Shown piece by piece: positions 1-64,000 of a stretch of DNA of 64,000 nucleotides. Source of the stretch: Meiothermus cerbereus DSM 11376 (GTDB taxonomy: Bacteria; Deinococcota; Deinococci; Deinococcales; Thermaceae). The translations under genes and the position numbers were made by a program. Under the pieces are notes generated by a model, which did not search any database, was not told the DNA's origin, and saw only the letters and a list, made by a program, of their open reading frames with translations. The stretch lies in contig NZ_JHVI01000004.1 in NCBI RefSeq assembly GCF_000620065.1, positions 1-64,000 of the forward strand, written 5' to 3'. The first letter of the stretch is position 1; each line of letters starts with the position of its first letter.

Positions 1-167
1 CAGGAGCATCCAGAGCGAGTGATGTAGAAGATACCGTTGAGGATTTCTCGCCAGCTATGTTCCCTTGGTCTATGGGTGAAGCAGGAGGGCTCGGGCATTA
101 GCGGTTCGAGTATCGCCCACTCATTGTCCGAAAGATCGCTTGGGTAGCAGCTTGCTCGACTATTCAT
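1..167 (-). CDS. IS5-family transposase, N-terminal fragment (cut by window start)
   Basis: On the minus strand an ATG at 167 opens a frame reading MNSRASCYPSDLSDNEWAIL and continuing without a stop to the window edge. The LSDNEWAILEPLMP segment is the hallmark of the DUF4096 N-terminal domain of IS5-family transposases, DDE enzymes that cut and paste their element. Only about 55 residues are visible, so the catalytic DDE residues cannot be checked and the copy may be intact or broken. A similar read-through frame on the plus strand was not found. Confidence 0.8.
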   Translation of the reverse strand, partial: MNSRASCYPSDLSDNEWAILEPLMPEPSCFTHRPREHSWREILNGIFYITRSGCS

Positions 168-206
168 GCTCGATTATATCGTCTGGGAAAGTTTTAAGAC
201 AGTCTC
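1..206 (-). mobile_element. IS5-family insertion sequence, one end (partial)
   Basis: The window opens inside an insertion sequence. It holds the first 55 codons of an IS5-type transposase on the minus strand, then about 39 bases of non-coding DNA. On the minus strand that non-coding DNA begins GAGACTGTCTTAAAAC, which looks like a terminal inverted repeat, although the other end lies outside the window. The next three bases (207-209) are TAA, and a 125-bp miniature element starts immediately after. IS5-family elements of the IS1031 type duplicate TNA targets, so TAA here could be the target duplication. The exact outer boundary is inferred. Confidence 0.7.
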
Positions 207-209
207 TAA

Positions 210-334
210 TACCAGATTCGGTTAGTTCGTCACCGAACGGTGACGAACTAACCCGACCGAAGGGAGTGCTCTAGGATTCAAAAAGATAGCCCCTTGATGT
301 TTTTTGTTTGAAGAGTATCTTTTTGAATCCGGTA
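210..334. mobile_element. 125-bp miniature inverted-repeat element, copy A1
   Basis: The element starts TACCAGATTCGG and ends GGATTC-type then GGTA, with TAA on both sides (207-209 and 335-337). It folds into two long hairpins: arms 221-235 and 238-252 (15 bp, two-base loop), and GGATTCAAAAAGATA at 274-288 pairing with TATCTTTTTGAATCC at 316-330 (15 bp, perfect). Read in reverse complement it matches the copy at 15561-15685 at the same 125-bp length. It has no coding capacity, so it must be moved in trans. It lies between the IS end and the 3' end of the methyltransferase gene and may also act as a transcription barrier. Confidence 0.85.
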
Positions 335-362
335 TAAGACCATCGAGCGCCTCAGGCTTGGC

Positions 363-2069
363 TCAGGTAGGCGGTGCCTCCAGACCCTCGAGGGCAGCCC
401 GCTCATCGCGGCTGAGGCCAAAAAGCTCGAAAACTGCTTGATTGCAGGCCTCCAGGTCTCGCCTTTGCGCGGCCTCGGCAAGCGCTCGTCGCAAAACCTG
501 GGGTACTTCGCTCCAGGGCGGGATTCGAATGCGCCTCAGGTACTGGGCCTGAAAGCGCAGGTATCCTCCGCGCATCCTAGTTGAATAGGCGGCCACGAAA
601 AGCCGGGCCAGGCTCGAGCGCAAAACCGCCTGCAAAGCGTGCAGATCCCATGTTTCAGAGGTTACGTAGTACAGGTTGTGGTGTGGATAAAACGCCCCTT
701 TCTCGAACACCACGTGTGCTGTTCCCTTGATGTCGGGAATCAGCAGCTTGGGGGTTCTGGCCAGCGAGGGGATAATGCGGTCGATGGTGCGGTACCACTG
801 CGCAGGGGAGCGCCGGGCGCAGTAGCGGCCTGCGATCAGCTCCCTTCGCGCCTCGAGGTAGGCCTGCAGGCGGGGGTAGCGCCGCAGGTCTACCAGGTGG
901 CCCTCCTCGTCAAAAGGGTTCACCAGGCCCTTTCCCTGCCACCGCACCTCGCCATCTAGGATGTCCTGGGTGGTGACCAGCGGCAGCTTGCGCTCAGGTT
1001 CCACCTCGAGGCTTTCGTAATCACCAATGAAGGCTTTGTCTGCGCCAGTGGCTACCCCAATGCCTACCTTGCAACCCACTTCCTCGATGGTCGGGAAGCG
1101 CTCTTCGAGCCTGCGAAGGAGGGCCACCCGGTGGGGTGCCTCGAGCAGCCAGGGGGCTGTGCCACGGGCAACCTGGGCCAGCTCCTGCACCCCGCTGTCC
1201 TGCGGCAGCCTTGGGGCCCGCAGCGCCTGGGCCAGCCTGCTCAGCTCGTTTGGCTCGAGGCGGGGCCGGTAAAAAACGCGTGTTGGACCGGGTTTGTCCC
1301 GGCTGATAACGGTGATGGCGGGGTAGGCCGTTACGCTGGAACGAAAGGCTGGTGTGTCGCTCATATCGACGTAGATCTTGAGGTGAAAGTTTTCCGCTAC
1401 CAGCTTGCGCAGCGGGCCCCCGTAGCGGTTTTTAACCCAGCGGTTGGCGCAGATGAAGCCCAGCGTGCCGCCTTCGGCCAGCAGGTGCAGCGAGCGCTCG
1501 ATAAACGGGATGTAAAGGTCAGCGCGGTCATAAATGGTGGCGTAGCGGCTTCGGTAGGCCGACAATAGCGCAGCAGGAATCATCTCCTGGCGCACGTAAG
1601 GGGGGTTTCCCACCACAAAGTCGAAGGGACCCTCGATGGGGGTGAGCAAAAAATCACCCTGAACCAGCCAGCGGTCTGCCAGGGCGGTAGCGGTTTGCCT
1701 GCTCAGCCCTTCCTGCTCTAGCAAGGCTATGACATCTGTACGGGTCGCGTCGAAGGTTTCGCGGTGCAGCTCAACCGCCTTGATGGCCTGGGCCAGCTCG
1801 TCCAGTGCGGCACGGGGCCGTCCCCTGGCCCGCCAGGCCGATAGCAGCCGGCGTATGATGGCAAAAAGAAAATCGCCCCCACCAAAAGATGGTTCCAGGA
1901 TGCGTTTATGTTGCAGCGGCAGGTTGTCGGTGTAACCGCTGAGATCCAGGATGAACTCGACCACCTCAGGACGGGTGAAGACGGCGCCTAAAGGGGCCCC
2001 GTTGGCCCCCGACAGAGGCTCTATGGCCGAGGCGAGATGTGCGTCTGGGTCAAAAAAAGTGGAGGTCAT
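363..2069 (-). CDS. N6-adenine DNA methyltransferase, TaqI/Eco57I type
   Basis: Transfers a methyl group from S-adenosylmethionine to adenine in a DNA target. From the chosen start (568 aa), motif X is near residues 28-41 ([11 protein letters not shown]), SAM-binding motif I at 59-67 (LEPSFGGGD) and the catalytic NPPY at 155-158. The C-terminal third resembles the TaqI-type target-recognition domain (segment LLIPDIKG...HHNLYYV). No nuclease domain is present, so it is a stand-alone gamma-type methylase. Longer starts exist at 2116 (overlapping the amidase gene stop, with GGAG upstream) and 2150; 2069 is preferred because it lies downstream of that stop and keeps all motifs. No matching restriction enzyme gene is in the window; its downstream side is occupied by a miniature element and an IS. 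Confidence 0.85.
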
Positions 2070-2097
2070 AACAGGCCCCAAGGTGTCGCTCAAAACC

Positions 2098-3330
2098 CTA
2101 CTGTAGCGGATGGTCATTTTCCAGGTACTCCAATACCCCTCGGGCCACACCGTAGCTGATGCGGTCGAGGTAGTGGGGGTTGCGCAGGTTCTGGCTTTCG
2201 AGGGGATGGCTCAGGTAGCCCACTTCGACCAGTATGGCCGGGACGCTGGTGTAGCGGATGACGAAGTAATCGGCGCTGCGCACCCCACGGTTGACGGCCG
2301 CGGTGGCCCCCAGTGTGTATGAAAGCACCCGGCTGGCCAGGGTGCGCGAGAGCTCCATGCGGCGGGCGGAGTTCATCTGGGGGGTGGGGGTGGGCAGGTT
2401 TTGCGGCGGGATGGGGTTGACATCCTCGAGGCTGGGCTGGGTGCCTGGGTCAAGTGGTTCCACTTGCGTAGAGGGAGGCTGGGCGGCGGCGAGCGCATCC
2501 AACGGGCTGGGCGCAACGGCGATGGGCGGGGTGGGGGCTAGGGGTGCTGGCGGTGGAAAGAAAGGGCGGGCCGAGGAGGGGCCAAAGTAGTAGACCTCGA
2601 GGCCGCACCAGCCGTCGGCGCGGGCTGGCACGGTGGCGTTGGCATGGATGGAGACGAAGAGGTCTTTGCCCTCGGCCAGGGCTACGCGCTGGGTTAGGTC
2701 GGTACGCTTGTCTGACGAAAAAGCCGCATCGCTTTCGCGGGTCATGGTGACGTCCACGCCCGCGTTTTGCAAAAAGCGGCGCACCCGCAGGGCCACCTCG
2801 AGGTTCACCGCCTTTTCGACTACCGGCCCCATAGCCCCAGGGTCGGGGCCGCCGTGCCCGGCGTCCACCACCACCGCAAAACGCCGCCCACCCGCCTTCA
2901 CGAAGCGAAACTCCGGAAAGGCTGGCAGCGGGCTGGTATCCACAAAAGCCCCCGAGAGGTCAATGACCAGGCGCTGTCCGTCGCCTTGCAGGGCTGCCAG
3001 GGTCATGGTGCGGTAGCCGGAGCGGGGCGTAACCCCCTGGGGGGTGAGCAGGATTAGCACCGCCTTGTCTTCGTGCTGCTCGAGCACATACCCGGCCAGC
3101 TCGGGCTGGCTCACGAAGTGAATCCCCGGCTCGACCTGCTGATCGGGCAGGGTTACGCGCAGGGCTGCCCCCAGGGGTTCGATGGTGTAGGTTGCTTCTT
3201 TGGGCAAGTCCAGTACCACCCTGGTAAAGCCAGGCTGGTCGCCGACACGTATGGGCGGCAGGTTTTGACCCCAGACGCTGGAACTAAGGAGCGCAGGCAA
3301 AAAGAACCACAGACGGGAAAGGTGCCTCAT
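2098..3330 (-). CDS. N-acetylmuramoyl-L-alanine amidase with AMIN domain
   Basis: Cleaves the amide bond between N-acetylmuramic acid and the stem peptide of peptidoglycan. 410 aa: a signal peptide (about 1-21), an AMIN-like beta domain (about 25-130) that targets such enzymes to the wall, then an Amidase_3 catalytic domain. The zinc ligands and catalytic glutamate are visible: H159 (VVDAGHGG), E172 (EKAVNLE), H229 (SIHANA) and E369 (LVEVGYLSH). A proline-rich insert of about 60 residues (258-318) interrupts the catalytic domain between the second and last motifs, where regulatory inserts are known in AmiC-type enzymes. The ATG at 3330 has AAGGCGAT upstream; a TTG three bases earlier is less likely. 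The methyltransferase gene follows on the same strand. Confidence 0.93.
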
Positions 3331-3458
3331 CAAAATCGCCTTAGTTTAAGCCGACTGGACAATTCAGGATGAGCACAACCTGGGGCGTTCAAAATGCAAC
3401 CTGGGTAGCATAGCCCCCAGCAAAGGCTGTTAGGCTAATCTCACCAAAAGGAGGTTGT

Positions 3459-4853
3459 GTGTTAGACCAAGCATTGGTAGGTGATGTGCTACGGCGGGCC
3501 CGACAAGGTGGGGCCGACTTTGCGGAGCTCTACGTGGAACGTTGGCGGCGGCGGGCCATGCGGGTGCTTTCGGGTGAGGTGAAGGAGGCCACTGGCGGCC
3601 TCGAGTACGGGGCCGGGTTGCGGCTCTTTTACGGTACGGAGGTAGTCTACGCCTATACCAACGACCTGAGCCCTGCGAGCCTGCTCGAGGTGGCCGATAC
3701 CCTGGTCAGGCTCAAGGGCAGCGCGGGCCAGGTGGATGCCCAGGGCATAGGCGGCCTCGACTTTCGCAAGACGGTGGCCCAGGGGCTGCACGCCCCCCAG
3801 ATTCCCTTTACCGCTAAGGACAAGCGCTACCGCCTCGAGCGCATCCTCGAGGCCGAGGCCGGGGCCAGGGTAGGGCCGCAGATCAAGCAGGTGCAGACCA
3901 ATCTATTGGAGTGGGAACAGGAAGTACTGGTGGCTACCAGCGAGGGTGCCTGGGCCGAAGACCGTCGGGTACGCACCCGCTTGGCCATAACCGCCATCGC
4001 CCAGGATGAGTCGGGGATGCAAACCGGATCGGCTGGGCCGGGGCTGAGCGTGGGCCTCGAGCTCTTCGACCGCTACCCCCCCGCCGAGGTGGGGCGCAGG
4101 GCCGGCCTGCAAGCCCTGACCAACCTGCGGGCCAAACCGGCCCCCGCCGGTACCATGCCGGTGGTGATTGGCAACGGCTTTGGCGGGGTGATCTTCCACG
4201 AGGCCCTGGGTCACCTGCTGGAGACCACCTCGGTGGCCAAAAAAGCCAGCGTGCTCTCCGACAAACTGGGCGAAAAAGTGGCCTCGGACTGCGTGACCTA
4301 CATCGACGACGGCACCACCCCCCACGGCTGGGGCTCGCAGGAGTTCGACGACGAAGGTCGGCCCACCGAGCGCACCGTGCTGATCGAGAATGGGGTGCTC
4401 AAAAGCTACATGGTGGACCGGCTGGGCAGCTTGCTCACCGGCTACCGCCCCACCGGCTCGGGCCGCCGCCAGGACTACACCTTCGCCCCCACCAGCCGCA
4501 TGCGCAATACCTTTATCGCCCCCGGCGCCACCCCCAAGGAAAAGCTCTTCGAGGGCATCGAGTATGGCCTCTACGCCGCCGATATGGGCGGGGGGCAGGT
4601 GCGGCCCGGCTCGGGCGAGTACAACTTTGGGGTTAAGGAGGGCTACATCATCCGCCACGGGCGCATCGAGGAACCGGTGCGGGGGGCCATGCTGGTGGGC
4701 AAGGGCCCCGAGAGCATTCAGAAAATTGTGGCGGTCTCGGACGACCTCGAGACGGGCCCCGGCATGTGCGGCTCGCTTTCCGGTAGCCTGCCGGTGGAGG
4801 TGGGCCAGCCCCACCTGCTGATCTCGGAAATTGTGGTGGGAGGACAGGCTTGA
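3459..4853 (+). CDS. tldD: TldD metalloprotease subunit
   Basis: 464 aa with a GTG start and a strong ribosome-binding site (AAAAGGAGG at 3447-3455). The HExxxH zinc motif is HEALGH (H247, E248, H252), and the cysteine in GPGMCGS near the C terminus corresponds to the third zinc ligand known in E. coli TldD. TldD is the catalytic half of the TldD/TldE heterodimer, which digests unfolded peptides and matures some modified peptides; in this phylum it is mostly a housekeeping peptidase. The partner gene follows directly. Start and domain assignment are both well supported. Confidence 0.95.
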   Translation: MLDQALVGDVLRRARQGGADFAELYVERWRRRAMRVLSGEVKEATGGLEYGAGLRLFYGTEVVYAYTNDLSPASLLEVADTLVRLKGSAGQVDAQGIGGLDFRKTVAQGLHAPQIPFTAKDKRYRLERILEAEAGARVGPQIKQVQTNLLEWEQEVLVATSEGAWAEDRRVRTRLAITAIAQDESGMQTGSAGPGLSVGLELFDRYPPAEVGRRAGLQALTNLRAKPAPAGTMPVVIGNGFGGVIFHEALGHLLETTSVAKKASVLSDKLGEKVASDCVTYIDDGTTPHGWGSQEFDDEGRPTERTVLIENGVLKSYMVDRLGSLLTGYRPTGSGRRQDYTFAPTSRMRNTFIAPGATPKEKLFEGIEYGLYAADMGGGQVRPGSGEYNFGVKEGYIIRHGRIEEPVRGAMLVGKGPESIQKIVAVSDDLETGPGMCGSLSGSLPVEVGQPHLLISEIVVGGQA

Positions 4854-4870
4854 AGCTGGGGGATAGAACC

Positions 4871-6187
4871 ATGACTTTTGAAGAAGCCAGAGATTATCTG
4901 TTGCAAAAGGCCCGTGCCATGGGCATTGACGCCGAGGTGCTGGCCACCTATAGCCGCGAGCTAACCATCCAGGCCCACGGCGGCAAGGTGGAAGAAATTA
5001 CCCAGGCCACCCAGGGTGGGCTGGGGGTGCGGGTGGTGGTGCAGGGCAAGACCGGCTACGCCTATACCGAGGAGCGCACCCCAGAGGCCCTCGACTGGGT
5101 GCTGCAGGAGGCCCACGAAAACGCCCTTTTGCAGTCCGAGACGGGGGGTTTCTTGCCGACTGGGGGCGAGCTGGGCCGCCATGACCTCTTGGGTGAGGGG
5201 CTTTCGGCCCCGCTCGAGCACAAGCGCCAGGCGGCGCTGGACCTCGAGGCCGGTCTGCGGGCCGACCCCAGGGTTTTGCAGGTGCAGATGACCCGTTACT
5301 CCGAGCAGGAGACCCAGGCCACGCTGGGCTCCACCCGAGGGGTTGCGGGGGCTTTTCGCAACGGCTACGCCCTGCTCCTGACCAGCGCGGTGATGGGCGA
5401 GGGGAAGAGCCTCAAGCAGGGCTGGGAGTTCGACCTGGCCAAAGAGTTTCATGCCCTCGAGCCGGGCCGCACCGCCCAGCAGTTCCTCCACCATACCGGA
5501 CGCCTGCTGGGGGCCCGCCCCCTCCAAACCGGGCGCTACAAGGCCTATTTTGAGCCCAAGGCCTTTGCCCAACTGGTGGGCATGATGGGCTGGTTTTTGC
5601 TCTCGGCCAAAAACGTGCTCGAGGGCAAGAGCCTGCTGGCGGGCCGAGTGGGGCAGAAAATCGCCTCGGAAATCTTCACCCTGGTTGATGACCCCACCCT
5701 GCCGGACGGCCTGGCCTCGCGCCCCTTCGACGCCGAGGGCACCCCAGCCCGCCGCACGGTGTTTATCGAGAACGGCATCCTGCGCACCTTTGCCCACAAC
5801 TCCGAGACCGCCCGGAAGATGGGGGTGGAAAATACCGGCCACGCGGCGCGCAGCTACAAGGGGGTGCTGGGCATTGCCCCCACCAACCTGTTCGTGCAGC
5901 CCGGCCAAGGGGTGCAGATGGACAACGGCATCGTGGTCACCGACCTGATGGGCCTGCACGCCGGGGCCAACCCCATCTCGGGGGAGTTCAGCCTGCAAGC
6001 CCTGGGCCTCAGGGTGGAAGGTAGTGAGGTGGCCTACCCGGTGGAGAACTTCACGGTGGCCGGCAACTTCTTGGAGCTGCTCAGCCGCATCACCGCCCTG
6101 GGCCGCGAGCTCGAGTGGAACCCCATGATGGGCATGGTGGGCTCGCCCATGGTCGAGGTGGCTGAGCTGTCCTTTGCCGGGGCTTGA
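4871..6187 (+). CDS. tldE: TldE/PmbA protease partner subunit
   Basis: 438 aa from the ATG at 4871 (MTFEEARDYLL), preceded by GGGGGA. A TTG at 4850, overlapping the tldD stop by 4 bases, gives a 445-aa version; the ATG is preferred because the first seven codons of the longer form look unlike family N termini. It is homologous in layout to TldD (N-terminal alpha/beta part, C-terminal beta part), but the HExxxH position reads FAQLVGMMG, so there is no zinc site, as expected for TldE. It forms the heterodimer cavity with TldD and is almost certainly co-transcribed with it. Confidence 0.93.
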   Translation: MTFEEARDYLLQKARAMGIDAEVLATYSRELTIQAHGGKVEEITQATQGGLGVRVVVQGKTGYAYTEERTPEALDWVLQEAHENALLQSETGGFLPTGGELGRHDLLGEGLSAPLEHKRQAALDLEAGLRADPRVLQVQMTRYSEQETQATLGSTRGVAGAFRNGYALLLTSAVMGEGKSLKQGWEFDLAKEFHALEPGRTAQQFLHHTGRLLGARPLQTGRYKAYFEPKAFAQLVGMMGWFLLSAKNVLEGKSLLAGRVGQKIASEIFTLVDDPTLPDGLASRPFDAEGTPARRTVFIENGILRTFAHNSETARKMGVENTGHAARSYKGVLGIAPTNLFVQPGQGVQMDNGIVVTDLMGLHAGANPISGEFSLQALGLRVEGSEVAYPVENFTVAGNFLELLSRITALGRELEWNPMMGMVGSPMVEVAELSFAGA

Positions 6188-6216
6188 GGGGGAATTCTGT
6201 ACCTGGCGGGTGGCCC

Positions 6217-6228
6217 TACCATAGGTAT
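6217..6228 (+). promoter_or_regulatory. Leaderless -10 element for the DinB-fold gene
   Basis: TACCAT (6217-6222) fits the TANNNT -10 consensus and ends 6 bases before the ATG at 6229. That puts the transcript start at or next to the start codon. No good -35 match is seen (ATTCTG at 17 bp). The same geometry recurs at other genes in this window. Confidence 0.5.
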
Positions 6229-6729
6229 ATGGAAAAACTCGAGTACGTCCAGAAGAACCTCGAGGCCCTGGGCGAGCGCGACCCCCTGGAAGTGCTGGCG
6301 CAGACGCCTGAGCTGCTAACCGAGCTGTTCCCCCGCCTGGACATGCGCCGGGGTTGCGAACTAACCCACTGGACGGCGGGGGAGATCTACTGCCACCTGG
6401 CCGACCTCGAGATTGGCTACGGCTTCCGCCTGCGCCAGGCCCTGGCCGGCACCGAGGAGGCCAAGGCCTTCGACCACGACCGCTGGGGCATCCGCTACCG
6501 CAACTACGAGAGCTACTCGGCCAGGTTGGCCCTGGAGGCCTTTTGTGGCCTGCGGCGGTGGAACCTCGAGCTTTTGCGCAATCTGGAGCCGCAGGACTGG
6601 GACAAGGTGGCCTACCACCCCCAGCGCGGCCCCGAGACCATCGCTTTCATCATCAAGATGCTGGCCGGTCACGATCTGCGGCACTTGAAGGAGCTCGAGT
6701 ACATCGCCTCGTATGTGGAGACGGGCTAA
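6229..6729 (+). CDS. DinB-like four-helix metal-binding protein
   Basis: 166 aa. The fold is suggested by a histidine early in the protein (LTHWTAGEIYCHLAD) and a late HDLRHLKELEY segment, the usual three-histidine metal triad of DinB/YfiT proteins. These act as small thiol-dependent transferases or remain uncharacterised; a specific reaction cannot be assigned here. A frame extending upstream to 6184 overlaps the tldE stop, but the ATG at 6229 is preferred because a TACCAT -10 box lies 6 bases before it and there is no Shine-Dalgarno sequence, consistent with a leaderless message. It converges with the GNAT gene. Confidence 0.85.
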   Translation: MEKLEYVQKNLEALGERDPLEVLAQTPELLTELFPRLDMRRGCELTHWTAGEIYCHLADLEIGYGFRLRQALAGTEEAKAFDHDRWGIRYRNYESYSARLALEAFCGLRRWNLELLRNLEPQDWDKVAYHPQRGPETIAFIIKMLAGHDLRHLKELEYIASYVETG

Positions 6730-6746
6730 TGTGGGTTACGAAACCT

Positions 6747-7385
6747 TCAAGTGGGGCGTTTCTGGGCCAACAAGCCCAAAAGCCTGGCCTTAACCATCGG
6801 CCATTCCTCGGCCAGAATGCTATACATCGCGCTGTCGCGGATGCCGCCATCGGCAGCGGGGCGATGGGCACGAAGAATCCCGTCGAGGTGCGCACCAAGC
6901 CGCTCGATGGCCTGGCGTGAGCGCAGGTTGCGGGTGTCGGTTTTCAGGGTAACCCGGCGTACCTGGAACACCTCGAAGGCATGGCGTAACATCAAGAGCT
7001 TGGCTTCGGTGTTGAGGCCAGTGCGCTGGGCCTGGGGGGCCAGCCAGGTGTGGCCGATTTCCACCGCATCGGGCCGATGGGGATGGTAATGAGGGCTGTC
7101 CTCAGGCCAGGGCCAGTACTCGAAGGTCATAAAGCGGGTGCTACCCACCACACAATTTCCCTGCTTGTCCACCGTTGCAAAGGGCAGGGCCTGTCCCTGG
7201 GTCTGTTCGTCCAGGGCTGCTTGAATATAGCGCCACATACCCACCTTCGACTTCGGCACGGTGGTATAAAGGTAGTCCTCGAGGCCGGCCAGAGCCAGGA
7301 ACGCCGGAAGGTGCTGAAGGGTCAGGGGCTCGAGCCGAACGAGTTTGCCCTCCAAGGTGATGGGCTGTGTAAGGTGTGGGTTCAT
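6747..7385 (-). CDS. GNAT acetyltransferase, RimJ/RimL-like
   Basis: 212 aa. The N terminus (LEGKLVRLEPLTLQHL) and the acetyl-CoA loop region (LAPQAQRTGLNTEAKLLM) are typical of the Acetyltransf_3 group, which acetylates protein N termini, amino acids or small amines. The ATG overlaps the stop of the upstream PaiB-like gene by 4 bases (ATGA), so the two are translationally coupled. In Bacillus, PaiB is paired with PaiA, a GNAT polyamine acetyltransferase, so an amine substrate is a reasonable guess here, although this protein looks closer to RimL than to PaiA. Confidence 0.88.
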   Translation of the reverse strand: MNPHLTQPITLEGKLVRLEPLTLQHLPAFLALAGLEDYLYTTVPKSKVGMWRYIQAALDEQTQGQALPFATVDKQGNCVVGSTRFMTFEYWPWPEDSPHYHPHRPDAVEIGHTWLAPQAQRTGLNTEAKLLMLRHAFEVFQVRRVTLKTDTRNLRSRQAIERLGAHLDGILRAHRPAADGGIRDSAMYSILAEEWPMVKARLLGLLAQKRPT

Positions 7386-7990
7386 GCCTGTTCTAAACTC
7401 TTTTTCATCTGCCTGGCGACTGCCCGGTCACCGGGGTGGGGGCTTTGTTCCAGAGCTGCCACAACCCGCTCCTGGTCAGCTCGGCTACGGTTTTGCGAGA
7501 GCTTGAACTTGCCTTCTAGTCGGGTAATCTCGATCTGGAAAGCTACAATGCCTTTCATCATTCCGTACAGGTACTCTTGGGGAAGCTCGTCCATCTTCCA
7601 CTGTTGTTCATATTGCCCAACCAGGTCGTGTAGGTGGGTTTTCACAACGGCGGGCTCCTCCACAATATGCAACTTGCCGTAGGCGTGGACGGTCATATAG
7701 TTCCAGGTAGGCACGCTGGGGTGTTTCTCGTACCAGGCAGGAGAGATAAAGCTATGGTCGCCCTGGAAAATGACTAGAACCTCTTCATTTTGAGCAAAAG
7801 TAGTCCACTGAGGATTGGCACGGGCCATGTGGCTGGCCAGCAGATTTCGTTCGGGGTAAACCGCAAAGGGTATATGGGTAGCAAAGGGCCTGTTTTCATG
7901 AACCGAGACGAGGGTGGCAAAGCTAAACCGCTGCATTAAGTCGAACAGCACCTCTGGGTTTGTTATGGCAAAGTGCTGGGGTAGATACAT
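7382..7990 (-). CDS. PaiB-family FMN-binding split-barrel protein
   Basis: 202 aa starting MYLPQHFA, matching the usual PaiB start. PaiB proteins have an FMN-binding split beta-barrel; in Bacillus PaiB represses sporulation and degradative-enzyme genes, but many homologues are probably flavin or haem enzymes. An in-frame extension to 8032 is rejected: TATACT (7997-8002) lies exactly 6 bases before the ATG at 7990, with TTGCAA 17 bp further upstream, a near-perfect promoter for a leaderless transcript. It is the first gene of a two-gene operon with the GNAT gene. Confidence 0.9.
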   Translation of the reverse strand: MYLPQHFAITNPEVLFDLMQRFSFATLVSVHENRPFATHIPFAVYPERNLLASHMARANPQWTTFAQNEEVLVIFQGDHSFISPAWYEKHPSVPTWNYMTVHAYGKLHIVEEPAVVKTHLHDLVGQYEQQWKMDELPQEYLYGMMKGIVAFQIEITRLEGKFKLSQNRSRADQERVVAALEQSPHPGDRAVARQMKKSLEQA

Positions 7991-8025
7991 CCGTTCAGTA
8001 TAGCCCTCCAGCACAGGGCTTGCAA
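7991..8025 (-). promoter_or_regulatory. Leaderless promoter of the PaiB-like gene
   Basis: On the minus strand, TTGCAA (8020-8025), a 17-bp spacer, TATACT (7997-8002), then 6 bases and ATG. This is the clearest sigma-A-type promoter with leaderless spacing in the window. Confidence 0.8.
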
Positions 8026-8201
8026 TGGGCATGTTGACAAAATGTCTGTATCTCGCCCCGATCGTTGAACAGCCCCTGTAGGGGAGAAGGGGGTTATCCT
8101 AGCGTACTACCGCGCTAGGTCATTCGATGGATGCCATAAACCAGATGGTTTTGTACCGGGTACACAAAATGCGAGGGGTCATAGTATTCTATGGGCACAA
8201 C

Positions 8202-8218
8202 ACAATCGAAACGATTGT
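8202..8218 (+). promoter_or_regulatory. Perfect inverted repeat ahead of the ABC importer operon
   Basis: ACAATCG-AAA-CGATTGT is a perfect 7+3+7 palindrome 19 bases upstream of the importer's first ATG and just downstream of a TATTCT -10-like box (8185-8190). A second imperfect palindrome (GTACC-G-GGTAC) lies at 8153-8163. The position suits a repressor operator; the CG-centred form resembles LacI-family sites, but no regulator gene lies nearby, so the cognate protein is unknown. Confidence 0.45.
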
Positions 8219-8236
8219 TGATGAAGGAGGACGTAC

Positions 8237-9430
8237 ATGAAGATGAATCGTCGGCAAGTGCTTAAAGCTGGTTTGGCCGCTTCTACGGTATATAGCCCCT
8301 GGATGATTGCCCGTGCCCAGGCCCGGCCCGTCAAGCTGGCAGCCATTCTCCCCCTTACGGGCGCCTTTGCTTTTGCAGGTAACGCGGCCCTGGATGCTTT
8401 CCGCGATGCCGCCGACCGCATCAACGATGCAGGGGGTATCGGCGGCCGGCGTTTTGAATTGGTGGTTGAGGATGACGGCTACGACGTAGCCCGCGGAACG
8501 GCGGTTTTCAACCGCATCGTCCAGCGCGAAAGCCCCGAGGAGTTGGTCTTTGTCTATGGTGACTCCACCGGCCTTTCCAAGGCCTTAGCCCCGGAAATCA
8601 CCCGCCTGCGCCTGCCCTATACCGCCACTTCGTTCTCCAACGAGCTGGCCGACCCCAACACCTACCCCACCATCTTTGTGTTTGGCCCCACCTACAACGA
8701 CATGGCCGGTGCCCTGCTGCAACAGATTCGTCGCCAGAAAGGGCGCGGGGCCAAGATTTTCCTGTGCTACTCCAACTCCGAGTTCGGGCGTGATCCCATT
8801 CCTTTCATCAAAGAGCAGTCGGCCCGGCTGGGTTTCCAGATCGTAGGAGAGGAAGTAACCCCCCTGGCCATTGCCGATGCCACCCCCATCGTAACCAAGC
8901 TCCGCCAGGCCCAGCCCGACTTCGTCATTCTGCACGGCTATGTGCTCACGGTAGAGCCGCTGGTGGTGCGGGCCGCTCGCGAGCAGGGGATCAAAGCGAC
9001 CTTCATGGGCACCTACTACTCGGCCGAGCTGGCCCTGATGCAGCGGGCCGGGGCTGCCGCCGATGGCTTTATCGTGACCTACCACAACGCCTACTACTAC
9101 GACACTACGGTTCCAGCGGTAGAGCAAATTAGGGCGCTGCGCCGGGCCAAAGGCCGCGACCTCTCCTACCGCACCACCTACTACATGGGCTCCTGGATGG
9201 CCATGGATGTCATCGCCGAGGCCATGCGCCGGGCCCAGGCAGCAGGCAAGCTGACCCGCCCCGGCATGATTGAGGCCCTGGAGGGGCTGGGCGACTACAA
9301 CGCCGGAGGCCAGGTGCGCAACATGCGTTGGGTGAATCGCCGGTTGCCCTTTACCAAGCTCTGGCGAGCCAACGTAAAAGATGGCCGCTTCGATGCCATT
9401 ACCGACTGGGTAGACGGTTCAAAACTCTAG
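8237..9430 (+). CDS. ABC transporter substrate-binding protein, branched-chain amino acid type
   Basis: 397 aa of the Peripla_BP_6 (LivK/LivJ) family, the extracytoplasmic binding protein of a HAAT-type importer. The N terminus has NRRQVLK followed by a hydrophobic stretch ending near ARAQA, which is a twin-arginine (Tat) type signal. ABC-import binding proteins in this phylum often use Tat export. The ribosome-binding site GAAGGAGGA precedes the ATG. It heads an operon with permeases H and M, ATPases F and G and an acyl-CoA synthetase. That neighbour suggests the cargo may be a carboxylic acid (branched, aromatic or fatty) rather than an amino acid; the sequence alone cannot decide. Confidence 0.9.
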   Translation: MKMNRRQVLKAGLAASTVYSPWMIARAQARPVKLAAILPLTGAFAFAGNAALDAFRDAADRINDAGGIGGRRFELVVEDDGYDVARGTAVFNRIVQRESPEELVFVYGDSTGLSKALAPEITRLRLPYTATSFSNELADPNTYPTIFVFGPTYNDMAGALLQQIRRQKGRGAKIFLCYSNSEFGRDPIPFIKEQSARLGFQIVGEEVTPLAIADATPIVTKLRQAQPDFVILHGYVLTVEPLVVRAAREQGIKATFMGTYYSAELALMQRAGAAADGFIVTYHNAYYYDTTVPAVEQIRALRRAKGRDLSYRTTYYMGSWMAMDVIAEAMRRAQAAGKLTRPGMIEALEGLGDYNAGGQVRNMRWVNRRLPFTKLWRANVKDGRFDAITDWVDGSKL

Positions 9431-9466
9431 CTATCTTAGGAGCTCGAGGGTCAAGAGCAGACCGAT

Positions 9467-9493
9467 GGTAGGCTCGAGGCCCTCGAGCCTACC
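9467..9493 (+). terminator. Intercistronic hairpin between binding-protein and permease genes
   Basis: GGTAGGCTCGAG (9467-9478), loop GCC, and CTCGAGCCTACC (9482-9493) make a perfect 12-bp stem in the gap after the binding-protein gene. There is no T-run of note directly after it. Its likely role is partial termination or protection of the upstream message, which would give more binding protein than membrane protein, as in malE-malF gaps. Confidence 0.6.
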
Positions 9494-9518
9494 GAATAAC
9501 CTCTTTTGTAAGGAAAAC

Positions 9519-10433
9519 ATGGATCTGGCCTTAGTCATACAAACCGCCCTCAACGGTCTGGCCAATGGTGCGCTGTATGCCCTTATCGCCTCTGGCTTTG
9601 TGCTGGTTTATCGAGCAACCAGCGTGGTTAACTTCGCAATCGCGGAGTTCTTGCTCATTGGCGCCTACCTAACCTACACCATGTCGCTTTTTTTTCCCCT
9701 ATGGCTGGCTATTTTGCTGGCGCTACCCCTGGCCTTTGCCTTTGGGGTGCTGGTAGAGCGGGGGTTTGTCCGGCCCCTGCTGGGGCGTAACGTGGTGGCC
9801 GTGATTATGGCGACCATTGGGCTGGCCGCCACCCTGGACGGTGCAACCCTACTGATTTGGGGCCCCGACCAGAAGGCCATGGGGGCTGCTGATGTTTCCC
9901 AGCTACCCAAGGAAATGCCCAACCTAGCCTTTAATCTGGGGGGCGTGTTTCTTTCCTCCAAAGCGGTGTGGGGTCTGATTCTGGCCCTGCCCCTGGCTAT
10001 TTTGCTGGTGGTTGCGCTCAAGTATAGCCGTTACGGGGTGCTGCTGCGGGCGGTCTCGGAGAGCGAGACGGCTGCGCTGGCCATGGGCATCAATGCTCCT
10101 CGCGTGGTTGCGATGGCCTGGGGAATCTCGGCCATGACGGCCACGGTGGGTGGTGCTTTTCTGGCGGGGGCTGCGGGGGGTGGTGGGCCGGGGCACCACC
10201 TGGTGCTGCTGGGGCTGATCGTGTTCCCGGTGGCCATCCTGGGGGGGTTCGACTCGGTGCCGGGGGCAGTGGTGGCCGGTCTGATTATTGGTCTCATCGA
10301 GGCCTTCTCCCAGCTTTACCTCGAGTCCTTGCTGCCGGGCATAACCCAGGCCATCCCCTTCTTGATTGTGCTGCTGGTGCTTATGTTCCGCCCCTATGGA
10401 CTGTTTGGGCAGCACCGCATCGAGCGGGTCTGA
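9519..10433 (+). CDS. livH: ABC importer permease, LivH type
   Basis: 304 aa, hydrophobic throughout with about eight membrane spans and the family segments GLANGALYALIASGF near the N terminus and a glycine-rich GG-rich loop (AGAAGGGGPGH). It forms half of the transmembrane channel with the LivM-type protein encoded at the operon end. The ATG at 9519 has TAAGGAAAA upstream; the in-frame extension to 9465 runs through the intercistronic hairpin and is rejected. Confidence 0.93.
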   Translation: MDLALVIQTALNGLANGALYALIASGFVLVYRATSVVNFAIAEFLLIGAYLTYTMSLFFPLWLAILLALPLAFAFGVLVERGFVRPLLGRNVVAVIMATIGLAATLDGATLLIWGPDQKAMGAADVSQLPKEMPNLAFNLGGVFLSSKAVWGLILALPLAILLVVALKYSRYGVLLRAVSESETAALAMGINAPRVVAMAWGISAMTATVGGAFLAGAAGGGGPGHHLVLLGLIVFPVAILGGFDSVPGAVVAGLIIGLIEAFSQLYLESLLPGITQAIPFLIVLLVLMFRPYGLFGQHRIERV

Positions 10434-10477
10434 GCGAGTGGGCAGCCGATATCGAGCTTAAAACCTAAGGTTGCTAT

Positions 10478-11263
10478 ATGGCCGAAATAAACGTTGAAAA
10501 CCTAAAAGTGGTCTACCGCGGGGTGATTCTGGCCTTGCAGGGTGTGAGTATGCGGGCCAGTGCTGGCGAGGCCATTGCCCTGCTGGGCCCCAACGGGGCC
10601 GGCAAGAGCACCCTGGTGCGGGCTATTTCAGGTCTACTGCCGCAGTACGATGGCCGGGTTCTGGACGGCAAAATTGTCATCAACGGCCAGGAAACCAACC
10701 ACCTGCCTGCGCTCAAAGTAGCCGAGCTGGGTCTTACCGCAATCCTCGAGGGCCGACCGATTTTTCGCTACCTGACCGTTGTGGAAAACCTGCGGGCCGC
10801 GGGGCACAAACTAACCCAGCAGCGCCAAAAAGAAATCACCGACGAGATATTTACGCGCTTCCCTCGTATCTACGAGCGCCGCTTCGAGCAGGGTGGCTAC
10901 CTTTCGGGTGGCGAGCAGCAGATGCTCTTGCTGGGCATGGCGCTGCTGACCGAGCCCAAAATTTTGGTGGTGGATGAGCCGAGCCTGGGCCTTTCGCCCA
11001 AGCTGACCGATGAGGTAATGCGGGTACTGGACGAGCTGCGCCGCGACAAGGGCCTGACCCTGGTGCTGGTCGAACAGAACGCCCGGGCTGCTTTCTCCAT
11101 CGTGGAGCGGGTTTACGTAATGGAACAGGGCCGCGTGGTCTTCGAGGGCACTGCCCAGGAAGCCCAGGCCGACGCCGACGTGATGGAGTTCTACCTGGGG
11201 GGTGCGGTGGCCGGGGGCTTCTCGGAGGCCAAGCGCTACCGGAGGAGGAAGCGATGGGTGTAA
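10478..11263 (+). CDS. livF: ABC importer ATPase, LivF type
   Basis: 261 aa cytoplasmic ATPase. Walker A is GPNGAGKST (about 38-46), the signature motif is LSGGEQQML and Walker B is ILVVDEPSLGLSP. The LivF-like Q-E-rich tail (VLVEQNARAAFSIVERVYVMEQG) distinguishes it from LivG. A TAAGGT six bases before the ATG could be either a Shine-Dalgarno (AAGG) or an internal leaderless -10 box. It pairs with the LivG-type ATPase encoded next. Confidence 0.92.
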   Translation: MAEINVENLKVVYRGVILALQGVSMRASAGEAIALLGPNGAGKSTLVRAISGLLPQYDGRVLDGKIVINGQETNHLPALKVAELGLTAILEGRPIFRYLTVVENLRAAGHKLTQQRQKEITDEIFTRFPRIYERRFEQGGYLSGGEQQMLLLGMALLTEPKILVVDEPSLGLSPKLTDEVMRVLDELRRDKGLTLVLVEQNARAAFSIVERVYVMEQGRVVFEGTAQEAQADADVMEFYLGGAVAGGFSEAKRYRRRKRWV

Positions 11264-11440
11264 TTCTGAGAAAGAGCGCTATGAAGCAGCGCTTTAGCTG
11301 GAGCGCGAGCGGGGGAGAAGGGGCCTGCGCTGGCGCAATCCTGCTCCCCCAGGCGCTGCGGCCCCAGTCTGCCCTTTTGGGGAAGAAATCCCAGGTTGCA
11401 GTCTACCTGCCCTGGGCCTGGGCCCTGCAGGGAGGTCGGT

Positions 11441-12196
11441 ATGTCTAAGGTGCTTTTGGAAGCCCAGGATCTGCACCTTGCCTTCCGGGGCGTCAAGGCC
11501 CTGGTGGGGGTGAGCTTTAGCGTGTCGGGGGGGGATTTTTTCGCGGTGATTGGCCCCAACGGCGCAGGCAAAACCAGCCTCCTGAATGTGCTGTCGGGCT
11601 TGTACAGGCCCCAGCAAGGGAAGGTGTTTTTTCTGGGCGAAGACCTGGCGGGCCAGAGCCCCCAGGTGCGGGTTCGCAAGGGGTTGGGCCGAACCTTTCA
11701 GAACCTCGAGCTCTTCCGGGGCATGACCGTGCTGGACAACGTCAAGCTGGGGGCCGAACTGGCCGTGGGGGGTTACACCGACCTGATGCCCAAAGCCCCG
11801 CTCGAGTGGAAAATACGCCGCCATGCCGAGGAAGTGCTGGACTACCTGCACCTCTCACCTTTCCGCCACGTGCCCGCAGGTGCGCTGCCCTACGGCCTAC
11901 AAAAAAGGGTAGAGGTGGCACGGGCCCTGGCGGGACGCCCCAAACTACTCTTGCTCGACGAGCCCATGGCCGGCCTGAGCCTGGAAGAAAAGCAAGACCT
12001 GGCCCGCTTTTTGCTGGATGCGAGGCGCGAGTGGGGCGTTACCCTGGTACTGGTGGAGCACGACCTCAAGGCTGTGCTCGAGCTTTCTACCGGGGTGCTG
12101 GTTATGTCCTATGGTGAGGTCTTATACCAGGGTGCGCCTGCGGGGGTGCGGGAGAACCCGCGCGTGGCCGAGGCTTATCTGGGGAGGAGTGCATGA
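11441..12196 (+). CDS. livG: ABC importer ATPase, LivG type
   Basis: 251 aa. Walker A GPNGAGKTS, LivG-type arginine-rich stretch and GRTFQN motif (KGLGRTFQNLELF), Walker B LLLDEPMAGLS. The signature loop is atypical: the usual LSxGxQ reads LPYGLQKRVEVARAL, as is common in LivG. The ATG at 11441 has GGAGGTC upstream. The 177-bp gap before it carries no evident gene. The upstream in-frame extension to 11396 lacks a ribosome-binding site. Confidence 0.92.
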   Translation: MSKVLLEAQDLHLAFRGVKALVGVSFSVSGGDFFAVIGPNGAGKTSLLNVLSGLYRPQQGKVFFLGEDLAGQSPQVRVRKGLGRTFQNLELFRGMTVLDNVKLGAELAVGGYTDLMPKAPLEWKIRRHAEEVLDYLHLSPFRHVPAGALPYGLQKRVEVARALAGRPKLLLLDEPMAGLSLEEKQDLARFLLDARREWGVTLVLVEHDLKAVLELSTGVLVMSYGEVLYQGAPAGVRENPRVAEAYLGRSA

Positions 12197-12242
12197 TGTG
12201 CAGCAAATGCACCCTGAATCGGAAAGATCGCGGAGGTAGGCC

Positions 12243-14150
12243 ATGACGCCCACTACCCTGATTGACTATCTGGCCCATCATGCCCAAACCAAGCCCCAGG
12301 CCCCAGCCCTGCGTGTCAAACGCCTGGGGGTGTGGGAAACCACTTCCTGGGCCCACCTACAAGAGAAGGTTGAGCAGCTTGCCGGGGGTCTGCTGCAATT
12401 GGGTTTGGAGCCGGGCAAGGTGCTGGCCATCCTGGGTCAGAACGCGCCGGAATGGGTGATCGCTGAAGTGGCAGCACAGACCGTGGGGGCCATGCCCATG
12501 GGCATCTATGCCGACGCCATGCCCGAGGAAGTGGGCTACTTTATCGAGTTCTCCGAGTGCGCTGGCATTGTGCTTTCGGATGAAGAACAGCTTGATAAGG
12601 TGTTGCCCCATCTGGATAAGCTAAAGTTCGTGCTGGTCTGGGAAGAGGCCGGCATGAGCAAATACTGGAACGAACAGGTGCGACCCTTTAGCAGCGTGCT
12701 GGAGCTGGGCCAGGCCGAAAAAAGCCGGCAGGCTGTGCAGGCTGCAAAAGCCCAGGTCAGGCCCGATACCGTGGCGCTTTTGGCCCCCACTTCCGGCACC
12801 ACCGCCCGCAGCAAGCTGGCAATGCTCACGCACTCCCAGCTGATTGCCGGAGCCGAGGCGGGCCGCGAGACCATCAGCATCCGGGGCGGGGAGTGGGTGT
12901 TTTCGTACCTTCCGCTCCCCTGGATTGGCGAGCAGATGCTTACGGTGGTGCGCAGTCTAACCGATGGTACGGTGGTGCATTTTCCCGAGGACATCATCAC
13001 CGTGCGGGAAGATGTCAAGGAAGTTCAACCCGACTTTTACCTGGCCCCTGCAAGGCTGTGGGAAGACTCCGCGGCCATCGTGCGCAGCCGCATGGAGGAT
13101 GCCGACGGCCTCAAGAAGGCGGTCTACCGCTGGGGCATGGGGGTTTTGCTCGAGTGCGCCCAGCGCGAGTTCCGCAAAGAGCCCATTGGCTTTGGCCTGA
13201 ACCTGGCCCGGGCCCTGGCCTATCCGCTGGTAGCCCGGCCAATCCGGGCCCGCATGGGTCTGGCCGCCTGCCGCATTGCCGCCACGGGCGGCGCTCCACT
13301 GGGCCCGGAGGTCTTCACCTTTTTCCGTGCCCTGGGTGTGGACATTCGTCAGGTTTACGGGCAGTCCGAAACCGCAGCCACCAGCGTAGCCCACCTGCCC
13401 GGCGATACGCCCCCCGAGACGGTGGGCAAGCCTTTGCGCAATACCCAGGTGCGCATCGCCGAAGACGGGGAGATTCAGGTCAAGGGTGGACAGGTATTTG
13501 CAGGCTACTTCAAGAACGAGGCTGCTACCAAAGAAACCTTTACCGAGGACGGTTGGTTCCGCACCGGAGATGCGGGGTTCTTTAACGAAAACGGCCATCT
13601 GGTGCTCCTGGGACGGCTCAAGGAGGTGGGTGCCCTGGCCGATGGTACCCGGTTTGCGCCGCAATTCCTGGAGAACCGTCTTAAGTACTCCCCCTACATC
13701 CGCGAAGCGGTGGTCATTGGTCATGCCAAGCCTTTTGTGACCGCCCTGATTGAGCTAGACCCCGAGAATACCCAGAACTGGGCGCGCAAACGCGGCATTG
13801 TGTTTTCCACCTATCAGAGCCTGACCTCTAACCCCCAGGTCTACGAGCTCATCGCCCAGGAGTTGCGCATGGCCTGCGAAAGCTTGCCTGAAGAGTTAAA
13901 GGTGCGCCGCTTTGCCATCCTGCCCAAAGAGCTGCACGCCGACGACGAGGAAATTACCCGTACCCGCAAGGTCAAGCGGGGCACAGTAGAGTCCCGTTAT
14001 GCCAGTCTGCTGACCGCGCTCTACGACGGTTCCAAACAGGTAAAGGTCGTCCTGCCCATCCGCTACCTGGAAGGTGAAGGGACCCTCGAGGCCGAAGTGC
14101 AAATTGCCGATGTGGGTGAGCCGGTGGCGGCGCAAAAGGTGAAAGCGTGA
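12243..14150 (+). CDS. Long-chain acyl-CoA synthetase (AMP-forming)
   Basis: 635 aa of the ANL superfamily, activating a carboxylic acid with ATP to an acyl-adenylate and then to the CoA thioester. The P-loop is PTSGTTARSKLAMLTH, and the adenine-binding VYGQSETAATS and the hinge region GWFRTGDAG followed by GRLKE are all present. The length and the WIGEQM-type core match the FACL/FAA1 branch rather than the short acetyl-CoA synthetases. It has its own ribosome-binding site (GGAGG at 12233-12237) and lies between the LivG and LivM-type genes. This arrangement is known in other bacteria and suggests that the importer's substrate is trapped as a CoA ester after entry. Confidence 0.92.
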   Translation: MTPTTLIDYLAHHAQTKPQAPALRVKRLGVWETTSWAHLQEKVEQLAGGLLQLGLEPGKVLAILGQNAPEWVIAEVAAQTVGAMPMGIYADAMPEEVGYFIEFSECAGIVLSDEEQLDKVLPHLDKLKFVLVWEEAGMSKYWNEQVRPFSSVLELGQAEKSRQAVQAAKAQVRPDTVALLAPTSGTTARSKLAMLTHSQLIAGAEAGRETISIRGGEWVFSYLPLPWIGEQMLTVVRSLTDGTVVHFPEDIITVREDVKEVQPDFYLAPARLWEDSAAIVRSRMEDADGLKKAVYRWGMGVLLECAQREFRKEPIGFGLNLARALAYPLVARPIRARMGLAACRIAATGGAPLGPEVFTFFRALGVDIRQVYGQSETAATSVAHLPGDTPPETVGKPLRNTQVRIAEDGEIQVKGGQVFAGYFKNEAATKETFTEDGWFRTGDAGFFNENGHLVLLGRLKEVGALADGTRFAPQFLENRLKYSPYIREAVVIGHAKPFVTALIELDPENTQNWARKRGIVFSTYQSLTSNPQVYELIAQELRMACESLPEELKVRRFAILPKELHADDEEITRTRKVKRGTVESRYASLLTALYDGSKQVKVVLPIRYLEGEGTLEAEVQIADVGEPVAAQKVKA

Positions 14151-14259
14151 TGGAACATGGCAGAAACCGCAAAGATGCCCGTGTTGCTAAGGCAGGGTTC
14201 TCCTGCACCCTGGCACCGCTGGACTGCCCGATAGTGTCGAACCTCGAGGAGACCCAACC

Positions 14260-15330
14260 ATGTACCGCTTGAGTCAAACCCTTACCGATGCCTTCAGCCG
14301 CCGTTTTTCTCGAACGGTGCGCGAAGACTATCGTCAAGACGAAGCCTATGCCAGTACGCCACAGGGGCGCTTTTGGCTGGTGGTGGCGATAATTGGTGTA
14401 CTGGCACTTCCTTTGCTGCTGCCCCAGTATCCCTTGTTTGTAGCCACCCAGATTCTGGTGGCGGCCCTGGCAGGCTTGGGCTTGCACCTGCTGGTAGGTG
14501 GGGCGGGCCAGATTTCGCTGGGCCAGGCTGCCTTTGTGGGCATTGGCGCCTATACCTCGAGCCACCTTTCCGGTGATCTGGCCCCGCTGGGAATTTTGCT
14601 GGGCGGGCTGGCGGCTGCCAGTATCGGGATTGTGCTGGGCATACCCTCGTTGCGCATCAAAGGGGCCTACCTGGCCATTGCCACCCTGGCTTTTCAGTTC
14701 CTGGCCGACTACATATTCAAACGCTGGACCGACTTCACCGGCGGGGTGGCTGGGCGCAAGCTGCCAGCCGAAGGCACCTTTCTTGGGCTGCCCCTGGCCG
14801 ACGACCGGGTGGTTTTCTACCTTGGGCTGGCTTTTGCCATCCCGATGTTTTTCTACGCCAAGCGCTTGCTCTCGACCCGTGCGGGTCGGGCCTGGTTTGC
14901 GGTGCGCGACAACGACCTCTCGGCCCAGCTCTCCGGCGTAGACCTGGTGCGCTCCAAGCTTACCGCTTTTGCCCTTTCGGCCTTCTACGGGGGCATTGCC
15001 GGGGGCATTTTGATGCACCTGATTGGGGCGGTTACCCCAGAGAACTTCGTACTGGCTTTTAGCATTCAGTATCTGGCCATTGTGATCGTGGGTGGGGCCG
15101 GCACGGTGTTGGGCGCGGTGTTGGGGGCCTTGTTTATCGTGCTGATTCCCGAGACCCTGAGCGTACTGGCCGGGGCTTTTGGGCCGCAGTACGTGGCCCA
15201 GCTTTCGGCCTGGCGCAGCGTGCTCTTTGGGGTGTTGATTCTGCTTTTCTTGATTCTAGAACCCAGGGGACTGGTGGGTTTGTGGGGTCGTATTCGGGAT
15301 TACTTCCGAACCTGGCCACTGCCCTATTAA
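14260..15330 (+). CDS. livM: ABC importer permease, LivM type
   Basis: 356 aa with about 9-10 membrane spans. It starts with a short polar N terminus (YRLSQTLTDAFSRRF), then a GGAGQISLGQAAFVGIGAY segment, a conserved LivM motif. It is the second channel half, pairing with the LivH-type protein. GAGGAG lies 9 bases upstream of the ATG. The 109-bp gap after the synthetase gene is empty. The operon is followed by a hairpin and a repeat island, so this is its last gene. Confidence 0.93.
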   Translation: MYRLSQTLTDAFSRRFSRTVREDYRQDEAYASTPQGRFWLVVAIIGVLALPLLLPQYPLFVATQILVAALAGLGLHLLVGGAGQISLGQAAFVGIGAYTSSHLSGDLAPLGILLGGLAAASIGIVLGIPSLRIKGAYLAIATLAFQFLADYIFKRWTDFTGGVAGRKLPAEGTFLGLPLADDRVVFYLGLAFAIPMFFYAKRLLSTRAGRAWFAVRDNDLSAQLSGVDLVRSKLTAFALSAFYGGIAGGILMHLIGAVTPENFVLAFSIQYLAIVIVGGAGTVLGAVLGALFIVLIPETLSVLAGAFGPQYVAQLSAWRSVLFGVLILLFLILEPRGLVGLWGRIRDYFRTWPLPY

Positions 15331-15338
15331 GCCTGCAG

Positions 15339-15390
15339 GCCAGCCCCCGACTGGATTTGGGCCCAGTAGAGGGTGGCTGGCTGCTTATTT
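15339..15390 (+). terminator. Candidate terminator of the importer operon
   Basis: GCCAGCC-CCC (15339-15348) can pair with GGGTGGCTGGC (15371-15381) with one bulged base, followed by TGCTTATTT. The loop is long (about 22 bases), so this is a moderate candidate. Confidence 0.45.
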
Positions 15391-15493
15391 ATCGCACTCT
15401 TCACAGGCATGGCCTCTCATAAAGGAGGCCACTATCCTGTGCAGGGCGCAGTAGTAATGTTGATGACAGGTTCAAGGACTATGAAGGGCGCTA
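15389..15493. repeat. Intergenic repeat family C, copy C1
   Basis: Starts TATCGCACTCTTCACAGG, contains an inner GGCCTC / GAGGCC stem and ends GAAGGGCGCTAAC, an imperfect inverse of the start. It matches copies near 26380-26486, 31873-31943 and 42374-42432. No coding capacity. Confidence 0.7.
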
Positions 15494-15500
15494 ACCTTTG

Positions 15501-15750
15501 ATAAGGAATGTCTTTGATTTGTTCTTTTTCTGGGGTTCCCGCCTGAAGCGCGGGTAGTAATACCGGATTCAAAAAGATAATCTTCAAATAAAAAGCGCTA
15601 AGAGGCTATCTTTTTGAATCCTAGAGCACTCCCTTCGGTCGGGTTAGTTCGACACCGTTCGGTGACGAACTAACCGAATCTGGTATAACAGCTTGAAAAA
15701 CGATGATGCTTCAACAATCCCCAACGGAACGATTCAGGCGGGGTTCATAT
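15501..15750. repeat. Intergenic repeat family B, copy B1, interrupted by element A2
   Basis: The left part (15501-15560) and right part (15689-15750) together make one family-B repeat of about 122 bp, bounded internally by CGCCTGAAGCG on one side and ATTCAGGCGGGGTTC on the other. Uninterrupted copies at 46121-46238 and 61773-61891 run straight through the junction. The 125-bp element A2 plus a second TAA explains the extra length. Confidence 0.82.
15561..15685. mobile_element. 125-bp miniature inverted-repeat element, copy A2, inserted into repeat B1
   Basis: The inverse of copy A1: starts TACCGGATTC, ends GAATCTGGTA, again exactly 125 bp and again flanked by TAA (15558-15560 and 15686-15688). 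It carries the same two hairpins: a GGATTCAAAAAGATA stem, and GTTAGTTCG...CGAACTAAC with one mismatch. In uninterrupted B repeats the matching point has a single TAA/CAA-like triplet, so TAA is a genuine 3-bp target duplication made when A2 inserted. Confidence 0.88.
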
Positions 15751-15828
15751 GACGACCTGGATGTGGGTTCATTTCCAGGTAAGCCACACCGGGGTACTGG
15801 CATCACCGCACTTTGATGGGCGGGCCTT

Positions 15829-15857
15829 TTGTGCTCTTTACCCTTAGCGGGTAAACT
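15829..15857 (+). promoter_or_regulatory. Leaderless promoter of the Asp23-like gene
   Basis: TTGTGC (15829-15834), a 17-bp spacer, TAAACT (15852-15857), then 6 bases to the ATG at 15864. No Shine-Dalgarno sequence is present. Confidence 0.78.
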
Positions 15858-15863
15858 ACGGGC

Positions 15864-16199
15864 ATGGTGGACTACGACCTTTCCGAATCGGCCCTGGTCA
15901 GCCTGGTAACGCTGGCCCTGGAAGGGCAAAAGGGGCTGCGGCTGGCCCAGGCGGGTAGCCGGAGTGTGGGCGACGTGCTTTCGGGGCGCCGCTCACGTCC
16001 GGTACGTATCGAGCGTGAGGGCGAGACACTGGTGGTGGATTTGAACGTGAGTGTGGACTACGGCAAGTCTGTAATAGAGGCAGCCAAGGAAGCCCAGCGT
16101 ACTGTTGGCGACGCTCTAACAGCCTCTACGGGTCTCAAGGTTAAGGCCGTTAATGTTACGGTGGTGGCTGTTGAATATAAGGAGTCCAATGCAGCCTAG
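15864..16199 (+). CDS. Asp23/Gls24 family protein
   Basis: 111 aa of the Asp23/Gls24 family (DUF322), small alkaline-shock or envelope-associated proteins of poorly known function. The pattern ISESALVSLVTLALEG near the N terminus and the long amphipathic middle (SVDYGKSVIEAAKEAQRTVGDAL) are typical. In many bacteria an Asp23-like gene precedes nusB, and the same order occurs here, which supports the call and suggests co-transcription with nusB and folD. The start is fixed by a strong leaderless promoter. Confidence 0.88.
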   Translation: MVDYDLSESALVSLVTLALEGQKGLRLAQAGSRSVGDVLSGRRSRPVRIEREGETLVVDLNVSVDYGKSVIEAAKEAQRTVGDALTASTGLKVKAVNVTVVAVEYKESNAA

Positions 16200-16345
16200 C
16201 ATGGCTTTTGGTAGGAACTACCTCAGATTCAGCGCTCAAATGAGCGTGCAGCGGCTGTTCTTTGCCGCCGGCAAGGATGGCAAAAATTGCCCCAGGGAAA
16301 GGCTGCAAGCTTGCTTTGCTGCTTCTCGCGCGAGTTGGAGGCCAG

Positions 16346-16804
16346 ATGCGGCGTAAGGCGCGTGAGCTGGTCTTCAAGGTGCTTTTTGAGCACGCAGTGG
16401 GTGGGGTTCCGCTCGAGGCGGCCTGGCAGCACGCTACCCAGGAGGTAGAACCCGAGGAGTCCGACCAGGACGCCGATGTGCTCGACGGTGAGGGGCTTTC
16501 TTTTGCCCATCGCCTGGTGCAGGGCTACCAGGCCCAACAACAAACCGTGGACGAGGTGCTGGCAAGCACCATCGAAGGCTGGAGCTTTGGCCAGATGGCC
16601 AAGACCGACCTGGCGGTCTTGCGGCTGGCTGCCTATGAGATGCTCTTTGAGCCTACGCCCTATGCGCCCCTTATCGAAGTGGCGGTCAAGATTGCCAAGC
16701 GCTACGGCGGTGAAGACTCCGGGCGCTTTGTGAACGGAGTACTGGCCCGCCTGCTCAAACGCATCGAAGCGGGCGAGTTGTCGGCAGTAACCAAGAACGA
16801 GTAA
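16346..16804 (+). CDS. nusB: Transcription antitermination factor NusB
   Basis: 152 aa, all-helical. It starts MRRKARELVFKVLFEHAVGG, the arginine-rich RNA-binding N terminus typical of NusB, and ends with the conserved ...AVKIAKRYGGEDSGRFVNGV segment. With NusE (S10) it binds boxA RNA and supports rRNA antitermination. GGAGG precedes the ATG at 16346; the in-frame upstream part from 16262 has no ribosome-binding site and is not family-like. The 146-bp gap before it shows nothing recognisable. Confidence 0.95.
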   Translation: MRRKARELVFKVLFEHAVGGVPLEAAWQHATQEVEPEESDQDADVLDGEGLSFAHRLVQGYQAQQQTVDEVLASTIEGWSFGQMAKTDLAVLRLAAYEMLFEPTPYAPLIEVAVKIAKRYGGEDSGRFVNGVLARLLKRIEAGELSAVTKNE

Positions 16805-16840
16805 ATCGCCGTTTGCGTCAAACAATCCAAGAGGTGGCCC

Positions 16841-17701
16841 ATGCTTGAACTATCCGGCCCTCCTGTAGCGGAGGCTGTTTATCAGGAGCTGCAAGACCTG
16901 CTCTCTAAGCTGCCTTATGTGCCTCACCTGCGGGTGGTGCGGCTGGGGGAAGACCCGGCCTCGGTTGCCTATGTGCGGCTAAAAGACCGACAGGCCAAAA
17001 AACTGGGTCTGTCCAGCCAGGTGGATGTGTTTCCCGAAAGCACTTCCCAGGAAGAACTCCTGGCCCACATCGCCCAGCTCAACGCCGACCCCGAGGTGGA
17101 TGGCATCCTGGTGCAGTCGCCGGTGCCTAAACAGGTAGACTTCAACACCGTGCTGGAAACCATCAACCCCCTGAAGGACGTGGATGGCCTGACCCCGGTT
17201 AACGCCGGGCGAATGTGGATGGGCCTGGAAGCCCTGGAATCCTGCACGCCCGCCGGGGTCATGCGTATCCTGAAGCACTACCAGATTCCACTGGCGGGCA
17301 AGGAGGTGGTGATTGTGGGGCGCAGCAACCTGGTGGGCAAGCCCCTGGCCGCCATGATGCTGCGGGAAAATGCCACCGTGACCCTGGCTCACTCGCGCAC
17401 CCACGACCTAGCCGGTGTGTGTCGCCGGGCCGAGGTGCTGGTGGCTGCGGTGGGGAAAGCGGGCCTCATTACGCCCGAGATGGTACGGCCTGGGGCAGTG
17501 GTGGTGGATGTGGGCATCAACCGGGTGGGCCAGAACGCCAAGGGCCGTGACATCCTGGTGGGGGACGTGGCCCCCGAGGTGGCTACGGTAGCCTCGGCCA
17601 TGACCCCGGTTCCGGGAGGGGTGGGGCCCATGACGGTAGCCATGCTTTTGCACAATACAGTAGTGGCGGCCATGCGGCGGCGGGCAAGATATGCGGGCTG
17701 A
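16841..17701 (+). CDS. folD: Methylenetetrahydrofolate dehydrogenase/cyclohydrolase FolD
   Basis: 286 aa bifunctional enzyme interconverting 5,10-methylene-, methenyl- and 10-formyl-tetrahydrofolate. Signatures: YVRLKDRQAKKLGL (with the catalytic lysine of YxxxK), VDGILVQSPVP, the NADP-binding GRSNLVGKPLA and the C-terminal PVPGGVGPMTVAML. GAGGTGG precedes the ATG. It lies 36 bp after nusB, so both are probably in one operon. Confidence 0.96.
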   Translation: MLELSGPPVAEAVYQELQDLLSKLPYVPHLRVVRLGEDPASVAYVRLKDRQAKKLGLSSQVDVFPESTSQEELLAHIAQLNADPEVDGILVQSPVPKQVDFNTVLETINPLKDVDGLTPVNAGRMWMGLEALESCTPAGVMRILKHYQIPLAGKEVVIVGRSNLVGKPLAAMMLRENATVTLAHSRTHDLAGVCRRAEVLVAAVGKAGLITPEMVRPGAVVVDVGINRVGQNAKGRDILVGDVAPEVATVASAMTPVPGGVGPMTVAMLLHNTVVAAMRRRARYAG

Positions 17702-17766
17702 CTGTTGCAGCCATTATTCCCGCATGGGCAGCACCAAGGGGTAGAATCTAGCAGGTAGCTCTGATT

Positions 17767-18216
17767 ATGGGTGATTTGCTCTCCAACCAGGTGCTCTGGA
17801 CAGCCATTCTGGCCAGTGTTTTTGCCCAGCTTCTCAAGCTTTTTATCTACTATCTGGTTGAGCGCCGCTGGGAGTGGGAGCGCCTGGCCGAGACCGGGGG
17901 CATGCCTTCCTCCCACTCGGCTACGGTGGCTGCTCTGGCTACCGGGGTGGGCATTACCGAGGGGCTGGGAAGCGCTTTTTTTGCTATTGCGGTGGTGCTG
18001 GCTATCATCGTGATGTACGACGCCACCGGCATCCGCCGGGCAGCAGGGCTTCACGCCGAACGCCTGAACGACCTGTTTGAAGAGTTTCGCGCAGTCTTTG
18101 AACATGGCCCGCGGCCCGAGCCCCTAAAAGAACTGCTGGGCCACACCTACCTCGAGGTTGCCGTCGGCGCTATTTTGGGCATTCTTTTTGCGCTGCTTAG
18201 TTTTAGCCTGCTGTAA
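17767..18216 (+). CDS. Divergent PAP2 family membrane protein (DUF212/YuiD type)
   Basis: 149 aa with three or four membrane spans. The GGMPSSHSATVAAL segment is the PAP2 phosphatase-like signature of the DUF212/YuiD group; a later segment reads YDATGIRRAAGLHAE. Homologues are annotated as acid-phosphatase or haloperoxidase related, but the substrate is unknown; lipid pyrophosphates are a plausible guess. TAGAAT (17741-17746) may be the -10 box. No clear partner gene. Confidence 0.85.
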   Translation: MGDLLSNQVLWTAILASVFAQLLKLFIYYLVERRWEWERLAETGGMPSSHSATVAALATGVGITEGLGSAFFAIAVVLAIIVMYDATGIRRAAGLHAERLNDLFEEFRAVFEHGPRPEPLKELLGHTYLEVAVGAILGILFALLSFSLL

Positions 18217-18291
18217 ACCACGGGTGGTGGCTGACCTGGGGGGGGTATGGGCCAGGATGGGTGGCTTGTGGTAGCTTTTGGGTGATCCAAT

Positions 18292-18759
18292 ATGAAGCGA
18301 CTCTGCTGGCTGCTCATCGCATTGGGTTTTCCCGCCTTTGCGCAGCCTGCCGCCCGGCTGGAGGAGCAAGTTCTCTCGCTTCTGAACGAAGCCCGGGCCA
18401 GGGGTGTGGCCTGCCGTGGGGGTGGGGGTGGGTATAGCCTCCCGCCTTTGCGCTACGAGGCAACCCTGGCTCAAGCTGCCAAAAGCCATGCCCTCAATAT
18501 GGGGCGCTATGGCTTCATGTCGCACTATTTTAGAGGGGTGGGGCCACGGGTGCGGGTCGCCAGGGCTGGCTATGGCTATTTACGCATGTCGGAGATTATC
18601 TTCAGGGGCCGCAGCAGCGACCCGGCTCGGGCCGTGCGCTGGTGGCTGCGTTCGCCGGTGCACTGCCGGGCGATCATGAACCCCCACTACACCGAAGCAG
18701 GCGCGGGGCTCTCGAAAGCTGGTCATGCCTGGGCGGTGGTGCTGGCCCAGCCGCGCTAG
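18292..18759 (+). CDS. Secreted CAP-domain (SCP/PR-1) protein
   Basis: 155 aa with a signal peptide (about 1-20, cleaved after FAQPA). The CAP domain shows LNEARA near the start of the mature part, HALNMGRYGFMSHYF (CAP histidine region), and SPVHCRAIMNPHYTEAGAG near the end. CAP proteins are secreted, often calcium-binding, with no general enzymatic role known in bacteria. Its stop codon overlaps the stop of the convergent small membrane-protein gene in a shared CTAG. Confidence 0.87.
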   Translation: MKRLCWLLIALGFPAFAQPAARLEEQVLSLLNEARARGVACRGGGGGYSLPPLRYEATLAQAAKSHALNMGRYGFMSHYFRGVGPRVRVARAGYGYLRMSEIIFRGRSSDPARAVRWWLRSPVHCRAIMNPHYTEAGAGLSKAGHAWAVVLAQPR

Positions 18760-19010
18760 CCTTGCCGTTGCACCAGGCGCATAATGACCAGCATCCCAAT
18801 GCTCTGAATGAGCGGGAACGACATCAGGGTGAGCGCCCCCGGCCACAGGGCAAAAAGTCCCACCGGAACGATAGTAGCGACTACGCCAATCCACATTAGC
18901 TCGGTGCGGTTTCGTTCCCGCAGAAGCCGGTAGATGATGTAGTTGTTGAAAGCAGCAAACACCAGCAGCAAGGCCCAGGCCAACACAAAGGCATTCACGG
19001 TGATGTTCAT
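18756..19010 (-). CDS. Small membrane protein, unknown function
   Basis: 84 aa from the ATG at 19010 (MNITVNAFVLAWALLL), with two or three hydrophobic spans separated by a basic loop (YRLLRERNRTELMW). I do not recognise a family. TACAAT lies 8 bases before the ATG on the minus strand, suggesting a leaderless message; an upstream frame to 19052 lacks a ribosome-binding site. It is divergent from the EtfD-like gene. Confidence 0.65.
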   Translation of the reverse strand: MNITVNAFVLAWALLLVFAAFNNYIIYRLLRERNRTELMWIGVVATIVPVGLFALWPGALTLMSFPLIQSIGMLVIMRLVQRQG

Positions 19011-19052
19011 CACCCAACATTGTACGATGCGTGAGTTCGGTAGCCTCTGCAC

Positions 19053-19081
19053 TTGATAACTGCCTGGTCGAGCAATAAACT
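19053..19081 (+). promoter_or_regulatory. Promoter of the EtfD-like gene
   Basis: TTGATA (19053-19058), 17-bp spacer, TAAACT (19076-19081). The predicted start is about 33 bases before the ATG, leaving room for the GGGAG ribosome-binding site seen at 19110-19114, so this transcript has a leader. Confidence 0.65.
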
Positions 19082-19120
19082 TATACCCAGTACAATTTTT
19101 ACTCGCTCGAAGGGAGCCCC

Positions 19121-21172
19121 ATGCTGACTACCCCAGAAAAAATCCTTTTCTTGCTGCTGGTGCTGGCCTCGCTTTATTTTGGTGGAGGAGCGCTTTACCG
19201 CGTTTACAAAGCCATCCGTCGGGGCCAGCCGGAAGATCGCTTCGACAACCTGCCGGCTCGAGTGGGCCGGGCCCTCTGGCAGACCCTCACCATGCAGACG
19301 GTCTTCAAGAAGCGGCCCTGGGTGAGCCTGTTGCACGCTTTTGTGTTCTATGGCTTTGTGTTTTACCTGAGCGTGAACCTGGTGGACGTGCTCGAGGGTT
19401 TCTTGCCCTTCAAGGCCCGGGGTGGTTTCTGGAATGGCTACAATCTGATGGCCGACATCCTCACTGCTCTGATCCTTCTCGGCATTATCGGCCTTCTCAT
19501 TCGGCGCTACTCCAGCCTGGGGCGCAAGACTTTTAGCTGGAACGAGAAGACCCTTCTGCACGAGAATGTGCGCAAGGGTATTCCCACCGATAGCGCGATT
19601 GTGGGTGGTTTTATTCTTTTTCATGTGGGCAGCCGCCTGCTGCACAAAGCCGCCCAGGCCGCTAACCTCGAGTACGGCCCCGACCCCTTCCAACCGGTAG
19701 CCAGTCTGGCCAGCAACCTGTTCATGTGGGTGGATGTAGACCGGCTGGTGGTCCTGGAGCACCTTTTTTGGTGGTTTGCCATCGGCTCGATTCTGGTATT
19801 TATTCCTTATTTTGCCCGCTCCAAGCACATTCACCTGTTCCTGGCTCCCCTCAACCTGGCCTTCAAGAAGGAAAAGCCAGGGGCCCTGCTGCCCATCGCC
19901 AAAGACTTTGAAGAGCTGGAAAAGCTCGAGAAGTTTGGAGTGGCTAAGCTCGAGGACTTCACCTGGCCCCGCCTGCTGGATGCCTATAGCTGCATCATGT
20001 GCAACCGCTGCCAGGAGGTCTGCCCGGCCTACACCACCGGCAAGGCCCTTTCGCCCTCGGCCATCCTCATCAACGAGCGCTACGAGCTCAACCAAATTCT
20101 GCCGGCCTTTGCCGCGGGGCAGGAGAGCCCCCGCCCCCTGCTGGACTTTGCCCTGAATGAAGAAGCCCTCTGGGCCTGTACGACCTGCAACGCCTGTGTG
20201 GAGGTCTGCCCGGTCGGCAACGAGCCCATGCTGCACATCCTGGATGTGCGGCGCGAGCAGGTGATGATGCAGGGCGAGTTTCCATCGCAGCTGAACAACG
20301 CTTTCAAAGGCATGGAGCGCAACGGCAACCCCTGGAACCTGGGGGCGGACAAACGTCTGGCCTGGGCCGAAGGGCTACCCTTCCAGGTCAAGACGATAAG
20401 TGAGAACCCCGAGGCCGAGGTGCTCTACTGGGTGGGCTGTGCACCCGCCTACGACCCCAGGGCCCAGAAGACCGCCCGGGCTTTTGCCGAAATTCTGCAC
20501 GAGTCCGGTGTGAGCTGGGCAGTGCTGGGCAAGCAAGAAAAATGCACGGGGGACGCGGCCCGGCGGGCCGGCAACGAGTTCTTGTTCATGCAGTTGGCTA
20601 CAGAAAATGTGGAGACCTTAAACGCCGCCATGGAGGCCCGGCCCAAGACCATCGTGACCACCTGTCCGCACTGCTTCCACACCCTGGCCAACGAGTACAA
20701 GGACTTTGGCGGCCACTATACCGTCAAGCACCACACCGACTATATCGCCGAGCTGATTGATGCCAGGAAGCTCGAGCTGCTTCCCATGAGCGGCGCGGTC
20801 ACCTACCACGACCCCTGCTACCTGGGCCGGCACAACGGCGTACTGCAAGAACCCCGCCAGGTCATCCAGGCTACCGGGTTGGCGCTACAGGAACCCCCCC
20901 GCCACGGCAAGGATAGCTTCTGCTGTGGGGCGGGCGGGGCGCAGTTCTGGAAAGAAGAAGAGCCCGGCAACGAACGAGTTTCCACCCACCGCTACCGCGA
21001 GCTAAAGGCCACCGGGGCCGAGACCATTGCGGTGGGCTGCCCCTTCTGTATGCAGATGATGAACCTCGAGACCGCCCAGGAGCCTGAAGGCGAGGCCCCT
21101 CGGGTGCTGGACGTCTCCGAGTTGGTGGTAGAGCGCCTGAAGAGCAAGCAAACCGGCCCGGCCACCGATTAG
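19121..21172 (+). CDS. EtfD-like membrane Fe-S oxidoreductase (ETF-menaquinone type)
   Basis: 683 aa. The N-terminal ~240 residues are membrane spans of the NarI/cytochrome b type. Two 4Fe-4S motifs follow: C291/C294/C297/C301 and C353/C356/C359/C363. The C-terminal half has two CCG (HdrD/GlpC-like) domains, with VGCAP, TTCPHCFHTLANEY, DPCYLGRHNG and SFCCGAGG. This layout matches the EtfD/EMO family, which passes electrons from acyl-CoA dehydrogenases through electron-transfer flavoprotein to menaquinone. The etfA and etfB genes are not in the window. The role fits the acyl-CoA synthetase, carboxylase and epimerase genes found elsewhere here. A different heterodisulfide-reductase-like redox role cannot be excluded. 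Confidence 0.85.
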   Translation: MLTTPEKILFLLLVLASLYFGGGALYRVYKAIRRGQPEDRFDNLPARVGRALWQTLTMQTVFKKRPWVSLLHAFVFYGFVFYLSVNLVDVLEGFLPFKARGGFWNGYNLMADILTALILLGIIGLLIRRYSSLGRKTFSWNEKTLLHENVRKGIPTDSAIVGGFILFHVGSRLLHKAAQAANLEYGPDPFQPVASLASNLFMWVDVDRLVVLEHLFWWFAIGSILVFIPYFARSKHIHLFLAPLNLAFKKEKPGALLPIAKDFEELEKLEKFGVAKLEDFTWPRLLDAYSCIMCNRCQEVCPAYTTGKALSPSAILINERYELNQILPAFAAGQESPRPLLDFALNEEALWACTTCNACVEVCPVGNEPMLHILDVRREQVMMQGEFPSQLNNAFKGMERNGNPWNLGADKRLAWAEGLPFQVKTISENPEAEVLYWVGCAPAYDPRAQKTARAFAEILHESGVSWAVLGKQEKCTGDAARRAGNEFLFMQLATENVETLNAAMEARPKTIVTTCPHCFHTLANEYKDFGGHYTVKHHTDYIAELIDARKLELLPMSGAVTYHDPCYLGRHNGVLQEPRQVIQATGLALQEPPRHGKDSFCCGAGGAQFWKEEEPGNERVSTHRYRELKATGAETIAVGCPFCMQMMNLETAQEPEGEAPRVLDVSELVVERLKSKQTGPATD

Positions 21173-21246
21173 TCGGCGCTTTTCCTGTGAATCTGTTCTG
21201 GCCCGGTGTTTGAGCCAGGCGGGAGGAAAGTAAGAATCGCTGGGTG

Positions 21247-21276
21247 TTGAAGTTCGGGTTGCAAACTGGGTAGACT
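21247..21276 (+). promoter_or_regulatory. Promoter of the MsiK-like ATPase gene
   Basis: TTGAAG (21247-21252), 18-bp spacer, TAGACT (21271-21276). The leader to the ATG at 21389 is about 105 bases and contains a CTCGCC-ctg-GGCGAG stem, longer than usual for this genome. Confidence 0.55.
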
Positions 21277-21388
21277 GGCCTCGTACCTGATGAATCCCCG
21301 ATGGGCTCGCCCTGGCGAGGTCTCACAGCGTGGGCGCCGGTACAGGCCGAGACTGCAAAGTAGCTCGGCGCAAAACAGGAGGCCAATA

Positions 21389-22534
<1,146 letters not shown>

Positions 22535-22586
22535 CGCTTTTCTTTGCAGGGCGCACAAACACTGGATCAGGTCATAAGATTTTTAG

Positions 22587-25146
<2,560 letters not shown>

Positions 25147-25197
25147 AAACATCTAATGCCCGGCCGTGCCAAGATGGGAGAAATCTGGAGGGTTTGT

Positions 25198-26196
25198 ATG
25201 CGCGTGGGGGTCAGCGGGTACTATGGCTTTCAAAATGCGGGCGATGAGGCCATCCTCGAGGCCATCGTTCAAGAGATTCGGGCGCGGGGCCACCAGACCG
25301 TGGTATTTTCCAACAACCCCAGCGAAACCGCCCAGCGCTACGGAGTGGAAGCCGTCAAGCGAACCCAACCCCTGGAAGTCTGGAAAGCCCTGGGCAAGGT
25401 AGATGTGCTCCTATCGGGCGGTGGGGGGTTGTTGCAAGACAAAACCTCTCGCCTGAGCCTGTGGTACTACCTGACCCTCATCGGACTGGCTCGGCGGCGG
25501 GGCAAACCGGTGTATGTGTTCAACCAGTCGCTGGGGCCTTTGAGCAGGGGTGGGGAAAGCCAGGTTAGAAGAGCCTTGCGGGGGCTGCCCTGTTATTTCC
25601 GCGACGAAGGCTCGCTCGAGTACGGGCGCAGCTTAGGGCTGGAGGTACACCTGGGCGCCGACCCCGCTTTGCTCCTGGCCCCACCACCTGTTGAACGTGA
25701 GCCCAACATGGTGGTGCTGGTTCCCAAGTACGGCACCGAAGAGGCCAACGCCAACCTGCACAAACTGGCCGACCGGCTGCGGGTGGAGGGCTACGATGTG
25801 GTGATACTGGCCTTGCAACCAGGCTTCGATGAGCCGGTACTGGAAAAGTTTAGTAGTTTCACCCGCGAACTGGCCTGGGATCCGCGCCGGGTGAGCTACC
25901 TGCTGGCCCAGGCGGGTTATGTGATCTCGGTGCGTCTGCACGGGGCCATTCTGGCCGCAGCGGCTGGCACACCCTTTGCGGGCATTGCCTACGACCCCAA
26001 GGTGGCCGGTTTTTGTCGCGATGCCGGGGCAGTCTATCTGGACATGCCCGGCGACCCCGATCTGCTGGCCTCGGCGGTGCTGACCCAGCGCCAGCCCAAC
26101 TGGAAAGCGGTAGAGGCCATGAAGGCCCGTGCCCGCACCAGCTTTGACCAGGTGTTGTCCAGCAGCCGCCAGGGTAGGGTGAAGAGCTCGAGGTAA
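25198..26196 (+). CDS. csaB: Polysaccharide pyruvyl transferase CsaB
   Basis: 332 aa. Adds ketal-linked pyruvate from phosphoenolpyruvate to a secondary cell-wall polymer. It starts MRVGVSGYYGFQNAGDEAIL, the N-terminal signature of CsaB. In Thermus and Bacillus this modification is required for binding of SLH-domain S-layer proteins to the wall. CTGGAGGG precedes the ATG at 25198, and an upstream frame to 25156 lacks a ribosome-binding site. Operon partner: the DUF5693 gene. Confidence 0.93.
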   Translation: MRVGVSGYYGFQNAGDEAILEAIVQEIRARGHQTVVFSNNPSETAQRYGVEAVKRTQPLEVWKALGKVDVLLSGGGGLLQDKTSRLSLWYYLTLIGLARRRGKPVYVFNQSLGPLSRGGESQVRRALRGLPCYFRDEGSLEYGRSLGLEVHLGADPALLLAPPPVEREPNMVVLVPKYGTEEANANLHKLADRLRVEGYDVVILALQPGFDEPVLEKFSSFTRELAWDPRRVSYLLAQAGYVISVRLHGAILAAAAGTPFAGIAYDPKVAGFCRDAGAVYLDMPGDPDLLASAVLTQRQPNWKAVEAMKARARTSFDQVLSSSRQGRVKSSR

Positions 26197-26247
26197 TACC
26201 GGTACCGACCAGGCCGAAGGCCCAGAACGCTTCCTGGCAGCAAATAC

Positions 26248-26275
26248 AAGCCAAAACCCCTTTTTGGCTTCTTTC
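26248..26275 (+). terminator. Terminator after csaB
   Basis: AAGCCAAAA (26248-26256), loop CCCCT, TTTTGGCTT (26262-26270), followed by CTTTC. A 9-bp stem with a modest T-tract. Confidence 0.55.
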
Positions 26276-26379
26276 GGAAACCGCAAGATCGTTTCCCAAA
26301 CTGCCCTTGCCCTGCCCCATACCTAAAAACCGGGCTGGCTCACACAAACACACCGCCTTGCCCCCAGGTGCTCCGCAAA

Positions 26380-26486
26380 TTATCGCACTCTTCACAGACG
26401 TGGCTTGCCATCTGGGAGGCCACTGTACTGTTCAGGACAAAGCAACCAAAGTTGTGAGCAGCTCAATATTTGTGAAGAGCGCTCTA
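26380..26486. repeat. Intergenic repeat family C, copy C2 (longest)
   Basis: Starts TTATCGCACTCTTCACAG and ends TGTGAAGAGCGCTCTA, with an inner GGCTTGCCATCTGGGAGGCC region. The end of the repeat supplies the stop codon of the convergent carboxylase gene (CTA at 26484-26486), so the repeat abuts coding DNA exactly. Confidence 0.72.
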
Positions 26487-28049
26487 CAGCGGGATATTCC
26501 CGTGCTTCTTGTAAGGCCGCTCCTCTTGTTTGTTGGAGAGCATCTCGAGGTGCCGTACCAGAAGCCATCGGGTATCGGCGGGGTCAATTACGTCGTCAAT
26601 GTAGCCCCGGCCTGCGGCCACATAGGGGTTGTCGAAGGCTTTTTTGTATTCGGCAATTTTGGCCTGGCGGGTGGCGGCGGGGTCGAGGGAGGACTGGATT
26701 TCCTTGCGATAGATGATGTTGGCGGCCCCCTCGGCGCCCATCACCGCCACTGCAGAGGTGGGCCAGGCCAGCACCACGTCGGCCCCCATATCGCGGGAGT
26801 TCATGGCCAGGTAAGCGCCGCCATAGCTCTTGCGGGTAATCAAGGTAATTTTGGGAACGGTGGCCTCGGCATAGGCATAAAGCATCTTGGCCCCGTGGCG
26901 GATGATGCCCTGGTGTTCCTGGGCCACGCCGGGCAGGAAACCGGTTACGTCCACCAGGGTCAGGATGGGAATGTTGAAGCTGTCGCAGGTGCGAATGAAG
27001 CGGGCGGCTTTGTCCGAGGCGTTGATATCCAGGGCTCCGGCCATAAAGCGGGGGTTGTTGGCTACAATCCCCACACTCTGGCCACCCAGATGGGCAAACC
27101 CTACAATGATGTTTTTGGCGAAGTTGGGGTGTAGCTCTAAAAACACCCCTTCGTCCACGAGGGTCTCGATAATCTGGTGCATGCTGTAAGGACGGCGGGG
27201 GTCGGGATGCACTATATCCAGCAGTTCGGGAGTTTTGCGGTTTTTGGGGTCGCTGCTTTGGCGTAGGGGGGGCTTTTCTTTGGCATTTTGCGGCAGGTAG
27301 ACCAGAAGTTTTTTGACGGTGTCCAGCACGGCCTGATCCCCCTCGCACTCGAGGTGGGCCACCCCCGATTTGCTGGTGTGAACTTCCGAGCCGCCCAGCT
27401 GTTCAAAGGTAACTTCCTCGCGGGTCACACTCTTAATCACTTCCGGCCCGGTGATGAACATGTAGCTACTGCCTTTGCTCATCAGCACAAAGTCGGTGAT
27501 GGCGGGGCTGTACACGGCCCCACCCGCGCAAGGCCCCAGTATGGCCGAGATCTGCGGCACCACGCCCGAGTAGATGGCGTTGCGGTAGAAGACTTCGCCG
27601 TAGCCCGATAGGCTGTCTACGCCTTCCTGGATGCGGGCCCCCGCCGAGTCGTTGAGACCGATGATGGGGGCACCTACCCTGGCGGCCATATCCATCACGC
27701 GGGCGATTTTCTGCCCATGTGTTTTTCCAAGGCTCCCGCCCAGTACGGTAAAATCCTGGCTGAAGACAAAAACTGTGCGGCCCCCAATTTGGCCGTAGCC
27801 AGTAACCACCCCATCGGCTGGGGCCTGCACCCCACGCATCAGCTCGCTTTCGGGGTGTTCGGCGAAGGGCAATAGCTCTACAAAAGTATTGGGGTCAAGC
27901 AGGTACTCGATGCGCTCACGGGCGGTCATTTTGCCTGCCTCGTGTTGCTTTTTGATTCGTTCTGGCCCTCCACCAGCGGTGATGCGTTTGCGCCTTTCTT
28001 CCATCTCGGCCAAAAGTTCTTCCATCCAGGCCCGCGTGTTATCTGCCAT
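26484..28049 (-). CDS. Acyl-CoA carboxylase beta subunit (propionyl/methylmalonyl type)
   Basis: 521 aa of the carboxyltransferase (crotonase-like) family. It transfers carboxylate from carboxybiotin to an acyl-CoA such as propionyl-CoA; MmdA decarboxylases share the fold. Family segments: GGSLGKTHGQKIARVMDMA, GPCAGGAVYSPAITDF (oxyanion hole) and a second carboxyl-binding region ITRKSYGGAYLAM. The biotin-carrier/carboxylase alpha subunit is not in the window. With the methylmalonyl-CoA epimerase gene at 46.2 kb it suggests propionyl-CoA conversion to succinyl-CoA. The stop lies in repeat C2. Confidence 0.9.
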   Translation of the reverse strand: MADNTRAWMEELLAEMEERRKRITAGGGPERIKKQHEAGKMTARERIEYLLDPNTFVELLPFAEHPESELMRGVQAPADGVVTGYGQIGGRTVFVFSQDFTVLGGSLGKTHGQKIARVMDMAARVGAPIIGLNDSAGARIQEGVDSLSGYGEVFYRNAIYSGVVPQISAILGPCAGGAVYSPAITDFVLMSKGSSYMFITGPEVIKSVTREEVTFEQLGGSEVHTSKSGVAHLECEGDQAVLDTVKKLLVYLPQNAKEKPPLRQSSDPKNRKTPELLDIVHPDPRRPYSMHQIIETLVDEGVFLELHPNFAKNIIVGFAHLGGQSVGIVANNPRFMAGALDINASDKAARFIRTCDSFNIPILTLVDVTGFLPGVAQEHQGIIRHGAKMLYAYAEATVPKITLITRKSYGGAYLAMNSRDMGADVVLAWPTSAVAVMGAEGAANIIYRKEIQSSLDPAATRQAKIAEYKKAFDNPYVAAGRGYIDDVIDPADTRWLLVRHLEMLSNKQEERPYKKHGNIPL

Positions 28050-28227
28050 AGCGCTTGTATCTTACCAATGTGGAATGCCATTCGCGCGGCGTTTTTTATG
28101 TCAACCCAGTGCTTTGTGTCCGCTTTGCACCGGGTAGGGTGCGGCATTCAAGCCTGCAGAGGCTTTGGATCAAGGCTTCGAAAATGCCGTGCTGAACTCA
28201 AAGCAAACCCCGTATTGCTTACAAGGC

Positions 28228-28256
28228 TTGACTAGATTGCACTGGCCCCCTATACT
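28228..28256 (+). promoter_or_regulatory. Promoter of tRNA-Ala
   Basis: TTGACT (28228-28233), 17-bp spacer, TATACT (28251-28256). The predicted start is about 10 bases before the mature tRNA. Confidence 0.75.
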
Positions 28257-28271
28257 TTCCATTGCTGTTTG

Positions 28272-28349
<78 letters not shown>

Positions 28350-28362
28350 AGAAAACCAGTCG

Positions 28363-28390
28363 AAACCCGTGGAAGTAGCCCACGGGTTTT
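28363..28390. terminator. Terminator after tRNA-Ala, probably bidirectional
   Basis: AAACCCGTGG (28363-28372) pairs perfectly with CCACGGGTTT (28380-28389) around a 7-base loop, followed by TTTTGC on the plus strand. On the minus strand it also stands 40 bases after the metal-ATPase gene and could end that message. Confidence 0.78.
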
Positions 28391-28428
28391 GCTCTTTCGG
28401 GTGCGCCCGCTTTTTTCTGAGAACTGCC

Positions 28429-30351
28429 CTAACTCCCAACACGGTGGGCCAGCAAACGCAGACCAACCAACACCACGAAAACCGTACCCCCTTCGTGGGC
28501 CACCACCCCCATTGGCAGGGGTACCTTGCCGGCCAGGGCCAAGACCCCCACCACAACAATTACGCTAAGGGCAAAGCTTAGGTTGAAATAGACGGTACGG
28601 GCGGTGGCGCGGGCTAGTTGTTGGGCCCCCACCAGGCGGTTCAGGTCGTTTTTCATCAGCACCAGGTCGGCGCTCTCGAGCGAGACGTCGGAGCCTGCGG
28701 CCATCGAGACCCCCACGTCGGCGGCGTTTAGCGCGGGGGCATCGTTGAGGCCGTCGCCCACCATCACCACCGTGCCTTCCTGGCGCAGTTGTTTAATGCG
28801 CTCGAGCTTGTCCTCGGGCAAGAGCTCGGCATAAACCTCCTGGATGCCTACCTGCGCGGCGATGTGCTCGGCTACGGCTTTGCGGTCGCCGGTGAGCATG
28901 ATGACCCGTGCGTCCTGCCGTTTTAGCCTGGCAATGGCCTGGGCAGCCTCTGGGCGGGGGGTATCGGCCACGCCCAGCAAGGCCATGGGGTGGTGATCGA
29001 TTCCCAGTACGGCGGTGGTCAGGCCCCTATTCTCCATAGCCTGCAACTGGCGTTCGACCTGGGGCTTTAGGGCTACGCCCAGGCTTTCCAGCAGCCGCCG
29101 GTTGCCCACCCAGACCTGCCTACCATCGGCCAGGATCCCCACCACCCCATGGCCTCGCACGGCCCGTATCTCGCCGACCTCTGGGGTGGGGCCATCCCAG
29201 CTTTGGGCAATGGCCTGGGCGATGGGGTGCTCGCTGTAGCGCTCGATTCCGGCGGCCAGGGCCTTGGCTTCGGCTTCGGAGCCTTGCAGCACCTCTACCT
29301 GTACCAGTTTCATGCGCCCTTCGGTGAGGGTGCCGGTTTTGTCAAAAACGAAGATATTGGCTCTGGCCAGGGCTTCTAAAGCCGCCCCACTCTTGAATAA
29401 TGCCCCAGCTCGAGCCCCCGCAGCCATCGCCGATAACACCGCCGCCGGGGTAGCGATGACCACTGCACAGGGGCTGGCCACAACCAAAAAAGTCATGGCG
29501 CGGTACCAGGCCTGGGCAGCCTCGAGGCCAAAAACAAAGTGTGCTACTACAAAAACCACCGGAGCCGACAGCAACACGGCGATGGTGTAGGGGCCTTCAA
29601 AGCGTTCAGCAAAGCGCTCAGTGCGGCTTTTGCTAGCCTGGGCGCTTTCAACCAGCTTAATCAGTTTGGCCAGGGTGCTTTCGCTGGCGGGGCGTTCTAC
29701 CCGTACCCGCACCGCGCCGTGGCCGTTGAGGGTACCGCTTCTAACGTGGTCGCCAGGTTTTTTATCCACCGGAACGCTCTCGCCCGTAAGGGCACTCTCG
29801 TCTACATCGGTATAGCCTTCCAGCACAATGCCGTCGGCGGCAAAGCGCTCACCCGGGCGTACCACCAGGATGTCGCCCGGCAATAGGGCATCCAGCGGCT
29901 TCCAAAGCTCGCTACCATCTGGCAGCAGCACATTGGCTCCCTCGGGGTGGAGGGTCATGAGGGCCTCGATGGCCCGTCGCGTGCGGTTCATGGCCCAGCT
30001 TTGCAGGGCGTTGGAAAGGCTAAACAAAAAAAGCAGGATGGCCCCATCACCCGCCTGACCTACCGAGGCGGCCCCCAGCGCAGCTACTACCATCAGCAGA
30101 TCCACATCTAGCTTGCGCTGCTGAAAAAGGCTGTGCATGGCCTTGATGGCCGATGGAACCCCGCCTGCCAAAAAGGCCAGCGCCCACAGGCCGTTTCTTA
30201 GCCAGGATATTTCGTAGCTTTCTGCGACAAAACCTCCTACCAGGCCCAGCAGGGTAATACCGGCTAGTAAAAAGCCCCGTTTGACCTCGTGGTTCCAAAA
30301 CAAAAGCAAAGGGTTTTGTGTGGGTATGGAGGGTGTGATGGCAGTGCTCAT
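28429..30351 (-). CDS. P1B-4-type metal-exporting ATPase (Co/Fe/Zn group)
   Basis: 640 aa from ATG 30351 (MSTAITPS). P-type ATPase signatures are complete: DKTGT phosphorylation site, ATP-binding region and GDGLNDAPAL hinge. The metal-selective motifs are SPC (VVASPCAVVIATP) and HEGGT near the C terminus, which together define the P1B-4 subgroup (CoaT, CzcP, CtpD, PfeT). No N-terminal heavy-metal-binding domain is present, normal for this subgroup, whose members export Co2+, Zn2+ or Fe2+. A Fur/PerR-like palindrome lies about 40 bp upstream, which favours iron (PfeT-like) but does not prove it. The longer frame to 30450 crosses the palindrome and is rejected. Confidence 0.93.
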   Translation of the reverse strand: MSTAITPSIPTQNPLLLFWNHEVKRGFLLAGITLLGLVGGFVAESYEISWLRNGLWALAFLAGGVPSAIKAMHSLFQQRKLDVDLLMVVAALGAASVGQAGDGAILLFLFSLSNALQSWAMNRTRRAIEALMTLHPEGANVLLPDGSELWKPLDALLPGDILVVRPGERFAADGIVLEGYTDVDESALTGESVPVDKKPGDHVRSGTLNGHGAVRVRVERPASESTLAKLIKLVESAQASKSRTERFAERFEGPYTIAVLLSAPVVFVVAHFVFGLEAAQAWYRAMTFLVVASPCAVVIATPAAVLSAMAAGARAGALFKSGAALEALARANIFVFDKTGTLTEGRMKLVQVEVLQGSEAEAKALAAGIERYSEHPIAQAIAQSWDGPTPEVGEIRAVRGHGVVGILADGRQVWVGNRRLLESLGVALKPQVERQLQAMENRGLTTAVLGIDHHPMALLGVADTPRPEAAQAIARLKRQDARVIMLTGDRKAVAEHIAAQVGIQEVYAELLPEDKLERIKQLRQEGTVVMVGDGLNDAPALNAADVGVSMAAGSDVSLESADLVLMKNDLNRLVGAQQLARATARTVYFNLSFALSVIVVVGVLALAGKVPLPMGVVAHEGGTVFVVLVGLRLLAHRVGS

Positions 30352-30383
30352 CTGGTTTTCCTTTCTAGCATCTTGAACATATT

Positions 30384-30401
30384 GCAAATAATAATCATTA
30401 C
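30384..30401 (-). promoter_or_regulatory. Fur/PerR-like palindrome upstream of the metal ATPase
   Basis: The centre TAAT-C-ATTA (30392-30400) is a perfect 9-bp palindrome. The surrounding sequence matches 14 of 19 positions of the Fur box and most of the PerR box. It sits just downstream of a possible -35/-10 pair (TTGTAT, 17 bp, TATTAG, minus strand), where a bound repressor would block transcription. AT-rich context makes chance similarity possible. Confidence 0.45.
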
Positions 30402-30614
30402 TAATAAGAGTATCCCATATCAAATACAAAAGCCGCAACCCCAATTCCAACCAACTTAGTGCGGATTAGCCCTGTTCCGCACGCCAATTGTAGTGCTTCA
30501 GGGTAAGGACATTGGACACCTTTGGGCACAGGGCTCGATGGGCCAGGCCCTGCTCGAGGTCAGATAAACCAGGCCACCCCGGGGGTGTGCATATACTTGG
30601 GAAAGGTTACGGGC

Positions 30615-31781
30615 ATGGTGCGCGTTGTGTTTTGCTGTTTGCTCCTGTTGGGGGTTGCCCAGGCCCAGCAGGATTTACTGCTGCGGGTCTTGCTGACCGA
30701 AGCCTCGGCGGGCATTGTTCAGCTTGGGCCTCATCAGCGACAAAGTGCCTACGGTGTGCGTACTTTTGACGCGGCCACCCTGCGGGTCACGGCAGGTTCG
30801 GGCGAGGTTTTGGTCGATGGCCAGAGCGCGGGCCCCTGGGTGGAGTTTGTGCCGGTGGACGGTTTCACCCTGGGGGGGCGAAGCTACCGGGGCAACCTGC
30901 TGGTGGTATGGCAGGCTGGCCGGGCTCTTTTTATCAATCGGGTCTGGCTCGAGGACTACCTGCTGGGCGTTGTCCCTGGCGAGGTTCCGGCCTCGTTTCC
31001 AGATTCGGTACTGCAGGCCCAGACCATTCTGGCCCGTACCTTTGCGCTGTACCGCCTGAATCCCAAGGGCCTCTACGACCTTTGTGCCACCGAACGCTGC
31101 CAGGTCTACCTAGGGCGCTCGGCAGAAACCCCTCGCCACACCAGCGCGGTATATGCCACACGCTCCCTTATCGTGAGCTATAACCACAAGCCCATTACCG
31201 CTGTTTATCACGCCGATTCTGGCGGTTATACCGCAGCCTCCGCCGAAGTCTGGGGCAACAACGTACCCTATTTGGTTTCGCGCCCCGATCCCTTCGCGCA
31301 AAGCCCAAACAGTACCTGGAGCCGCACCCTAACACCCGATGCGGTGGCCAAAGCCCTGGCTGGGCTGGGTATCCAGGTGGGCACGGTGCAGTCCATCACC
31401 CCGCTTTTTATGAGCGAGAGCGGACGTCCACTGCGGCTTCGCGTTGTGGGCAGCAACGGCAGCGTAGAGCTTGATGCGCCTCAGTCTACCCGCCTGCTGC
31501 GGGGCCTGGGGCTACCTTCTACACGGGTGCGTTTTGATGGTTGGCAGGTGTTTGGGCAGGGTAGCGGCCACGGGGTGGGCATGAGCCAGTGGGGCGCTCG
31601 AGGGCTCGCCCTGCAGGGCTGGGACTTCCGCCAGATTCTGGGCTACTATTACCCTGGAACCTTTCTCAGCAGCTTTGAGGTGGTGGCGGGCATATGGGAA
31701 AAGCTACGCCTGGCCGGATACCCTTTATGGCCGACCCACGGCGGCCTGGGGCTTTATGCATTTGCTGTGGGGCGCTCCTGA
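30615..31781 (+). CDS. SpoIID/LytB domain protein (peptidoglycan lytic transglycosylase-like)
   Basis: 388 aa with a signal peptide (VVFCCLLLLGVAQAQ). SpoIID domain signatures: WLEDYLLGVVPGEVPASFP, AQTILARTFAL, and SGHGVGMSQWGARGLA near the C terminus. In spore formers SpoIID cuts glycan strands during engulfment; outside spore formers, SpoIID-like proteins probably trim denuded glycans during wall turnover. TATACT (30592-30597) with GGAAAGG gives a short leader before the ATG at 30615; the extension to 30522 is rejected. Its neighbours do not clarify the role. Confidence 0.9.
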   Translation: MVRVVFCCLLLLGVAQAQQDLLLRVLLTEASAGIVQLGPHQRQSAYGVRTFDAATLRVTAGSGEVLVDGQSAGPWVEFVPVDGFTLGGRSYRGNLLVVWQAGRALFINRVWLEDYLLGVVPGEVPASFPDSVLQAQTILARTFALYRLNPKGLYDLCATERCQVYLGRSAETPRHTSAVYATRSLIVSYNHKPITAVYHADSGGYTAASAEVWGNNVPYLVSRPDPFAQSPNSTWSRTLTPDAVAKALAGLGIQVGTVQSITPLFMSESGRPLRLRVVGSNGSVELDAPQSTRLLRGLGLPSTRVRFDGWQVFGQGSGHGVGMSQWGARGLALQGWDFRQILGYYYPGTFLSSFEVVAGIWEKLRLAGYPLWPTHGGLGLYAFAVGRS

Positions 31782-31872
31782 AAACAGCTCTTCCTTTGGA
31801 AGCTGCATCTTCAGACAGTCGGCTAGATGCCGGTGGTAGAGGGGGCCTGTACACCAAATTTATCTCCCATGG

Positions 31873-31943
31873 GCTGCTTCACAGGCGTGGCCTCCCACCT
31901 GGGAGTTGAGCGGCTCAATATTTTGTGAAGAGCGCTCTAAATA
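31873..31943. repeat. Intergenic repeat family C, copy C3
   Basis: Contains CTTCACAGGCGTGGCCTCC and ends TGTGAAGAGCGCTCTAAATA. It lacks the central portion present in C2. Sits between the SpoIID gene and the SCO promoter. Confidence 0.68.
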
Positions 31944-32021
31944 GCCAGAAAGCGGGGTACTGGCAATGCTGAACGGGAGGGGCGCCTGAAGCCACCGATA
32001 GGCGCGAAGGGGCTGGACTGG

Positions 32022-32050
32022 TTGGCATTTGCTCTATATTCAGCTAGGTT
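32022..32050 (+). promoter_or_regulatory. Leaderless promoter of the SCO gene
   Basis: TTGGCA (32022-32027), 17-bp spacer, TAGGTT (32045-32050), 6 bases, then GTG at 32057. This decides the GTG start over the ATGs a few codons later. Confidence 0.68.
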
Positions 32051-32056
32051 TAAGCT

Positions 32057-32647
32057 GTGCCAGTCATGATGGTTAAAATGCCAAGGTTTCTTTGCTGCTT
32101 GCTGCTTGGCCTGACCAGCCTGGTCTGGGCCCACGGGGGGCACTACCTGCCCGCTTCGGGGCCGGGGGCCACCGATTTCAAACCAGCCCGGACACTTCCA
32201 ACGGTGGAACTCCGCTCGCACGAGAACAAAGTGTTTGTATTTCCCCCTAAAGGCCCGGCGGTGGTGCTTTTTGGCTATACCCAGTGCCCGGATGCCTGCC
32301 CCCTCACGCTGGGCCGCCTGCTGCCTGCTTATGAAGCCCTGGGTGCACCGCCCAACCTTCAACTGCTGCTCTTGAGCGTGGACGAACGCGATACCCCTCA
32401 GATCCTGCAAAAATACCTGCGGGGTTTTTCCCCCGTCCAGGGGCTCACCGGCAAGCCCGAAGCCATTCGCCAGATTGCCGAGGCTGCCCGGGTCGAGTAC
32501 AACCTGGCGCCAGGCGGGCGGCTGGTCTTTCACACCGACGCTCTGGCCTTGCTGGATACCCAGGGCAAGTTGGTGCGGATGCTGTATGGGGCGAGCCGCC
32601 TTTCTACCGCTAAACTAAAAGAAGAAATAGCGCACTTGCTGAGGTGA
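32057..32647 (+). CDS. SCO1/SenC/PrrC-type copper chaperone
   Basis: 196 aa. A thioredoxin-fold, membrane-anchored or secreted protein with the copper-binding pair C-x3-C in CPDACP and the distal histidine in LVFHTDALALLD. The signal or anchor is FLCCLLLGLTSLVWA. SCO proteins deliver copper to the CuA site of cytochrome oxidase or to other extracytoplasmic copper enzymes. Here the next gene, with its start overlapping the SCO stop, encodes a copper-binding monooxygenase-like protein, the obvious client. A GTG start is chosen because of the leaderless promoter geometry. Confidence 0.9.
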   Translation: MPVMMVKMPRFLCCLLLGLTSLVWAHGGHYLPASGPGATDFKPARTLPTVELRSHENKVFVFPPKGPAVVLFGYTQCPDACPLTLGRLLPAYEALGAPPNLQLLLLSVDERDTPQILQKYLRGFSPVQGLTGKPEAIRQIAEAARVEYNLAPGGRLVFHTDALALLDTQGKLVRMLYGASRLSTAKLKEEIAHLLR

Positions 32648-34029
32648 ATATGCCGAGAATACCGCTGCTGTTGTTGGGTTTTCTAGCGTTGGGTTCGATG
32701 GGGGCGGGCCCGGCCCAGCCCCCTACCTACCACGGGGAGGTGGCCGAGATTCTGCAGGCCAACTGTGTGGGTTGTCATACCGAAGGCGGCATCGCGCCTT
32801 TTCCCCTGGACGATGCCCGCTGGGCGCACAATATGGCGGCGGCCATTGCCGACTCGGTCAAGCAGGGCCGGATGCCCCCCTGGCCCCCCGGTGAGGGTAC
32901 GCCTCCCCTCAAAGACGAACGCAAACTTTCTGCCAGTGCCAAGGCCGCGCTGATTGCCTGGGCCGAGGCCGGTGCGCCCCTGGGGAACCCCAGGCCCATT
33001 GCTGCCAAAGCCACGCCGCCCGCACCACAACCCGATCTGGTGGCTACGCTGAACCCCCCATACACACCCAACGATGCCCTTCTGGACGATTACCGCTGCT
33101 TTTTGATGCCCGCTACCTTCGACCGCGATACCTACCTGACCGGCTACAAGATTATTCCGGGTGACAAGCGCAGCGTGCACCACGTGATCCTGTTCCTGAT
33201 TGGCCCCGATATGGTAGAAGCCGCCCAGGCCAAGGACCGCGCCGAGCCAGGCCCCGGCTGGCAGTGCTTCGGTGGGCCGGGCTTGAGCGGCGATCCGCGC
33301 AACATTGGCGGTATTTTGGGTTTCTGGGTACCGGGTGGAGGGGCCACCATGCTGCCAGAGGGTACGGGGCGGCTTTTGCGGGCGGGTAGCCGGGTGGTGA
33401 TGCAGGTACACTACAACACCGCCTCGGGCGCCAACCCCGACGCCACCCAGATGGCTTTGTACCTAGCACCCAGGGGCGTCCAGCTCAAGCGGCTGGTGGG
33501 CATGACCCTGGCCGCCCCGGTGGAAATAAAGTGCCCGCCGGGTATGACGGGAGAACAGTGTACCCGTGCCTACGCTCGAGCCCGCACCGAGCTGGGCGTT
33601 ATCGCCGACTGGATTCACATGCTGTGCAACACGAGCATTGAGGGCTACCTGAACCGCGATATAGGCGATGGTAGCCGCCAGGCTACCTCCTGTGACTGGA
33701 CGGTCCAAAACGCCCTCGAGGTGTACGGGGTAACCGCGCACATGCACCTGCGGGGGGTGGAGTTTAAGGTGGAGGTCAACCCCGGTACGCCGGGCGCTCA
33801 GACGCTTTTCTACATCCCGCAGTGGAACTTCCAGTGGCAGGGCGAGTACTGGTACCAGACCCCCATCCGGCTGCGGCAGGGCGACCGGGTGCGGGTAACC
33901 TGTGTCTACGACAATAAATCGGCTATTCCCGGCCCCGGTGGGGAGCCTTTGCAGCCCCGCTATATGACCTGGGGGGAGGGTACGACCGACGAGATGTGCC
34001 TGGGCTCGCTGTTTGGGGTGCGGGAGTAG
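32644..34029 (+). CDS. Cytochrome c-copper monooxygenase fusion (PHM/DBM-like)
   Basis: 461 aa. Signal peptide (about 1-24), then a cytochrome c domain with CVGCH at 41-45 and a likely axial M77 (GRMPPWP), then a domain like peptidylglycine/dopamine beta-type copper monooxygenases. All copper ligands appear: H179-H180 (VHHV), H256 (QVHYN), H366 and H368 (AHMHLRG) and M451 (TTDEMC). Such enzymes hydroxylate C-H bonds using ascorbate as reductant; the attached haem domain could supply electrons instead. The substrate is unknown. GTG at 32644 overlaps the SCO gene stop by 4 bases; ATG 32650 is possible. Confidence 0.88.
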   Translation: MNMPRIPLLLLGFLALGSMGAGPAQPPTYHGEVAEILQANCVGCHTEGGIAPFPLDDARWAHNMAAAIADSVKQGRMPPWPPGEGTPPLKDERKLSASAKAALIAWAEAGAPLGNPRPIAAKATPPAPQPDLVATLNPPYTPNDALLDDYRCFLMPATFDRDTYLTGYKIIPGDKRSVHHVILFLIGPDMVEAAQAKDRAEPGPGWQCFGGPGLSGDPRNIGGILGFWVPGGGATMLPEGTGRLLRAGSRVVMQVHYNTASGANPDATQMALYLAPRGVQLKRLVGMTLAAPVEIKCPPGMTGEQCTRAYARARTELGVIADWIHMLCNTSIEGYLNRDIGDGSRQATSCDWTVQNALEVYGVTAHMHLRGVEFKVEVNPGTPGAQTLFYIPQWNFQWQGEYWYQTPIRLRQGDRVRVTCVYDNKSAIPGPGGEPLQPRYMTWGEGTTDEMCLGSLFGVRE

Positions 34030-34039
34030 GGGAGGGGGC

Positions 34040-34558
34040 ATGCGGTGCTGGGCGGTTATGCTGGTGGTGGCTGGAGCCGCTGGCCTGGCCCAGTCCAGCG
34101 ACCCGGCAGTGCTGGATCGCTGTCAGGCCATTTTCCAGACCCTGCGCCCCCAGTTTGCCTATGCCGAGCGGGCCGCGCCCCAGCGCTTCTTGGTACGGGT
34201 GGTGCTGGGGAGCGATGACTTTCCGGTAAGCCGCATAACGGTCAACATAGACCTGACCCCGGTTCCACTGGGACTTGAAGAGATCGCGGTGGTGGTGCTC
34301 GAGCGCCCGGTTCAGGATGCCGTGCGGCTGCGTAACCAGCTGGCCCGCCGCTTTGCGAATGTGCTGCAAAACATCAACCTGGGCAACTGGTATGTGGTGG
34401 AGCCCAGAGGGTATCGCTGCTTCCTGACCTTCCAGGGCCGGGTGGTGGGGGTGCTGGTGCTGGGAAGGAACCTCGAGCCCCTCTCCGACCCCCGCTGGCT
34501 GGCAGCCTACCAGCGCTCGCCGGTGCGCTTTCCGGCGGAGGAGCCGACGGTTCGTTAG
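34040..34558 (+). CDS. Secreted protein of unknown function
   Basis: 172 aa with a short signal peptide (MRCWAVMLVVAGAAGLAQ). I do not recognise a domain; the mature part is mixed alpha/beta with cysteines at DRCQA and YRCFLTF. GGGGAGGGGG precedes the ATG at 34040, 10 bases after the monooxygenase stop, so it belongs to the SCO-monooxygenase operon and may be an accessory protein. Confidence 0.68.
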   Translation: MRCWAVMLVVAGAAGLAQSSDPAVLDRCQAIFQTLRPQFAYAERAAPQRFLVRVVLGSDDFPVSRITVNIDLTPVPLGLEEIAVVVLERPVQDAVRLRNQLARRFANVLQNINLGNWYVVEPRGYRCFLTFQGRVVGVLVLGRNLEPLSDPRWLAAYQRSPVRFPAEEPTVR

Positions 34559-34636
34559 GCGGGCACGGCGCGTACACCAGGGTGTTGAGTAAAAATGCGC
34601 TTCTCGTTGTGCCAAGATGGCCGCTATAGTGAGGCT

Positions 34637-36970
34637 GTGCACCTGATTGTGGGCCCCCCCGCATCTGGCAAAACCACCCGTCTGCTCGAGGTCGCCCAAG
34701 CCTATTTGCGGCAGCGCAAGCGGGTCTGGTGGGTTTGTTTGCCCGCGCAAAAAGCCTACGTTTACCGCCGGGCTACCCAGGAGGGCGCCACGCTGGGCCT
34801 CGAGGTGCTCAGCTCGCAGCAGCTTTACTACCGGCTGCTGGCGGCCAGCTTTGGCCTGAAGCCCATCCTGACCGGGCCGGGCCGGGTGGCGCTGGTGGGG
34901 GAGGCGCTTTTATCGGATGGCAGCCCATTGCTCAGCCCTGGCGAGGCCCGCCTGTTCAGCCGGGCCATTGCCGAGGCCAAACGCAACGGGGTCAGGCCCG
35001 AGGAGGTTCCCATCCTGGGGCCAGAGACCCGGCGTCTAAGGGCGGTGTATGCCCGCTACGAGGAACTCAAAGACCACTGGGGGCGCTGGGACTACGACGA
35101 CTTTCGCGCCGGGGCCTTAAAGCTACTGCAACAGGGCCAAGCCCAGCTCGAGCCCGACTTGGTGGTGGTGGATGGTTTCCGCGAACTAAGCGTCCAGGAA
35201 CTGCGGCTTTTGCAGGCCCTGTCCCGCGATGTTCCACTCTGGGTTAGCCTCCCGGAAGCCCCGCCCGGATTCGTTCCCGATGAGGTACTGGGCTCCCGCG
35301 CAATTACCACCCAGGTCTACCGCGCCCAGAACCCGGTGAGCGAGGCCCGCTGGGTACTGCGCTCAATTAAGCGCGACCTGGCACAGGGAATGAAGTCCCT
35401 GGAGGTGGCCGTGGTGGCGCCGGAGTCGCGGATACCTGCCATACTCACCCTGGCCGATGAGTACGGCCTGCCCCTTATAGAACACCTGCCCCGCACTGCC
35501 GCCGACACCCCCGAGGGACGGCTCTTGCTCGAGCTGCTCGAGCTGCCCGACTACCCCACCCCCACCCGCCTGCTGGCCGTGCCGGATCTGGCCCCGCTGG
35601 GCCGGGCGGCCCTCGAGCGCAGCCTGGTGGGCCTCGAGGCCATCTCCCGCCTGGCCGCCGAGTTGGGGATGCAAGCGGTATGGGCTGCGTGGCTCTCGCG
35701 TTTGCGGCCCCCTGGCGAGAAGGGCTCGGTTTTTGAGAACCAACAGCCCACCCTCCACCCCTCGCTGGCCTGGGCCGAAGAGCTGCTGGACTCGCTGCCA
35801 GAGGTGCGCCACAGCCCCCGCCGGGCCAGCCTGATGGAACGGGCCTATGAAGCCCATCGCATTGCGCTAGGCCCCGATTTTCGCCACTGGTGGGCGGCTT
35901 TGCTGGCCGAGACCTACGAGCCCCACCGCCCGCCCGGGGGAGTGGCGGTGCTTACCCCCAACCTGGCCTCGGGGCAGCGCTGGAAGAAGCTCTACCTGAT
36001 CTATGCGGTGGAGGGAGCCTACAGCAGCGGTGAGCAGGAGGACTATTTTATTCCCGAGGAGTGGCGGGTGAGCCTCGAGGAGGCCTTGGGGCGGGCGGGG
36101 GGCAGTCTGCCCAAGCGCTTTATGGGGCGCGACCGGCTGCTCTTGCACGAGCTAAAAACCCGCGCCGACGAGGTTATCGTTACCTACCCCGAGGCCAGCC
36201 AGGAGGGGCCGCTGGAGCCTGAGCCTATCCTGGTGGGGCCTCACCCACCCTACCTGCCCGAGCTGCCACCCGCCAGCCCGCTCGAGCTGGCCCAGAACGG
36301 AGGCTACAAGGCCCCGCTGGGGCAGGTGAACCTGGGTTCGCCGCGGGTGGAAAACCTGCGCCACTACCACGAGTGCGGATTTCAATTCTGGGCCCAGCAA
36401 CTCACGCCAGTAGAAGAGGAGCCCCTATGGTGGCAGCAGTGGGTACGCGAGCTGCGTAAGGCCGAAAAGCTGGTGCCGGCCCGCCTCGAGGCCCTGGCCC
36501 GACAGTTCCCCCAGACCGAAGGCTGGATGCGCCGCCACCAGGCTCTTCTGAGCGAGCTCAACCTAGGCTTCAAGCTGGAGGGCCGGGGTCTGGAAGCACG
36601 CCTGGACGGGGTTTTGCGTAAGGGGGGCGAGGTGCACATCTACCGCTTTGTGGCTCCCGAAACCCACCCCGAAGACGCCGAACAGCAGGTGCGCAACCGC
36701 TGGAGCGAGCGCTGGGCCGCGGCCCATCTGTTGGCCGCTTACCCAGGCCGTGTTCAGCGGGTGTACCTGTGGGCCTGGCCGGTGCTGGGCGAGCCGGTGC
36801 TGCTTTATGGCAAGCCCATCGAAAAACTCTGGAATACCCTGAAGGCGCTATTGGACAGGGCGCAGGCAACCTACGCCCAGTACAAAGCCGGAGTGGTCGA
36901 ACCCAACCCCGGTTTTCGCTGCCGGAGCTGTAGTGTTAAGGATGTGTGCCGCGAAGGCAGACTGGGGTAA
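34637..36970 (+). CDS. addB: AddB-type subunit of the AddAB helicase-nuclease, nuclease site degenerate
   Basis: 777 aa. GPPASGKTT (6-14) is a Walker A at the very N terminus, as in AddB. Cysteines C580, C762, C765 and C771 match the AddB iron-sulfur pattern (one distant Cys, then C-x2-C-x5-C). The C-terminal nuclease motif usually reads GxxD...D-x-K; here the first Asp survives (EARLDGVL) but the second part reads HIYRF, so the nuclease is probably inactive. GTG 34637 is preferred because TATAGT (34625-34630) lies 6 bases before it; ATG 34595 gives 14 extra residues. AddAB resects double-strand breaks before RecA loading. Its partner addA is 2.7 kb downstream. Confidence 0.85.
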   Translation: MHLIVGPPASGKTTRLLEVAQAYLRQRKRVWWVCLPAQKAYVYRRATQEGATLGLEVLSSQQLYYRLLAASFGLKPILTGPGRVALVGEALLSDGSPLLSPGEARLFSRAIAEAKRNGVRPEEVPILGPETRRLRAVYARYEELKDHWGRWDYDDFRAGALKLLQQGQAQLEPDLVVVDGFRELSVQELRLLQALSRDVPLWVSLPEAPPGFVPDEVLGSRAITTQVYRAQNPVSEARWVLRSIKRDLAQGMKSLEVAVVAPESRIPAILTLADEYGLPLIEHLPRTAADTPEGRLLLELLELPDYPTPTRLLAVPDLAPLGRAALERSLVGLEAISRLAAELGMQAVWAAWLSRLRPPGEKGSVFENQQPTLHPSLAWAEELLDSLPEVRHSPRRASLMERAYEAHRIALGPDFRHWWAALLAETYEPHRPPGGVAVLTPNLASGQRWKKLYLIYAVEGAYSSGEQEDYFIPEEWRVSLEEALGRAGGSLPKRFMGRDRLLLHELKTRADEVIVTYPEASQEGPLEPEPILVGPHPPYLPELPPASPLELAQNGGYKAPLGQVNLGSPRVENLRHYHECGFQFWAQQLTPVEEEPLWWQQWVRELRKAEKLVPARLEALARQFPQTEGWMRRHQALLSELNLGFKLEGRGLEARLDGVLRKGGEVHIYRFVAPETHPEDAEQQVRNRWSERWAAAHLLAAYPGRVQRVYLWAWPVLGEPVLLYGKPIEKLWNTLKALLDRAQATYAQYKAGVVEPNPGFRCRSCSVKDVCREGRLG

Positions 36971-36996
36971 TACGAACCACACCCGAAGCGTTCGGT

Positions 36997-37662
36997 TTAG
37001 AACCTGAACGAAAGTGAGAAGCCAAAGGGTGTGGCCAGCCGGGGCACGCTGAAATACTCGTCGGGAGGCAGCAGGAAAAGCGAAATTTCTGGAGCGGCTA
37101 TAAAGCGGCCTAGCGGCAGGTTTACCCCAATGGTAAAGCCGGGGTTCAAGCGCAACCCGCTGCAGCGAAGGGGGGTGTTGTCGCGGCTATTGCACTGCAC
37201 ATAGTTGTACACACGAGGTCCGATGTAGCCCTGGCCGGTTTCCAGGGGGATGGGCCAGTAGTACCCCACGTCCAGCCCAACGCCCCCGCTGTTTACCGCT
37301 TCGTAAACGTAGGTGGAGCCGTCGTAGCGGTAGGTGGAGTAGGTCTCCCAGGCAACGCTAAAAGCAGCGGAAAATCCCCCTTGTACATACGAGGCTCGAG
37401 CAAAAGCCGAAGAGCCGCCCCTTGGGGCCACAATCAGGTCGGCGCCCCAGGGCTCCTGGATGTACTGAAACCCAAAACCCTCAGGGCCGCTGCGCAAGCC
37501 CAGGGATGCACCTCCACCAGACTGCAACCTGGCGGCTTGAGGGGTAGATACAAAGGGCACAAAGGCGTTCTGGTAGCCAATAGCACCGGGTGGTGCCACG
37601 TTAGAAGGGGCGCAGGCGGAGAATATAAGGGCCAGCAGGGCAAAAATATGATGGGTTTTCAT
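36997..37662 (-). CDS. Predicted outer-membrane lipoprotein/beta-barrel
   Basis: 221 aa from ATG 37662. Signal peptide with lipobox LIFSAC, then beta-rich alternating sequence ending in FGFSLSFRF with a terminal Phe, the usual C-terminal signature of outer-membrane barrels. Function unknown. TAGAAT lies 8 bases before the ATG and TTGTGG 16 bp further upstream, a leaderless promoter. The frame to 37704 is rejected. It converges with addB. Confidence 0.75.
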   Translation of the reverse strand: MKTHHIFALLALIFSACAPSNVAPPGAIGYQNAFVPFVSTPQAARLQSGGGASLGLRSGPEGFGFQYIQEPWGADLIVAPRGGSSAFARASYVQGGFSAAFSVAWETYSTYRYDGSTYVYEAVNSGGVGLDVGYYWPIPLETGQGYIGPRVYNYVQCNSRDNTPLRCSGLRLNPGFTIGVNLPLGRFIAAPEISLFLLPPDEYFSVPRLATPFGFSLSFRF

Positions 37663-37749
37663 ACACCGACATTCTATTTGGCGGGCTGGTGTCCACAAGT
37701 TCAAATGCCCTTTGGGACTTTACGGCCTCAAACCTTACGCCGGGGGCGC

Positions 37750-38595
37750 TTATTGCGGTACTGTGCGCTGGTTGAGGTAGGCCTCGAGGTGCGCCTGAAA
37801 GGCCGCCATCAGGGCCTGGGCGTAAGGCCCCACCTGGCCGTTGCCAACGGGTTTATCTTCGATCTGGGTGATGGGCATCACCTGCCGGGTGGCCCCGGTC
37901 AGGAGTACCTCGTCGGCCTCCAGCAGCTCGCCCAGGGCAATGGGCCGCTCCAGGATGGGCAGCAGGGGAAGGGCCACCTGCAGCAGGTGCTTGCGGGTGA
38001 TGCCGGGCAGCACCCCTTCTTTGGCGGTGTAGAGCACCCCATCTTTGATGATGGAAAGGCTGCTGCGGCCCCCTTCCGAAACCCAGGTGCCATCGTGGTA
38101 GATCACCTCGGTGGCCCCCTCGGCCCGCACCCGCCTGGCCAGTTTTACCGCCACCAAATAGTCGGTGGTTTTGGCCTCGGGCAGCTCGCGCAGGTTCTGG
38201 TGCAGGATGACCTTGCCCCCCTGCTCATAGAGCCGAGCCGGGGGCGGTGTAACGGCAATGGGCGTGATGACCAGGTTGGGCGTGGTGGGGGTGAAGGCGT
38301 CCGGGGAGTAGCCCCCGGTAAGCAGCATCTGGATGCCGCCCTGCTCCAGGTCGTTGAGCTGGATCAGCTCGCGGATGAGGCTTTGCAGCTTTTCCCGGTT
38401 GAAAGGGGGCTCGAGCTCCAAAAGCCGGGCCGAGCGCTCGAAGCGCTCGAGGTGGTCTTCCAGAAACACGGGAACGCCGCGCAAGATGCGAAAAAACTCA
38501 AATACCGCATACCCCCGCCGCAGGCCCAGGTCGGAGATGTGCAGGCTGGCCTGGTCGTGCGCGACTATGGTTCCATTGATGTTGGCGTATCTCAC
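37750..38595 (-). CDS. Class IV aminotransferase (BCAT/D-amino acid transaminase/ADC lyase group)
   Basis: 281 aa PLP enzyme, fold type IV. N-terminal INGTIVAHDQASLHISDLGLRRG and the EGGRSSLSII segment are class IV signatures; the Schiff-base lysine is the K of AVKLARR. The fold is shared by IlvE, D-alanine transaminase and PabC (4-amino-4-deoxychorismate lyase), and the sequence alone does not separate them. GTG start with TGAGGAT upstream. It lies downstream of the Doc gene on the same strand, 29 bases away. Confidence 0.88.
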   Translation of the reverse strand: MRYANINGTIVAHDQASLHISDLGLRRGYAVFEFFRILRGVPVFLEDHLERFERSARLLELEPPFNREKLQSLIRELIQLNDLEQGGIQMLLTGGYSPDAFTPTTPNLVITPIAVTPPPARLYEQGGKVILHQNLRELPEAKTTDYLVAVKLARRVRAEGATEVIYHDGTWVSEGGRSSLSIIKDGVLYTAKEGVLPGITRKHLLQVALPLLPILERPIALGELLEADEVLLTGATRQVMPITQIEDKPVGNGQVGPYAQALMAAFQAHLEAYLNQRTVPQ

Positions 38596-38613
38596 ATGTA
38601 TATCCTCAAAGCA

Positions 38614-38633
38614 TCTAGGTACGTCTAGGTACG
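38614..38633. repeat. Two tandem 10-mers at the Doc/aminotransferase junction
   Basis: TCTAGGTACG occurs twice in a row; the second copy contains the Doc stop codon. It may mark the edge of an inserted segment. Confidence 0.5.
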
Positions 38634-39527
38634 TCCGAGACGTCTCAAAAGCTTGCTGTAGCTGGCTATAAAGTAATCAATTGCAGGTTCGTCACCATAA
38701 AATTGTGATGCATCTATGCCCTGGTCAGGAGATAATCCGCAGGCTTTCCTTAGTTCCTTTATTTGATTTATATTTATTGGCCTTTTTTCTCCACCGCACG
38801 ATAAAGTATAAACTCTGACGCATTCTGTGGTTTCGATTTTTCTCAGCCCAAACCACCCCCTCGGCTCGTAGGAAGTCTTCTTCTTGAGAATATGGTAACT
38901 CACGCCATTGCCATGCTCAATTTCTATATCGAATTTCTTGAGCAGTTTTCGAAGCTCTCGAAGAGTAACTTCTCGATCATAGTTTTTCACTTGGTGAGTG
39001 TTCCTTCTTAACCACGCAGCCAAACAATATACTTCAATGTCGTTGCTACCCAACTTCTGCGGGTTTTTTATGTATGGGGTTATTTTTCTGGGTAACTGAA
39101 GGGTTTTTTGATATTGGTAGTGTCTGTCAAAGTCAGCAATTGCCCATTTTGACACTTCAGCAACTTTATGTATTTCATGAGAGGCAAGTTTTACGAACAA
39201 ATCAAATAGTGTGTCTTGGGGGACGTTTTTCAGCCTCAGGCCGTTTTTATCTAAATGTGAGAGCATAGATACCAGAGCAGTTCTTTTGTTCCCATTGTAG
39301 AAGCAATGATTCATGCACAGTCCATATGTCAGTGTTGCGGCTGATAGATACTCGTCGTAATATTTGTAGTCGTTGCCAGAACCGATAAATTGCCTATTGA
39401 CCGCGGACTCTAGTAACCCTATGTCACGGACGCCCGGAGGACTGATTGGATCGTCAGTCTCTGCAAATTCGCGAACTAGGGCGTTGTGAATAAGCTGGAT
39501 ATCTTCGAGGCTTAGAAATTTTGGCAT
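38625..39527 (-). CDS. Doc/Fic-type toxin with HicA-like C-terminal domain
   Basis: 300 aa, markedly AT-rich and with codon use unlike its neighbours, so probably acquired by transfer. Residues 1-140 are a Doc (death-on-curing) domain: the Fic-fold motif reads H74-x-F76-xx-G79-N80-K81-R82, with the Doc-type NKR rather than Fic NGR. Doc phosphorylates EF-Tu. Residues 186-268 resemble HicA mRNA interferases: LRELRKLLKKF, then a histidine in GVSYHILKK, and later IKELRKACGLS like the HicA end. No antitoxin gene lies on either side. The frame open to 40046 is antisense to addA; ATG 39527 (MPKFLSLEDIQL) is the real start. Confidence 0.82.
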   Translation of the reverse strand: MPKFLSLEDIQLIHNALVREFAETDDPISPPGVRDIGLLESAVNRQFIGSGNDYKYYDEYLSAATLTYGLCMNHCFYNGNKRTALVSMLSHLDKNGLRLKNVPQDTLFDLFVKLASHEIHKVAEVSKWAIADFDRHYQYQKTLQLPRKITPYIKNPQKLGSNDIEVYCLAAWLRRNTHQVKNYDREVTLRELRKLLKKFDIEIEHGNGVSYHILKKKTSYEPRGWFGLRKIETTECVRVYTLSCGGEKRPININQIKELRKACGLSPDQGIDASQFYGDEPAIDYFIASYSKLLRRLGRT

Positions 39528-39626
39528 GCTTAGTTCCTCGATATAAATGACCGTTGTTATTATAATGCGCTCTGCTTGGCTTATTTTTTGAACACAATCT
39601 CTTGCGAATAAATACACATCTATACT

Positions 39627-42374
39627 ATGAAAGTCCGTGTCGCCTCCGCCGGAACCGGCAAGACTGCCAGCCTGGTCTTGCGCTACCTCGAGCTTATCGC
39701 TTCGGGTACGCCCCTGCGCCGCATCGCGGGGGTAACCTTCACCCGCAAGGCCGCCGACGAGCTGCGCGTACGGGTGGGCTGGGCTATCGAGGAAGTCCTG
39801 ACCCACGGGCGACACCTGGACTTTGTGGCTTCGTCGGGCGCAACCGAAGCCTTTAGGGAGGCCATGCGCGAACTCCCCGGGGCCACCCTCAGCACCATCC
39901 ACGGCTTTATGGGCCAGTGCCTGCGCCTGGCGGCCCCGCTTTTGCACCTCGACCCCGACTTTTCCCTGCTGGGCGACTGGGAAGCGGTGGCCCTGTTCGA
40001 AGAGGAGTGGAAGACCCTTCGCTACTTGGCCCAGGATCCCGACCATCCGTTACATGGCCTGGTCTCCGACGAGCTTACCGAGCCCCTGCTGCACCTTTTT
40101 TCTAAGCGCTCCTTAGCCGAGGTGTTCGAGCCTGCCGAGGGCGAGGCCAACCAGAAGTTGTTGCGGGTCTACCAGACCCTTTACGCCGCCTACGAAGCCC
40201 GTCTGGGGGCCAACCTGCTCTCGCCTGCCGAGCTCGAGCGCAGGGCTTTGGAGCTGACGCGCCACCCAGGGGCGATTAAGCGCGTTTTAGAACGGGTGCA
40301 GATACTGCTGGTAGACGAGTATCAGGATGTAAACCCCCTACAAGGGGCCTTTTTTGCCGCTCTCGAGCGGGCCGGTCTGTCCATCGAAATCGTGGGCGAC
40401 CCCAAGCAGTCCATCTATGCTTTTCGCAATGCCGATGTGGCCGTCTTTCGCAAGGCCCTGCAGGAAGGCCAGCTCCACCCCCCCCTGACCCGCACCTACC
40501 GGCACAGCCAGGTTCTGGTGCGTTTTTTGAACCGGCTGACCGCGCACCTGGCGGCCCACGGCATGGGCTTTAGCCCCGAGGAAGCCCCGCCGGTGGAAGG
40601 GCAGCGGCCCGAAAAAGGGCGGCTGGAGATTCACTGGGTGGCGGGCAGAGCACCTCTCGAAGAGCTACGCAGGCAGGAGGCCTGGGTGCTGGCCCAGCGG
40701 CTTCGGGAGCTTGGTGCTTCCATCGAGTACAGCAAGATGGCTGTGCTGGTGCGTTCTTACAGCAGTGTGCCTTTTTTGCAAGAGGCTTTTGCGGCAGCCC
40801 AGATCCCCTATGTGCTCCTGCAGGGGCGGGGCTACTACGAGCGGCAGGAGGTGCGCGACCTGTACCACGCCCTGCGGGCGGCCCTCGACCCCCGGGGCGT
40901 CTCGTTGGCGGTTTTTCTACGCAGTCCTTTTGGTCAGCACACCGAGGATGGGCCCCTCAAGCCCCTCGAGCTGGCCCAGATTGAAAGCGTGCTGCGCGCC
41001 GACGACCCCTTGCGCAGCCTGGCCCAGCACTGGCCCAGCATCTACCAGCGTCTGAGCCAGATTCAAACCCGCCTGCGGCTGGAAGCCCCGCTCGAGGCGC
41101 TCAAATTCCTCATTCGCGAGCCCCTGATGGCGGGCCGACCCTACCACGACTTTTTGGATCCGCGCGCCCGCGAGAATGTGGATGCGCTGCTCTTCTACTT
41201 TGCCCCCCGCCCGCCGCAGAACCTCGAGGGCCTGCTGGAGCGGCTCGAGCTGCTCTCGCGCCAGGCCGATGCGGGCGACGTGCCCCAGTCGGGGGAGGGG
41301 GTGCAGATTCTGACCATCCACCGTGCCAAAGGTCTGGAATGGCCGCTGGTAGCGGTATTCGACCTGGGGAGAAGGAATACGCACCAGTCCCAGCCCCTCT
41401 ACCTGGGCGCGGCCCAGGAGATGGCCCGCACCGACCGGCTGACCCAGTGGGTGGCCCTGCCAGTAACCCCCCAGTTTGAGGCCTTCAAAGAGCAGGTGAA
41501 GCGGTTGGAGGAAGAGGAGAGCTATCGTTTGTTGTACGTGGCGGCCTCGCGGGCCCGCGACACCCTGCTGCTCACGGCCAGCGCCAGCGAAGGCCAGCCC
41601 GAAGGCTGGGGCAAGGTGCTCGAGGCTTTAGAACTGGGCCCGGCCAGCAAGCCCTTCGATGGGCCCCAGTTCCTCCTGCAAACCTGGCCCTACCAGCCGG
41701 TGCCGCCCGCGCCCGCCTTTAGCCCCCCCGCGCCCCTTCAGGCTTCGCCCTGGGTAGATGCCTGCTTCGAGCCCGAGCCCTTTCCTCCGCTTTTTTCGCC
41801 CTCGGCTTTGAAGCGCCTCGAGGCCGAGCCCTTGCCCCTGCCCGACCCCGAGGAAGGGGAGGCCCTGCCGGGCCGGGCGCGGGCCATCGGCACCCTCGTA
41901 CACTACGCCATTGGGCACGACTGGAGTCCCGACAATCCCGCGCATCTTGCCAACCTCGAGGCCCAGGAGGTGATGTTCCCCTACGGCCCGGGCGAGCGCG
42001 AAGGCATCATGGCCGAGGTGAAAGCGCTGCTGCAAAACTACCACCAACTTCTGGGTTATCGGCTGCCCTGGCCCCGCGACGAAGACTACCCCGAGTTTGC
42101 GGTGGCCCTGCCCCTGGGCTCTACGGTCTGGCAGGGGGTGATTGACCGTTTGTACCGGGTGGGGGAACAGTGGTATCTGGAAGACTACAAAACCGACCTC
42201 GAGGTCAGGCCCGAGCGCTACCACTTCCAGCTAGGAATCTACCTGGTTGCCATTCGCCAGGCCTGGAAAATCGAGCCGGAGGTGCGGCTGGTGTACCTGC
42301 GCTTTGGTGAGGTGCTGAGGCTTGACAAAGCTGTGCTGGAGGCAGCTCTGAACGAGATTATGTCGTCTACCTAG
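39627..42374 (+). CDS. addA: AddA-type helicase-nuclease (UvrD-like)
   Basis: 915 aa. Superfamily 1A helicase motifs: Walker A SAGTGKT (7-13), VTFTRKAADEL, motif II LLVDEYQDV, GDPKQSIYAFR, motif V/VI QILTIHRAKGLEW and LLYVAASRARDTL. The C-terminal RecB-type nuclease is intact: D840 (GVIDRL), D853 and K855 (DYKTD). Together with AddB it processes double-strand breaks. It is shorter than Bacillus AddA (about 1230 aa). TATACT directly abuts the ATG, too close for a leaderless start, so the promoter is uncertain. Foreign DNA (the Doc gene) lies immediately upstream. Confidence 0.92.
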   Translation: MKVRVASAGTGKTASLVLRYLELIASGTPLRRIAGVTFTRKAADELRVRVGWAIEEVLTHGRHLDFVASSGATEAFREAMRELPGATLSTIHGFMGQCLRLAAPLLHLDPDFSLLGDWEAVALFEEEWKTLRYLAQDPDHPLHGLVSDELTEPLLHLFSKRSLAEVFEPAEGEANQKLLRVYQTLYAAYEARLGANLLSPAELERRALELTRHPGAIKRVLERVQILLVDEYQDVNPLQGAFFAALERAGLSIEIVGDPKQSIYAFRNADVAVFRKALQEGQLHPPLTRTYRHSQVLVRFLNRLTAHLAAHGMGFSPEEAPPVEGQRPEKGRLEIHWVAGRAPLEELRRQEAWVLAQRLRELGASIEYSKMAVLVRSYSSVPFLQEAFAAAQIPYVLLQGRGYYERQEVRDLYHALRAALDPRGVSLAVFLRSPFGQHTEDGPLKPLELAQIESVLRADDPLRSLAQHWPSIYQRLSQIQTRLRLEAPLEALKFLIREPLMAGRPYHDFLDPRARENVDALLFYFAPRPPQNLEGLLERLELLSRQADAGDVPQSGEGVQILTIHRAKGLEWPLVAVFDLGRRNTHQSQPLYLGAAQEMARTDRLTQWVALPVTPQFEAFKEQVKRLEEEESYRLLYVAASRARDTLLLTASASEGQPEGWGKVLEALELGPASKPFDGPQFLLQTWPYQPVPPAPAFSPPAPLQASPWVDACFEPEPFPPLFSPSALKRLEAEPLPLPDPEEGEALPGRARAIGTLVHYAIGHDWSPDNPAHLANLEAQEVMFPYGPGEREGIMAEVKALLQNYHQLLGYRLPWPRDEDYPEFAVALPLGSTVWQGVIDRLYRVGEQWYLEDYKTDLEVRPERYHFQLGIYLVAIRQAWKIEPEVRLVYLRFGEVLRLDKAVLEAALNEIMSST

Positions 42375-42432
42375 GGCGCTCTTCATAATTGCTGAGCCAC
42401 TCACAACTTGAATTGCTGTGAAGAGTGCGATA
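42374..42432. repeat. Intergenic repeat family C, copy C4 (short)
   Basis: Starts GCGCTCTTCATAATTGCTGA and ends GCTGTGAAGAGTGCGATA; the two ends are inverse of each other and match the ends of C2. The middle is deleted. It sits exactly between the addA stop and the convergent gene. Confidence 0.68.
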
Positions 42433-42439
42433 GGGGCTG

Positions 42440-43213
42440 CTACCAGGTGCACACCGGCTTGGGCGGCAGTTGTTTGCTGTAGCTGACCGTAACCCGGCAG
42501 GCCAGGTCGGTGTAAATGGCCCGGATGGCCTCGCCCTCGAGGTCCAGCAACCAGCGCCTTATGGCCTGGGGGGTGTTGGCCAGCAGCCATTTTTTGGCCT
42601 CATCGGCCTGGCCGGTAATGAGGCCGCGTCCGTAGTAGCCCAGGGCGGCGCTGCGGGCGTTGACCTCGTCCTTTTGCACCAGGGCATCCTTGAGGGCTGC
42701 GCGGTAATACGACAGGGTGCGAAAGCCCAGGGTGGGGAAGCGGGCGGTAGCGTCCACGTAGCGCACCCCGTCCCAGGCCAGGATGTAGGTCAGGCGCGGA
42801 TACACCTCCCTCGGCAAACCTCCAAAATTGGCGAACACATCGGTTCCCACAATAATTTCGGGCCGCCGGTCGTTATCCACGTCGCGCACTTCCAGTACCC
42901 CGGCGGTGCGGCCCCGGTAGATGAGCAGGTTGCGAAAGCCTTGCTCCTGGGTAAAAAAATAGGCGGTGGTGTGGGCCTTGGAGGTTTCGTTGACCCAGAG
43001 CTCGGCGGGTGCCTGGCCGGTCAGTTCGACCTGCCTGACCTCGAAGCGCTCCCCCTTGATTTCTACCTGGGTGCGATCGGCGCGAATAATGCGAAGCAGG
43101 CCCGGTTCCAGCCGGACGGTATATGAACCCCAGGCCATGGGCGAATTAGAAGCGAGTTGGGCCCATGCGACGCTAGATAAAACCAGTGCTGTAGCCAAAA
43201 TTTGCACTCTCAT
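42440..43213 (-). CDS. Secreted protein of unknown function, with an FG-GAP-like calcium motif
   Basis: 257 aa with signal peptide (ATALVLSSVAWAQ). The segment DVDNDRRPEIIVG looks like an FG-GAP/VCBS calcium-binding loop; otherwise no recognised domain. TAGCGT (43220-43225) lies 6 bases before the ATG on the minus strand, so a leaderless message is likely. The last residues are Cys-Thr-Trp. Confidence 0.72.
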   Translation of the reverse strand: MRVQILATALVLSSVAWAQLASNSPMAWGSYTVRLEPGLLRIIRADRTQVEIKGERFEVRQVELTGQAPAELWVNETSKAHTTAYFFTQEQGFRNLLIYRGRTAGVLEVRDVDNDRRPEIIVGTDVFANFGGLPREVYPRLTYILAWDGVRYVDATARFPTLGFRTLSYYRAALKDALVQKDEVNARSAALGYYGRGLITGQADEAKKWLLANTPQAIRRWLLDLEGEAIRAIYTDLACRVTVSYSKQLPPKPVCTW

Positions 43214-43270
43214 ATTGCAACGCTACCAGAGCCTTGCCTGAGCGTGCATGGGGATTTGCTCTAGAAAAAT

Positions 43271-43696
43271 TTAATGTTGCGCTGCCTCCTGCCAGGGCTC
43301 CACCACCACCCGGGTTTCAACTGAAGCGTTGAGGGTGGCCGAGACCGAGCAGTACTTGGTGTGAGAGAGCTCTACGGCGCGCTCGAGGGCTTCTTGGGTA
43401 ACGTTGGGCCCTGCACCATAGTGCGTCACCACAATGTGGGTGTAGCGCTTGGGGTGCTCCTCGGCCCGCTCGCCCACCGCCTCCACGCGGTAACGGGCCA
43501 GGGGCTGGCGTTTTTTCTCCATGATGTCCACCACATCGTAAGCGGTGCAGCCGGCCAGCGCGGCCAGCAAGAGTTCCATAGGGCGCATACCGGTCGCGGG
43601 CTGGTCGCCGTCTACCATCACCTTGTCGCCCTGCTCGTTGATGCCTACAAACCGGTGTCCTACCAGGCGATGTAGTACCACTTTTTTGGTTGCCAT
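43271..43696 (-). CDS. OsmC/Ohr family peroxiredoxin
   Basis: 141 aa. The two redox cysteines are visible in GCTAYDVV and KYCSVSATL. OsmC-like proteins reduce organic hydroperoxides in the cytoplasm. The closer resemblance is to the YhfA/OsmC branch. A strong AGGAGG precedes the ATG, in contrast to the leaderless genes nearby. Confidence 0.9.
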   Translation of the reverse strand: MATKKVVLHRLVGHRFVGINEQGDKVMVDGDQPATGMRPMELLLAALAGCTAYDVVDIMEKKRQPLARYRVEAVGERAEEHPKRYTHIVVTHYGAGPNVTQEALERAVELSHTKYCSVSATLNASVETRVVVEPWQEAAQH

Positions 43697-44002
43697 AAAC
43701 CTCCTAAAGCGCAGTTTTTGCCACTAACTGCCGGAACTGCGAGTTTGCCAGTGGGGTGCGTAAAGCGCCCCCGATTGAATCATATTCGAGGCCCAGGGGC
43801 AAAATGACCCGCTTCTTCACATTGTGCGCTGAACCCCAGCCGAAACATTCGGGGTGGTTTTGCTACTGTACGCAAGCGCATGAATCCTGGGTGCTGCTGG
43901 AGCACTCGAGCCAGGCGGTGGGGGTTTGGATGAATAGACTGGGCTTTGCGAATGTAAGCGTGTGAACAGGCGATGGATTGCTCGAGGGCGCATAATCAGA
44001 AA
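43697..44002. other. Gap between OsmC and SDR genes
   Basis: This 306-base stretch holds the OsmC ribosome-binding site and, at its right end, CATAAT 6 bases before the SDR start. A plus-strand frame of 69 codons (43756-43965) has no ribosome-binding site or family features and is not called. Nothing else is seen. Confidence 0.5.
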
Positions 44003-44704
44003 ATGCAAGCGCTGCAAGATAAGGTTTTTATCCTCACTGGGGGTGGGGGGGCCATTGCGGGGGCCATTGCCCAGGCTTTTGCCAGGGCCGGGGCCCGGCT
44101 GGCCCTGGCCGATGCCTACCAAACCACCATCGCCGAGCGGGCCCAGGAGCTGGGGGGGCGGGCCTTTGTAGCCAACCTGACCCACTACCCTGACGCCGAG
44201 ATGCTGGTACGCCAGGTCAAGGCCCAGTTTGGCCGGGTGGATGGCCTTATTCATACCGTGGGCGGCTTTGCCTATGCCCCTGTCAAAGACAGCGAGCCCA
44301 ACCTCTACGACCGCATGTTCGACCTTAACATGCGCACCCTTTTTTACATGACCCGGGCCATTTTGCCAGAGCTGCTGGAACAAAAAGATGGCTTCATCGC
44401 GGGGATTTCCGCTGCCGCTGCCTGGCATGGGGTGGGGCCGGGGGTTGCGCTGTACGCAGCCGCCAAAGCTGCCGTGGCCACCTACCTGCGCTCGCTGGAT
44501 GCCGAACTAACAGGCACCGCCGTGCGGGTGGCCATAGTGTACCCCATGGGCGCGGTGGACACCCCAGCCAACCGCAAAGAGATGCCCGAGGCCGACCCCA
44601 TGGCCTGGGTAGACCCCGCTGAGATTGGCGAAGCCCTGGTCTACGCAGCCAGCCGCAGCCCCCGGGGCCGGGTGCTGGAGTTGCAGATTTTCCCGCCCCG
44701 GTAG
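44003..44704 (+). CDS. Short-chain dehydrogenase/reductase
   Basis: 233 aa from ATG 44003. Rossmann glycine-rich motif TGGGGAIAG near the N terminus, NAG-type position replaced by TVGGFAY, catalytic serine in GISAAAA and YAAAK as the active-site Tyr-Lys pair. NAD(P)-dependent oxidation or reduction of an unknown alcohol/ketone. CATAAT (43991-43996) sits 6 bases before this ATG; the upstream ATG at 43973 adds ten residues with no ribosome-binding site. Confidence 0.87.
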   Translation: MQALQDKVFILTGGGGAIAGAIAQAFARAGARLALADAYQTTIAERAQELGGRAFVANLTHYPDAEMLVRQVKAQFGRVDGLIHTVGGFAYAPVKDSEPNLYDRMFDLNMRTLFYMTRAILPELLEQKDGFIAGISAAAAWHGVGPGVALYAAAKAAVATYLRSLDAELTGTAVRVAIVYPMGAVDTPANRKEMPEADPMAWVDPAEIGEALVYAASRSPRGRVLELQIFPPR

Positions 44705-44756
44705 GGGTCGGTTTAGTTACAAAAACTCCCTGATAGGGTGAGGCTTCCAGTAAAAC

Positions 44757-44795
44757 TTGACAATATAAAGTGCTATACAAAAAATATAATTGTCA
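44757..44795 (+). promoter_or_regulatory. AT-rich regulatory region upstream of doxX with 7-bp inverted repeat
   Basis: TGACAAT (44758-44764) and ATTGTCA (44789-44795) form an inverted repeat around TATACA and TATAAT boxes. TTGACA (44757-44762) is 22 bp from TATAAT, too far for a normal promoter unless a transcription activator assists. The layout resembles a MarR- or MerR-type control region; this is inference. Confidence 0.4.
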
Positions 44796-44837
44796 CAGCG
44801 GAAGGCTATGTGACCTCGAGGTTCAAGGAGGTGATGT

Positions 44838-45206
44838 ATGGAGCTGTTCTTCTGGATTGGACGAATCTTGCTAGGAGGCTTTTTTGTCATAAATGGCTTC
44901 AACCACTTTGCCATGGGCAAGCAAATGATCCCCTACGCTCAAAGTAAAGGCGTGCCCATGCCTGCTTTGGCTGTCTATGGTACGGGCTTGATGCTGCTTT
45001 TGGGAGGCCTGGCCATTCTAACGGGCTCATTTGTTCAGATAGGGCTTTGGTTGCTGGTATTGTTCTTGCTCTTTGTGACCCCCTGGATGCATAACTTCTG
45101 GGCTATTCAGGATCCCATGCAACGCATGGGGGAGATGGTCAACTTCATGAAGAACACCGCACTTTTGGGAGCGATTTTAATGCTGCTCTACCTGTGGCCC
45201 CAGTAA
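44838..45206 (+). CDS. DoxX family membrane protein
   Basis: 122 aa with four membrane spans. The start MELFFWIGRILLGGFFVINGFNHF is typical of DoxX. Some DoxX proteins belong to membrane oxidoreductase complexes linked to thiol stress; others have no known role. It has an unusually strong ribosome-binding site (AAGGAGGTGAT), so its message has a leader. Two hairpins follow. Confidence 0.87.
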   Translation: MELFFWIGRILLGGFFVINGFNHFAMGKQMIPYAQSKGVPMPALAVYGTGLMLLLGGLAILTGSFVQIGLWLLVLFLLFVTPWMHNFWAIQDPMQRMGEMVNFMKNTALLGAILMLLYLWPQ

Positions 45207-45216
45207 AGTTCGTGCA

Positions 45217-45246
45217 AACGCCCGCCGTTCAAGGTGGGTGTTTTTA
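45217..45246 (+). terminator. Terminator after doxX
   Basis: AACGCCCGCC (45217-45226), loop GTTCAA, GGTGGGTGTT (45233-45242), with two G-U pairs, followed by TTTT. Confidence 0.6.
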
Positions 45247-45270
45247 TCTTTGCCAGCAGGCCATCCCGCC

Positions 45271-45292
45271 AACCCCGGCTTGACCGGGGTTT
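45271..45292 (+). terminator. Second hairpin after doxX
   Basis: AACCCCGG (45271-45278), loop CTTGA, CCGGGGTT (45284-45291), followed by TTCG. Confidence 0.45.
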
Positions 45293-45481
45293 CGCGCTCT
45301 TCACGGTAGAGAGGCGCGAAGAGTTGCGTGGGCTTGCTTCGTACCTGAGTCAAGTTGGGTGCACCGTAGTTACGACCCCAACACATACCCTGGCTTCTGC
45401 TTTTTTTCCCTGAGAACTCAACCAAGCCCTTTGGAGCCCGTGCCAAAACTGTCCCACAAAATTCAAAAAGTTCAGTTTTCC

Positions 45482-45511
45482 TTGCCTATTTGATGTCGTT
45501 TGTCTTAGGGT
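45482..45511 (+). promoter_or_regulatory. Leaderless promoter of the DedA gene
   Basis: TTGCCT (45482-45487), 18-bp spacer, TAGGGT (45506-45511), 7 bases, then ATG at 45519. This favours ATG 45519 over the GTG at 45510. Confidence 0.6.
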
Positions 45512-45518
45512 GAAGCGT

Positions 45519-46118
45519 ATGGACGTAACCGCGTATGTGCAGGCCGTGGGGTATCTGGGAATCTTTGCTACCGTATTTGTGGAAACGGGCTTGCTGGTGG
45601 GGTTTTTCCTGCCGGGTGATTCGCTGCTGATTGCCGTGGGCCTGCTGGCAGCGGCCAAGCAGCTACATCTGCCGTGGGCCTTGCTGGCCTTGTTTTTGGG
45701 TTCGGTGCTGGGCAACAACCTGGGCTACTATTTGGGGTACCAGGTGGGGCTGGCGTTGCTCAATAAGGCTAAAGTCAGGCCCGAGGACCTCGAGCGCACC
45801 CGGCGCTTTATGGCCCGCTTTGGCCCGCTTTCGATCCTGATTGGCCCCTATGTGCCGGTGTTCAGGGCGGTGGTGCCTTTTATGTGCGGCACCGTGAAGA
45901 TGCCCTGGTCGCGTTTTTTTGTGCTGAGTCTGCTGGGCAGCCTGCTCTGGACGCAGGGCCTTACGCTGGCGGCCTACTATGTGGGCTCCAAAATCCCCCA
46001 CCTCGAGCGCTACGTCTACCTGATTCTGCTGGCCGGGGTGGGGTTTGGGGTGGTGCTGGCGGCCTGGCGGGCCTACCGCTCGGGCAACCTGCGCTGGCCC
46101 ACGCGCAAGGCCGAGTAA
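45519..46118 (+). CDS. DedA family membrane protein
   Basis: 199 aa with about five spans. Family motifs FLPGDSLL and the R-P region GPYVPVFRAVVPFMCG are present. DedA proteins are thought to be lipid transporters (undecaprenyl phosphate or phospholipid recycling) that support envelope integrity. The start is set by the leaderless promoter. Repeat B3 follows the stop within a few bases. Confidence 0.9.
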   Translation: MDVTAYVQAVGYLGIFATVFVETGLLVGFFLPGDSLLIAVGLLAAAKQLHLPWALLALFLGSVLGNNLGYYLGYQVGLALLNKAKVRPEDLERTRRFMARFGPLSILIGPYVPVFRAVVPFMCGTVKMPWSRFFVLSLLGSLLWTQGLTLAAYYVGSKIPHLERYVYLILLAGVGFGVVLAAWRAYRSGNLRWPTRKAE

Positions 46119-46120
46119 TA

Positions 46121-46238
46121 TGAACCCCGCCTGAATCGTTCCGTTAGGGATTGTCAGAGTGTCCTGGTTTTTTGAGCTGCTGCTACACACGCTTCAGGCG
46201 GGGGCTCCAGAGAAAGAGCAAATCAAAGACATTCCTTG
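46121..46238. repeat. Intergenic repeat family B, copy B3
   Basis: Starts TGAACCCCGCCTGAATCG and continues to ATTCCTTGTA, uninterrupted, about 118 bp. Core inverted arms CCCCGCCTGAA and TTCAGGCGGGG enclose about 65 bp. It lies between dedA and the epimerase gene, stopping 5 bases before the epimerase stop codon. Confidence 0.78.
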
Positions 46239-46242
46239 TAAC

Positions 46243-46638
46243 TTAGCCGTGGGCTTCCACCAGCTCTACCAGCACACCCCCGAACCACCTGGGGTGAATA
46301 AACGCCACCTGATGGCCCCCAAAGCCAGGGCGCGGCGTGGTATCGATCAGTGGAGCACCACCGGCAGCCAGCCGCGCTAGCTCGGCCCGAATGTCGGGGG
46401 TGGCGAGGGCGAGGTGGTGCAGGCCCGGCCCGCGCTTCTCGATGAAGCGGGCGATGGCCGAGTCGGGGCGGGTGGCTTTTAGGAGCTCGAGCCGGCTCTG
46501 CCCACTCTTGAGCATCCAGACCTCGACCCCCTGGCTTTCGACAGTGCCCTGGGCCTCGAGGGTGTAGCCCAGCTCGAGGTAGGGCCTGGCGGCTTCCTGC
46601 AAATCCTGTACCGCGATGCCGAGGTGGTGAATCTCCAT
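46243..46638 (-). CDS. mce: Methylmalonyl-CoA epimerase
   Basis: 131 aa of the vicinal oxygen chelate superfamily. Signatures: HHLGIAV at the start, FIEKRGPGLHHLALAT and HPRWFGGVLVELVE, with the metal-binding histidines and glutamate in place. It interconverts the R and S forms of methylmalonyl-CoA in propionyl-CoA degradation. TAGTTT (46645-46650) lies 6 bases before the ATG on the minus strand, indicating a leaderless message. Partner enzyme: carboxylase beta subunit at 26.5 kb. Confidence 0.9.
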   Translation of the reverse strand: MEIHHLGIAVQDLQEAARPYLELGYTLEAQGTVESQGVEVWMLKSGQSRLELLKATRPDSAIARFIEKRGPGLHHLALATPDIRAELARLAAGGAPLIDTTPRPGFGGHQVAFIHPRWFGGVLVELVEAHG

Positions 46639-46684
46639 GCCCTCAAACTACCCCAGTCGTGCCTGGGAGTACAGGGACACCCGG

Positions 46685-47791
46685 CTACTCTACGGGAATA
46701 AAAGCCAGCCCGCTGATGCGCTCCTGGAGGCTGCCCAGTGAGGAAAAGCGCACCCCCGCGCTGGTGAGGGCGCTGGCGATGTTCACGGTCAGGTCAATCA
46801 CCACGAGGGAGAGGCTGTCCTGTTGGGCGGCGTAGAGAAACTGGTCAATGCCCACGGTGGCGGTGCTGTAGCGCAGGAAGCGCGAGAGTCCGGTTTCTTG
46901 TTCGCGGGGCAGTTGGAAGCCCCCCTCGAAGCGGGCTAAGCCGCTGCCCAGAACGAAGACCGGAGGCGCGCCCCTAGCGAAAAAGCGGGCTGCGATGTTG
47001 CTGTCCCGCACCAGCCCGACCTCGCCGGTGGGGCTCAGGTTCCAGGTAGCCAGGGTGGTATCGGTGGTGGTGGGGTCGTTGTCGTCGAAGAGGCCCAGGG
47101 CCAGGCCGTTGGCAAAAATCAGGTCGGTGGGGCTCGAGCCGCTCAGGCTCAGGGGCCGTTCGATAAAGGGGTTCACGAAATCGTACTGCCCGAACTGGCT
47201 GGGTGTCAGATAGAGCAGCTGGTCGTTTGGGCCCAGGGTGAGCCGGGCGGGCGTGCTCAGGCGCACCAGGTTCGGGTCCTGAAAATTGACGGGGGCGGGC
47301 AGGGCGGTTGCGGTGAAGGGAATCAGCCAGGCCCGGTACTCCTCGGGGCGCGCTGGGGTGGCGGGCGGGCAGACCAACAGGAGGCGGCTCTGCCCCTGGC
47401 GCAAGTAGCCCCTGCCGCAGTCCACATTCAGGGCCTCGTCGAAGCCGTCGAGCTGGGGGGTTCCCACATCGTCCACGCTCAGGTTGCGGGTGTTGTACCG
47501 GCGCAGGCGGCTTGGGGTCAGCACCCAGAGCTGGTCGTTCACCCCTTGCTCCAGGCTGCGACGGTAAAGCAGCGTTACGATGGGCTCGTCTATGTCCCAA
47601 CTGCCCACCCGGCGGGGCGGGTCGAAATTGCCGGGCTGGAGGGTGCTGCTTTGGAAAAAGCGAATCTGGTAGGTGAGGCCGCTTGGGTTGTTAATTGCCG
47701 CTGCCAGCAGGGCGCGGGTGGGTTCTTCGCTGCTGCCGGTGCAGGCGGAGAGGGCAAAGAGCAGGCTTAGGGTCAGGGCAGGCTGCTTCAT
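46685..47791 (-). CDS. Lipoprotein of unknown function
   Basis: 368 aa with lipobox LSAC after an N-terminal hydrophobic stretch. The rest is beta-rich, with repeating patterns such as DQLWVLTPSRLRRYN and DQLLYLTPSQFGQYD, like beta-propeller blades. It directly follows the LptD gene, so it may belong to the outer-membrane assembly operon. No family recognised. Confidence 0.72.
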   Translation of the reverse strand: MKQPALTLSLLFALSACTGSSEEPTRALLAAAINNPSGLTYQIRFFQSSTLQPGNFDPPRRVGSWDIDEPIVTLLYRRSLEQGVNDQLWVLTPSRLRRYNTRNLSVDDVGTPQLDGFDEALNVDCGRGYLRQGQSRLLLVCPPATPARPEEYRAWLIPFTATALPAPVNFQDPNLVRLSTPARLTLGPNDQLLYLTPSQFGQYDFVNPFIERPLSLSGSSPTDLIFANGLALGLFDDNDPTTTDTTLATWNLSPTGEVGLVRDSNIAARFFARGAPPVFVLGSGLARFEGGFQLPREQETGLSRFLRYSTATVGIDQFLYAAQQDSLSLVVIDLTVNIASALTSAGVRFSSLGSLQERISGLAFIPVE

Positions 47792-50740
47792 TTAGCGTCC
47801 TCCAGGGACGGGGAGCTTGATGCCGCCCGGCAGGACGATGTTGTTCTGGTTGAACAGGAACTCTGCGGCATCACCCCCCAGGGCAAAGGAAAACTTGAGC
47901 TCCTGCTTGAGGGCGTCCAGGCTGGCCCGGAAGGCCCAGCAGCAACGGTCAACTATCCACTCGAAGCGTGGGCGCAGGATGGTGCCCTCGAGGTTGGGCA
48001 AAAACAACTGCTTGGGGTTTACCCCCCCGCTTTCCGGGGCGTTCCAGACGATGCGGTAGAACAGGCGGGTTTTTTCTGTGCCCATAAAGCTAAAGGTGGG
48101 GCCAAACTCGCGCAGGGTCACGCGGAAGCGGCCGCTGTTGTCCGTTAGGCGCTCGAGGCCCACCAACCCCTGCAACGACAGACCGGGGGGGTCTTCGGGG
48201 CGCAGGGGGGCGGGGAATATTTCCAGCTCGCCATTGAAGCGCAAAAAGCGCAGGAAGGCCTGGGTGTCGTCCTCGAGGGTGAGGGGGTTCTCGCTTTCGG
48301 GGAAATGAAATTCAGCCGAAACTTCGTTAATGAAAATATCGGGCTCGCGCACCGCTGCCCGCAGGGCCAGGCGGGGGTTGCGTAAAAGCCCCTCGCGGTA
48401 GTTCCACAGGAGGTCGGCCTGCCAAAGGTCGGCGCTGTACTGGTAGCCCAGCCGGAAGCGGGACTCGCTGCCGGGGCTAAAGCCGATGCTGTGGGTAAAC
48501 ACAAAGGTGTGCAGGCTCAGGGTGAGCTGGGCCAGGCCGTCTAAGAGCCCAGGGGTGGGGAGGGGGTTGGGGTTGGTCAGGGAGGGCAGGGGGGTGTAGA
48601 GGTGGGTAAGGCTCTGGCGCAGGCGGAAAGAGTCCGGGGGGTCTTGCAAGAATACGTTCAGCTCGGTGCGGATGGCCTGCCCGTTGTTCAGGTCGCGGCT
48701 GTGGGTGAGCGAGGTGGTGTTGCCGGGGGGGTTGTAGCTGGCGGCGAGCTCGAGCGGGTCGTAGCGGGCAATCAGGGGAATCTGCTCGCGGGGGCGGGTT
48801 TCTTTTTCCTGCACCTCCCAGAAGCGGTAGCCGGTGCGCAGCGAGAAGTTGAAGGGCTGGGGGTTGTAGGCGGCGCTCAGGCTAAGCAGGCGGTCGAGGC
48901 CCAGCTCGAGCTGCCGCTCGTAGGTCAGGTTCAGGCTAAAGGGGGTGGGCGCCAGGCCCAGGCTCGTGCGCAACAGGCCCCAGCGGCCCAGCTCTATGTC
49001 GCGGCTGGCGCTGGCGGTCAAGCTGAGCCAGGGAAAGGGGCGCGAGGTAAGGGCGAACTCGGCGGGTGGGTCGAAGATGCGGCGCTCGAGGTCGCGGCTG
49101 GCCCGTGCGGTAAAGGAAAAAATGGGGTCGGGGTTGAATCTGAAGGAGCCCTCGAGGCGGCTAGTACGCTGGGGCCGCTCGAAGTCGAATTGAAAGGGGG
49201 TTTCACCTTCCACCGCATTGCGGCTCACACTCAGGTTCACACTAAAAGCCCCCAGGGTCTGGCCCAGGCTGGCGCGGGTATCCCAGCGGATCAGGCGCTC
49301 GAACTCGGTGGGGTTGCCCTGGGGGTCGAGGTTCTGGGTGCTGTAGTAACGGCCAATAAAAGTGTTCTCGACGCTAAAGCTAAAGCCGGGCCAGGGCGGC
49401 GTGGCCGGACGGTAGCTGCTGCGGTGTTCTACCCAGAGCCGTCCTGCCCCAATGTAGGGCCCCAGCCGCCGGGCACTGCGGTTGAGGGGGTTGGAGGGGG
49501 CCTCGTAGTAGCCCAGCAAAACCCGCCCGTTGAGGCGAAACTCGCCCTCGAGGCCACGGGGAAAAGTGACCTCGGCCTCGGGCAGGCGTTTAGGGGTGGT
49601 GCGCTCGTTGGGCAGGGCCAGGGGGTTGTGGTCGATGTAGCCGTCCAGGGTCAGGCGGTAAAGCGGCTCGGGGTTGGCGGGGGTTTGCCGGGTGGCCCCT
49701 TCAAGCAAAAAGGTGGTGTAGTCGGGCTGGCCCCCCGCCCCCTGTAAAAAACGCGGCTCGGCCTGCGGGCTGTCATCGCGCACGACCTGCCCCTCCAGCC
49801 GCCACGCGGGCTCCTCGAGCTTGTAACTTAAGCGGTACTTGAAAATTCCGTCCTTGCGCGGGTCGCTGTCGGGCAGTACCAGCCCGGCAGGTGGGGGCAG
49901 GTAGAGAAACTGGTAGCGTTCCTGGGCCGCCCCTACCCCATAGTGGTCGAAGCCAAACCCCCAGCCGCGCCGCTCGAAATAGCGCAGCAGGGTAAAGCCG
50001 ATGCCAAAGTCGGAGACGTAGGGCAGGTCGGCGCTCACAAACACCCCGTCGCTCTCGCTCTGGCCGAACTCGAGCTTGGGCCGCCGCTCGTTCAAAAACA
50101 AGAGCAGCACCGGCAGGTACAAAGTGCGTTCCCCGCGCAGCAAGACCCACACCCCCCGGGCAATAATCCGGTCGCCCGGGTAGAGCACCACTTCCCTGGC
50201 CTGGAAGGCATAGTCGGCCACCTCCTGCTCGCAGCGCTGGCAGGGGGTCAGGTAGCCCTCCTGCAAGAGAATCTGCCCGGCGGCCCGTTGGCAGATGGGG
50301 CCACTCAGGAAAAACTCGCCCGACTCGATTTTTACCTCCAGGGCCTCGAAACTCTCGTCGTCGGTGAAGAGCTCGAGCTCCTCGGCCTCGATGAGCTGCC
50401 CTTGCTTATCCTGATAGCGCACCCCGCCCAAAAGCAGCAGGCGTTTTTTGGTGCGGTTAAAGATGACCCTGGGGGCCTCGATGCTTTCGCCGTCCCGATC
50501 CATCTTGACCGGATTGCCCACCAGAATCACCAGCTCCTCGCCCGCCTCGTTGCGTAGCTCTAAGCGCTCGGCCTCGAGGATCTTCAGCCTTTTGCCTCCC
50601 GAGGCCGGGGCCGCTTCGGTTTCCTGGGCCAGGGCGGGTGCAAAAAAAACCAAGAATGAGAGCAGAAAAGGGAGAAAGAGAGAGGGGGGGCGTGGGCGTA
50701 GCCCGGTCAGATACATTGTGCGAAGCGCTGCCGTCTGCAT
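47792..50740 (-). CDS. lptD: LptD-like outer-membrane assembly protein
   Basis: 982 aa. After a signal peptide (SFLVFFAPALAQ), an OstA/LptA-like beta-jellyroll (LKILEAERLELRNEAGEEL... region) is followed by a C-terminal beta-barrel rich in alternating Tyr/Phe, as in LptD. Cysteines occur in GPICQRA and TPCQRCEQ. In proteobacteria LptD inserts lipopolysaccharide into the outer membrane. Thermaceae lack classical LPS, so the cargo here is probably another glycolipid. ATG 50740 has AAAAGG upstream and starts 2 bases after the LptF stop, as part of the operon lptG-lptF-lptD. Confidence 0.85.
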   Translation of the reverse strand: MQTAALRTMYLTGLRPRPPSLFLPFLLSFLVFFAPALAQETEAAPASGGKRLKILEAERLELRNEAGEELVILVGNPVKMDRDGESIEAPRVIFNRTKKRLLLLGGVRYQDKQGQLIEAEELELFTDDESFEALEVKIESGEFFLSGPICQRAAGQILLQEGYLTPCQRCEQEVADYAFQAREVVLYPGDRIIARGVWVLLRGERTLYLPVLLLFLNERRPKLEFGQSESDGVFVSADLPYVSDFGIGFTLLRYFERRGWGFGFDHYGVGAAQERYQFLYLPPPAGLVLPDSDPRKDGIFKYRLSYKLEEPAWRLEGQVVRDDSPQAEPRFLQGAGGQPDYTTFLLEGATRQTPANPEPLYRLTLDGYIDHNPLALPNERTTPKRLPEAEVTFPRGLEGEFRLNGRVLLGYYEAPSNPLNRSARRLGPYIGAGRLWVEHRSSYRPATPPWPGFSFSVENTFIGRYYSTQNLDPQGNPTEFERLIRWDTRASLGQTLGAFSVNLSVSRNAVEGETPFQFDFERPQRTSRLEGSFRFNPDPIFSFTARASRDLERRIFDPPAEFALTSRPFPWLSLTASASRDIELGRWGLLRTSLGLAPTPFSLNLTYERQLELGLDRLLSLSAAYNPQPFNFSLRTGYRFWEVQEKETRPREQIPLIARYDPLELAASYNPPGNTTSLTHSRDLNNGQAIRTELNVFLQDPPDSFRLRQSLTHLYTPLPSLTNPNPLPTPGLLDGLAQLTLSLHTFVFTHSIGFSPGSESRFRLGYQYSADLWQADLLWNYREGLLRNPRLALRAAVREPDIFINEVSAEFHFPESENPLTLEDDTQAFLRFLRFNGELEIFPAPLRPEDPPGLSLQGLVGLERLTDNSGRFRVTLREFGPTFSFMGTEKTRLFYRIVWNAPESGGVNPKQLFLPNLEGTILRPRFEWIVDRCCWAFRASLDALKQELKFSFALGGDAAEFLFNQNNIVLPGGIKLPVPGGR

Positions 50741-50742
50741 GT

Positions 50743-51783
50743 TTACCTTTTCCCTAGCCTCAGCAGAGCCAACCCGGCCAGCGCGTAGAGCAAATTGGGC
50801 CCCCAAGCTGCAAGGATAGGGTGCAGCACTCCCTGCTCACCCATGATGCGCCCCACACTCCAGGTGGCGTAGTAGATGAAGGTGAGCACCACCACCCCCA
50901 GCATGCCCAGACTGCGGCTACCCCCCAGCAGGAAGAAGGCCAGCCCCACGGCAAAAATAGCGAAGGAGTAGACCGCCGCAGGCTCGGCCCACTTGCGCTG
51001 CAGGGCGGTTAGTTCGGCATGATAGGGCAGCCCCTGGGCGCGGTACTGGGCGATGCGCTGATGCAGCTCGGCCACGGTCAGACTAAACAGGCCGCCGGGG
51101 GGCTCGAGGGAAAGCTCCACCAGCGGCACCGTGGCCCGCTCAAAACGTGCGACGGTGCGGGGCCTGGCCCCTCCGTAGGTCACCCGCATTCCTTCGGAAA
51201 GCACCAGCGCGCCCTGCTCGAAGCGGCCTTTCTCGGCGAGCAGAATTTCCTCGGAAGCGATGACCCGCACCTGGCCGATGCCGGTATCGCCCACCTGGCC
51301 CACATACACAATGCGCCCGTAGGCGTCCACCAGCCGGGTGCCGGGTTGGAGCAAGGCCCGGGGCTTTTGCAGCACCGCCTGCCGCAGCACGTTTTGCCCT
51401 TGCTGCAGGCTTCGCGGGACCAGGCTATCGGCTGCCAGCAGGCACACCACAAACAAAAAAGTGCCCAGCAGCAGCAGTGGGAACAGCACCCGTAGCTTGG
51501 AGACTCCTCCGGCCAGCATGGCCTTGAGCTCGGACTCCTCGCCCATGCGCGAGAGCACCAGCAAAAGCGCAAACAAAAAGGCCAGCGGTGTTCCGCGTAC
51601 CAGCGCCTCGGGCACCCGGAAGGCCAGGTACTGGCTTACCACCCAGGGGTCGGCCCCGCGGGCCAGAAGCGGCGCCAGCACCTCGTACAGGGCACCACCC
51701 AGCAAGGCCAGCACCACCACCGCCAGGGCCCCCAGCACATAGGTGCCCACCTCTTTGATCAGGTAGCGGTCGAGCACATTCAC
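50743..51783 (-). CDS. LptF/LptG family (YjgP/YjgQ) permease
   Basis: 346 aa, six membrane spans: three at the N terminus, a periplasmic beta-rich middle and three at the C terminus, the YjgP/YjgQ layout. In LPS-making bacteria LptF and LptG with the LptB ATPase pull lipid out of the inner membrane. GTG 51783 (MNVLDRYLIKEVG) has GGGAGG five bases before it; the frame to 51819 overlaps the upstream gene and is less likely. No LptB gene is seen. Confidence 0.87.
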   Translation of the reverse strand: MNVLDRYLIKEVGTYVLGALAVVVLALLGGALYEVLAPLLARGADPWVVSQYLAFRVPEALVRGTPLAFLFALLLVLSRMGEESELKAMLAGGVSKLRVLFPLLLLGTFLFVVCLLAADSLVPRSLQQGQNVLRQAVLQKPRALLQPGTRLVDAYGRIVYVGQVGDTGIGQVRVIASEEILLAEKGRFEQGALVLSEGMRVTYGGARPRTVARFERATVPLVELSLEPPGGLFSLTVAELHQRIAQYRAQGLPYHAELTALQRKWAEPAAVYSFAIFAVGLAFFLLGGSRSLGMLGVVVLTFIYYATWSVGRIMGEQGVLHPILAAWGPNLLYALAGLALLRLGKR

Positions 51784-51838
51784 TACAACCTCCCGAGCTC
51801 TGCGGCGGTGTGTTGCCAAACAGCTTTGCCTGGCAATT

Positions 51839-52855
51839 TCATCGGGCTAGCCTCCAGGTGCCAAGGAGGGCCAGCCCTCCATACACGATATTGGGCAGCC
51901 AGGCGCCATAAGCGCCCCACAGGTCGAAGCGGGCGAACTGGGCCGATAGGGTAAAAAGCGTCCAGTAGCCAAAAATAAGCCCTACCACAGCAATAAAGGC
52001 CCAGGCCGACTCGCGTAGCGAAAGGCCAATCACAATGGCCAGCCAGGCCAGCACCACTGCTCCGGCTGCGTTGGCGTACCGACGGGCCAGGGGAAACTGC
52101 GCGGCGGGGTCGGCTTTCGCTACGGCATGCAGCTCGGGCATTCGCATGGCTTCGTAGGAGAGGGCCTTGGGCTGTACCCCGACAGGGAAGGGCAGGGGGT
52201 GCTCGTCTTCCTGGTAGATTTTGCCGCTGGGGTCTACCCGATAGGCCTTTTGCAGGCGCCAGGCTCCGTTCACCCAGACACCCCGCTCGGCGCTCCAGAT
52301 CGAACCGCCCGGCTCCACCACCCGGATGCCTTCCAAGCGAGAGCCGCCCTCGCCCTGGGCCGGCGGATAGATGCGCTGTGCGTAATAGACGCCCAGGCCC
52401 TGAGGGGTGTAGGTGCGGTCGGTTAGCACGCCGGAGGGCTCCGAGCCGTAGTAGATCTTGTACTGCAATGCTTCGAAGCGCTCCTGGGCAATGGGTTTGA
52501 GCCAGCCCTCGTTAAGCAGCACCACAGCCCCCACCACCAGTCCCAGTACCAGCACCGGCCCAATAAAGGTGCGCGGGGGAACGCCGGCGGCGTAGGTGGC
52601 TTTGAGTTCGGACTGGCGAATCCAGCGGGCCAGGGCTACCAGCAGGGCAAACACCAGACCCAGCGGCAGCGCAATGCCTAGGGTGTAGGGCACCCGGTAG
52701 GCCACCATCTGGACAATTTCAACCACCGGGGTCTTAGCCCGCAAAAAGGCCCCCGAGAGCGAGGAGAGCAGGTCGAAGGTGATGAGCCCAACGAATAGCA
52801 GCACGCCCAGCAGATATAGCGACAACGTTTCGCGCAATAAATAACGCTGCAACAT
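51839..52855 (-). CDS. LptF/LptG family (YjgP/YjgQ) permease, second copy
   Basis: 338 aa, starting MLQRYLLRETLSLYLLGVLL, again six spans with a periplasmic middle domain. It forms the presumed heterodimer with the next gene product. TATACT lies 10 bases before the ATG, so the transcript has at most a very short leader. First gene of the Lpt-like operon. Confidence 0.87.
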   Translation of the reverse strand: MLQRYLLRETLSLYLLGVLLFVGLITFDLLSSLSGAFLRAKTPVVEIVQMVAYRVPYTLGIALPLGLVFALLVALARWIRQSELKATYAAGVPPRTFIGPVLVLGLVVGAVVLLNEGWLKPIAQERFEALQYKIYYGSEPSGVLTDRTYTPQGLGVYYAQRIYPPAQGEGGSRLEGIRVVEPGGSIWSAERGVWVNGAWRLQKAYRVDPSGKIYQEDEHPLPFPVGVQPKALSYEAMRMPELHAVAKADPAAQFPLARRYANAAGAVVLAWLAIVIGLSLRESAWAFIAVVGLIFGYWTLFTLSAQFARFDLWGAYGAWLPNIVYGGLALLGTWRLAR

Positions 52856-53165
52856 CCCAGAGCGAAGTATACGGTGATGCTGGGTGAGAAGCGGTCAATT
52901 TGACAACCAATAACAACATGTGCGCCGTTTTTGTTGTGCACAGTAACCGCTCGAGCGGACGGGGCCCCATGGCTGCAACCGGGTTTTCGATCCCTGCAGC
53001 TTGTCCCGCAGAGGAGTGGCGCATTGTGTCTACACAGCAGCCAGTAGGTCTGTAGGCCAGCATTAATGTGTAGGTCAAATACTCCCTGGTTGTGCCTTAC
53101 CTGCCTGAAAACGTTTAAAAGCACGGGGGAACCGCGTTCTGGTGCCCCCGTGATGGCCTGTCCCA
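52856..53165. other. Gap between the Lpt operon and the SRP RNA gene
   Basis: No gene is recognised. The stretch includes the operon promoter box TATACT (52866-52871) and a hairpin at 53122-53152. Open frames on the minus strand are not family-like. Confidence 0.5.
53122..53152 (-). terminator. Strong hairpin downstream of the SRP RNA
   Basis: CACGGGGG (53122-53129) pairs with CCCCCGTG (53145-53152); inside, ACC (53131-53133) pairs with GGT (53141-53143) around a 7-base loop. On the minus strand it is followed by CTTTTAAACG. It stands 14-44 bases past the SRP RNA end and may be a back-up terminator. Confidence 0.5.
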
Positions 53166-53276
53166 AAAAAGCGTCCCCGGCTACCTGACGGCACCCGCTC
53201 CGTGGCGCTTAGGGCTGCTGCCTTCCGGCCCTGACCCGGTTCACGCTGGTGCGCCGCGTCAGACCGAGGACGCACC
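53166..53276 (-). ncRNA. ffs: Signal recognition particle RNA, small bacterial (4.5S-type)
   Basis: The minus strand carries the universal SRP core: GTGAACCGGGTCAGG, CCGGAAGG and CAGCAGCC, which form the helix 8 asymmetric loop that binds Ffh. Closing stems GCGTCCTCGG (5' side) and CCGGGGACGC (3' side) pair with a single G-U, and TCTGACG pairs with CGTCAGG. The RNA ends in a run of six T (53165-53170 in complement). About 110 nt, no Alu domain. It guides membrane proteins to the Sec translocon with Ffh and FtsY. Exact ends are inferred from the promoter and the T-run. Confidence 0.93.
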
Positions 53277-53280
53277 CCAG

Positions 53281-53308
53281 AGAATAACACAGGAGGGCAT
53301 AAATGCAA
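53281..53308 (-). promoter_or_regulatory. Promoter of the SRP RNA
   Basis: On the minus strand TTGCAT (53303-53308), 16-bp spacer, TATTCT (53281-53286). Predicted start near 53275, matching the 5' end of the SRP stem. Confidence 0.7.
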
Positions 53309-53343
53309 AAGTTTTGGTAAGACCTGAAAGCACCAAAGCAGGC

Positions 53344-53372
53344 TTGACTGTGGGTAATGGGGCGTGGACACT
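53344..53372 (+). promoter_or_regulatory. Leaderless promoter of the CsaA-like gene
   Basis: TTGACT (53344-53349), 17-bp spacer, GACACT (53367-53372), 6 bases, ATG at 53379. It decides the start over the GTG at 53364. Confidence 0.6.
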
Positions 53373-53378
53373 GGCCTC

Positions 53379-53708
53379 ATGACGCCCTACGATGCTTTTC
53401 AGACCCTCGAGCTGCGCGTCGGACGAATTCAAAAGGCTGAGCCCCACCCTAAGGCCCGTAAACCTGCCTATCAACTGTGGATAGACCTGGGCCCTTTGGG
53501 GGTCAAGCAAAGCAGCGCCCAGCTTACCGAGCTGTACACCCCCGAAGCCCTGGTGGGGCGGCTGGTGATCTGCGCGACCAACCTGGGCGAACGCAACATT
53601 GCTGGCTTTAGGTCCGAGGTGCTGGTGCTGGGCCTGCCCGACGCCCAGGGGCGGGTGGTGCTGCTTTCGGCAGAGCGCGAGGTTCCGCTGGGGGGACGCG
53701 TCTACTGA
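53379..53708 (+). CDS. CsaA-like tRNA-binding domain protein
   Basis: 109 aa, one OB-fold tRNA-binding domain of the CsaA/EMAP-II type: DAFQTLELRVGRIQKAEPHP at the start and CATNLGERNIAGFRSEVLVLG near the end. CsaA (not related to CsaB) is a small dimeric protein with chaperone-like and tRNA-binding activity linked to protein secretion. Its stop overlaps the next convergent gene by 7 bases. Confidence 0.9.
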   Translation: MTPYDAFQTLELRVGRIQKAEPHPKARKPAYQLWIDLGPLGVKQSSAQLTELYTPEALVGRLVICATNLGERNIAGFRSEVLVLGLPDAQGRVVLLSAEREVPLGGRVY

Positions 53709-54154
53709 GATAACCCTTCCTGGTAGCGAGCCACGCCCCGAGCCAAGGCCATCAGTTGCAATATGCTGGCAGCCACAAAGCCATCGGGGTTGGGCCAGCG
53801 TAAACGCGCGAGCAGCGCGTTCCATAAGGCAGGCGGTTTGGCAGGGAGCGGCTTCACGCCGGGCCAGCGCTCCAACCAGGGGACGGGAGTATCGGGCTCG
53901 AGGAACACGCTTTTCCCCAGCCACCTGTTAAGCGCTTCCATGTAGGCCACAAAATCGGGGAGCGCCCAGGAAAGCAGGGTTGCCTCGAGATCGAAGCGGG
54001 CTTCGGCGGGATCGGTAAAGGCAGGGGGTTTGGAGAGGCGCAGAGCCGCTTGGGCCGGAAGTTCAGCCTCCGCCAGCGCATACAACTTGCCCCACTCCCG
54101 CCGCCAGATGGCGGTCTGCAAGTGGTGCGACCAGGGGCTTTGTAGCCTGGGCAT
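53702..54154 (-). CDS. Hypothetical protein, start edge touched by a decayed repeat
   Basis: 150 aa from ATG 54154 (MPRLQSPWSHHLQ). No recognised domain; helical, with tryptophans in WRREWGKLY and a proline-rich middle. A TTG at 54181 gives nine extra codons, but those codons lie inside the decayed miniature element at 54160-54255, so the shorter form is preferred. The 5' flank may have lost its original promoter to that insertion. Confidence 0.65.
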   Translation of the reverse strand: MPRLQSPWSHHLQTAIWRREWGKLYALAEAELPAQAALRLSKPPAFTDPAEARFDLEATLLSWALPDFVAYMEALNRWLGKSVFLEPDTPVPWLERWPGVKPLPAKPPALWNALLARLRWPNPDGFVAASILQLMALARGVARYQEGLSQ

Positions 54155-54159
54155 GATGA

Positions 54160-54255
54160 GCGATTCAAGAAGATCATCCAATCCGGACGGCTATCTTGAA
54201 TCCCGGCACGCTCCCTTCAGTTGGGTCTGAACGGCCATGCGCTGACCGAATTTGG
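54160..54255. mobile_element. Decayed copy of the 125-bp miniature element (A3)
   Basis: GATTCAAGAAGAT and CTATCTTGAATC are arms of the first hairpin; CTCCCTTCAGTTGGGT and GACCGAATTTGG correspond to the middle and right end of A1/A2. About 96 bases remain, with internal losses and no clear TAA flanks. It is an old insertion between two divergent genes. Confidence 0.6.
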
Positions 54256-54290
54256 ACATTAGAAAGTAATATATCCAGCAGGAGTCCAGT

Positions 54291-55745
54291 ATGCCAAACC
54301 CCATTCCCATTGCCAAAGGTGAATCCGATGTATTCCTCTATCCCAAAATGGCCAACCGCCACGGCCTGATCGCCGGGGCTACCGGAACCGGCAAGACCGT
54401 GAGCCTGCGGGTGCTGGCCGAGCAGTTCTCCCGCATTGGCGTGTCGGTTTTTATGGCTGATGTGAAGGGCGACTTGTCCGGTTTGTGTAAGCCGGGTGAG
54501 CAAAACCCCAGGGTAGAGGAGCGGGTACAGAAGCTTGGTCTCGCAGACTTCCAGTATGAAGCCTATCCGGTGGTGTTCTGGGATGTTTTTGGCGAGCAGG
54601 GGCACCCGGTGCGTACGACCGTTTCCGAGATGGGGCCGCTCTTGCTGGCCCGCTTGCTCGACCTCAACGAAACCCAGAGCGGGGTGCTGACCCTGGTTTT
54701 CAAGATCGCCGACGACAACGGGCTTTTGCTCCTGGACCTGAAAGACCTGCGGGCTATGCTGCAGTTCGTGGGCGATAATGCCGAGAAGTTCAAGACCGAG
54801 TACGGCAACATCTCAGCGGCCTCCATCGGCACCATCCAGCGCGGGCTGATTGCCCTGGAAGAACAGGGGGGGGATCGGTTTTTTGGCGAACCGGCCCTAC
54901 AGCTCGAAGACCTCCTCCAGACCCAGGGCGGCAAGGGTGTGATTAACATCCTGGCCGCCGACAAGCTCATGCAATCCCCCAAGCTCTACAGCACCTTCTT
55001 GCTGTGGATGCTCGCAGAACTCTTCGAGCGGCTCCCCGAGGTGGGCGACCCCGAGAAACCTAAGCTGGTTTTCTTCTTCGACGAAGCCCACCTGCTCTTC
55101 GACGAGGCCCCCAAAGCCCTGCGGGAAAAAATCGAGCAGGTGGTGCGGCTCATCCGTAGCAAGGGGGTTGGCGTGTATTTCGTGAGCCAGAACCCCTTGG
55201 ACATTCCCGACGAGGTGCTGGGGCAGCTGGGTAACCGCGTGCAGCACGCACTCCGTGCCTTTACCCCGCGTGACCAGAAAGCGGTCAAGGCGGCAGCCCA
55301 AACCTTCCGGCCCAACCCCAAGCTCGACGTAGCTACTGTAATCCTGGAGATGGGGGTGGGCGAGGCTTTGGTCTCGACCCTGGACGAGAAGGGCATTCCC
55401 AGCGTGGTGGAGCGGGCCCTTATCTACCCGCCCCGTAGCCGACTGACTCCGCTCAGCCTCGAGGAGCGCCAGCAGGTCATCCGGAACTCCCCGGTGTACG
55501 GGCACTACGAGAAGACCCTCGACCGCGAGTCGGCTTACGAAATTTTGCGGGCCAGGGCCGCCGAGGCAGCGCAGCCGTCGCCCTCGAGCCCCAAAATGCC
55601 CGCCCCGACCCAGCCAGCCCAGGGCAACCTGCTGGGCGACCTGGCCAAAGGGGCGATGGGCTTCCTGACCAGCCGCGAGGGGCAGCGCGTCGTGCGGGGG
55701 GTGCTGGGGGGCTTGTTGGGGGGTGGCAGCAAGCGCAAGCGATAA
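54291..55745 (+). CDS. HerA-like ATPase, DUF853/YjgR type
   Basis: 484 aa. Walker A GATGTGKT (29-36), Walker [13 protein letters not shown], and a long conserved tail. DUF853 proteins are RecA-like ATPases of the HerA/FtsK superfamily, probably DNA-translocating, with unknown cellular role; no NurA nuclease gene is adjacent. CAGGAG precedes the ATG. A glycine-rich C-terminal tail ([16 protein letters not shown]) ends in basic residues. Confidence 0.9.
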
Positions 55746-55761
55746 ACCTCAACGCCAACCT

Positions 55762-56298
55762 CTAGATCCTGTTGATCTCCCGACGGGCCAGCTCGAGCTG
55801 CAGTCGATCGGCCACATCCTCGGCCCAGGCCCGAATGTCCTGCCAGCGGCGAAAATCACCCTCCGGCAACCCCTTGCTCAGTACCTGAACGAGCTGGTTG
55901 TGCTCGAGGCGGTCGTAGTGTAGGGCACCGGCAAAAATACCTACCTCGAGCGGTTCTACTAAGTCCCGCACCTCGGACAACCAATCGTAAACCTCATGAA
56001 AGTGCTGCGGGGTGGGGTCGCTCATCAGGCCCGAAAGCGCAAAGTAGACCACAGGCAACTGGCGCAGTGCATCGCGGTGCGTTTGTACAAAGTGTTTGGC
56101 CTCTGGAAGCCATTGCTGAAAGCGTATGGGGCTACCCACAATCACGGCCTGGTAGCCTTCCAGGTGCTCGATCTCGTCCACTGGGCGCACGTCTACCGAA
56201 AAACTGCGCCGTGCCAGTACCTCGGCGATGGCCTGGGCCACCTCGAGGGTGCTGCCCATCGGGCTGGCATAGGTAATCAGAACGCGCCAGCGCTGCAT
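55762..56298 (-). CDS. Flavodoxin domain protein
   Basis: 178 aa with the FMN phosphate loop TYASPMGST and a VGSPIRFQQW segment. This resembles HemG/Flavodoxin_5-type proteins; protoporphyrinogen oxidase activity is possible but not shown. TAGTCT (56305-56310) lies 6 bases before the ATG, suggesting a leaderless message. It converges with the HerA-like gene with 16 bases between stops. Confidence 0.85.
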   Translation of the reverse strand: MQRWRVLITYASPMGSTLEVAQAIAEVLARRSFSVDVRPVDEIEHLEGYQAVIVGSPIRFQQWLPEAKHFVQTHRDALRQLPVVYFALSGLMSDPTPQHFHEVYDWLSEVRDLVEPLEVGIFAGALHYDRLEHNQLVQVLSKGLPEGDFRRWQDIRAWAEDVADRLQLELARREINRI

Positions 56299-56384
56299 AA
56301 CCTGAGACTAGAACCAGCGCGGTTGGACAGCCAGAGACATCTGCCCCCGGTTTTGTGTAGTAGCTTGAACTCGAGGTGATCGCA

Positions 56385-56828
56385 ATGCTGGTCAAAGATT
56401 TTATGACCCCCAACCCAGACGTCGTTACACCGGATATTACGGTGCCCGAAGCCGCGCAAATCATGAAGAAAGGGGGCTTCCGTCGCTTGCCGGTGGTCAA
56501 GGAAGGGCGAGTGGTGGGCATCGTAACCGACCGCGACCTCAAGGAAGCCATGCCCTCCGATGCCACCTCGCTTTCCATCTGGGAGCTCAACTACCTGATT
56601 TCCAAGCTCACTGTGGGCGAAATCATGACCCGTGATCCCATCACCGTTTCCGACACCCTGCCCCTCCAAGCGGCGGCCAAGCTGATGCTCGAGCACAAGG
56701 TGGGCGGCCTGCCGGTGGTGCACGAGGGCAGGCTGGTGGGCATCGTTACCATCACCGATGTGCTAAAGGCCTTTTTGCAGCGCGAGGCCGAGCTCCTGGT
56801 GGGGGCCGAGACCAACCCCCAGGGCTAG
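56385..56828 (+). CDS. Tandem CBS-domain protein
   Basis: 147 aa: two CBS motifs (DFMTPNPDVVTPD... and GEIMTRDPITVSD...). CBS pairs bind adenine nucleotides and sense energy state; a stand-alone pair has no output domain, so its partner is unknown. GAGGTGAT precedes ATG 56385. The stop shares CTAG with the convergent PolX stop. Confidence 0.88.
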   Translation: MLVKDFMTPNPDVVTPDITVPEAAQIMKKGGFRRLPVVKEGRVVGIVTDRDLKEAMPSDATSLSIWELNYLISKLTVGEIMTRDPITVSDTLPLQAAAKLMLEHKVGGLPVVHEGRLVGIVTITDVLKAFLQREAELLVGAETNPQG

Positions 56829-58432
56829 GCCATCTTCTTGAGCCCAATTAGCCGCTCGGCGGGCCAGGTGTTGACTACCTGCTCGGGGCGCAGCCCCGCC
56901 TTGAGGGCAAAGAGCAGGCCATACTGAATGTCGGCAAGGCCCTCGAGGCTATGCGCGTCGGGGCCCAGCGAGAAGTTGAGGCGGTCGCGCCAGGCCAGCA
57001 TCCACCGCCAGTCCAGGTCGAGTCGGTAGGGGCTGCAGTTGAACTCCACCACCTTGTGGTTTTGCTGGGCGCGTTCCAGCACCGCCTCCCAGTCGGCCTC
57101 GGCCCCCTTGCGCCGCAGCAAGAGGCGTCCGCTGGGATGGCCCAGGATGCTCAGGTAGGGGTTGTCCAGGGCGCGCAAGAGGCGCTGGGTTTGTTCTGAT
57201 TTGCCCAGGTTCAGCCCTGCGTGCAGGCTGCCCACCACCACCTCGAACTGGGCCAAAATTTCGTCGGGATAGTCCAGCGAGCCATCGGGCAGAATGTCGG
57301 ACTCGATGCCGCGCAGGATGCGAAAGGGGGCCAGTTCGGCATTGAGCGCCTCAATTTCGGCCCACTGGCGCCGCACGTCCGCTGGGCGCAGGCCCCCGGC
57401 ATAGCTTGCGGTTTGGGAGTGGTCGCAGATGACCATGTACTCGAGGCCCTGGCCCAGGGCGGCCTCGGCCATCTGGCGCAGGGTTGCGCTGCCATCGGAA
57501 TAGGTCGAGTGCACGTGAATCAGGCCCCGCAGAGGGGGTTGCAGTGTGGTCTGGGGCACGGGCAGACCGATGTGTTCTTTCTCCCGCCAATAAGCCGGCA
57601 CAAAGGGTAGTTTGAGCGCTTCAAACACCTGTTCTTCGCTGGGGAGCGAGGGGGGCACCGCCCCAAGGGCCTCGAGCCACTCCCGCGAACCGGTGGCCTG
57701 TACCAGCACGCTGCCAAACGAGGCCGCATCGGTGCAGAAAACCCGCAAGGGCAGGCCCTCGAGCCGCCCCAGCAGCACCTCGCCCTGCGCTTCCTCCACA
57801 AAGCGGCCCAGCGCCGCACGCACCTGCGCGGGGGTGCCCACTGCTACCAGATCGACGTTGCCCACGGTTTCCAGGCCACGCCGCACACTGCCGGCCAGCT
57901 CGGCCTTGAGGCCTGCGTGTTCCAGGTCGGCCAGCAGCAGCCGGGCCGCCTCCAGTCCCACCGGCAGCATCACCCGCCGCATGTTGCTCAAGGCGTAGCG
58001 GGCCGCTTCCAGGAGGCTGGCCTCGCTTTTGGCACCGAAGCCGGGCAGGGTGCGAATTTTGCCCTGCTCGGCAAAAATTACCAGCTCCTCCAGGCTCCCC
58101 ACCCCGTTGTCCCACAGCGCCCGAATGCGCTTGGGGCCTAGGCCCTGTACCCGGAAGAGCTCGAGCACCCCCGGCGGTATGCGGCCCTCGAGCTCGGCCA
58201 GGTAGGGAAACTCCTCGGTCTGGACGATTTCGGTCAACATCGGGGCCAGCGCCGGCCCTATCCCCGGCACGCCCTTAAAGCCCCGCGCGGCCAGCTCGGC
58301 CAGGTCGGTTTCCTGTTGCTCCAGATTGCGGGCTGCGTTGCGGTAGGCCTTGGCCCGAAACTCGCCCTCGCCCAGCACTTCCATCAGGTCGGCGGCGTAC
58401 TCGAGCATCCCCGCCAGGTCTTTCCGGTTCAT
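56825..58432 (-). CDS. polX: PolX family DNA polymerase/PHP exonuclease, polymerase site degenerate
   Basis: 535 aa. An N-terminal helix-hairpin-helix and Pol beta-like part (1-300) is followed by a PHP domain (305-535). The PHP metal-binding residues look intact: HVHST with H306 and H308, CDH with H338, ESD, SLHAG, GHPSG and GPDAHS. The polymerase palm is not: the family GSxRR...GDxD appears as GSVRR (181-185) then GNVD (191-194), so the first catalytic Asp is Asn, and the third Asp position reads PLRV (228-231) instead of VDLR. The protein is probably an exonuclease/phosphatase only. It is followed by the HisJ-type gene. Confidence 0.88.
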   Translation of the reverse strand: MNRKDLAGMLEYAADLMEVLGEGEFRAKAYRNAARNLEQQETDLAELAARGFKGVPGIGPALAPMLTEIVQTEEFPYLAELEGRIPPGVLELFRVQGLGPKRIRALWDNGVGSLEELVIFAEQGKIRTLPGFGAKSEASLLEAARYALSNMRRVMLPVGLEAARLLLADLEHAGLKAELAGSVRRGLETVGNVDLVAVGTPAQVRAALGRFVEEAQGEVLLGRLEGLPLRVFCTDAASFGSVLVQATGSREWLEALGAVPPSLPSEEQVFEALKLPFVPAYWREKEHIGLPVPQTTLQPPLRGLIHVHSTYSDGSATLRQMAEAALGQGLEYMVICDHSQTASYAGGLRPADVRRQWAEIEALNAELAPFRILRGIESDILPDGSLDYPDEILAQFEVVVGSLHAGLNLGKSEQTQRLLRALDNPYLSILGHPSGRLLLRRKGAEADWEAVLERAQQNHKVVEFNCSPYRLDLDWRWMLAWRDRLNFSLGPDAHSLEGLADIQYGLLFALKAGLRPEQVVNTWPAERLIGLKKMA

Positions 58433-58436
58433 AACC

Positions 58437-59228
58437 TTAGCCTAAAGCATAGGCCACAGGCTTTCCGGCTTTGAACACCACCGCCTGGGTATAGCCCGCG
58501 GCATGCAAAATTTCGACCGCGTCGGCAAAACGGTGGGCCACATCCTCGGGCCGGTGGGCGTCGGAGCCGAGCACCACGGGAATCCCCAGGGCCCTGGCCC
58601 GGGCCAATAGCTCTGGGCTGGGGTAAATCTCGGCGGCTTTTTTGCGCCAGCCGGCGGTGTTGACGTCCAGGGCCAGCCCCTCGCCCGCGATAACCTCCAG
58701 GGCCTCCTCGGCCAGATCGGCGTAGCCCTGGGGGGGGCGGTAGCCCATCACCTTGGGCAGATCCAGGTGGCCGATGGCGTGAAACAAACCGGTGTGGGCG
58801 GCCTGGGCTACCAGCTTGAAGTAGGCCCGGTAGACTTCGCGCAGGTCGCGCTCTTCGAACTCGACCACATAGCGCGGGTTATCGAAGGGCCAGGCCCCGA
58901 TGTAGTGCACCGAGCCGATGACGTAATCGTAGTCGTACTGGGCCAAAAGCCTTTGCACAAAATACTCGGTGCCGGGGTGAAAGTCGGCCTCGAGGCCAAT
59001 CCCCACATAAAAATCACCGGCCTCGGCCCGCACCCGCTCCAGCATGGCGTGGTAGAAGGGCAGCTCCTCCAGCTCCATACGCACCTCGGGGTCGAACCAG
59101 GCCGGCATGGGGCTATGGTCGGTCATGACGATGCCCAGAAGGCCAGCTTTCTGGGCAGCCTGGACGTACTCGGCAGGCGTACCCACCGCGTGCTTGCAAA
59201 GGGGCGTGTGCAGGTGGCTGTCGTACAT
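58437..59228 (-). CDS. PHP-family histidinol phosphatase (HisJ type)
   Basis: 263 aa. Starts MYDSHLHTPLCKH, with TDHSP, GSVHYIGAWPFD and GSDAHRPEDV as further PHP metal motifs. HisJ dephosphorylates L-histidinol phosphate, the penultimate step of histidine synthesis; other his genes are not in the window. AGGAGCG precedes the ATG. It lies immediately upstream of polX (4 bases apart), another PHP protein, in one operon. Confidence 0.87.
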   Translation of the reverse strand: MYDSHLHTPLCKHAVGTPAEYVQAAQKAGLLGIVMTDHSPMPAWFDPEVRMELEELPFYHAMLERVRAEAGDFYVGIGLEADFHPGTEYFVQRLLAQYDYDYVIGSVHYIGAWPFDNPRYVVEFEERDLREVYRAYFKLVAQAAHTGLFHAIGHLDLPKVMGYRPPQGYADLAEEALEVIAGEGLALDVNTAGWRKKAAEIYPSPELLARARALGIPVVLGSDAHRPEDVAHRFADAVEILHAAGYTQAVVFKAGKPVAYALG

Positions 59229-59247
59229 GGTTCGCTCCTGCGGCCCC

Positions 59248-59832
59248 TCACAGCACCCGTACTATTTTGCCCTGACTGACCCAGACTTGGGCCTGGCGTC
59301 CCAATACCTGGCTGGCCTGAACCGACAGCGCCTCATCGGGGGAGAGCGCATCGCCCACCACCTGCACCAGGCTGGCTACCTCCGGTGGGGCCAGTTCGGG
59401 TTCGCGCGAAAGCACCGCATCCACCTGCCAGCGGCTGGCCCACAGCCGCTTGAGCGCCCAGAGGGTTTCCTGTTTGCCGGCCTCGAGGCCAAAAGGGGAC
59501 TCGCCCGCGTAGCGCACCAGCACCAGGCCTTCTGGCAAAGCGGCCCTGATTTCGTCGGCGCGCTCGGGCAGCAGGTACGACTCGCGCAGCAGTTTTTCGG
59601 CAAAGGCGCAGGCCTGTTCCAGTTTTTCCTCGTCCAGCCGGGCGCCAAACACCCCCGCAAAGGCCCGCCGGATCTGCTCGGCCAGGTTGGCCAGCTGGTA
59701 AAACTCGGCCTCCACCCCTACCAGCACCAGGGTGGGTGTTACAGCCAGGCCCGCCGCAAAAAGCTTTTGCAGGTCGGCTACCTCGCCCATCTCGGCGGCC
59801 AGCGGTGGGGCTTGCTCGAGCAAAAAAATCAC
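59248..59832 (-). CDS. Hypothetical protein, remotely like a PEP-synthase N-terminal part
   Basis: 194 aa, GTG start. TAGACT (59840-59845) lies 7 bases before it, suggesting a leaderless message. The stretch LAAEMGEVADLQKLFAAGL is weakly reminiscent of the GGKxxxLxxLxxAGLPVPPGF start of pyruvate-phosphate dikinase/PEP synthase, but the catalytic parts are absent. I would leave it unassigned. It precedes the HisJ and PolX genes. Confidence 0.6.
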   Translation of the reverse strand: MIFLLEQAPPLAAEMGEVADLQKLFAAGLAVTPTLVLVGVEAEFYQLANLAEQIRRAFAGVFGARLDEEKLEQACAFAEKLLRESYLLPERADEIRAALPEGLVLVRYAGESPFGLEAGKQETLWALKRLWASRWQVDAVLSREPELAPPEVASLVQVVGDALSPDEALSVQASQVLGRQAQVWVSQGKIVRVL

Positions 59833-59944
59833 GCCTTACAGTCTACTCCCAGTAACCCCGCAGCGCTTACCAGCACACCAACAGGCCGGTTTTTACCGCA
59901 GACCAGCCCGCCTGCGGTAAACATATCCTTGCACCTTGCGTACG

Positions 59945-59950
59945 TATAAT
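59945..59950 (+). promoter_or_regulatory. Perfect -10 box of the ABC exporter operon
   Basis: TATAAT 7 bases before the ATG at 59958: leaderless spacing. No clear -35 box. Confidence 0.6.
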
Positions 59951-59957
59951 CACTCCC

Positions 59958-60875
59958 ATGAGTGGAACTGTGGCAACCAGCACCCCTGGGGCTGCCCTCG
60001 AGGCCCAGCAACTGGGTAAAAAGTACGGGCGCAAACCTGTGCTGGAGAACATTACCTTTGCCGTGCAGCCGGGCGAGGTCTACGCCCTGGCCGGGCCCAA
60101 CGGCTCCGGCAAGACCACCCTGATCCGCCTGCTCACGGGCCTGGCCTTCCCCACCTCGGGGGTGGTGTGGATGCTGGGGCAGGACATTTACAACGGGGGC
60201 TACCTAGCCCGGCGGGCGCTGGGGGCGGTGGTGGAGGCTCCGGCGGCCTTCTATCCCCACATGACCGGGCGGCAAAACCTCGAGATGGTGGCCTTCCTGA
60301 CCGGCATGGCCAACGCCGAGGCCCGCATCCGCGAGGTGCTGGCGCGGCTCGAGCTGCTGGCCGTAGCCGACCAACCGGTGCGTACCTACTCGCTGGGCCA
60401 GCGCCAGCGCCTGGGGCTGGCCTCGGCCATTCTGCACGAGCCGCAAATCCTCATTCTGGATGAACCCACCAGTGGCCTCGACCCCCAGGGCATCAGCAAG
60501 GTGCACGAGATTCTGTCCGAACTGGCCTGGAAGGGGGTGGCGGTGCTCCTGTCCACCCACCACCTGCGCGAGGTCTCGGCCTACGCCGACCGGGTGGGCA
60601 TTCTGGGCGGTGGGCGGCTGCTGGAGGAGGTCAGGCTGGGCACCAAGGGCGAAACCTACCGCCTGCGGGTAGACGACCCGCCCAGAGCGGCAGCTTTCCT
60701 CAAAACTGTGCCCGGGGTGCAAAACGTGAGCCTGCGCGACGTGAACGTAATTTTCGAGGGCTCGCCCAACGTGGCGTTGGCGGCGCTGGTGCGTGAGAAC
60801 TACCAGGTGCAGTTTTTGGAGCCCGACTACTTCGACCTCTACGACTACTACCGGGAAAGGGTGAAAAATGCCTAG
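59958..60875 (+). CDS. ABC transporter ATPase (ABC-2 type exporter)
   Basis: 305 aa. Walker A GPNGSGKTT, signature motif YSLGQRQRLGLASAIL and Walker B ILILDEPTSGLDP. The C-terminal ~80 residues follow the usual accessory tail of ABC-2 exporters (CcmA/NatA-like). It pairs with the permease gene next; substrate unknown (drug, lipid or sodium in relatives). Confidence 0.9.
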   Translation: MSGTVATSTPGAALEAQQLGKKYGRKPVLENITFAVQPGEVYALAGPNGSGKTTLIRLLTGLAFPTSGVVWMLGQDIYNGGYLARRALGAVVEAPAAFYPHMTGRQNLEMVAFLTGMANAEARIREVLARLELLAVADQPVRTYSLGQRQRLGLASAILHEPQILILDEPTSGLDPQGISKVHEILSELAWKGVAVLLSTHHLREVSAYADRVGILGGGRLLEEVRLGTKGETYRLRVDDPPRAAAFLKTVPGVQNVSLRDVNVIFEGSPNVALAALVRENYQVQFLEPDYFDLYDYYRERVKNA

Positions 60876-60998
60876 CCAGAGATCAGGGGCCTGGGCCACT
60901 GGCCCTGAAAAAAGACAGATGCAAGGCCCCCTACCCCTCCCGCCTACCCATCCACACCCTTCGAAGTTTTACCGTTGCCCTGCTGGAAGGAGCCAAGC

Positions 60999-61769
60999 AT
61001 GCTGCGGGTATTGATCTGGGAATTTGGCAAGTTGGTGCGGCTGCGCTCGGTGCAGATTGGGCTGCTGGCGGCACTGGTGCTGCCCATTTTGTGGGCCTTT
61101 GCGCCGGGGCTGCGGGCGCAGTATGGCCTCGAGCTAGTTTCGGGCTGGCAGGTGCCGGCACTTTCGCTCCTGACCGGCATGGACTTCCTGTTCCCCTTCC
61201 TGACCGCCATGGCTGCCGCCGAGGTGCTGGGCTCGGAGGTCTCGATGGGCACCCTCAAGTCGGTTTTGCTGCGCCCCAGCCCCCGCAGCCGCCTGCTGGG
61301 GGCCAAAATCTTCGTGGTGCTGGCTTATCCCTTCATCTTGCTTACCACCAGCCTGGTCGGCTCGTTGCTGGCAGGCCTGCCCTTTGGCCTGGGGAGTTTT
61401 ACTGGAGGCACCGGCCTGGGCCCTGGCAGCTTTGCCGGTGTGGGCCAGCTCACCCCCGCGGGGGCGCTGATGGAGCTATTGCAGGCCCATGCCCTGGCGG
61501 GCGTGGTGCTCTGGCCCCTTTCGGCTCTGGCCATGCTGTATGCGGTGGTTTTCCTGAGCACCACCTCGGCGGCCCTGGCAGCGGTCTCGACCCTCTTGTT
61601 GATGCGCCTGCTGGTGGCCTTTCCCGCCATCCAACCCTTCCTGCTGACCAGCTACCTCGACCTCTATATCCGCCCGGATACAGTGGGGTTGGGCTTGCCC
61701 CTGCTCATCATCTACACCGTGGGCTTTGCGGTGCTGGCCCTGCTGATTTTCGAGCGAAAAGACATCTGA
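60999..61769 (+). CDS. ABC-2 type permease
   Basis: 256 aa with about six membrane spans. Starts MLRVLIWEFGKLVRLRSVQIG and shows EVLGSEVSMGTLKSVLLRP, the conserved amphipathic loop of ABC-2 permeases. GGAAGGAG precedes ATG 60999; the frame from 60975 is rejected. A gap of about 120 bases after the ATPase gene is empty. It is followed by repeat B4. Confidence 0.87.
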   Translation: MLRVLIWEFGKLVRLRSVQIGLLAALVLPILWAFAPGLRAQYGLELVSGWQVPALSLLTGMDFLFPFLTAMAAAEVLGSEVSMGTLKSVLLRPSPRSRLLGAKIFVVLAYPFILLTTSLVGSLLAGLPFGLGSFTGGTGLGPGSFAGVGQLTPAGALMELLQAHALAGVVLWPLSALAMLYAVVFLSTTSAALAAVSTLLLMRLLVAFPAIQPFLLTSYLDLYIRPDTVGLGLPLLIIYTVGFAVLALLIFERKDI

Positions 61770-61772
61770 ATA

Positions 61773-61891
61773 TTAACCCCGCCTGAATCGTTCCGTTAGG
61801 GATGGGTAGAGTACCATCATTTCTCAGGCTGTTGCTGCCCGCGCTTCAGGCGGGGGCCCCAGAAAAAGAACAAATCAAGGGTATTTCGCAT
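61773..61891. repeat. Intergenic repeat family B, copy B4
   Basis: Starts TTAACCCCGCCTGAATCG; contains CGCGCTTCAGGCGGGGGC and the CAGAAAAAGAACAAATCAA tail. About 119 bp, same orientation as B3. It is the best uninterrupted reference for the A2 insertion point. Confidence 0.78.
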
Positions 61892-61935
61892 AACCCCACC
61901 CCGACCAGCGTCTGGCGTCCAGCGGGCTTTGGCTT

Positions 61936-61947
61936 TAGGCTTTTGCT
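61936..61947 (+). promoter_or_regulatory. Leaderless -10 element of moaC
   Basis: TAGGCT (61936-61941) then 6 bases and ATG at 61948. No good -35 box; no Shine-Dalgarno sequence. Confidence 0.45.
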
Positions 61948-62430
61948 ATGGGCAAACTCACGCATTTTGAAGACGGCAAGCCGCGCATGGTGGACGTAAG
62001 CGAAAAGACCGCCACCCTGCGCTCCGCTACCGCTGAGGCCACCGTGCGGCTCACCCCGGAAGCAGTGGGGGCACTGCGGGAAGGCGGGGTAGGGAAGGGC
62101 GACCCCCTAAGCGTGGCCCAGCTTGCCGGTATCATGGCCGCCAAAAAAACCGGAGAGCTGATTCCCCTGTGCCACCCGCTACCCATCACCAGCGCGAAGG
62201 TGGAACTTCGTTTTGTGCCCGAAGAAGCCAGGGTACACATCAGCGCGACCGTCAAAACCAAGGCCGAGACCGGGGTGGAGATGGAGGCCCTCACGGCCTG
62301 CGCCATCGCCGCTCTCACGGTCTACGACATGCTCAAAGCAGCCAGCAAGGGCCTGGAAATTACCGACCTGCGCCTCTTGCATAAGTCCGGGGGTAAGTCG
62401 GGGGAGTGGAAGCGGGAGGGCGGCACCTGA
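61948..62430 (+). CDS. moaC: Cyclic pyranopterin monophosphate synthase MoaC
   Basis: 160 aa. Catalyses the second half of the first step of molybdenum cofactor synthesis, after MoaA. Signatures: [37 protein letters not shown] and YDMLKA, which holds the conserved Asp and Lys. The 3' end is followed 2 bases later by the glycosylase ATG. Other moa genes are not in the window. Confidence 0.95.
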
Positions 62431-62432
62431 GT

Positions 62433-63023
62433 ATGGCCCGCTCGAGGTCGTCCAGGCTTGGGGTGGTGTTTTCGGATCCCACCATGCAAAGGCTGGCCGA
62501 GCAACACGGCCCCGCACCTTTTGCGCCCCACCCCTTCCCGCTGCGCCCGCCGTATGTGGTGCTCTTGAGCTCGATTGTGGGGCAGCAGCTTTCGGGCAAG
62601 GCCGCCGATACCATCTGGCGTCGCCTGACGGGCCGCTTTGCGCTCGAGCCCGAGGTGCTCTACCAGGCCCCCACCGAAGACCTGCGCGCGGTGGGGCTGT
62701 CTTATGCCAAGGCCCGCTACGTGCAGGACCTGTCGCGCTTTGCCCTGGAAGGCGGCCTCCAGGGCATTGAAAGCCTGCCCGACGAGGTGCTGATAGGCCA
62801 CCTGACCCAGGTCAAGGGCATTGGGGTCTGGACGGTGCAGATGTTTTTGATGTTTGGTTTGGGTCGCCCCGACGTATGGCCCGTGCTGGATCTGGGCATC
62901 CGCAAAGGGGCCCAGAAGCTATATGGCCTCAGCCAGCGACAGGAGCTAGAAGCCCTGGGAGAGCGCTTCCGGCCCTACCGCTCCCATGCGGCCTGGTATC
63001 TGTGGCGGGTGCTGGAGCAATAA
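62433..63023 (+). CDS. DNA-3-methyladenine glycosylase II (AlkA-like)
   Basis: 196 aa of the HhH-GPD superfamily. The hairpin and catalytic region are VKGIGVWTVQMFLMF and PVLDLGIRKG, whose Asp activates water. Removes alkylated purines such as 3-methyladenine to start base excision repair. The N-terminal domain of E. coli AlkA is missing, as is usual in short thermophile versions. Start ATG 62433; a GTG at 62406 overlaps moaC. Confidence 0.9.
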   Translation: MARSRSSRLGVVFSDPTMQRLAEQHGPAPFAPHPFPLRPPYVVLLSSIVGQQLSGKAADTIWRRLTGRFALEPEVLYQAPTEDLRAVGLSYAKARYVQDLSRFALEGGLQGIESLPDEVLIGHLTQVKGIGVWTVQMFLMFGLGRPDVWPVLDLGIRKGAQKLYGLSQRQELEALGERFRPYRSHAAWYLWRVLEQ

Positions 63024-63036
63024 AACCAGCGCGTGG

Positions 63037-64000
63037 CTAAAGGGCCGGCGCTCCTGCCACAAAAACGGAGTGGATGGGCAGATGGCCCCAGCGGTAAAGG
63101 GCCTCGAGGGCATGGGCCGAGGCCACCACCACAAAGTCGGCTCGAGCCCCCACCGCAATCTTTCCCAGATCCTTGCGCCCCAGGGCCAGCGCGGCGTTTT
63201 CGCTGTGGGCCAGCAGGGCTTCCTCGGCGCTGAGGTTTCCCAGGCTCATGGTGAGCTGCATAGCCAGCCAGGGGCTAAAGAGCGGGCTGCTGCCGGGGTT
63301 GTGGTCGCTGGCAATGACAACTTTGACCCCCGCATCCCACATGGCCCTTGCGTTGGGGAAAGGCTTGCGCAGGATCACCGCTGCGCCAGGGAGCACCGTG
63401 CCCACCGTGCCGCTTTGAGCCAGGGCCTGCCAGTCTTCTGGGGTGGCTTGCTCGAGGTGATCCGCCGACAAGGCTCCCAATTCTGCCGCGAGCCGGGTGG
63501 CCCCGGTGTGGGCGAGCTGCTCGGCATGGAGCTTGACCCGGAGGCCGTGGACGAGGGCGGCCTCGAGGATGGCCCGGGTTTCCTCCAGCGTAAAAGCCCC
63601 CTGGTCGCAGAACACGTCCACTGCTTCGGCCAGGCCCGTACGGGCGACCTCGGGTATAAGTTCGTCGGTGAACATCTGCACGTACTTTTCCCGTTCCCAG
63701 CCCTGGGGCACCACGTGGGCCAGCAGGGTGGGGAAGATGCGCTGGGGCAGGGTTTCCCCCAGCCGCCGGATCACCCGCAGCATTTTTAGCTCGGCTTCGG
63801 GCAGGAGGCCGTAGCCGCTTTTGATTTCCAGGGTGGTGACCCCCTGGGCTAAGAAAATGTGAGCTCGAGCCCGCGCCAGCTCGTAGAGCTCCTCTTCAGA
63901 AGCCGCGTCGGTGGCCCGTACTGTGGCGTAAATCCCGCCGCCTGCGGCTAGAATCGCCTCGTAGTTTTCGCCCCTGGCCCGCTGCAGGTACTCGGCCAGC
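63037..64000 (-). CDS. hutI: Imidazolonepropionase HutI (5' end outside window)
   Basis: The frame runs from the stop at 63037 on the minus strand through the internal ATG at 63783 to the window edge without a stop (about 320 codons). Diagnostic segments: LEIKSGYGLLPEAELKMLR just upstream of that ATG, HAEQLAHTG and the metal Asp in SDHNPGSSP. It hydrolyses imidazolonepropionate to N-formimino-glutamate in histidine degradation. Other hut genes would lie to the right of the window. Confidence 0.93.
   Translation of the reverse strand, partial: LAEYLQRARGENYEAILAAGGGIYATVRATDAASEEELYELARARAHIFLAQGVTTLEIKSGYGLLPEAELKMLRVIRRLGETLPQRIFPTLLAHVVPQGWEREKYVQMFTDELIPEVARTGLAEAVDVFCDQGAFTLEETRAILEAALVHGLRVKLHAEQLAHTGATRLAAELGALSADHLEQATPEDWQALAQSGTVGTVLPGAAVILRKPFPNARAMWDAGVKVVIASDHNPGSSPLFSPWLAMQLTMSLGNLSAEEALLAHSENAALALGRKDLGKIAVGARADFVVVASAHALEALYRWGHLPIHSVFVAGAPAL

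Follow-up and report, generated by a model that had tools for sequence, protein, structure and literature searches.

Textbook chemistry of the PHM/DBM copper monooxygenases, a kind of enzyme that serves hormone synthesis in animals, is ascorbate-driven and relies on two copper sites that lie ~11 Å apart. In PHM (PDB 1sdw, 1phm, 6ala), these sites are set in a two-jelly-roll fold with six copper ligands, a QxHY motif and core cysteines. DBH (PDB 4zel) carries an additional N-terminal domain, DOMON, ahead of its copper core. SCO1/SenC proteins, marked by the PF02630 fold with a CxxxC motif and a histidine, are copper chaperones for cytochrome oxidase. The table of a 2020 review places PHM and DBM under eukaryotic copper proteins only (PMC7435645).

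A different way of feeding a copper enzyme is described for Cellvibrio japonicus, in which Cbp2D combines a YceI (X158) domain of the ubiquinone-8-binding kind with c-type cytochromes (PMC8981238; review PMC10154616). One of its cytochrome domains is described as reducing bacterial copper LPMOs of the AA10 type and as starting cellulose oxidation (PMC8981238).

Here we analysed a stretch of 64,000 nucleotides from Meiothermus cerbereus DSM 11376 (the window), in which a gene for an SCO protein is followed by a gene that fuses a c-type cytochrome module to a PHM/DBM-type copper domain. The fusion shares with PHM the fold, the six ligands, the QxHY motif and the core cysteines, but it lacks the peptide anchors, carries a four-cysteine insert and a tethered cytochrome, and is bacterial, with no lyase partner seen. 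DBH is the closest structural match (Z 22.1) and likewise has an extra domain before the copper core; in the window protein, however, this partner is a c-type cytochrome, and the two share 14% identity. As with Cbp2D, a cytochrome c would serve an extracellular copper monooxygenase, and YceI domains recur, yet the Cellvibrio donor and its oxygenase are two distinct proteins, the oxygenase being an LPMO with an unrelated copper fold, whereas some relatives described here hold YceI, cytochrome and PHM-like domain in one chain. The SCO protein of the window has diverged from the oxidase chaperones and is tied to a PHM-like gene instead of an oxidase gene, with two other SCO genes in the genome. 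The fold and its ligands are already known; what is new is a haem donor built in or encoded nearby, together with the variant that adds YceI and an SCO of its own. Domain databases may already contain this architecture; in the open-access full-text library searched, no description of a bacterial fusion of cytochrome c with PHM turned up.

Organisation of the locus

The features of the locus are as follows.

32057..32647, + strand: SCO gene (ORF list; Pfam PF02630)
Within its product: SCO1/SenC-type protein with CPDAC (CxxxC) at residues 77-81 and His159; signal peptide present
32644..34029, + strand: cytochrome c - PHM/DBM-type copper monooxygenase fusion gene (ORF; Pfam; profile; predicted structure)
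32713..32997, + strand: c-type cytochrome module, residues 24-118, of the 'CxxCH-GGIAPF...MPPW' type (PF13442)
32764..32778, + strand: haem-binding motif CVGCH, residues 41-45 (sequence)
32872..32874, + strand: Met77 within MPPW, predicted to be the distal ligand of the haem
33178..33183, + strand: His179-His180, predicted as two CuH ligands (PHM H107, H108; PHM alignment)
33409..33411, + strand: His256 of QVHY, predicted third CuH ligand (PHM H172; PHM alignment)
33514..33693, + strand: insert bearing four additional cysteines (C297, C306, C328, C350), placed between the jelly rolls
33739..33747, + strand: His366 and His368 of HMH, predicted CuM ligands (PHM H242, H244; PHM alignment)
33994..33996, + strand: Met451 of DEMCL, predicted CuM ligand (PHM M314; PHM alignment)
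34040-34558: small secreted alpha/beta protein with two conserved cysteines (start probably 34040, not 34013), adjoining an AddB-like nuclease gene

The fusion protein comprises 461 residues if translation starts from the GTG at 32644, or 459 residues from the ATG at 32650. The ATG is the likelier start, having GAGGTGA just 5' of it. The initial annotation described the SCO gene as overlapping the fusion; both reading frames are indeed present on the + strand, but the overlap follows only from taking the GTG as start. The N-terminus of the fusion reads as an apparent export signal.

The copper domain

One scan of GTDB species returned at least 319 bacterial relatives of the fusion, the best 80 of which were kept. 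They span Meiothermus, Calidithermus, Deinococcales, Bipolaricaulota/Acetothermia, Chloroflexi, Actinobacteria, Gemmatimonadetes, myxobacteria and others. A tree was built by a quick method from all 81 sequences, and the structure alignment A2 comprises 56 of the 81; the sequences left out were mainly Nocardioides that nearly duplicate one another and rows whose N-termini are doubtful. At the 80 loci, gene calls based on base composition were noisy and mixed with antisense reading frames, and for this reason the argument below is built on Pfam-confirmed neighbours. A phage or virus origin of the fusion was dropped, as the scan of viral_contigs contained no relative of it.

In Pfam, Cu2_monoox_C (PF03712) matches the fusion with E 1.5e-5 (25 bits, cut-off 23), and Cu2_monooxygen (PF01082) with E 2.7e-4, its 21.6 bits falling below the cut-off of 30; two of the nine relatives scanned (L055, L060) exceed both cut-offs. 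Because the Pfam score alone stays under the cut-off, the N-terminal copper domain was additionally checked by family profile and structure. Searching the PDB with the single fusion sequence gave nothing useful, whereas a family profile of 56 relatives matched the solved chains of PHM (E 6e-12) and DBH (E 4.5e-9), bringing the six ligands into register with the HH, QVHY, HTH (HxH in the family) and DEM of PHM. The AlphaFold2 model (pLDDT 89.9, pTM 0.86) superimposes in VIA on DBH 4zel with Z 22.1 (rmsd 3.4 Å, 301 aligned) and on PHM 6ala with Z 21.9 (2.7 Å, 257 aligned). Unrelated folds come next, PNGase F among them, with Z of about 8-9. Foldseek gives E 3.7e-14 for the same model.

H179, H180, H256, H366, H368 and M451 are identical in 81/81 sequences, that is, in the window protein and the best 80 of the at least 319 relatives. 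As the search patterns contained MQVHYN and DDYxCFL, conservation of H256 and of the DDYxCFL stretch arises partly by selection; the other five ligands lay outside the patterns. Equally invariant (81/81) are the core cysteines C152, C208, C420 and C452, which align to what we take to be the pairs of the two core disulfides of PHM. Apart from those of the haem motif, the fusion contains eight cysteines, four of them within the insert, which is present in 67/81 rows, including Calidithermus and Bipolaricaulota relatives, and absent from 14 rows of a myxobacterial-type clade. Judged by sequence and predicted structure, the copper part of the fusion is a complete PHM/DBM-type double jelly-roll with an intact predicted dicopper ligand set. 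This agrees with the initial annotation, which had read a PHM/DBM fold with all six ligands: the full pattern recurs in every homologue aligned, and no other fold emerged from the profile searches.

The cytochrome module and its association with the copper domain

The N-terminal part of the fusion matches Cytochrome_CBB3 (PF13442) with E 4.1e-7, above the cut-off, and its CVGCH motif marks it as a putative c-type cytochrome module, with Met77 as the likely distal haem ligand. C41, C44, H45 and Met77 are invariant in the 45/45 module rows (the window and 44 loci); these rows were chosen for the presence of CxxCH. We used this motif-based number, the column count of 47/81 for the haem cysteine being inflated, probably through misaligned N-termini.

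Among the best 80 of the at least 319 relatives, 44 loci encode CxxCH in the same chain and five have the module in a nearby gene. For 27 PHM-like loci the module is absent from the fetched flanks; the rest are three loci cut by contig ends and one YceI-type row without the haem motif. Most of the module-less loci (25) fall into one actinobacterial clade of the tree, mostly Nocardioides, with two others besides, and the module is absent genome-wide in all ten Nocardioides genomes searched. Given these 27 loci and ten genomes, members of the family can do without the haem. The cytochrome-less form of Nocardioides (loci among L059-L094) sits at a conserved site amid housekeeping genes, apparently HrcA, DnaJ, PhoH, YbeY and Era as judged by eye. 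At L053 (7329-9257), a YceI-PHM protein keeps MPPW and misses the CxxCH half of the module, which reflects either decay or an assembly error.

A search of 111 Deinococcota genomes, in which up to 15 candidates were scored per genome so that more distant copies may be missed, found at least 30 PHM-like genes in 18 genomes. All 30 among the matches listed are accompanied by the module, 22 as fusions and 8 through a separate gene close by on the same strand, and most of these pairs were re-read. L111 and L039 denote one place, at which a single gene separates the module gene from the PHM-like gene; in G069 the reading frame of the module is broken close to the end of a contig. The split-gene rows form a single group in the quick tree (support 88), which suggests one fission, after which both genes would have stayed together. 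The association also holds in the reverse direction: in seven genomes, 19 of 21 module matches sit with a Cu2_monoox_C domain, the two that do not being in Sorangium, and strong module matches in the Deinococcota genomes searched occur only beside PHM. Gene association thus strongly supports a coupling of haem and copper, and the haem partner proposed in the initial annotation proves to be a persistent one.

The SCO partner

The SCO protein matches SCO1-SenC (PF02630) with E 7e-20 (71.8 bits, cut-off 22.8) and keeps the CxxxC motif and the histidine. The source genome encodes three SCO proteins in all, this one included. Across 50 genomes of the family, close orthologues (at least 54% identity) occur in nine, every time beside the fused gene, and all other SCOs reach at most 44% identity to it. 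This distribution indicates that the SCO is a divergent, dedicated partner of the fused gene, limited to Meiothermus and one sister genus. Nine of the 11 fused-gene genomes in the family possess it; among the 50, it is absent from two Calidithermus with the fusion, from two split-form genomes and from all others. An SCO as general partner of the family was rejected beyond these two genera, a small home-made profile placing one beside homologues at 4/80 loci, all Meiothermus.

In the window, the SCO and fusion genes are inserted between a SpoIID-like gene and the gene for the small secreted protein. Two Meiothermus genomes, G008 and G021, lack the pair; in both, these flanking genes directly adjoin each other, and the SCO and fusion therefore appear to have been gained or lost there as a pair. 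From such co-inheritance we infer that the SCO loads copper or keeps the copper site reduced. A Meiothermus-genus genome (G014:C3, L015 1501-1611) retains ~40 C-terminal residues of the fused gene without the rest, probably a relic.

The small secreted protein had been noted in the initial annotation as following the fusion, and a role for it in the system is not supported. Matches to it occur in 45 of the 50 family genomes, weak in the Thermus-like ones, and seven of the 18 genomes with a strong match (E at most 1e-33) have no fused gene. It persists in genomes without the SCO-fusion pair, where the flanking genes adjoin, and was rejected as a member of the system; it is a mere neighbour. A survey of the genes around homologues had been proposed at the outset, and its outcome was mixed: the cytochrome is persistent and the SCO recurs in Meiothermus and the sister genus, but the downstream protein drops out. 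It matches no Pfam family, and its model (pLDDT 82.8) finds no PDB match (best E 0.042 in Foldseek, best Z 3.2 in VIA).

YceI fusions and redox neighbours

Pfam detects YceI (PF04264) ahead of the cytochrome in three relatives (L037, L044, L058), and YceI-like N-termini were recognised by sequence alone in L048, L051 and L053. The single chains of YceI, cytochrome and PHM in L044, L037 and L058 belong to a Thermoflexus-named MAG, a Vicinamibacteraceae MAG and an actinobacterial MAG, respectively. Such a protein would possibly constitute a complete quinol-to-copper chain. Since the Cbp2D cytochrome is described as reducing LPMOs, a haem c as donor to a secreted copper monooxygenase has precedent.

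At two Bipolaricaulota loci (L024 129-3206, L025 5763-10989), a cupredoxin and a sulfite-oxidase-like molybdopterin oxidoreductase are encoded downstream of the fusion, which is likewise a redox setting. Both cupredoxins and the L024 oxidoreductase were identified by Pfam, the L025 oxidoreductase by sequence. A two-component system lies directly upstream in Bipolaricaulota L025 and in Calidithermus L022.

Proposed mechanism and alternatives

Our preferred reading, held with reasonable though not high confidence, is that the fusion is an exported two-copper hydroxylase in which the tethered haem c replaces ascorbate as reductant and the SCO handles copper. Reduced cytochrome c or the respiratory quinol/cytochrome pool would pass single electrons to the haem, which would in turn reduce CuH, while CuM would bind O2 and hydroxylate a C-H substrate; the adjacent SCO would load copper or keep the copper site reduced. 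Hydroxylase activity, the direction of electron flow, copper delivery by the SCO and the substrate class are inferred here from anatomy, association and precedent, and it is the fused cytochrome that suggests an electron donor other than ascorbate. Whether this extends to a whole class seems to us evenly balanced: such a class would comprise widespread bacterial PHM/DBM-type hydroxylases wired into the respiratory chain, ascorbate-free and in their fullest form made of YceI, haem c and dicopper domain, to which the Meiothermus SCO would add dedicated copper loading.

Electrons might instead run the other way or have another use: the copper domain would oxidise Cu(I) or a substrate, and the haem would carry electrons out to the respiratory chain. 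The Bipolaricaulota loci fit such a flow, as the molybdoenzyme found there with the fusion and cupredoxin is of a kind that normally yields electrons, and c-type cytochrome modules of similar size are frequently electron acceptors from a fused catalytic domain. To our knowledge, however, the PHM/DBM fold with the full ligand set is linked only to reductant-consuming hydroxylation. The closest functional parallel, Cbp2D, is also described as donating electrons to copper (PMC8981238), and we consider the reverse flow unlikely. A non-catalytic role in copper binding, storage or sensing, with the fold kept and both SCO and haem serving copper handling, would suit the SCO gene adjoining the fusion, the two-component systems upstream in some relatives and the lack of a recognisable substrate pathway nearby in the window. 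Storage would not need the two sites, with the methionine that belongs to the O2 site, to be invariant across phyla in 81/81 sequences, nor does it sit easily with the persistent coupling to an electron carrier, which makes this role quite improbable. The part of the SCO is a separate matter. With four disulfides to be sorted from the eight non-haem cysteines, half of them in the insert, and with the SCO fold being thioredoxin-like, it might act as a thiol-disulfide enzyme and not as copper donor, a role compatible with the exported hydroxylase. Relatives in Calidithermus and Bipolaricaulota have the cysteine insert with no SCO found at their loci, and we regard this role as possible but doubtful.

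The fold and ligands would also allow a genuine PHM, one that amidates secreted peptides extended by glycine. We take Arg240, Asn316 and Tyr318 of PHM to be the anchors of the peptide carboxylate; at the aligned positions, Arg occurs in 0/81, Asn in 0/81 and Tyr in 6/81 sequences, and none of the three is found in the window protein. In addition, ten family members were scanned with Pfam, and none showed a lyase (PAL) domain. Amidation is accordingly a very remote prospect, and with the peptide anchors missing, we describe the fusion as having a PHM-like fold and not as a peptidylglycine enzyme. Its chemistry is probably PHM-like, and the C-terminal glycine of a peptide is an improbable substrate for it. 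No substrate pathway was recognised near the fusion within the window, and the neighbours examined bear no sign of a catecholamine pathway. The YceI fusions hint weakly at lipids or quinones, although YceI may bind just the electron donor. The myxobacterial genomes hold expanded sets of Cu2_monoox_C domains, 13 in Polyangium (L078; 7 with the cytochrome module) and 9 in Sorangium (L093; 6 with the module), which suggests many substrates.

A tethered haem offers a spectroscopic handle on the sequential supply of single electrons to the two copper sites. With at least 319 bacterial relatives, and a built-in c-type cytochrome in 44 of the 80 kept, this question becomes testable. Thermophilic versions may, moreover, make robust catalysts for C-H hydroxylation.

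Other genes of the window

On the - strand, the reading frame at 38625-40046 contains a Fic/DOC domain (E 2.3e-10) and is possibly a toxin-type or AMPylating protein. A few kb upstream of the SCO-fusion pair, a heavy-metal P-type ATPase is encoded at 28429-30450 (- strand), with best NCBIfam matches of the Zn/Cd type.

Follow-up and report, generated by a model that had tools for sequence, protein, structure and literature searches.

How a Doc toxin can be carried with no antitoxin gene beside it is the question raised by a gene of Meiothermus cerbereus DSM 11376. The window analysed here is a stretch of 64,000 nucleotides (contig NZ_JHVI01000004.1, positions 1 to 64,000), in which the gene lies between an ilvE-like aminotransferase gene and addA. 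With a probability of about 0.58 we read it as a self-neutralised single-chain Doc toxin, in which a HicA-like domain would be the probable sensor that frees the kinase. The features on which this reading is based are the following.

38625-39527, minus strand: single-chain Doc gene, 300 codons plus stop; an intact ORF with Pfam and NCBIfam matches and full-length relatives
39153-39527, minus strand: Doc kinase domain, residues 1-125, from Pfam/NCBIfam; its AlphaFold model matches P1 Doc structures 3k33/3dd7
39282-39308, minus strand: active-site motif HCFYNGNKR, residues 74-82, with Asn replacing the Asp of most Docs (alignment)
38970-39152, minus strand: helical linker, residues 126-186, carrying a query-specific insertion (AlphaFold, alignment)
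38727-38969, minus strand: residues 187-267, an alpha-beta-beta-beta-alpha domain like that of HicA but lacking its His, with net charge +8 (hhalign, AlphaFold, Foldseek to 1whz, residue counts)
38628-38681, minus strand: antitoxin-like C-terminal tail, residues 283-300, IDYFIASYSKLLRRLGRT (PSSM from Doc antitoxins, hot-spot register, pLDDT change)
39534-39539, minus strand: ribosome-binding site GAGGAA, six bases 5′ of the ATG, read directly from the sequence
37750-38595, minus strand: ilvE-like aminotransferase, conserved left neighbour of the site
39627-42374, plus strand: addA, conserved right neighbour of the site

A preliminary description of the locus had placed the gene alone between addB and addA. 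While addA is the upstream neighbour, in divergent orientation, the gene is followed downstream by the ilvE-like aminotransferase gene in the same direction, then by a lipoprotein-like ORF and only then by addB. The AT-richness noted in that description is confirmed, the gap which holds the Doc gene having a GC content of about 0.42 against about 0.65 in the flanks. It was also right that no antitoxin gene is adjacent: among the ORFs of the window, none that is Phd-, AbrB- or HicB-like adjoins the Doc gene. Promoter, terminator and Rfam scans gave nothing above chance. A tandem CTAGGTACGT repeat at 38615-38636 overlaps its stop codon.

Single-sequence searches of the genome and viral collections returned no relative; relatives were found with an alignment that includes the phage forms. 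Used as query, this alignment retrieved some 13 relatives from viral contigs and, from genomes, some 35 of full length. To judge by the record titles, the latter are spread over roughly ten phyla (Actinomycetota, Pseudomonadota, Gemmatimonadota, Rhodothermota, Chloroflexota, Bacillota, Bacteroidota, Patescibacteria, Desulfobacterota and Nitrospirota). By tblastn, full-length relatives were detected in Vibrio filamentous phages, on a 7.9-kb Salmonella filamentous-phage-like plasmid and on Klebsiella plasmids; both filamentous and tailed phages carry them. Three loci (L072, L075, L038), being truncated, broken or divergent, were left out of the family set. The search for the Doc plus HicA-like architecture, which had been proposed beforehand, has thus yielded full-length relatives in about ten phyla and in phages. 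No conserved neighbour gene was found, as no neighbour family is common to more than four loci. Of 111 Deinococcota genomes, just 3 gave a match to the C-terminal half in a profile search. No full-length copy occurs in the other sampled related genomes; the gene is present in a single copy and is absent from the other sampled members of the genus. In most of the loci read, the GC content of the single-chain Doc gene is well below that of its surroundings, as expected for mobile cargo.

Some individual copies deserve mention. Those of the Vibrio filamentous phages are frameshifted inside the Doc domain (L021, 6616-7348). The Salmonella form occurs on the chromosome of five E. coli genomes, in up to three copies each; the three chromosomal phage-type copies in NZ_CP147130 and the two in NZ_CM169478 (H84, H85) perhaps belong to tandem filamentous prophages. 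Pseudoxanthomonas has a tandem pair of single-chain Doc genes (L062, 4444-6102). In Pseudomonas-type phages and P. putida (L030, 4793-6209, also L029 and L058), a Doc of 161-176 aa is located directly before the single-chain Doc and is itself preceded by a short antitoxin-like ORF with a FAQYERAFEELAKV-type tail, so that the three genes form a row. The longer chromosomal members (L039, L041-L050, L052-L056, L155) start 100-150 codons before the Doc domain, in frame, with an extra N-terminal domain. This domain (LAxEAGIDxDxxLLxLWDAGIEY...) bears a weak similarity to the IF2_N domain of initiation factor IF-2, with matches below threshold in 4 of 8 cases. The M. cerbereus protein is without it, and its upstream frame is antisense addA.

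The N-terminal half is a Doc domain. Residues 5-128 match Pfam Fic (PF02661, E 9.5e-11) and TIGR01550 DOC_P1 (8.3e-13), both above the cut-offs. The Doc fold is present in the model (pLDDT 90), which Foldseek relates to 3k33/3dd7 with probability 1.00 and TM-target 0.72-0.73, and Doc also dominates the Foldseek output for the whole model. When applied to the query, Pfam, NCBIfam and PADLOC report Doc only, or weak Fic and unrelated matches. The Doc part is acidic. The motif H-x-F-xx-GNKR, already recognised in the preliminary description, reads H74-C-F-Y-N-G-N-K-R82 and agrees with the published Doc consensus HxFx(D/N)(A/G)NKR, which admits D or N (PMC4177925). From this motif, and by analogy with P1 Doc, the domain is expected to phosphorylate EF-Tu and to stop translation (PMC4177925).

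Position 78 sets the family apart from most Docs: it is N in 41 of 42 family members, while it is D in 33 of 37 single-domain Docs. This D-to-N change, at the position of Asp70 in P1 Doc, could have disabled the kinase, in which case the protein would be a non-toxic descendant that now acts in binding or regulation. We regard this as unlikely. The other motif residues (H, F and GNKR) are invariant in the family alignment, the idea of a dead enzyme is weakened by a consensus that admits N, and a non-toxic protein would have no reason to keep the neutralising tail described below.

For the C-terminal half, the resemblance to HicA is real at the level of the fold. When hhalign was run with the profile of 37 family members against a HicA alignment, the probability was 91.2 (P 1e-6) and the match ran collinearly through the entire HicA fold (62 columns), while reversed nulls in the same test reached 0.3. 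In the AlphaFold model of the full protein (39 sequences, mean pLDDT 90.2, pTM 0.84), residues 189-262 form a helix-strand-strand-strand-helix arrangement, and the C-terminal part folded alone has a pLDDT of 87. Among the PDB matches listed by Foldseek for this part, the one of highest probability is 1whz (prob 0.72, TM-target 0.64, with a weak E of 0.97), a protein whose sequence identifies it as HicA (2.3e-26). The comparison with HicA suggested beforehand is therefore favourable in AlphaFold and hhalign and, weakly, in Foldseek. No match to Pfam HicA (PF07927) above the cut-off exists in the query, and Pfam alone misses the HicA-like half. Comparison with a viral structure library added nothing nameable. 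A match to UbiG (0.017) and profile matches to phospholipase C (0.01) in this half were discarded as being at chance level.

H212, however, is not the HicA histidine. The catalytic His of the HicA G-S-H motif aligns to S210, where none of 37 members has a His; position 212 is His in 2 of 37, and any His within residues 200-215 is found in 6 of 37. As the catalytic His is missing family-wide and H212 is not conserved, the HicA-like domain is very probably not a second RNase. The reading as a bifunctional double toxin, in which one chain would be both an EF-Tu kinase and an active mRNA interferase of the HicA type and to which the HicA-like fold had lent some appeal, is thus highly improbable; it is further weakened by the lack of a Pfam HicA match and of a HicB neighbour. 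No HicB partner is found beside the Doc gene, neither in the window nor in the family loci, and the HicA genes of the same genome sit on other contigs. The HicA-like domain carries a strongly positive net charge (+6.6 on average in the family, +8 in the query), which suits a predicted binding of nucleic acid.

The missing antitoxin gene is not a peculiarity of M. cerbereus. An upstream coupled ORF on the same strand is found for 5 of 35 family members (background 0.22) but for 26 of 36 single-domain Docs (background 0.26), where starts were taken at the Doc domain and many chromosomal members start about 100-150 codons earlier. Downstream ORFs are no substitute in number (11 of 35, against a background of 0.39). 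The separate coupled antitoxin gene that defines a Phd-Doc type II module is accordingly absent, with none in the window and the family at background level.

An explanation is suggested by the very end of the chain, which had not figured in the preliminary description. We built a tail PSSM only from the C-tails of 16 Doc antitoxins and used 398 C-tails of neighbouring ORFs as controls. The family tails are separated from these controls with an AUC of 0.984 (Mann-Whitney P 3e-24), and the query tail ranks in the top 0.5% against them. In 31 of 40 proteins, the best PSSM window of the whole chain is the exact C-terminus. A score above that of 99% of the control tails is reached by each of the 28 members that are not of the short phage type and by none of the 14 that are (the latter have a mean of 3.1, compared to -7.2 for the controls). 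The two top-scoring "controls" are the ORF to which a Doc gene is coupled (L029) and a second protein of the single-chain Doc family (L062); being genuine antitoxin-type or family tails, they constitute a blind check of the PSSM. With a reciprocal PSSM, 81% of the antitoxins score above 99% of the controls. P1 Phd, with a sequence verified from its PDB chain, escapes the tail profile (87th percentile), so that the likeness is to AbrB-type and short Doc antitoxins. Together with the weak scores of the short phage-type members, this means that part of the tail signal may come from a generic amphipathic helix.

The tail also has the spacing of a known neutralising helix. In Salmonella Phd, six residues carry the binding to Doc (F56, I59, M60, H63, L67 and L70), of which F56 and L70 are essential for inhibition (PMC9207808). 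Residues I283, F286, I287, Y290, L294 and L297 of the query fall on these six hot spots with equal spacing, and in both proteins exactly three residues follow the last Leu up to the C-terminus. A Leu at this position, C-terminus minus 3, occurs in 36 of 36 non-redundant members. The hot-spot pattern is best in the Phd register (4.56 of 5), compared to 3.67 in the next register and 2.16 after shuffling. In two members with a diverged middle domain (L064, L070) the tail is nevertheless kept. Finally, residues 291-300 have a pLDDT of 96 in the full AlphaFold model but of 76-80 when the C-terminal part is modelled alone. Such a rise in the presence of the Doc domain is expected if the tail packs on it, and we infer from the models that the tail may dock in the Phd groove of the Doc domain.

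The sequence thus supports the view that the last 18 or so residues are a Doc-neutralising helix which is normally the C-terminus of a separate antitoxin. As judged from the sequence, a neutralising element lies within the toxin chain, as it does in fused toxin-antitoxins, the signal being weaker in the short phage-type members. With the antidote in cis, no antitoxin gene is needed, and the tail is likely to be the reason why such a gene is missing across the family. Among the options that the preliminary description had left for a Doc without an antitoxin gene, self-limitation is the best supported because the chain ends in this antitoxin-like helix.

The protein might instead be an ordinary Doc that is held by an antitoxin in trans or by an unrecognised RNA, its C-terminal half being merely a targeting domain. 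Cross-talk between antitoxins is known. Solo toxin or antitoxin genes have been reported to exceed half in the largest families (PMC2701414). Yet the lack of a coupled antitoxin extends over about ten phyla and to small phages, where a distant antitoxin would be unreliable, Rfam detected no RNA, and the tail itself resembles an antitoxin. We consider an antidote in trans rather improbable.

A self-neutralised single-chain Doc would have partial counterparts among known systems. CapRel is a fused toxSAS toxin-antitoxin that is triggered by a phage protein (PMC9712102). Like the proposed single-chain Doc, it is one polypeptide with an N-terminal translation-blocking toxin and a C-terminal part that inhibits in cis, and it has phage-borne relatives (PMC9712102). 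The toxin is a tRNA pyrophosphokinase in CapRel and a Doc kinase here, a pseudo-zinc-finger takes the place of the HicA-like middle domain, and the neutralising element of our protein would be a helix of Doc-antitoxin type. As its toxin domain is Doc and not toxSAS, the protein cannot be classed as a CapRel, though it may function in a similar way. With the Phd-Doc and AbrB-Doc type II modules it shares the Doc domain and a putative C-terminal neutralising helix with equal hydrophobic spacing; it differs from them in consisting of one gene instead of two, in the lack of a DNA-binding antitoxin domain, in the motif Asn and in the added HicA-like domain.

Class III Fic proteins, which belong to the same superfamily, also have a C-terminal inhibitory helix in the same chain (PMC5033356). 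The protein differs from these in its Doc (GNKR) chemistry and in having the helix behind an extra domain of about 120 residues; direct reading of residues 126-300 revealed no class III motif [S/T]xxxE[G/N]. HicA toxin domains have been described in 14 contexts, with no mention of a Doc or Fic fusion (PMC10865869). These contexts include the HicA/dsRBD fold in fused monocistronic toxin genes (PMC10865869), as here. The catalytic His is lost in our family. No Doc-HicA fusion was found in the literature covered, which consisted of open-licence papers. PHROG 18015, annotated as of unknown function, is the family of the short phage form, which it matches over the full length, while the query matches its Doc part only. 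On sequence evidence, the single-chain Doc extends the fused toxin-antitoxin kind to a new variant, and the antitoxin-like tail is a new finding.

We propose the following mechanism for the self-neutralised toxin. The N-terminal Doc domain would be the effector, which phosphorylates EF-Tu and arrests translation, and the C-terminal helix of about 18 residues would hold this kinase off in cis. The positively charged HicA-fold domain without catalytic His is probably a sensor, perhaps for RNA or for a phage product. By analogy with CapRel, binding of a trigger to this domain may pull the tail off and free the kinase. Phages and defence neighbourhoods would carry the gene as AT-rich cargo, which here would have landed in a Doc hotspot by addA.

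This hotspot became apparent when the genus was compared. DOC_P1 has 12 matches in 18 genomes of the genus, and 10 of these, from 9 genomes, are located in the gap between ilvE and addA (window 38595-39627; L103, L002, L109, L003, L104-L108, L110-L113, L019). Three kinds of Doc occur in the gap: a 126-aa Doc with an AbrB-type antitoxin on the ilvE strand, a Doc of about 150 aa with an antitoxin-like ORF of 56-64 aa on the addA strand, and the single-chain Doc of the window. Their Doc domains are only 30-38% identical. Two further genomes (G002, G004) have Doc remnants in the gap, while several gaps are empty, with 68-188 bases. In a second genus, two genomes have a Doc at the ilvE-addA site (G022, and G018 by position).

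It is unlikely that Docs have repeatedly and independently arrived at this site by chance. Their clustering may reflect a function together with AddAB or merely an insertion site that is tolerant. That the single-chain gene is selfish or neutral cargo, retained beside addA by chance and without present function, would fit its AT-richness, its single copy and its absence from the other sampled genus members. We give this very little weight, as the ORF is intact, the catalytic motif and the tail are conserved, and other Doc modules have repeatedly entered the gap.

A link to defence is plausible, considering the phage-borne copies, the Doc hotspot and the relatives near type I restriction genes. 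The latter were found near chromosomal relatives in several of 18 loci, a modest association counted without a matched control. An HsdR-like gene is located upstream on the same strand in L045, L051, L053 and L054, and a type I restriction gene downstream in L042. A more specific, PKR-like logic, in which the EF-Tu kinase is held by the tail, the dsRBD/HicA fold senses phage RNA or disturbed ribosomes, and the gene is sited by addA to answer an attack on AddAB, is distinctly improbable in our view.

If the self-neutralised reading is true, Doc exists as a one-protein switch with a built-in antidote. This would account for a widespread family of "death-on-curing" genes that seem to stand alone on phages and plasmids and that databases name as one half of a toxin-antitoxin pair. 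The fused toxin-antitoxin logic of the CapRel type would be extended to an EF-Tu kinase, and a search for the trigger could start from the ligand of the HicA-like domain. With the Doc hotspot beside addA, a connection of such modules with AddAB is open to direct test.
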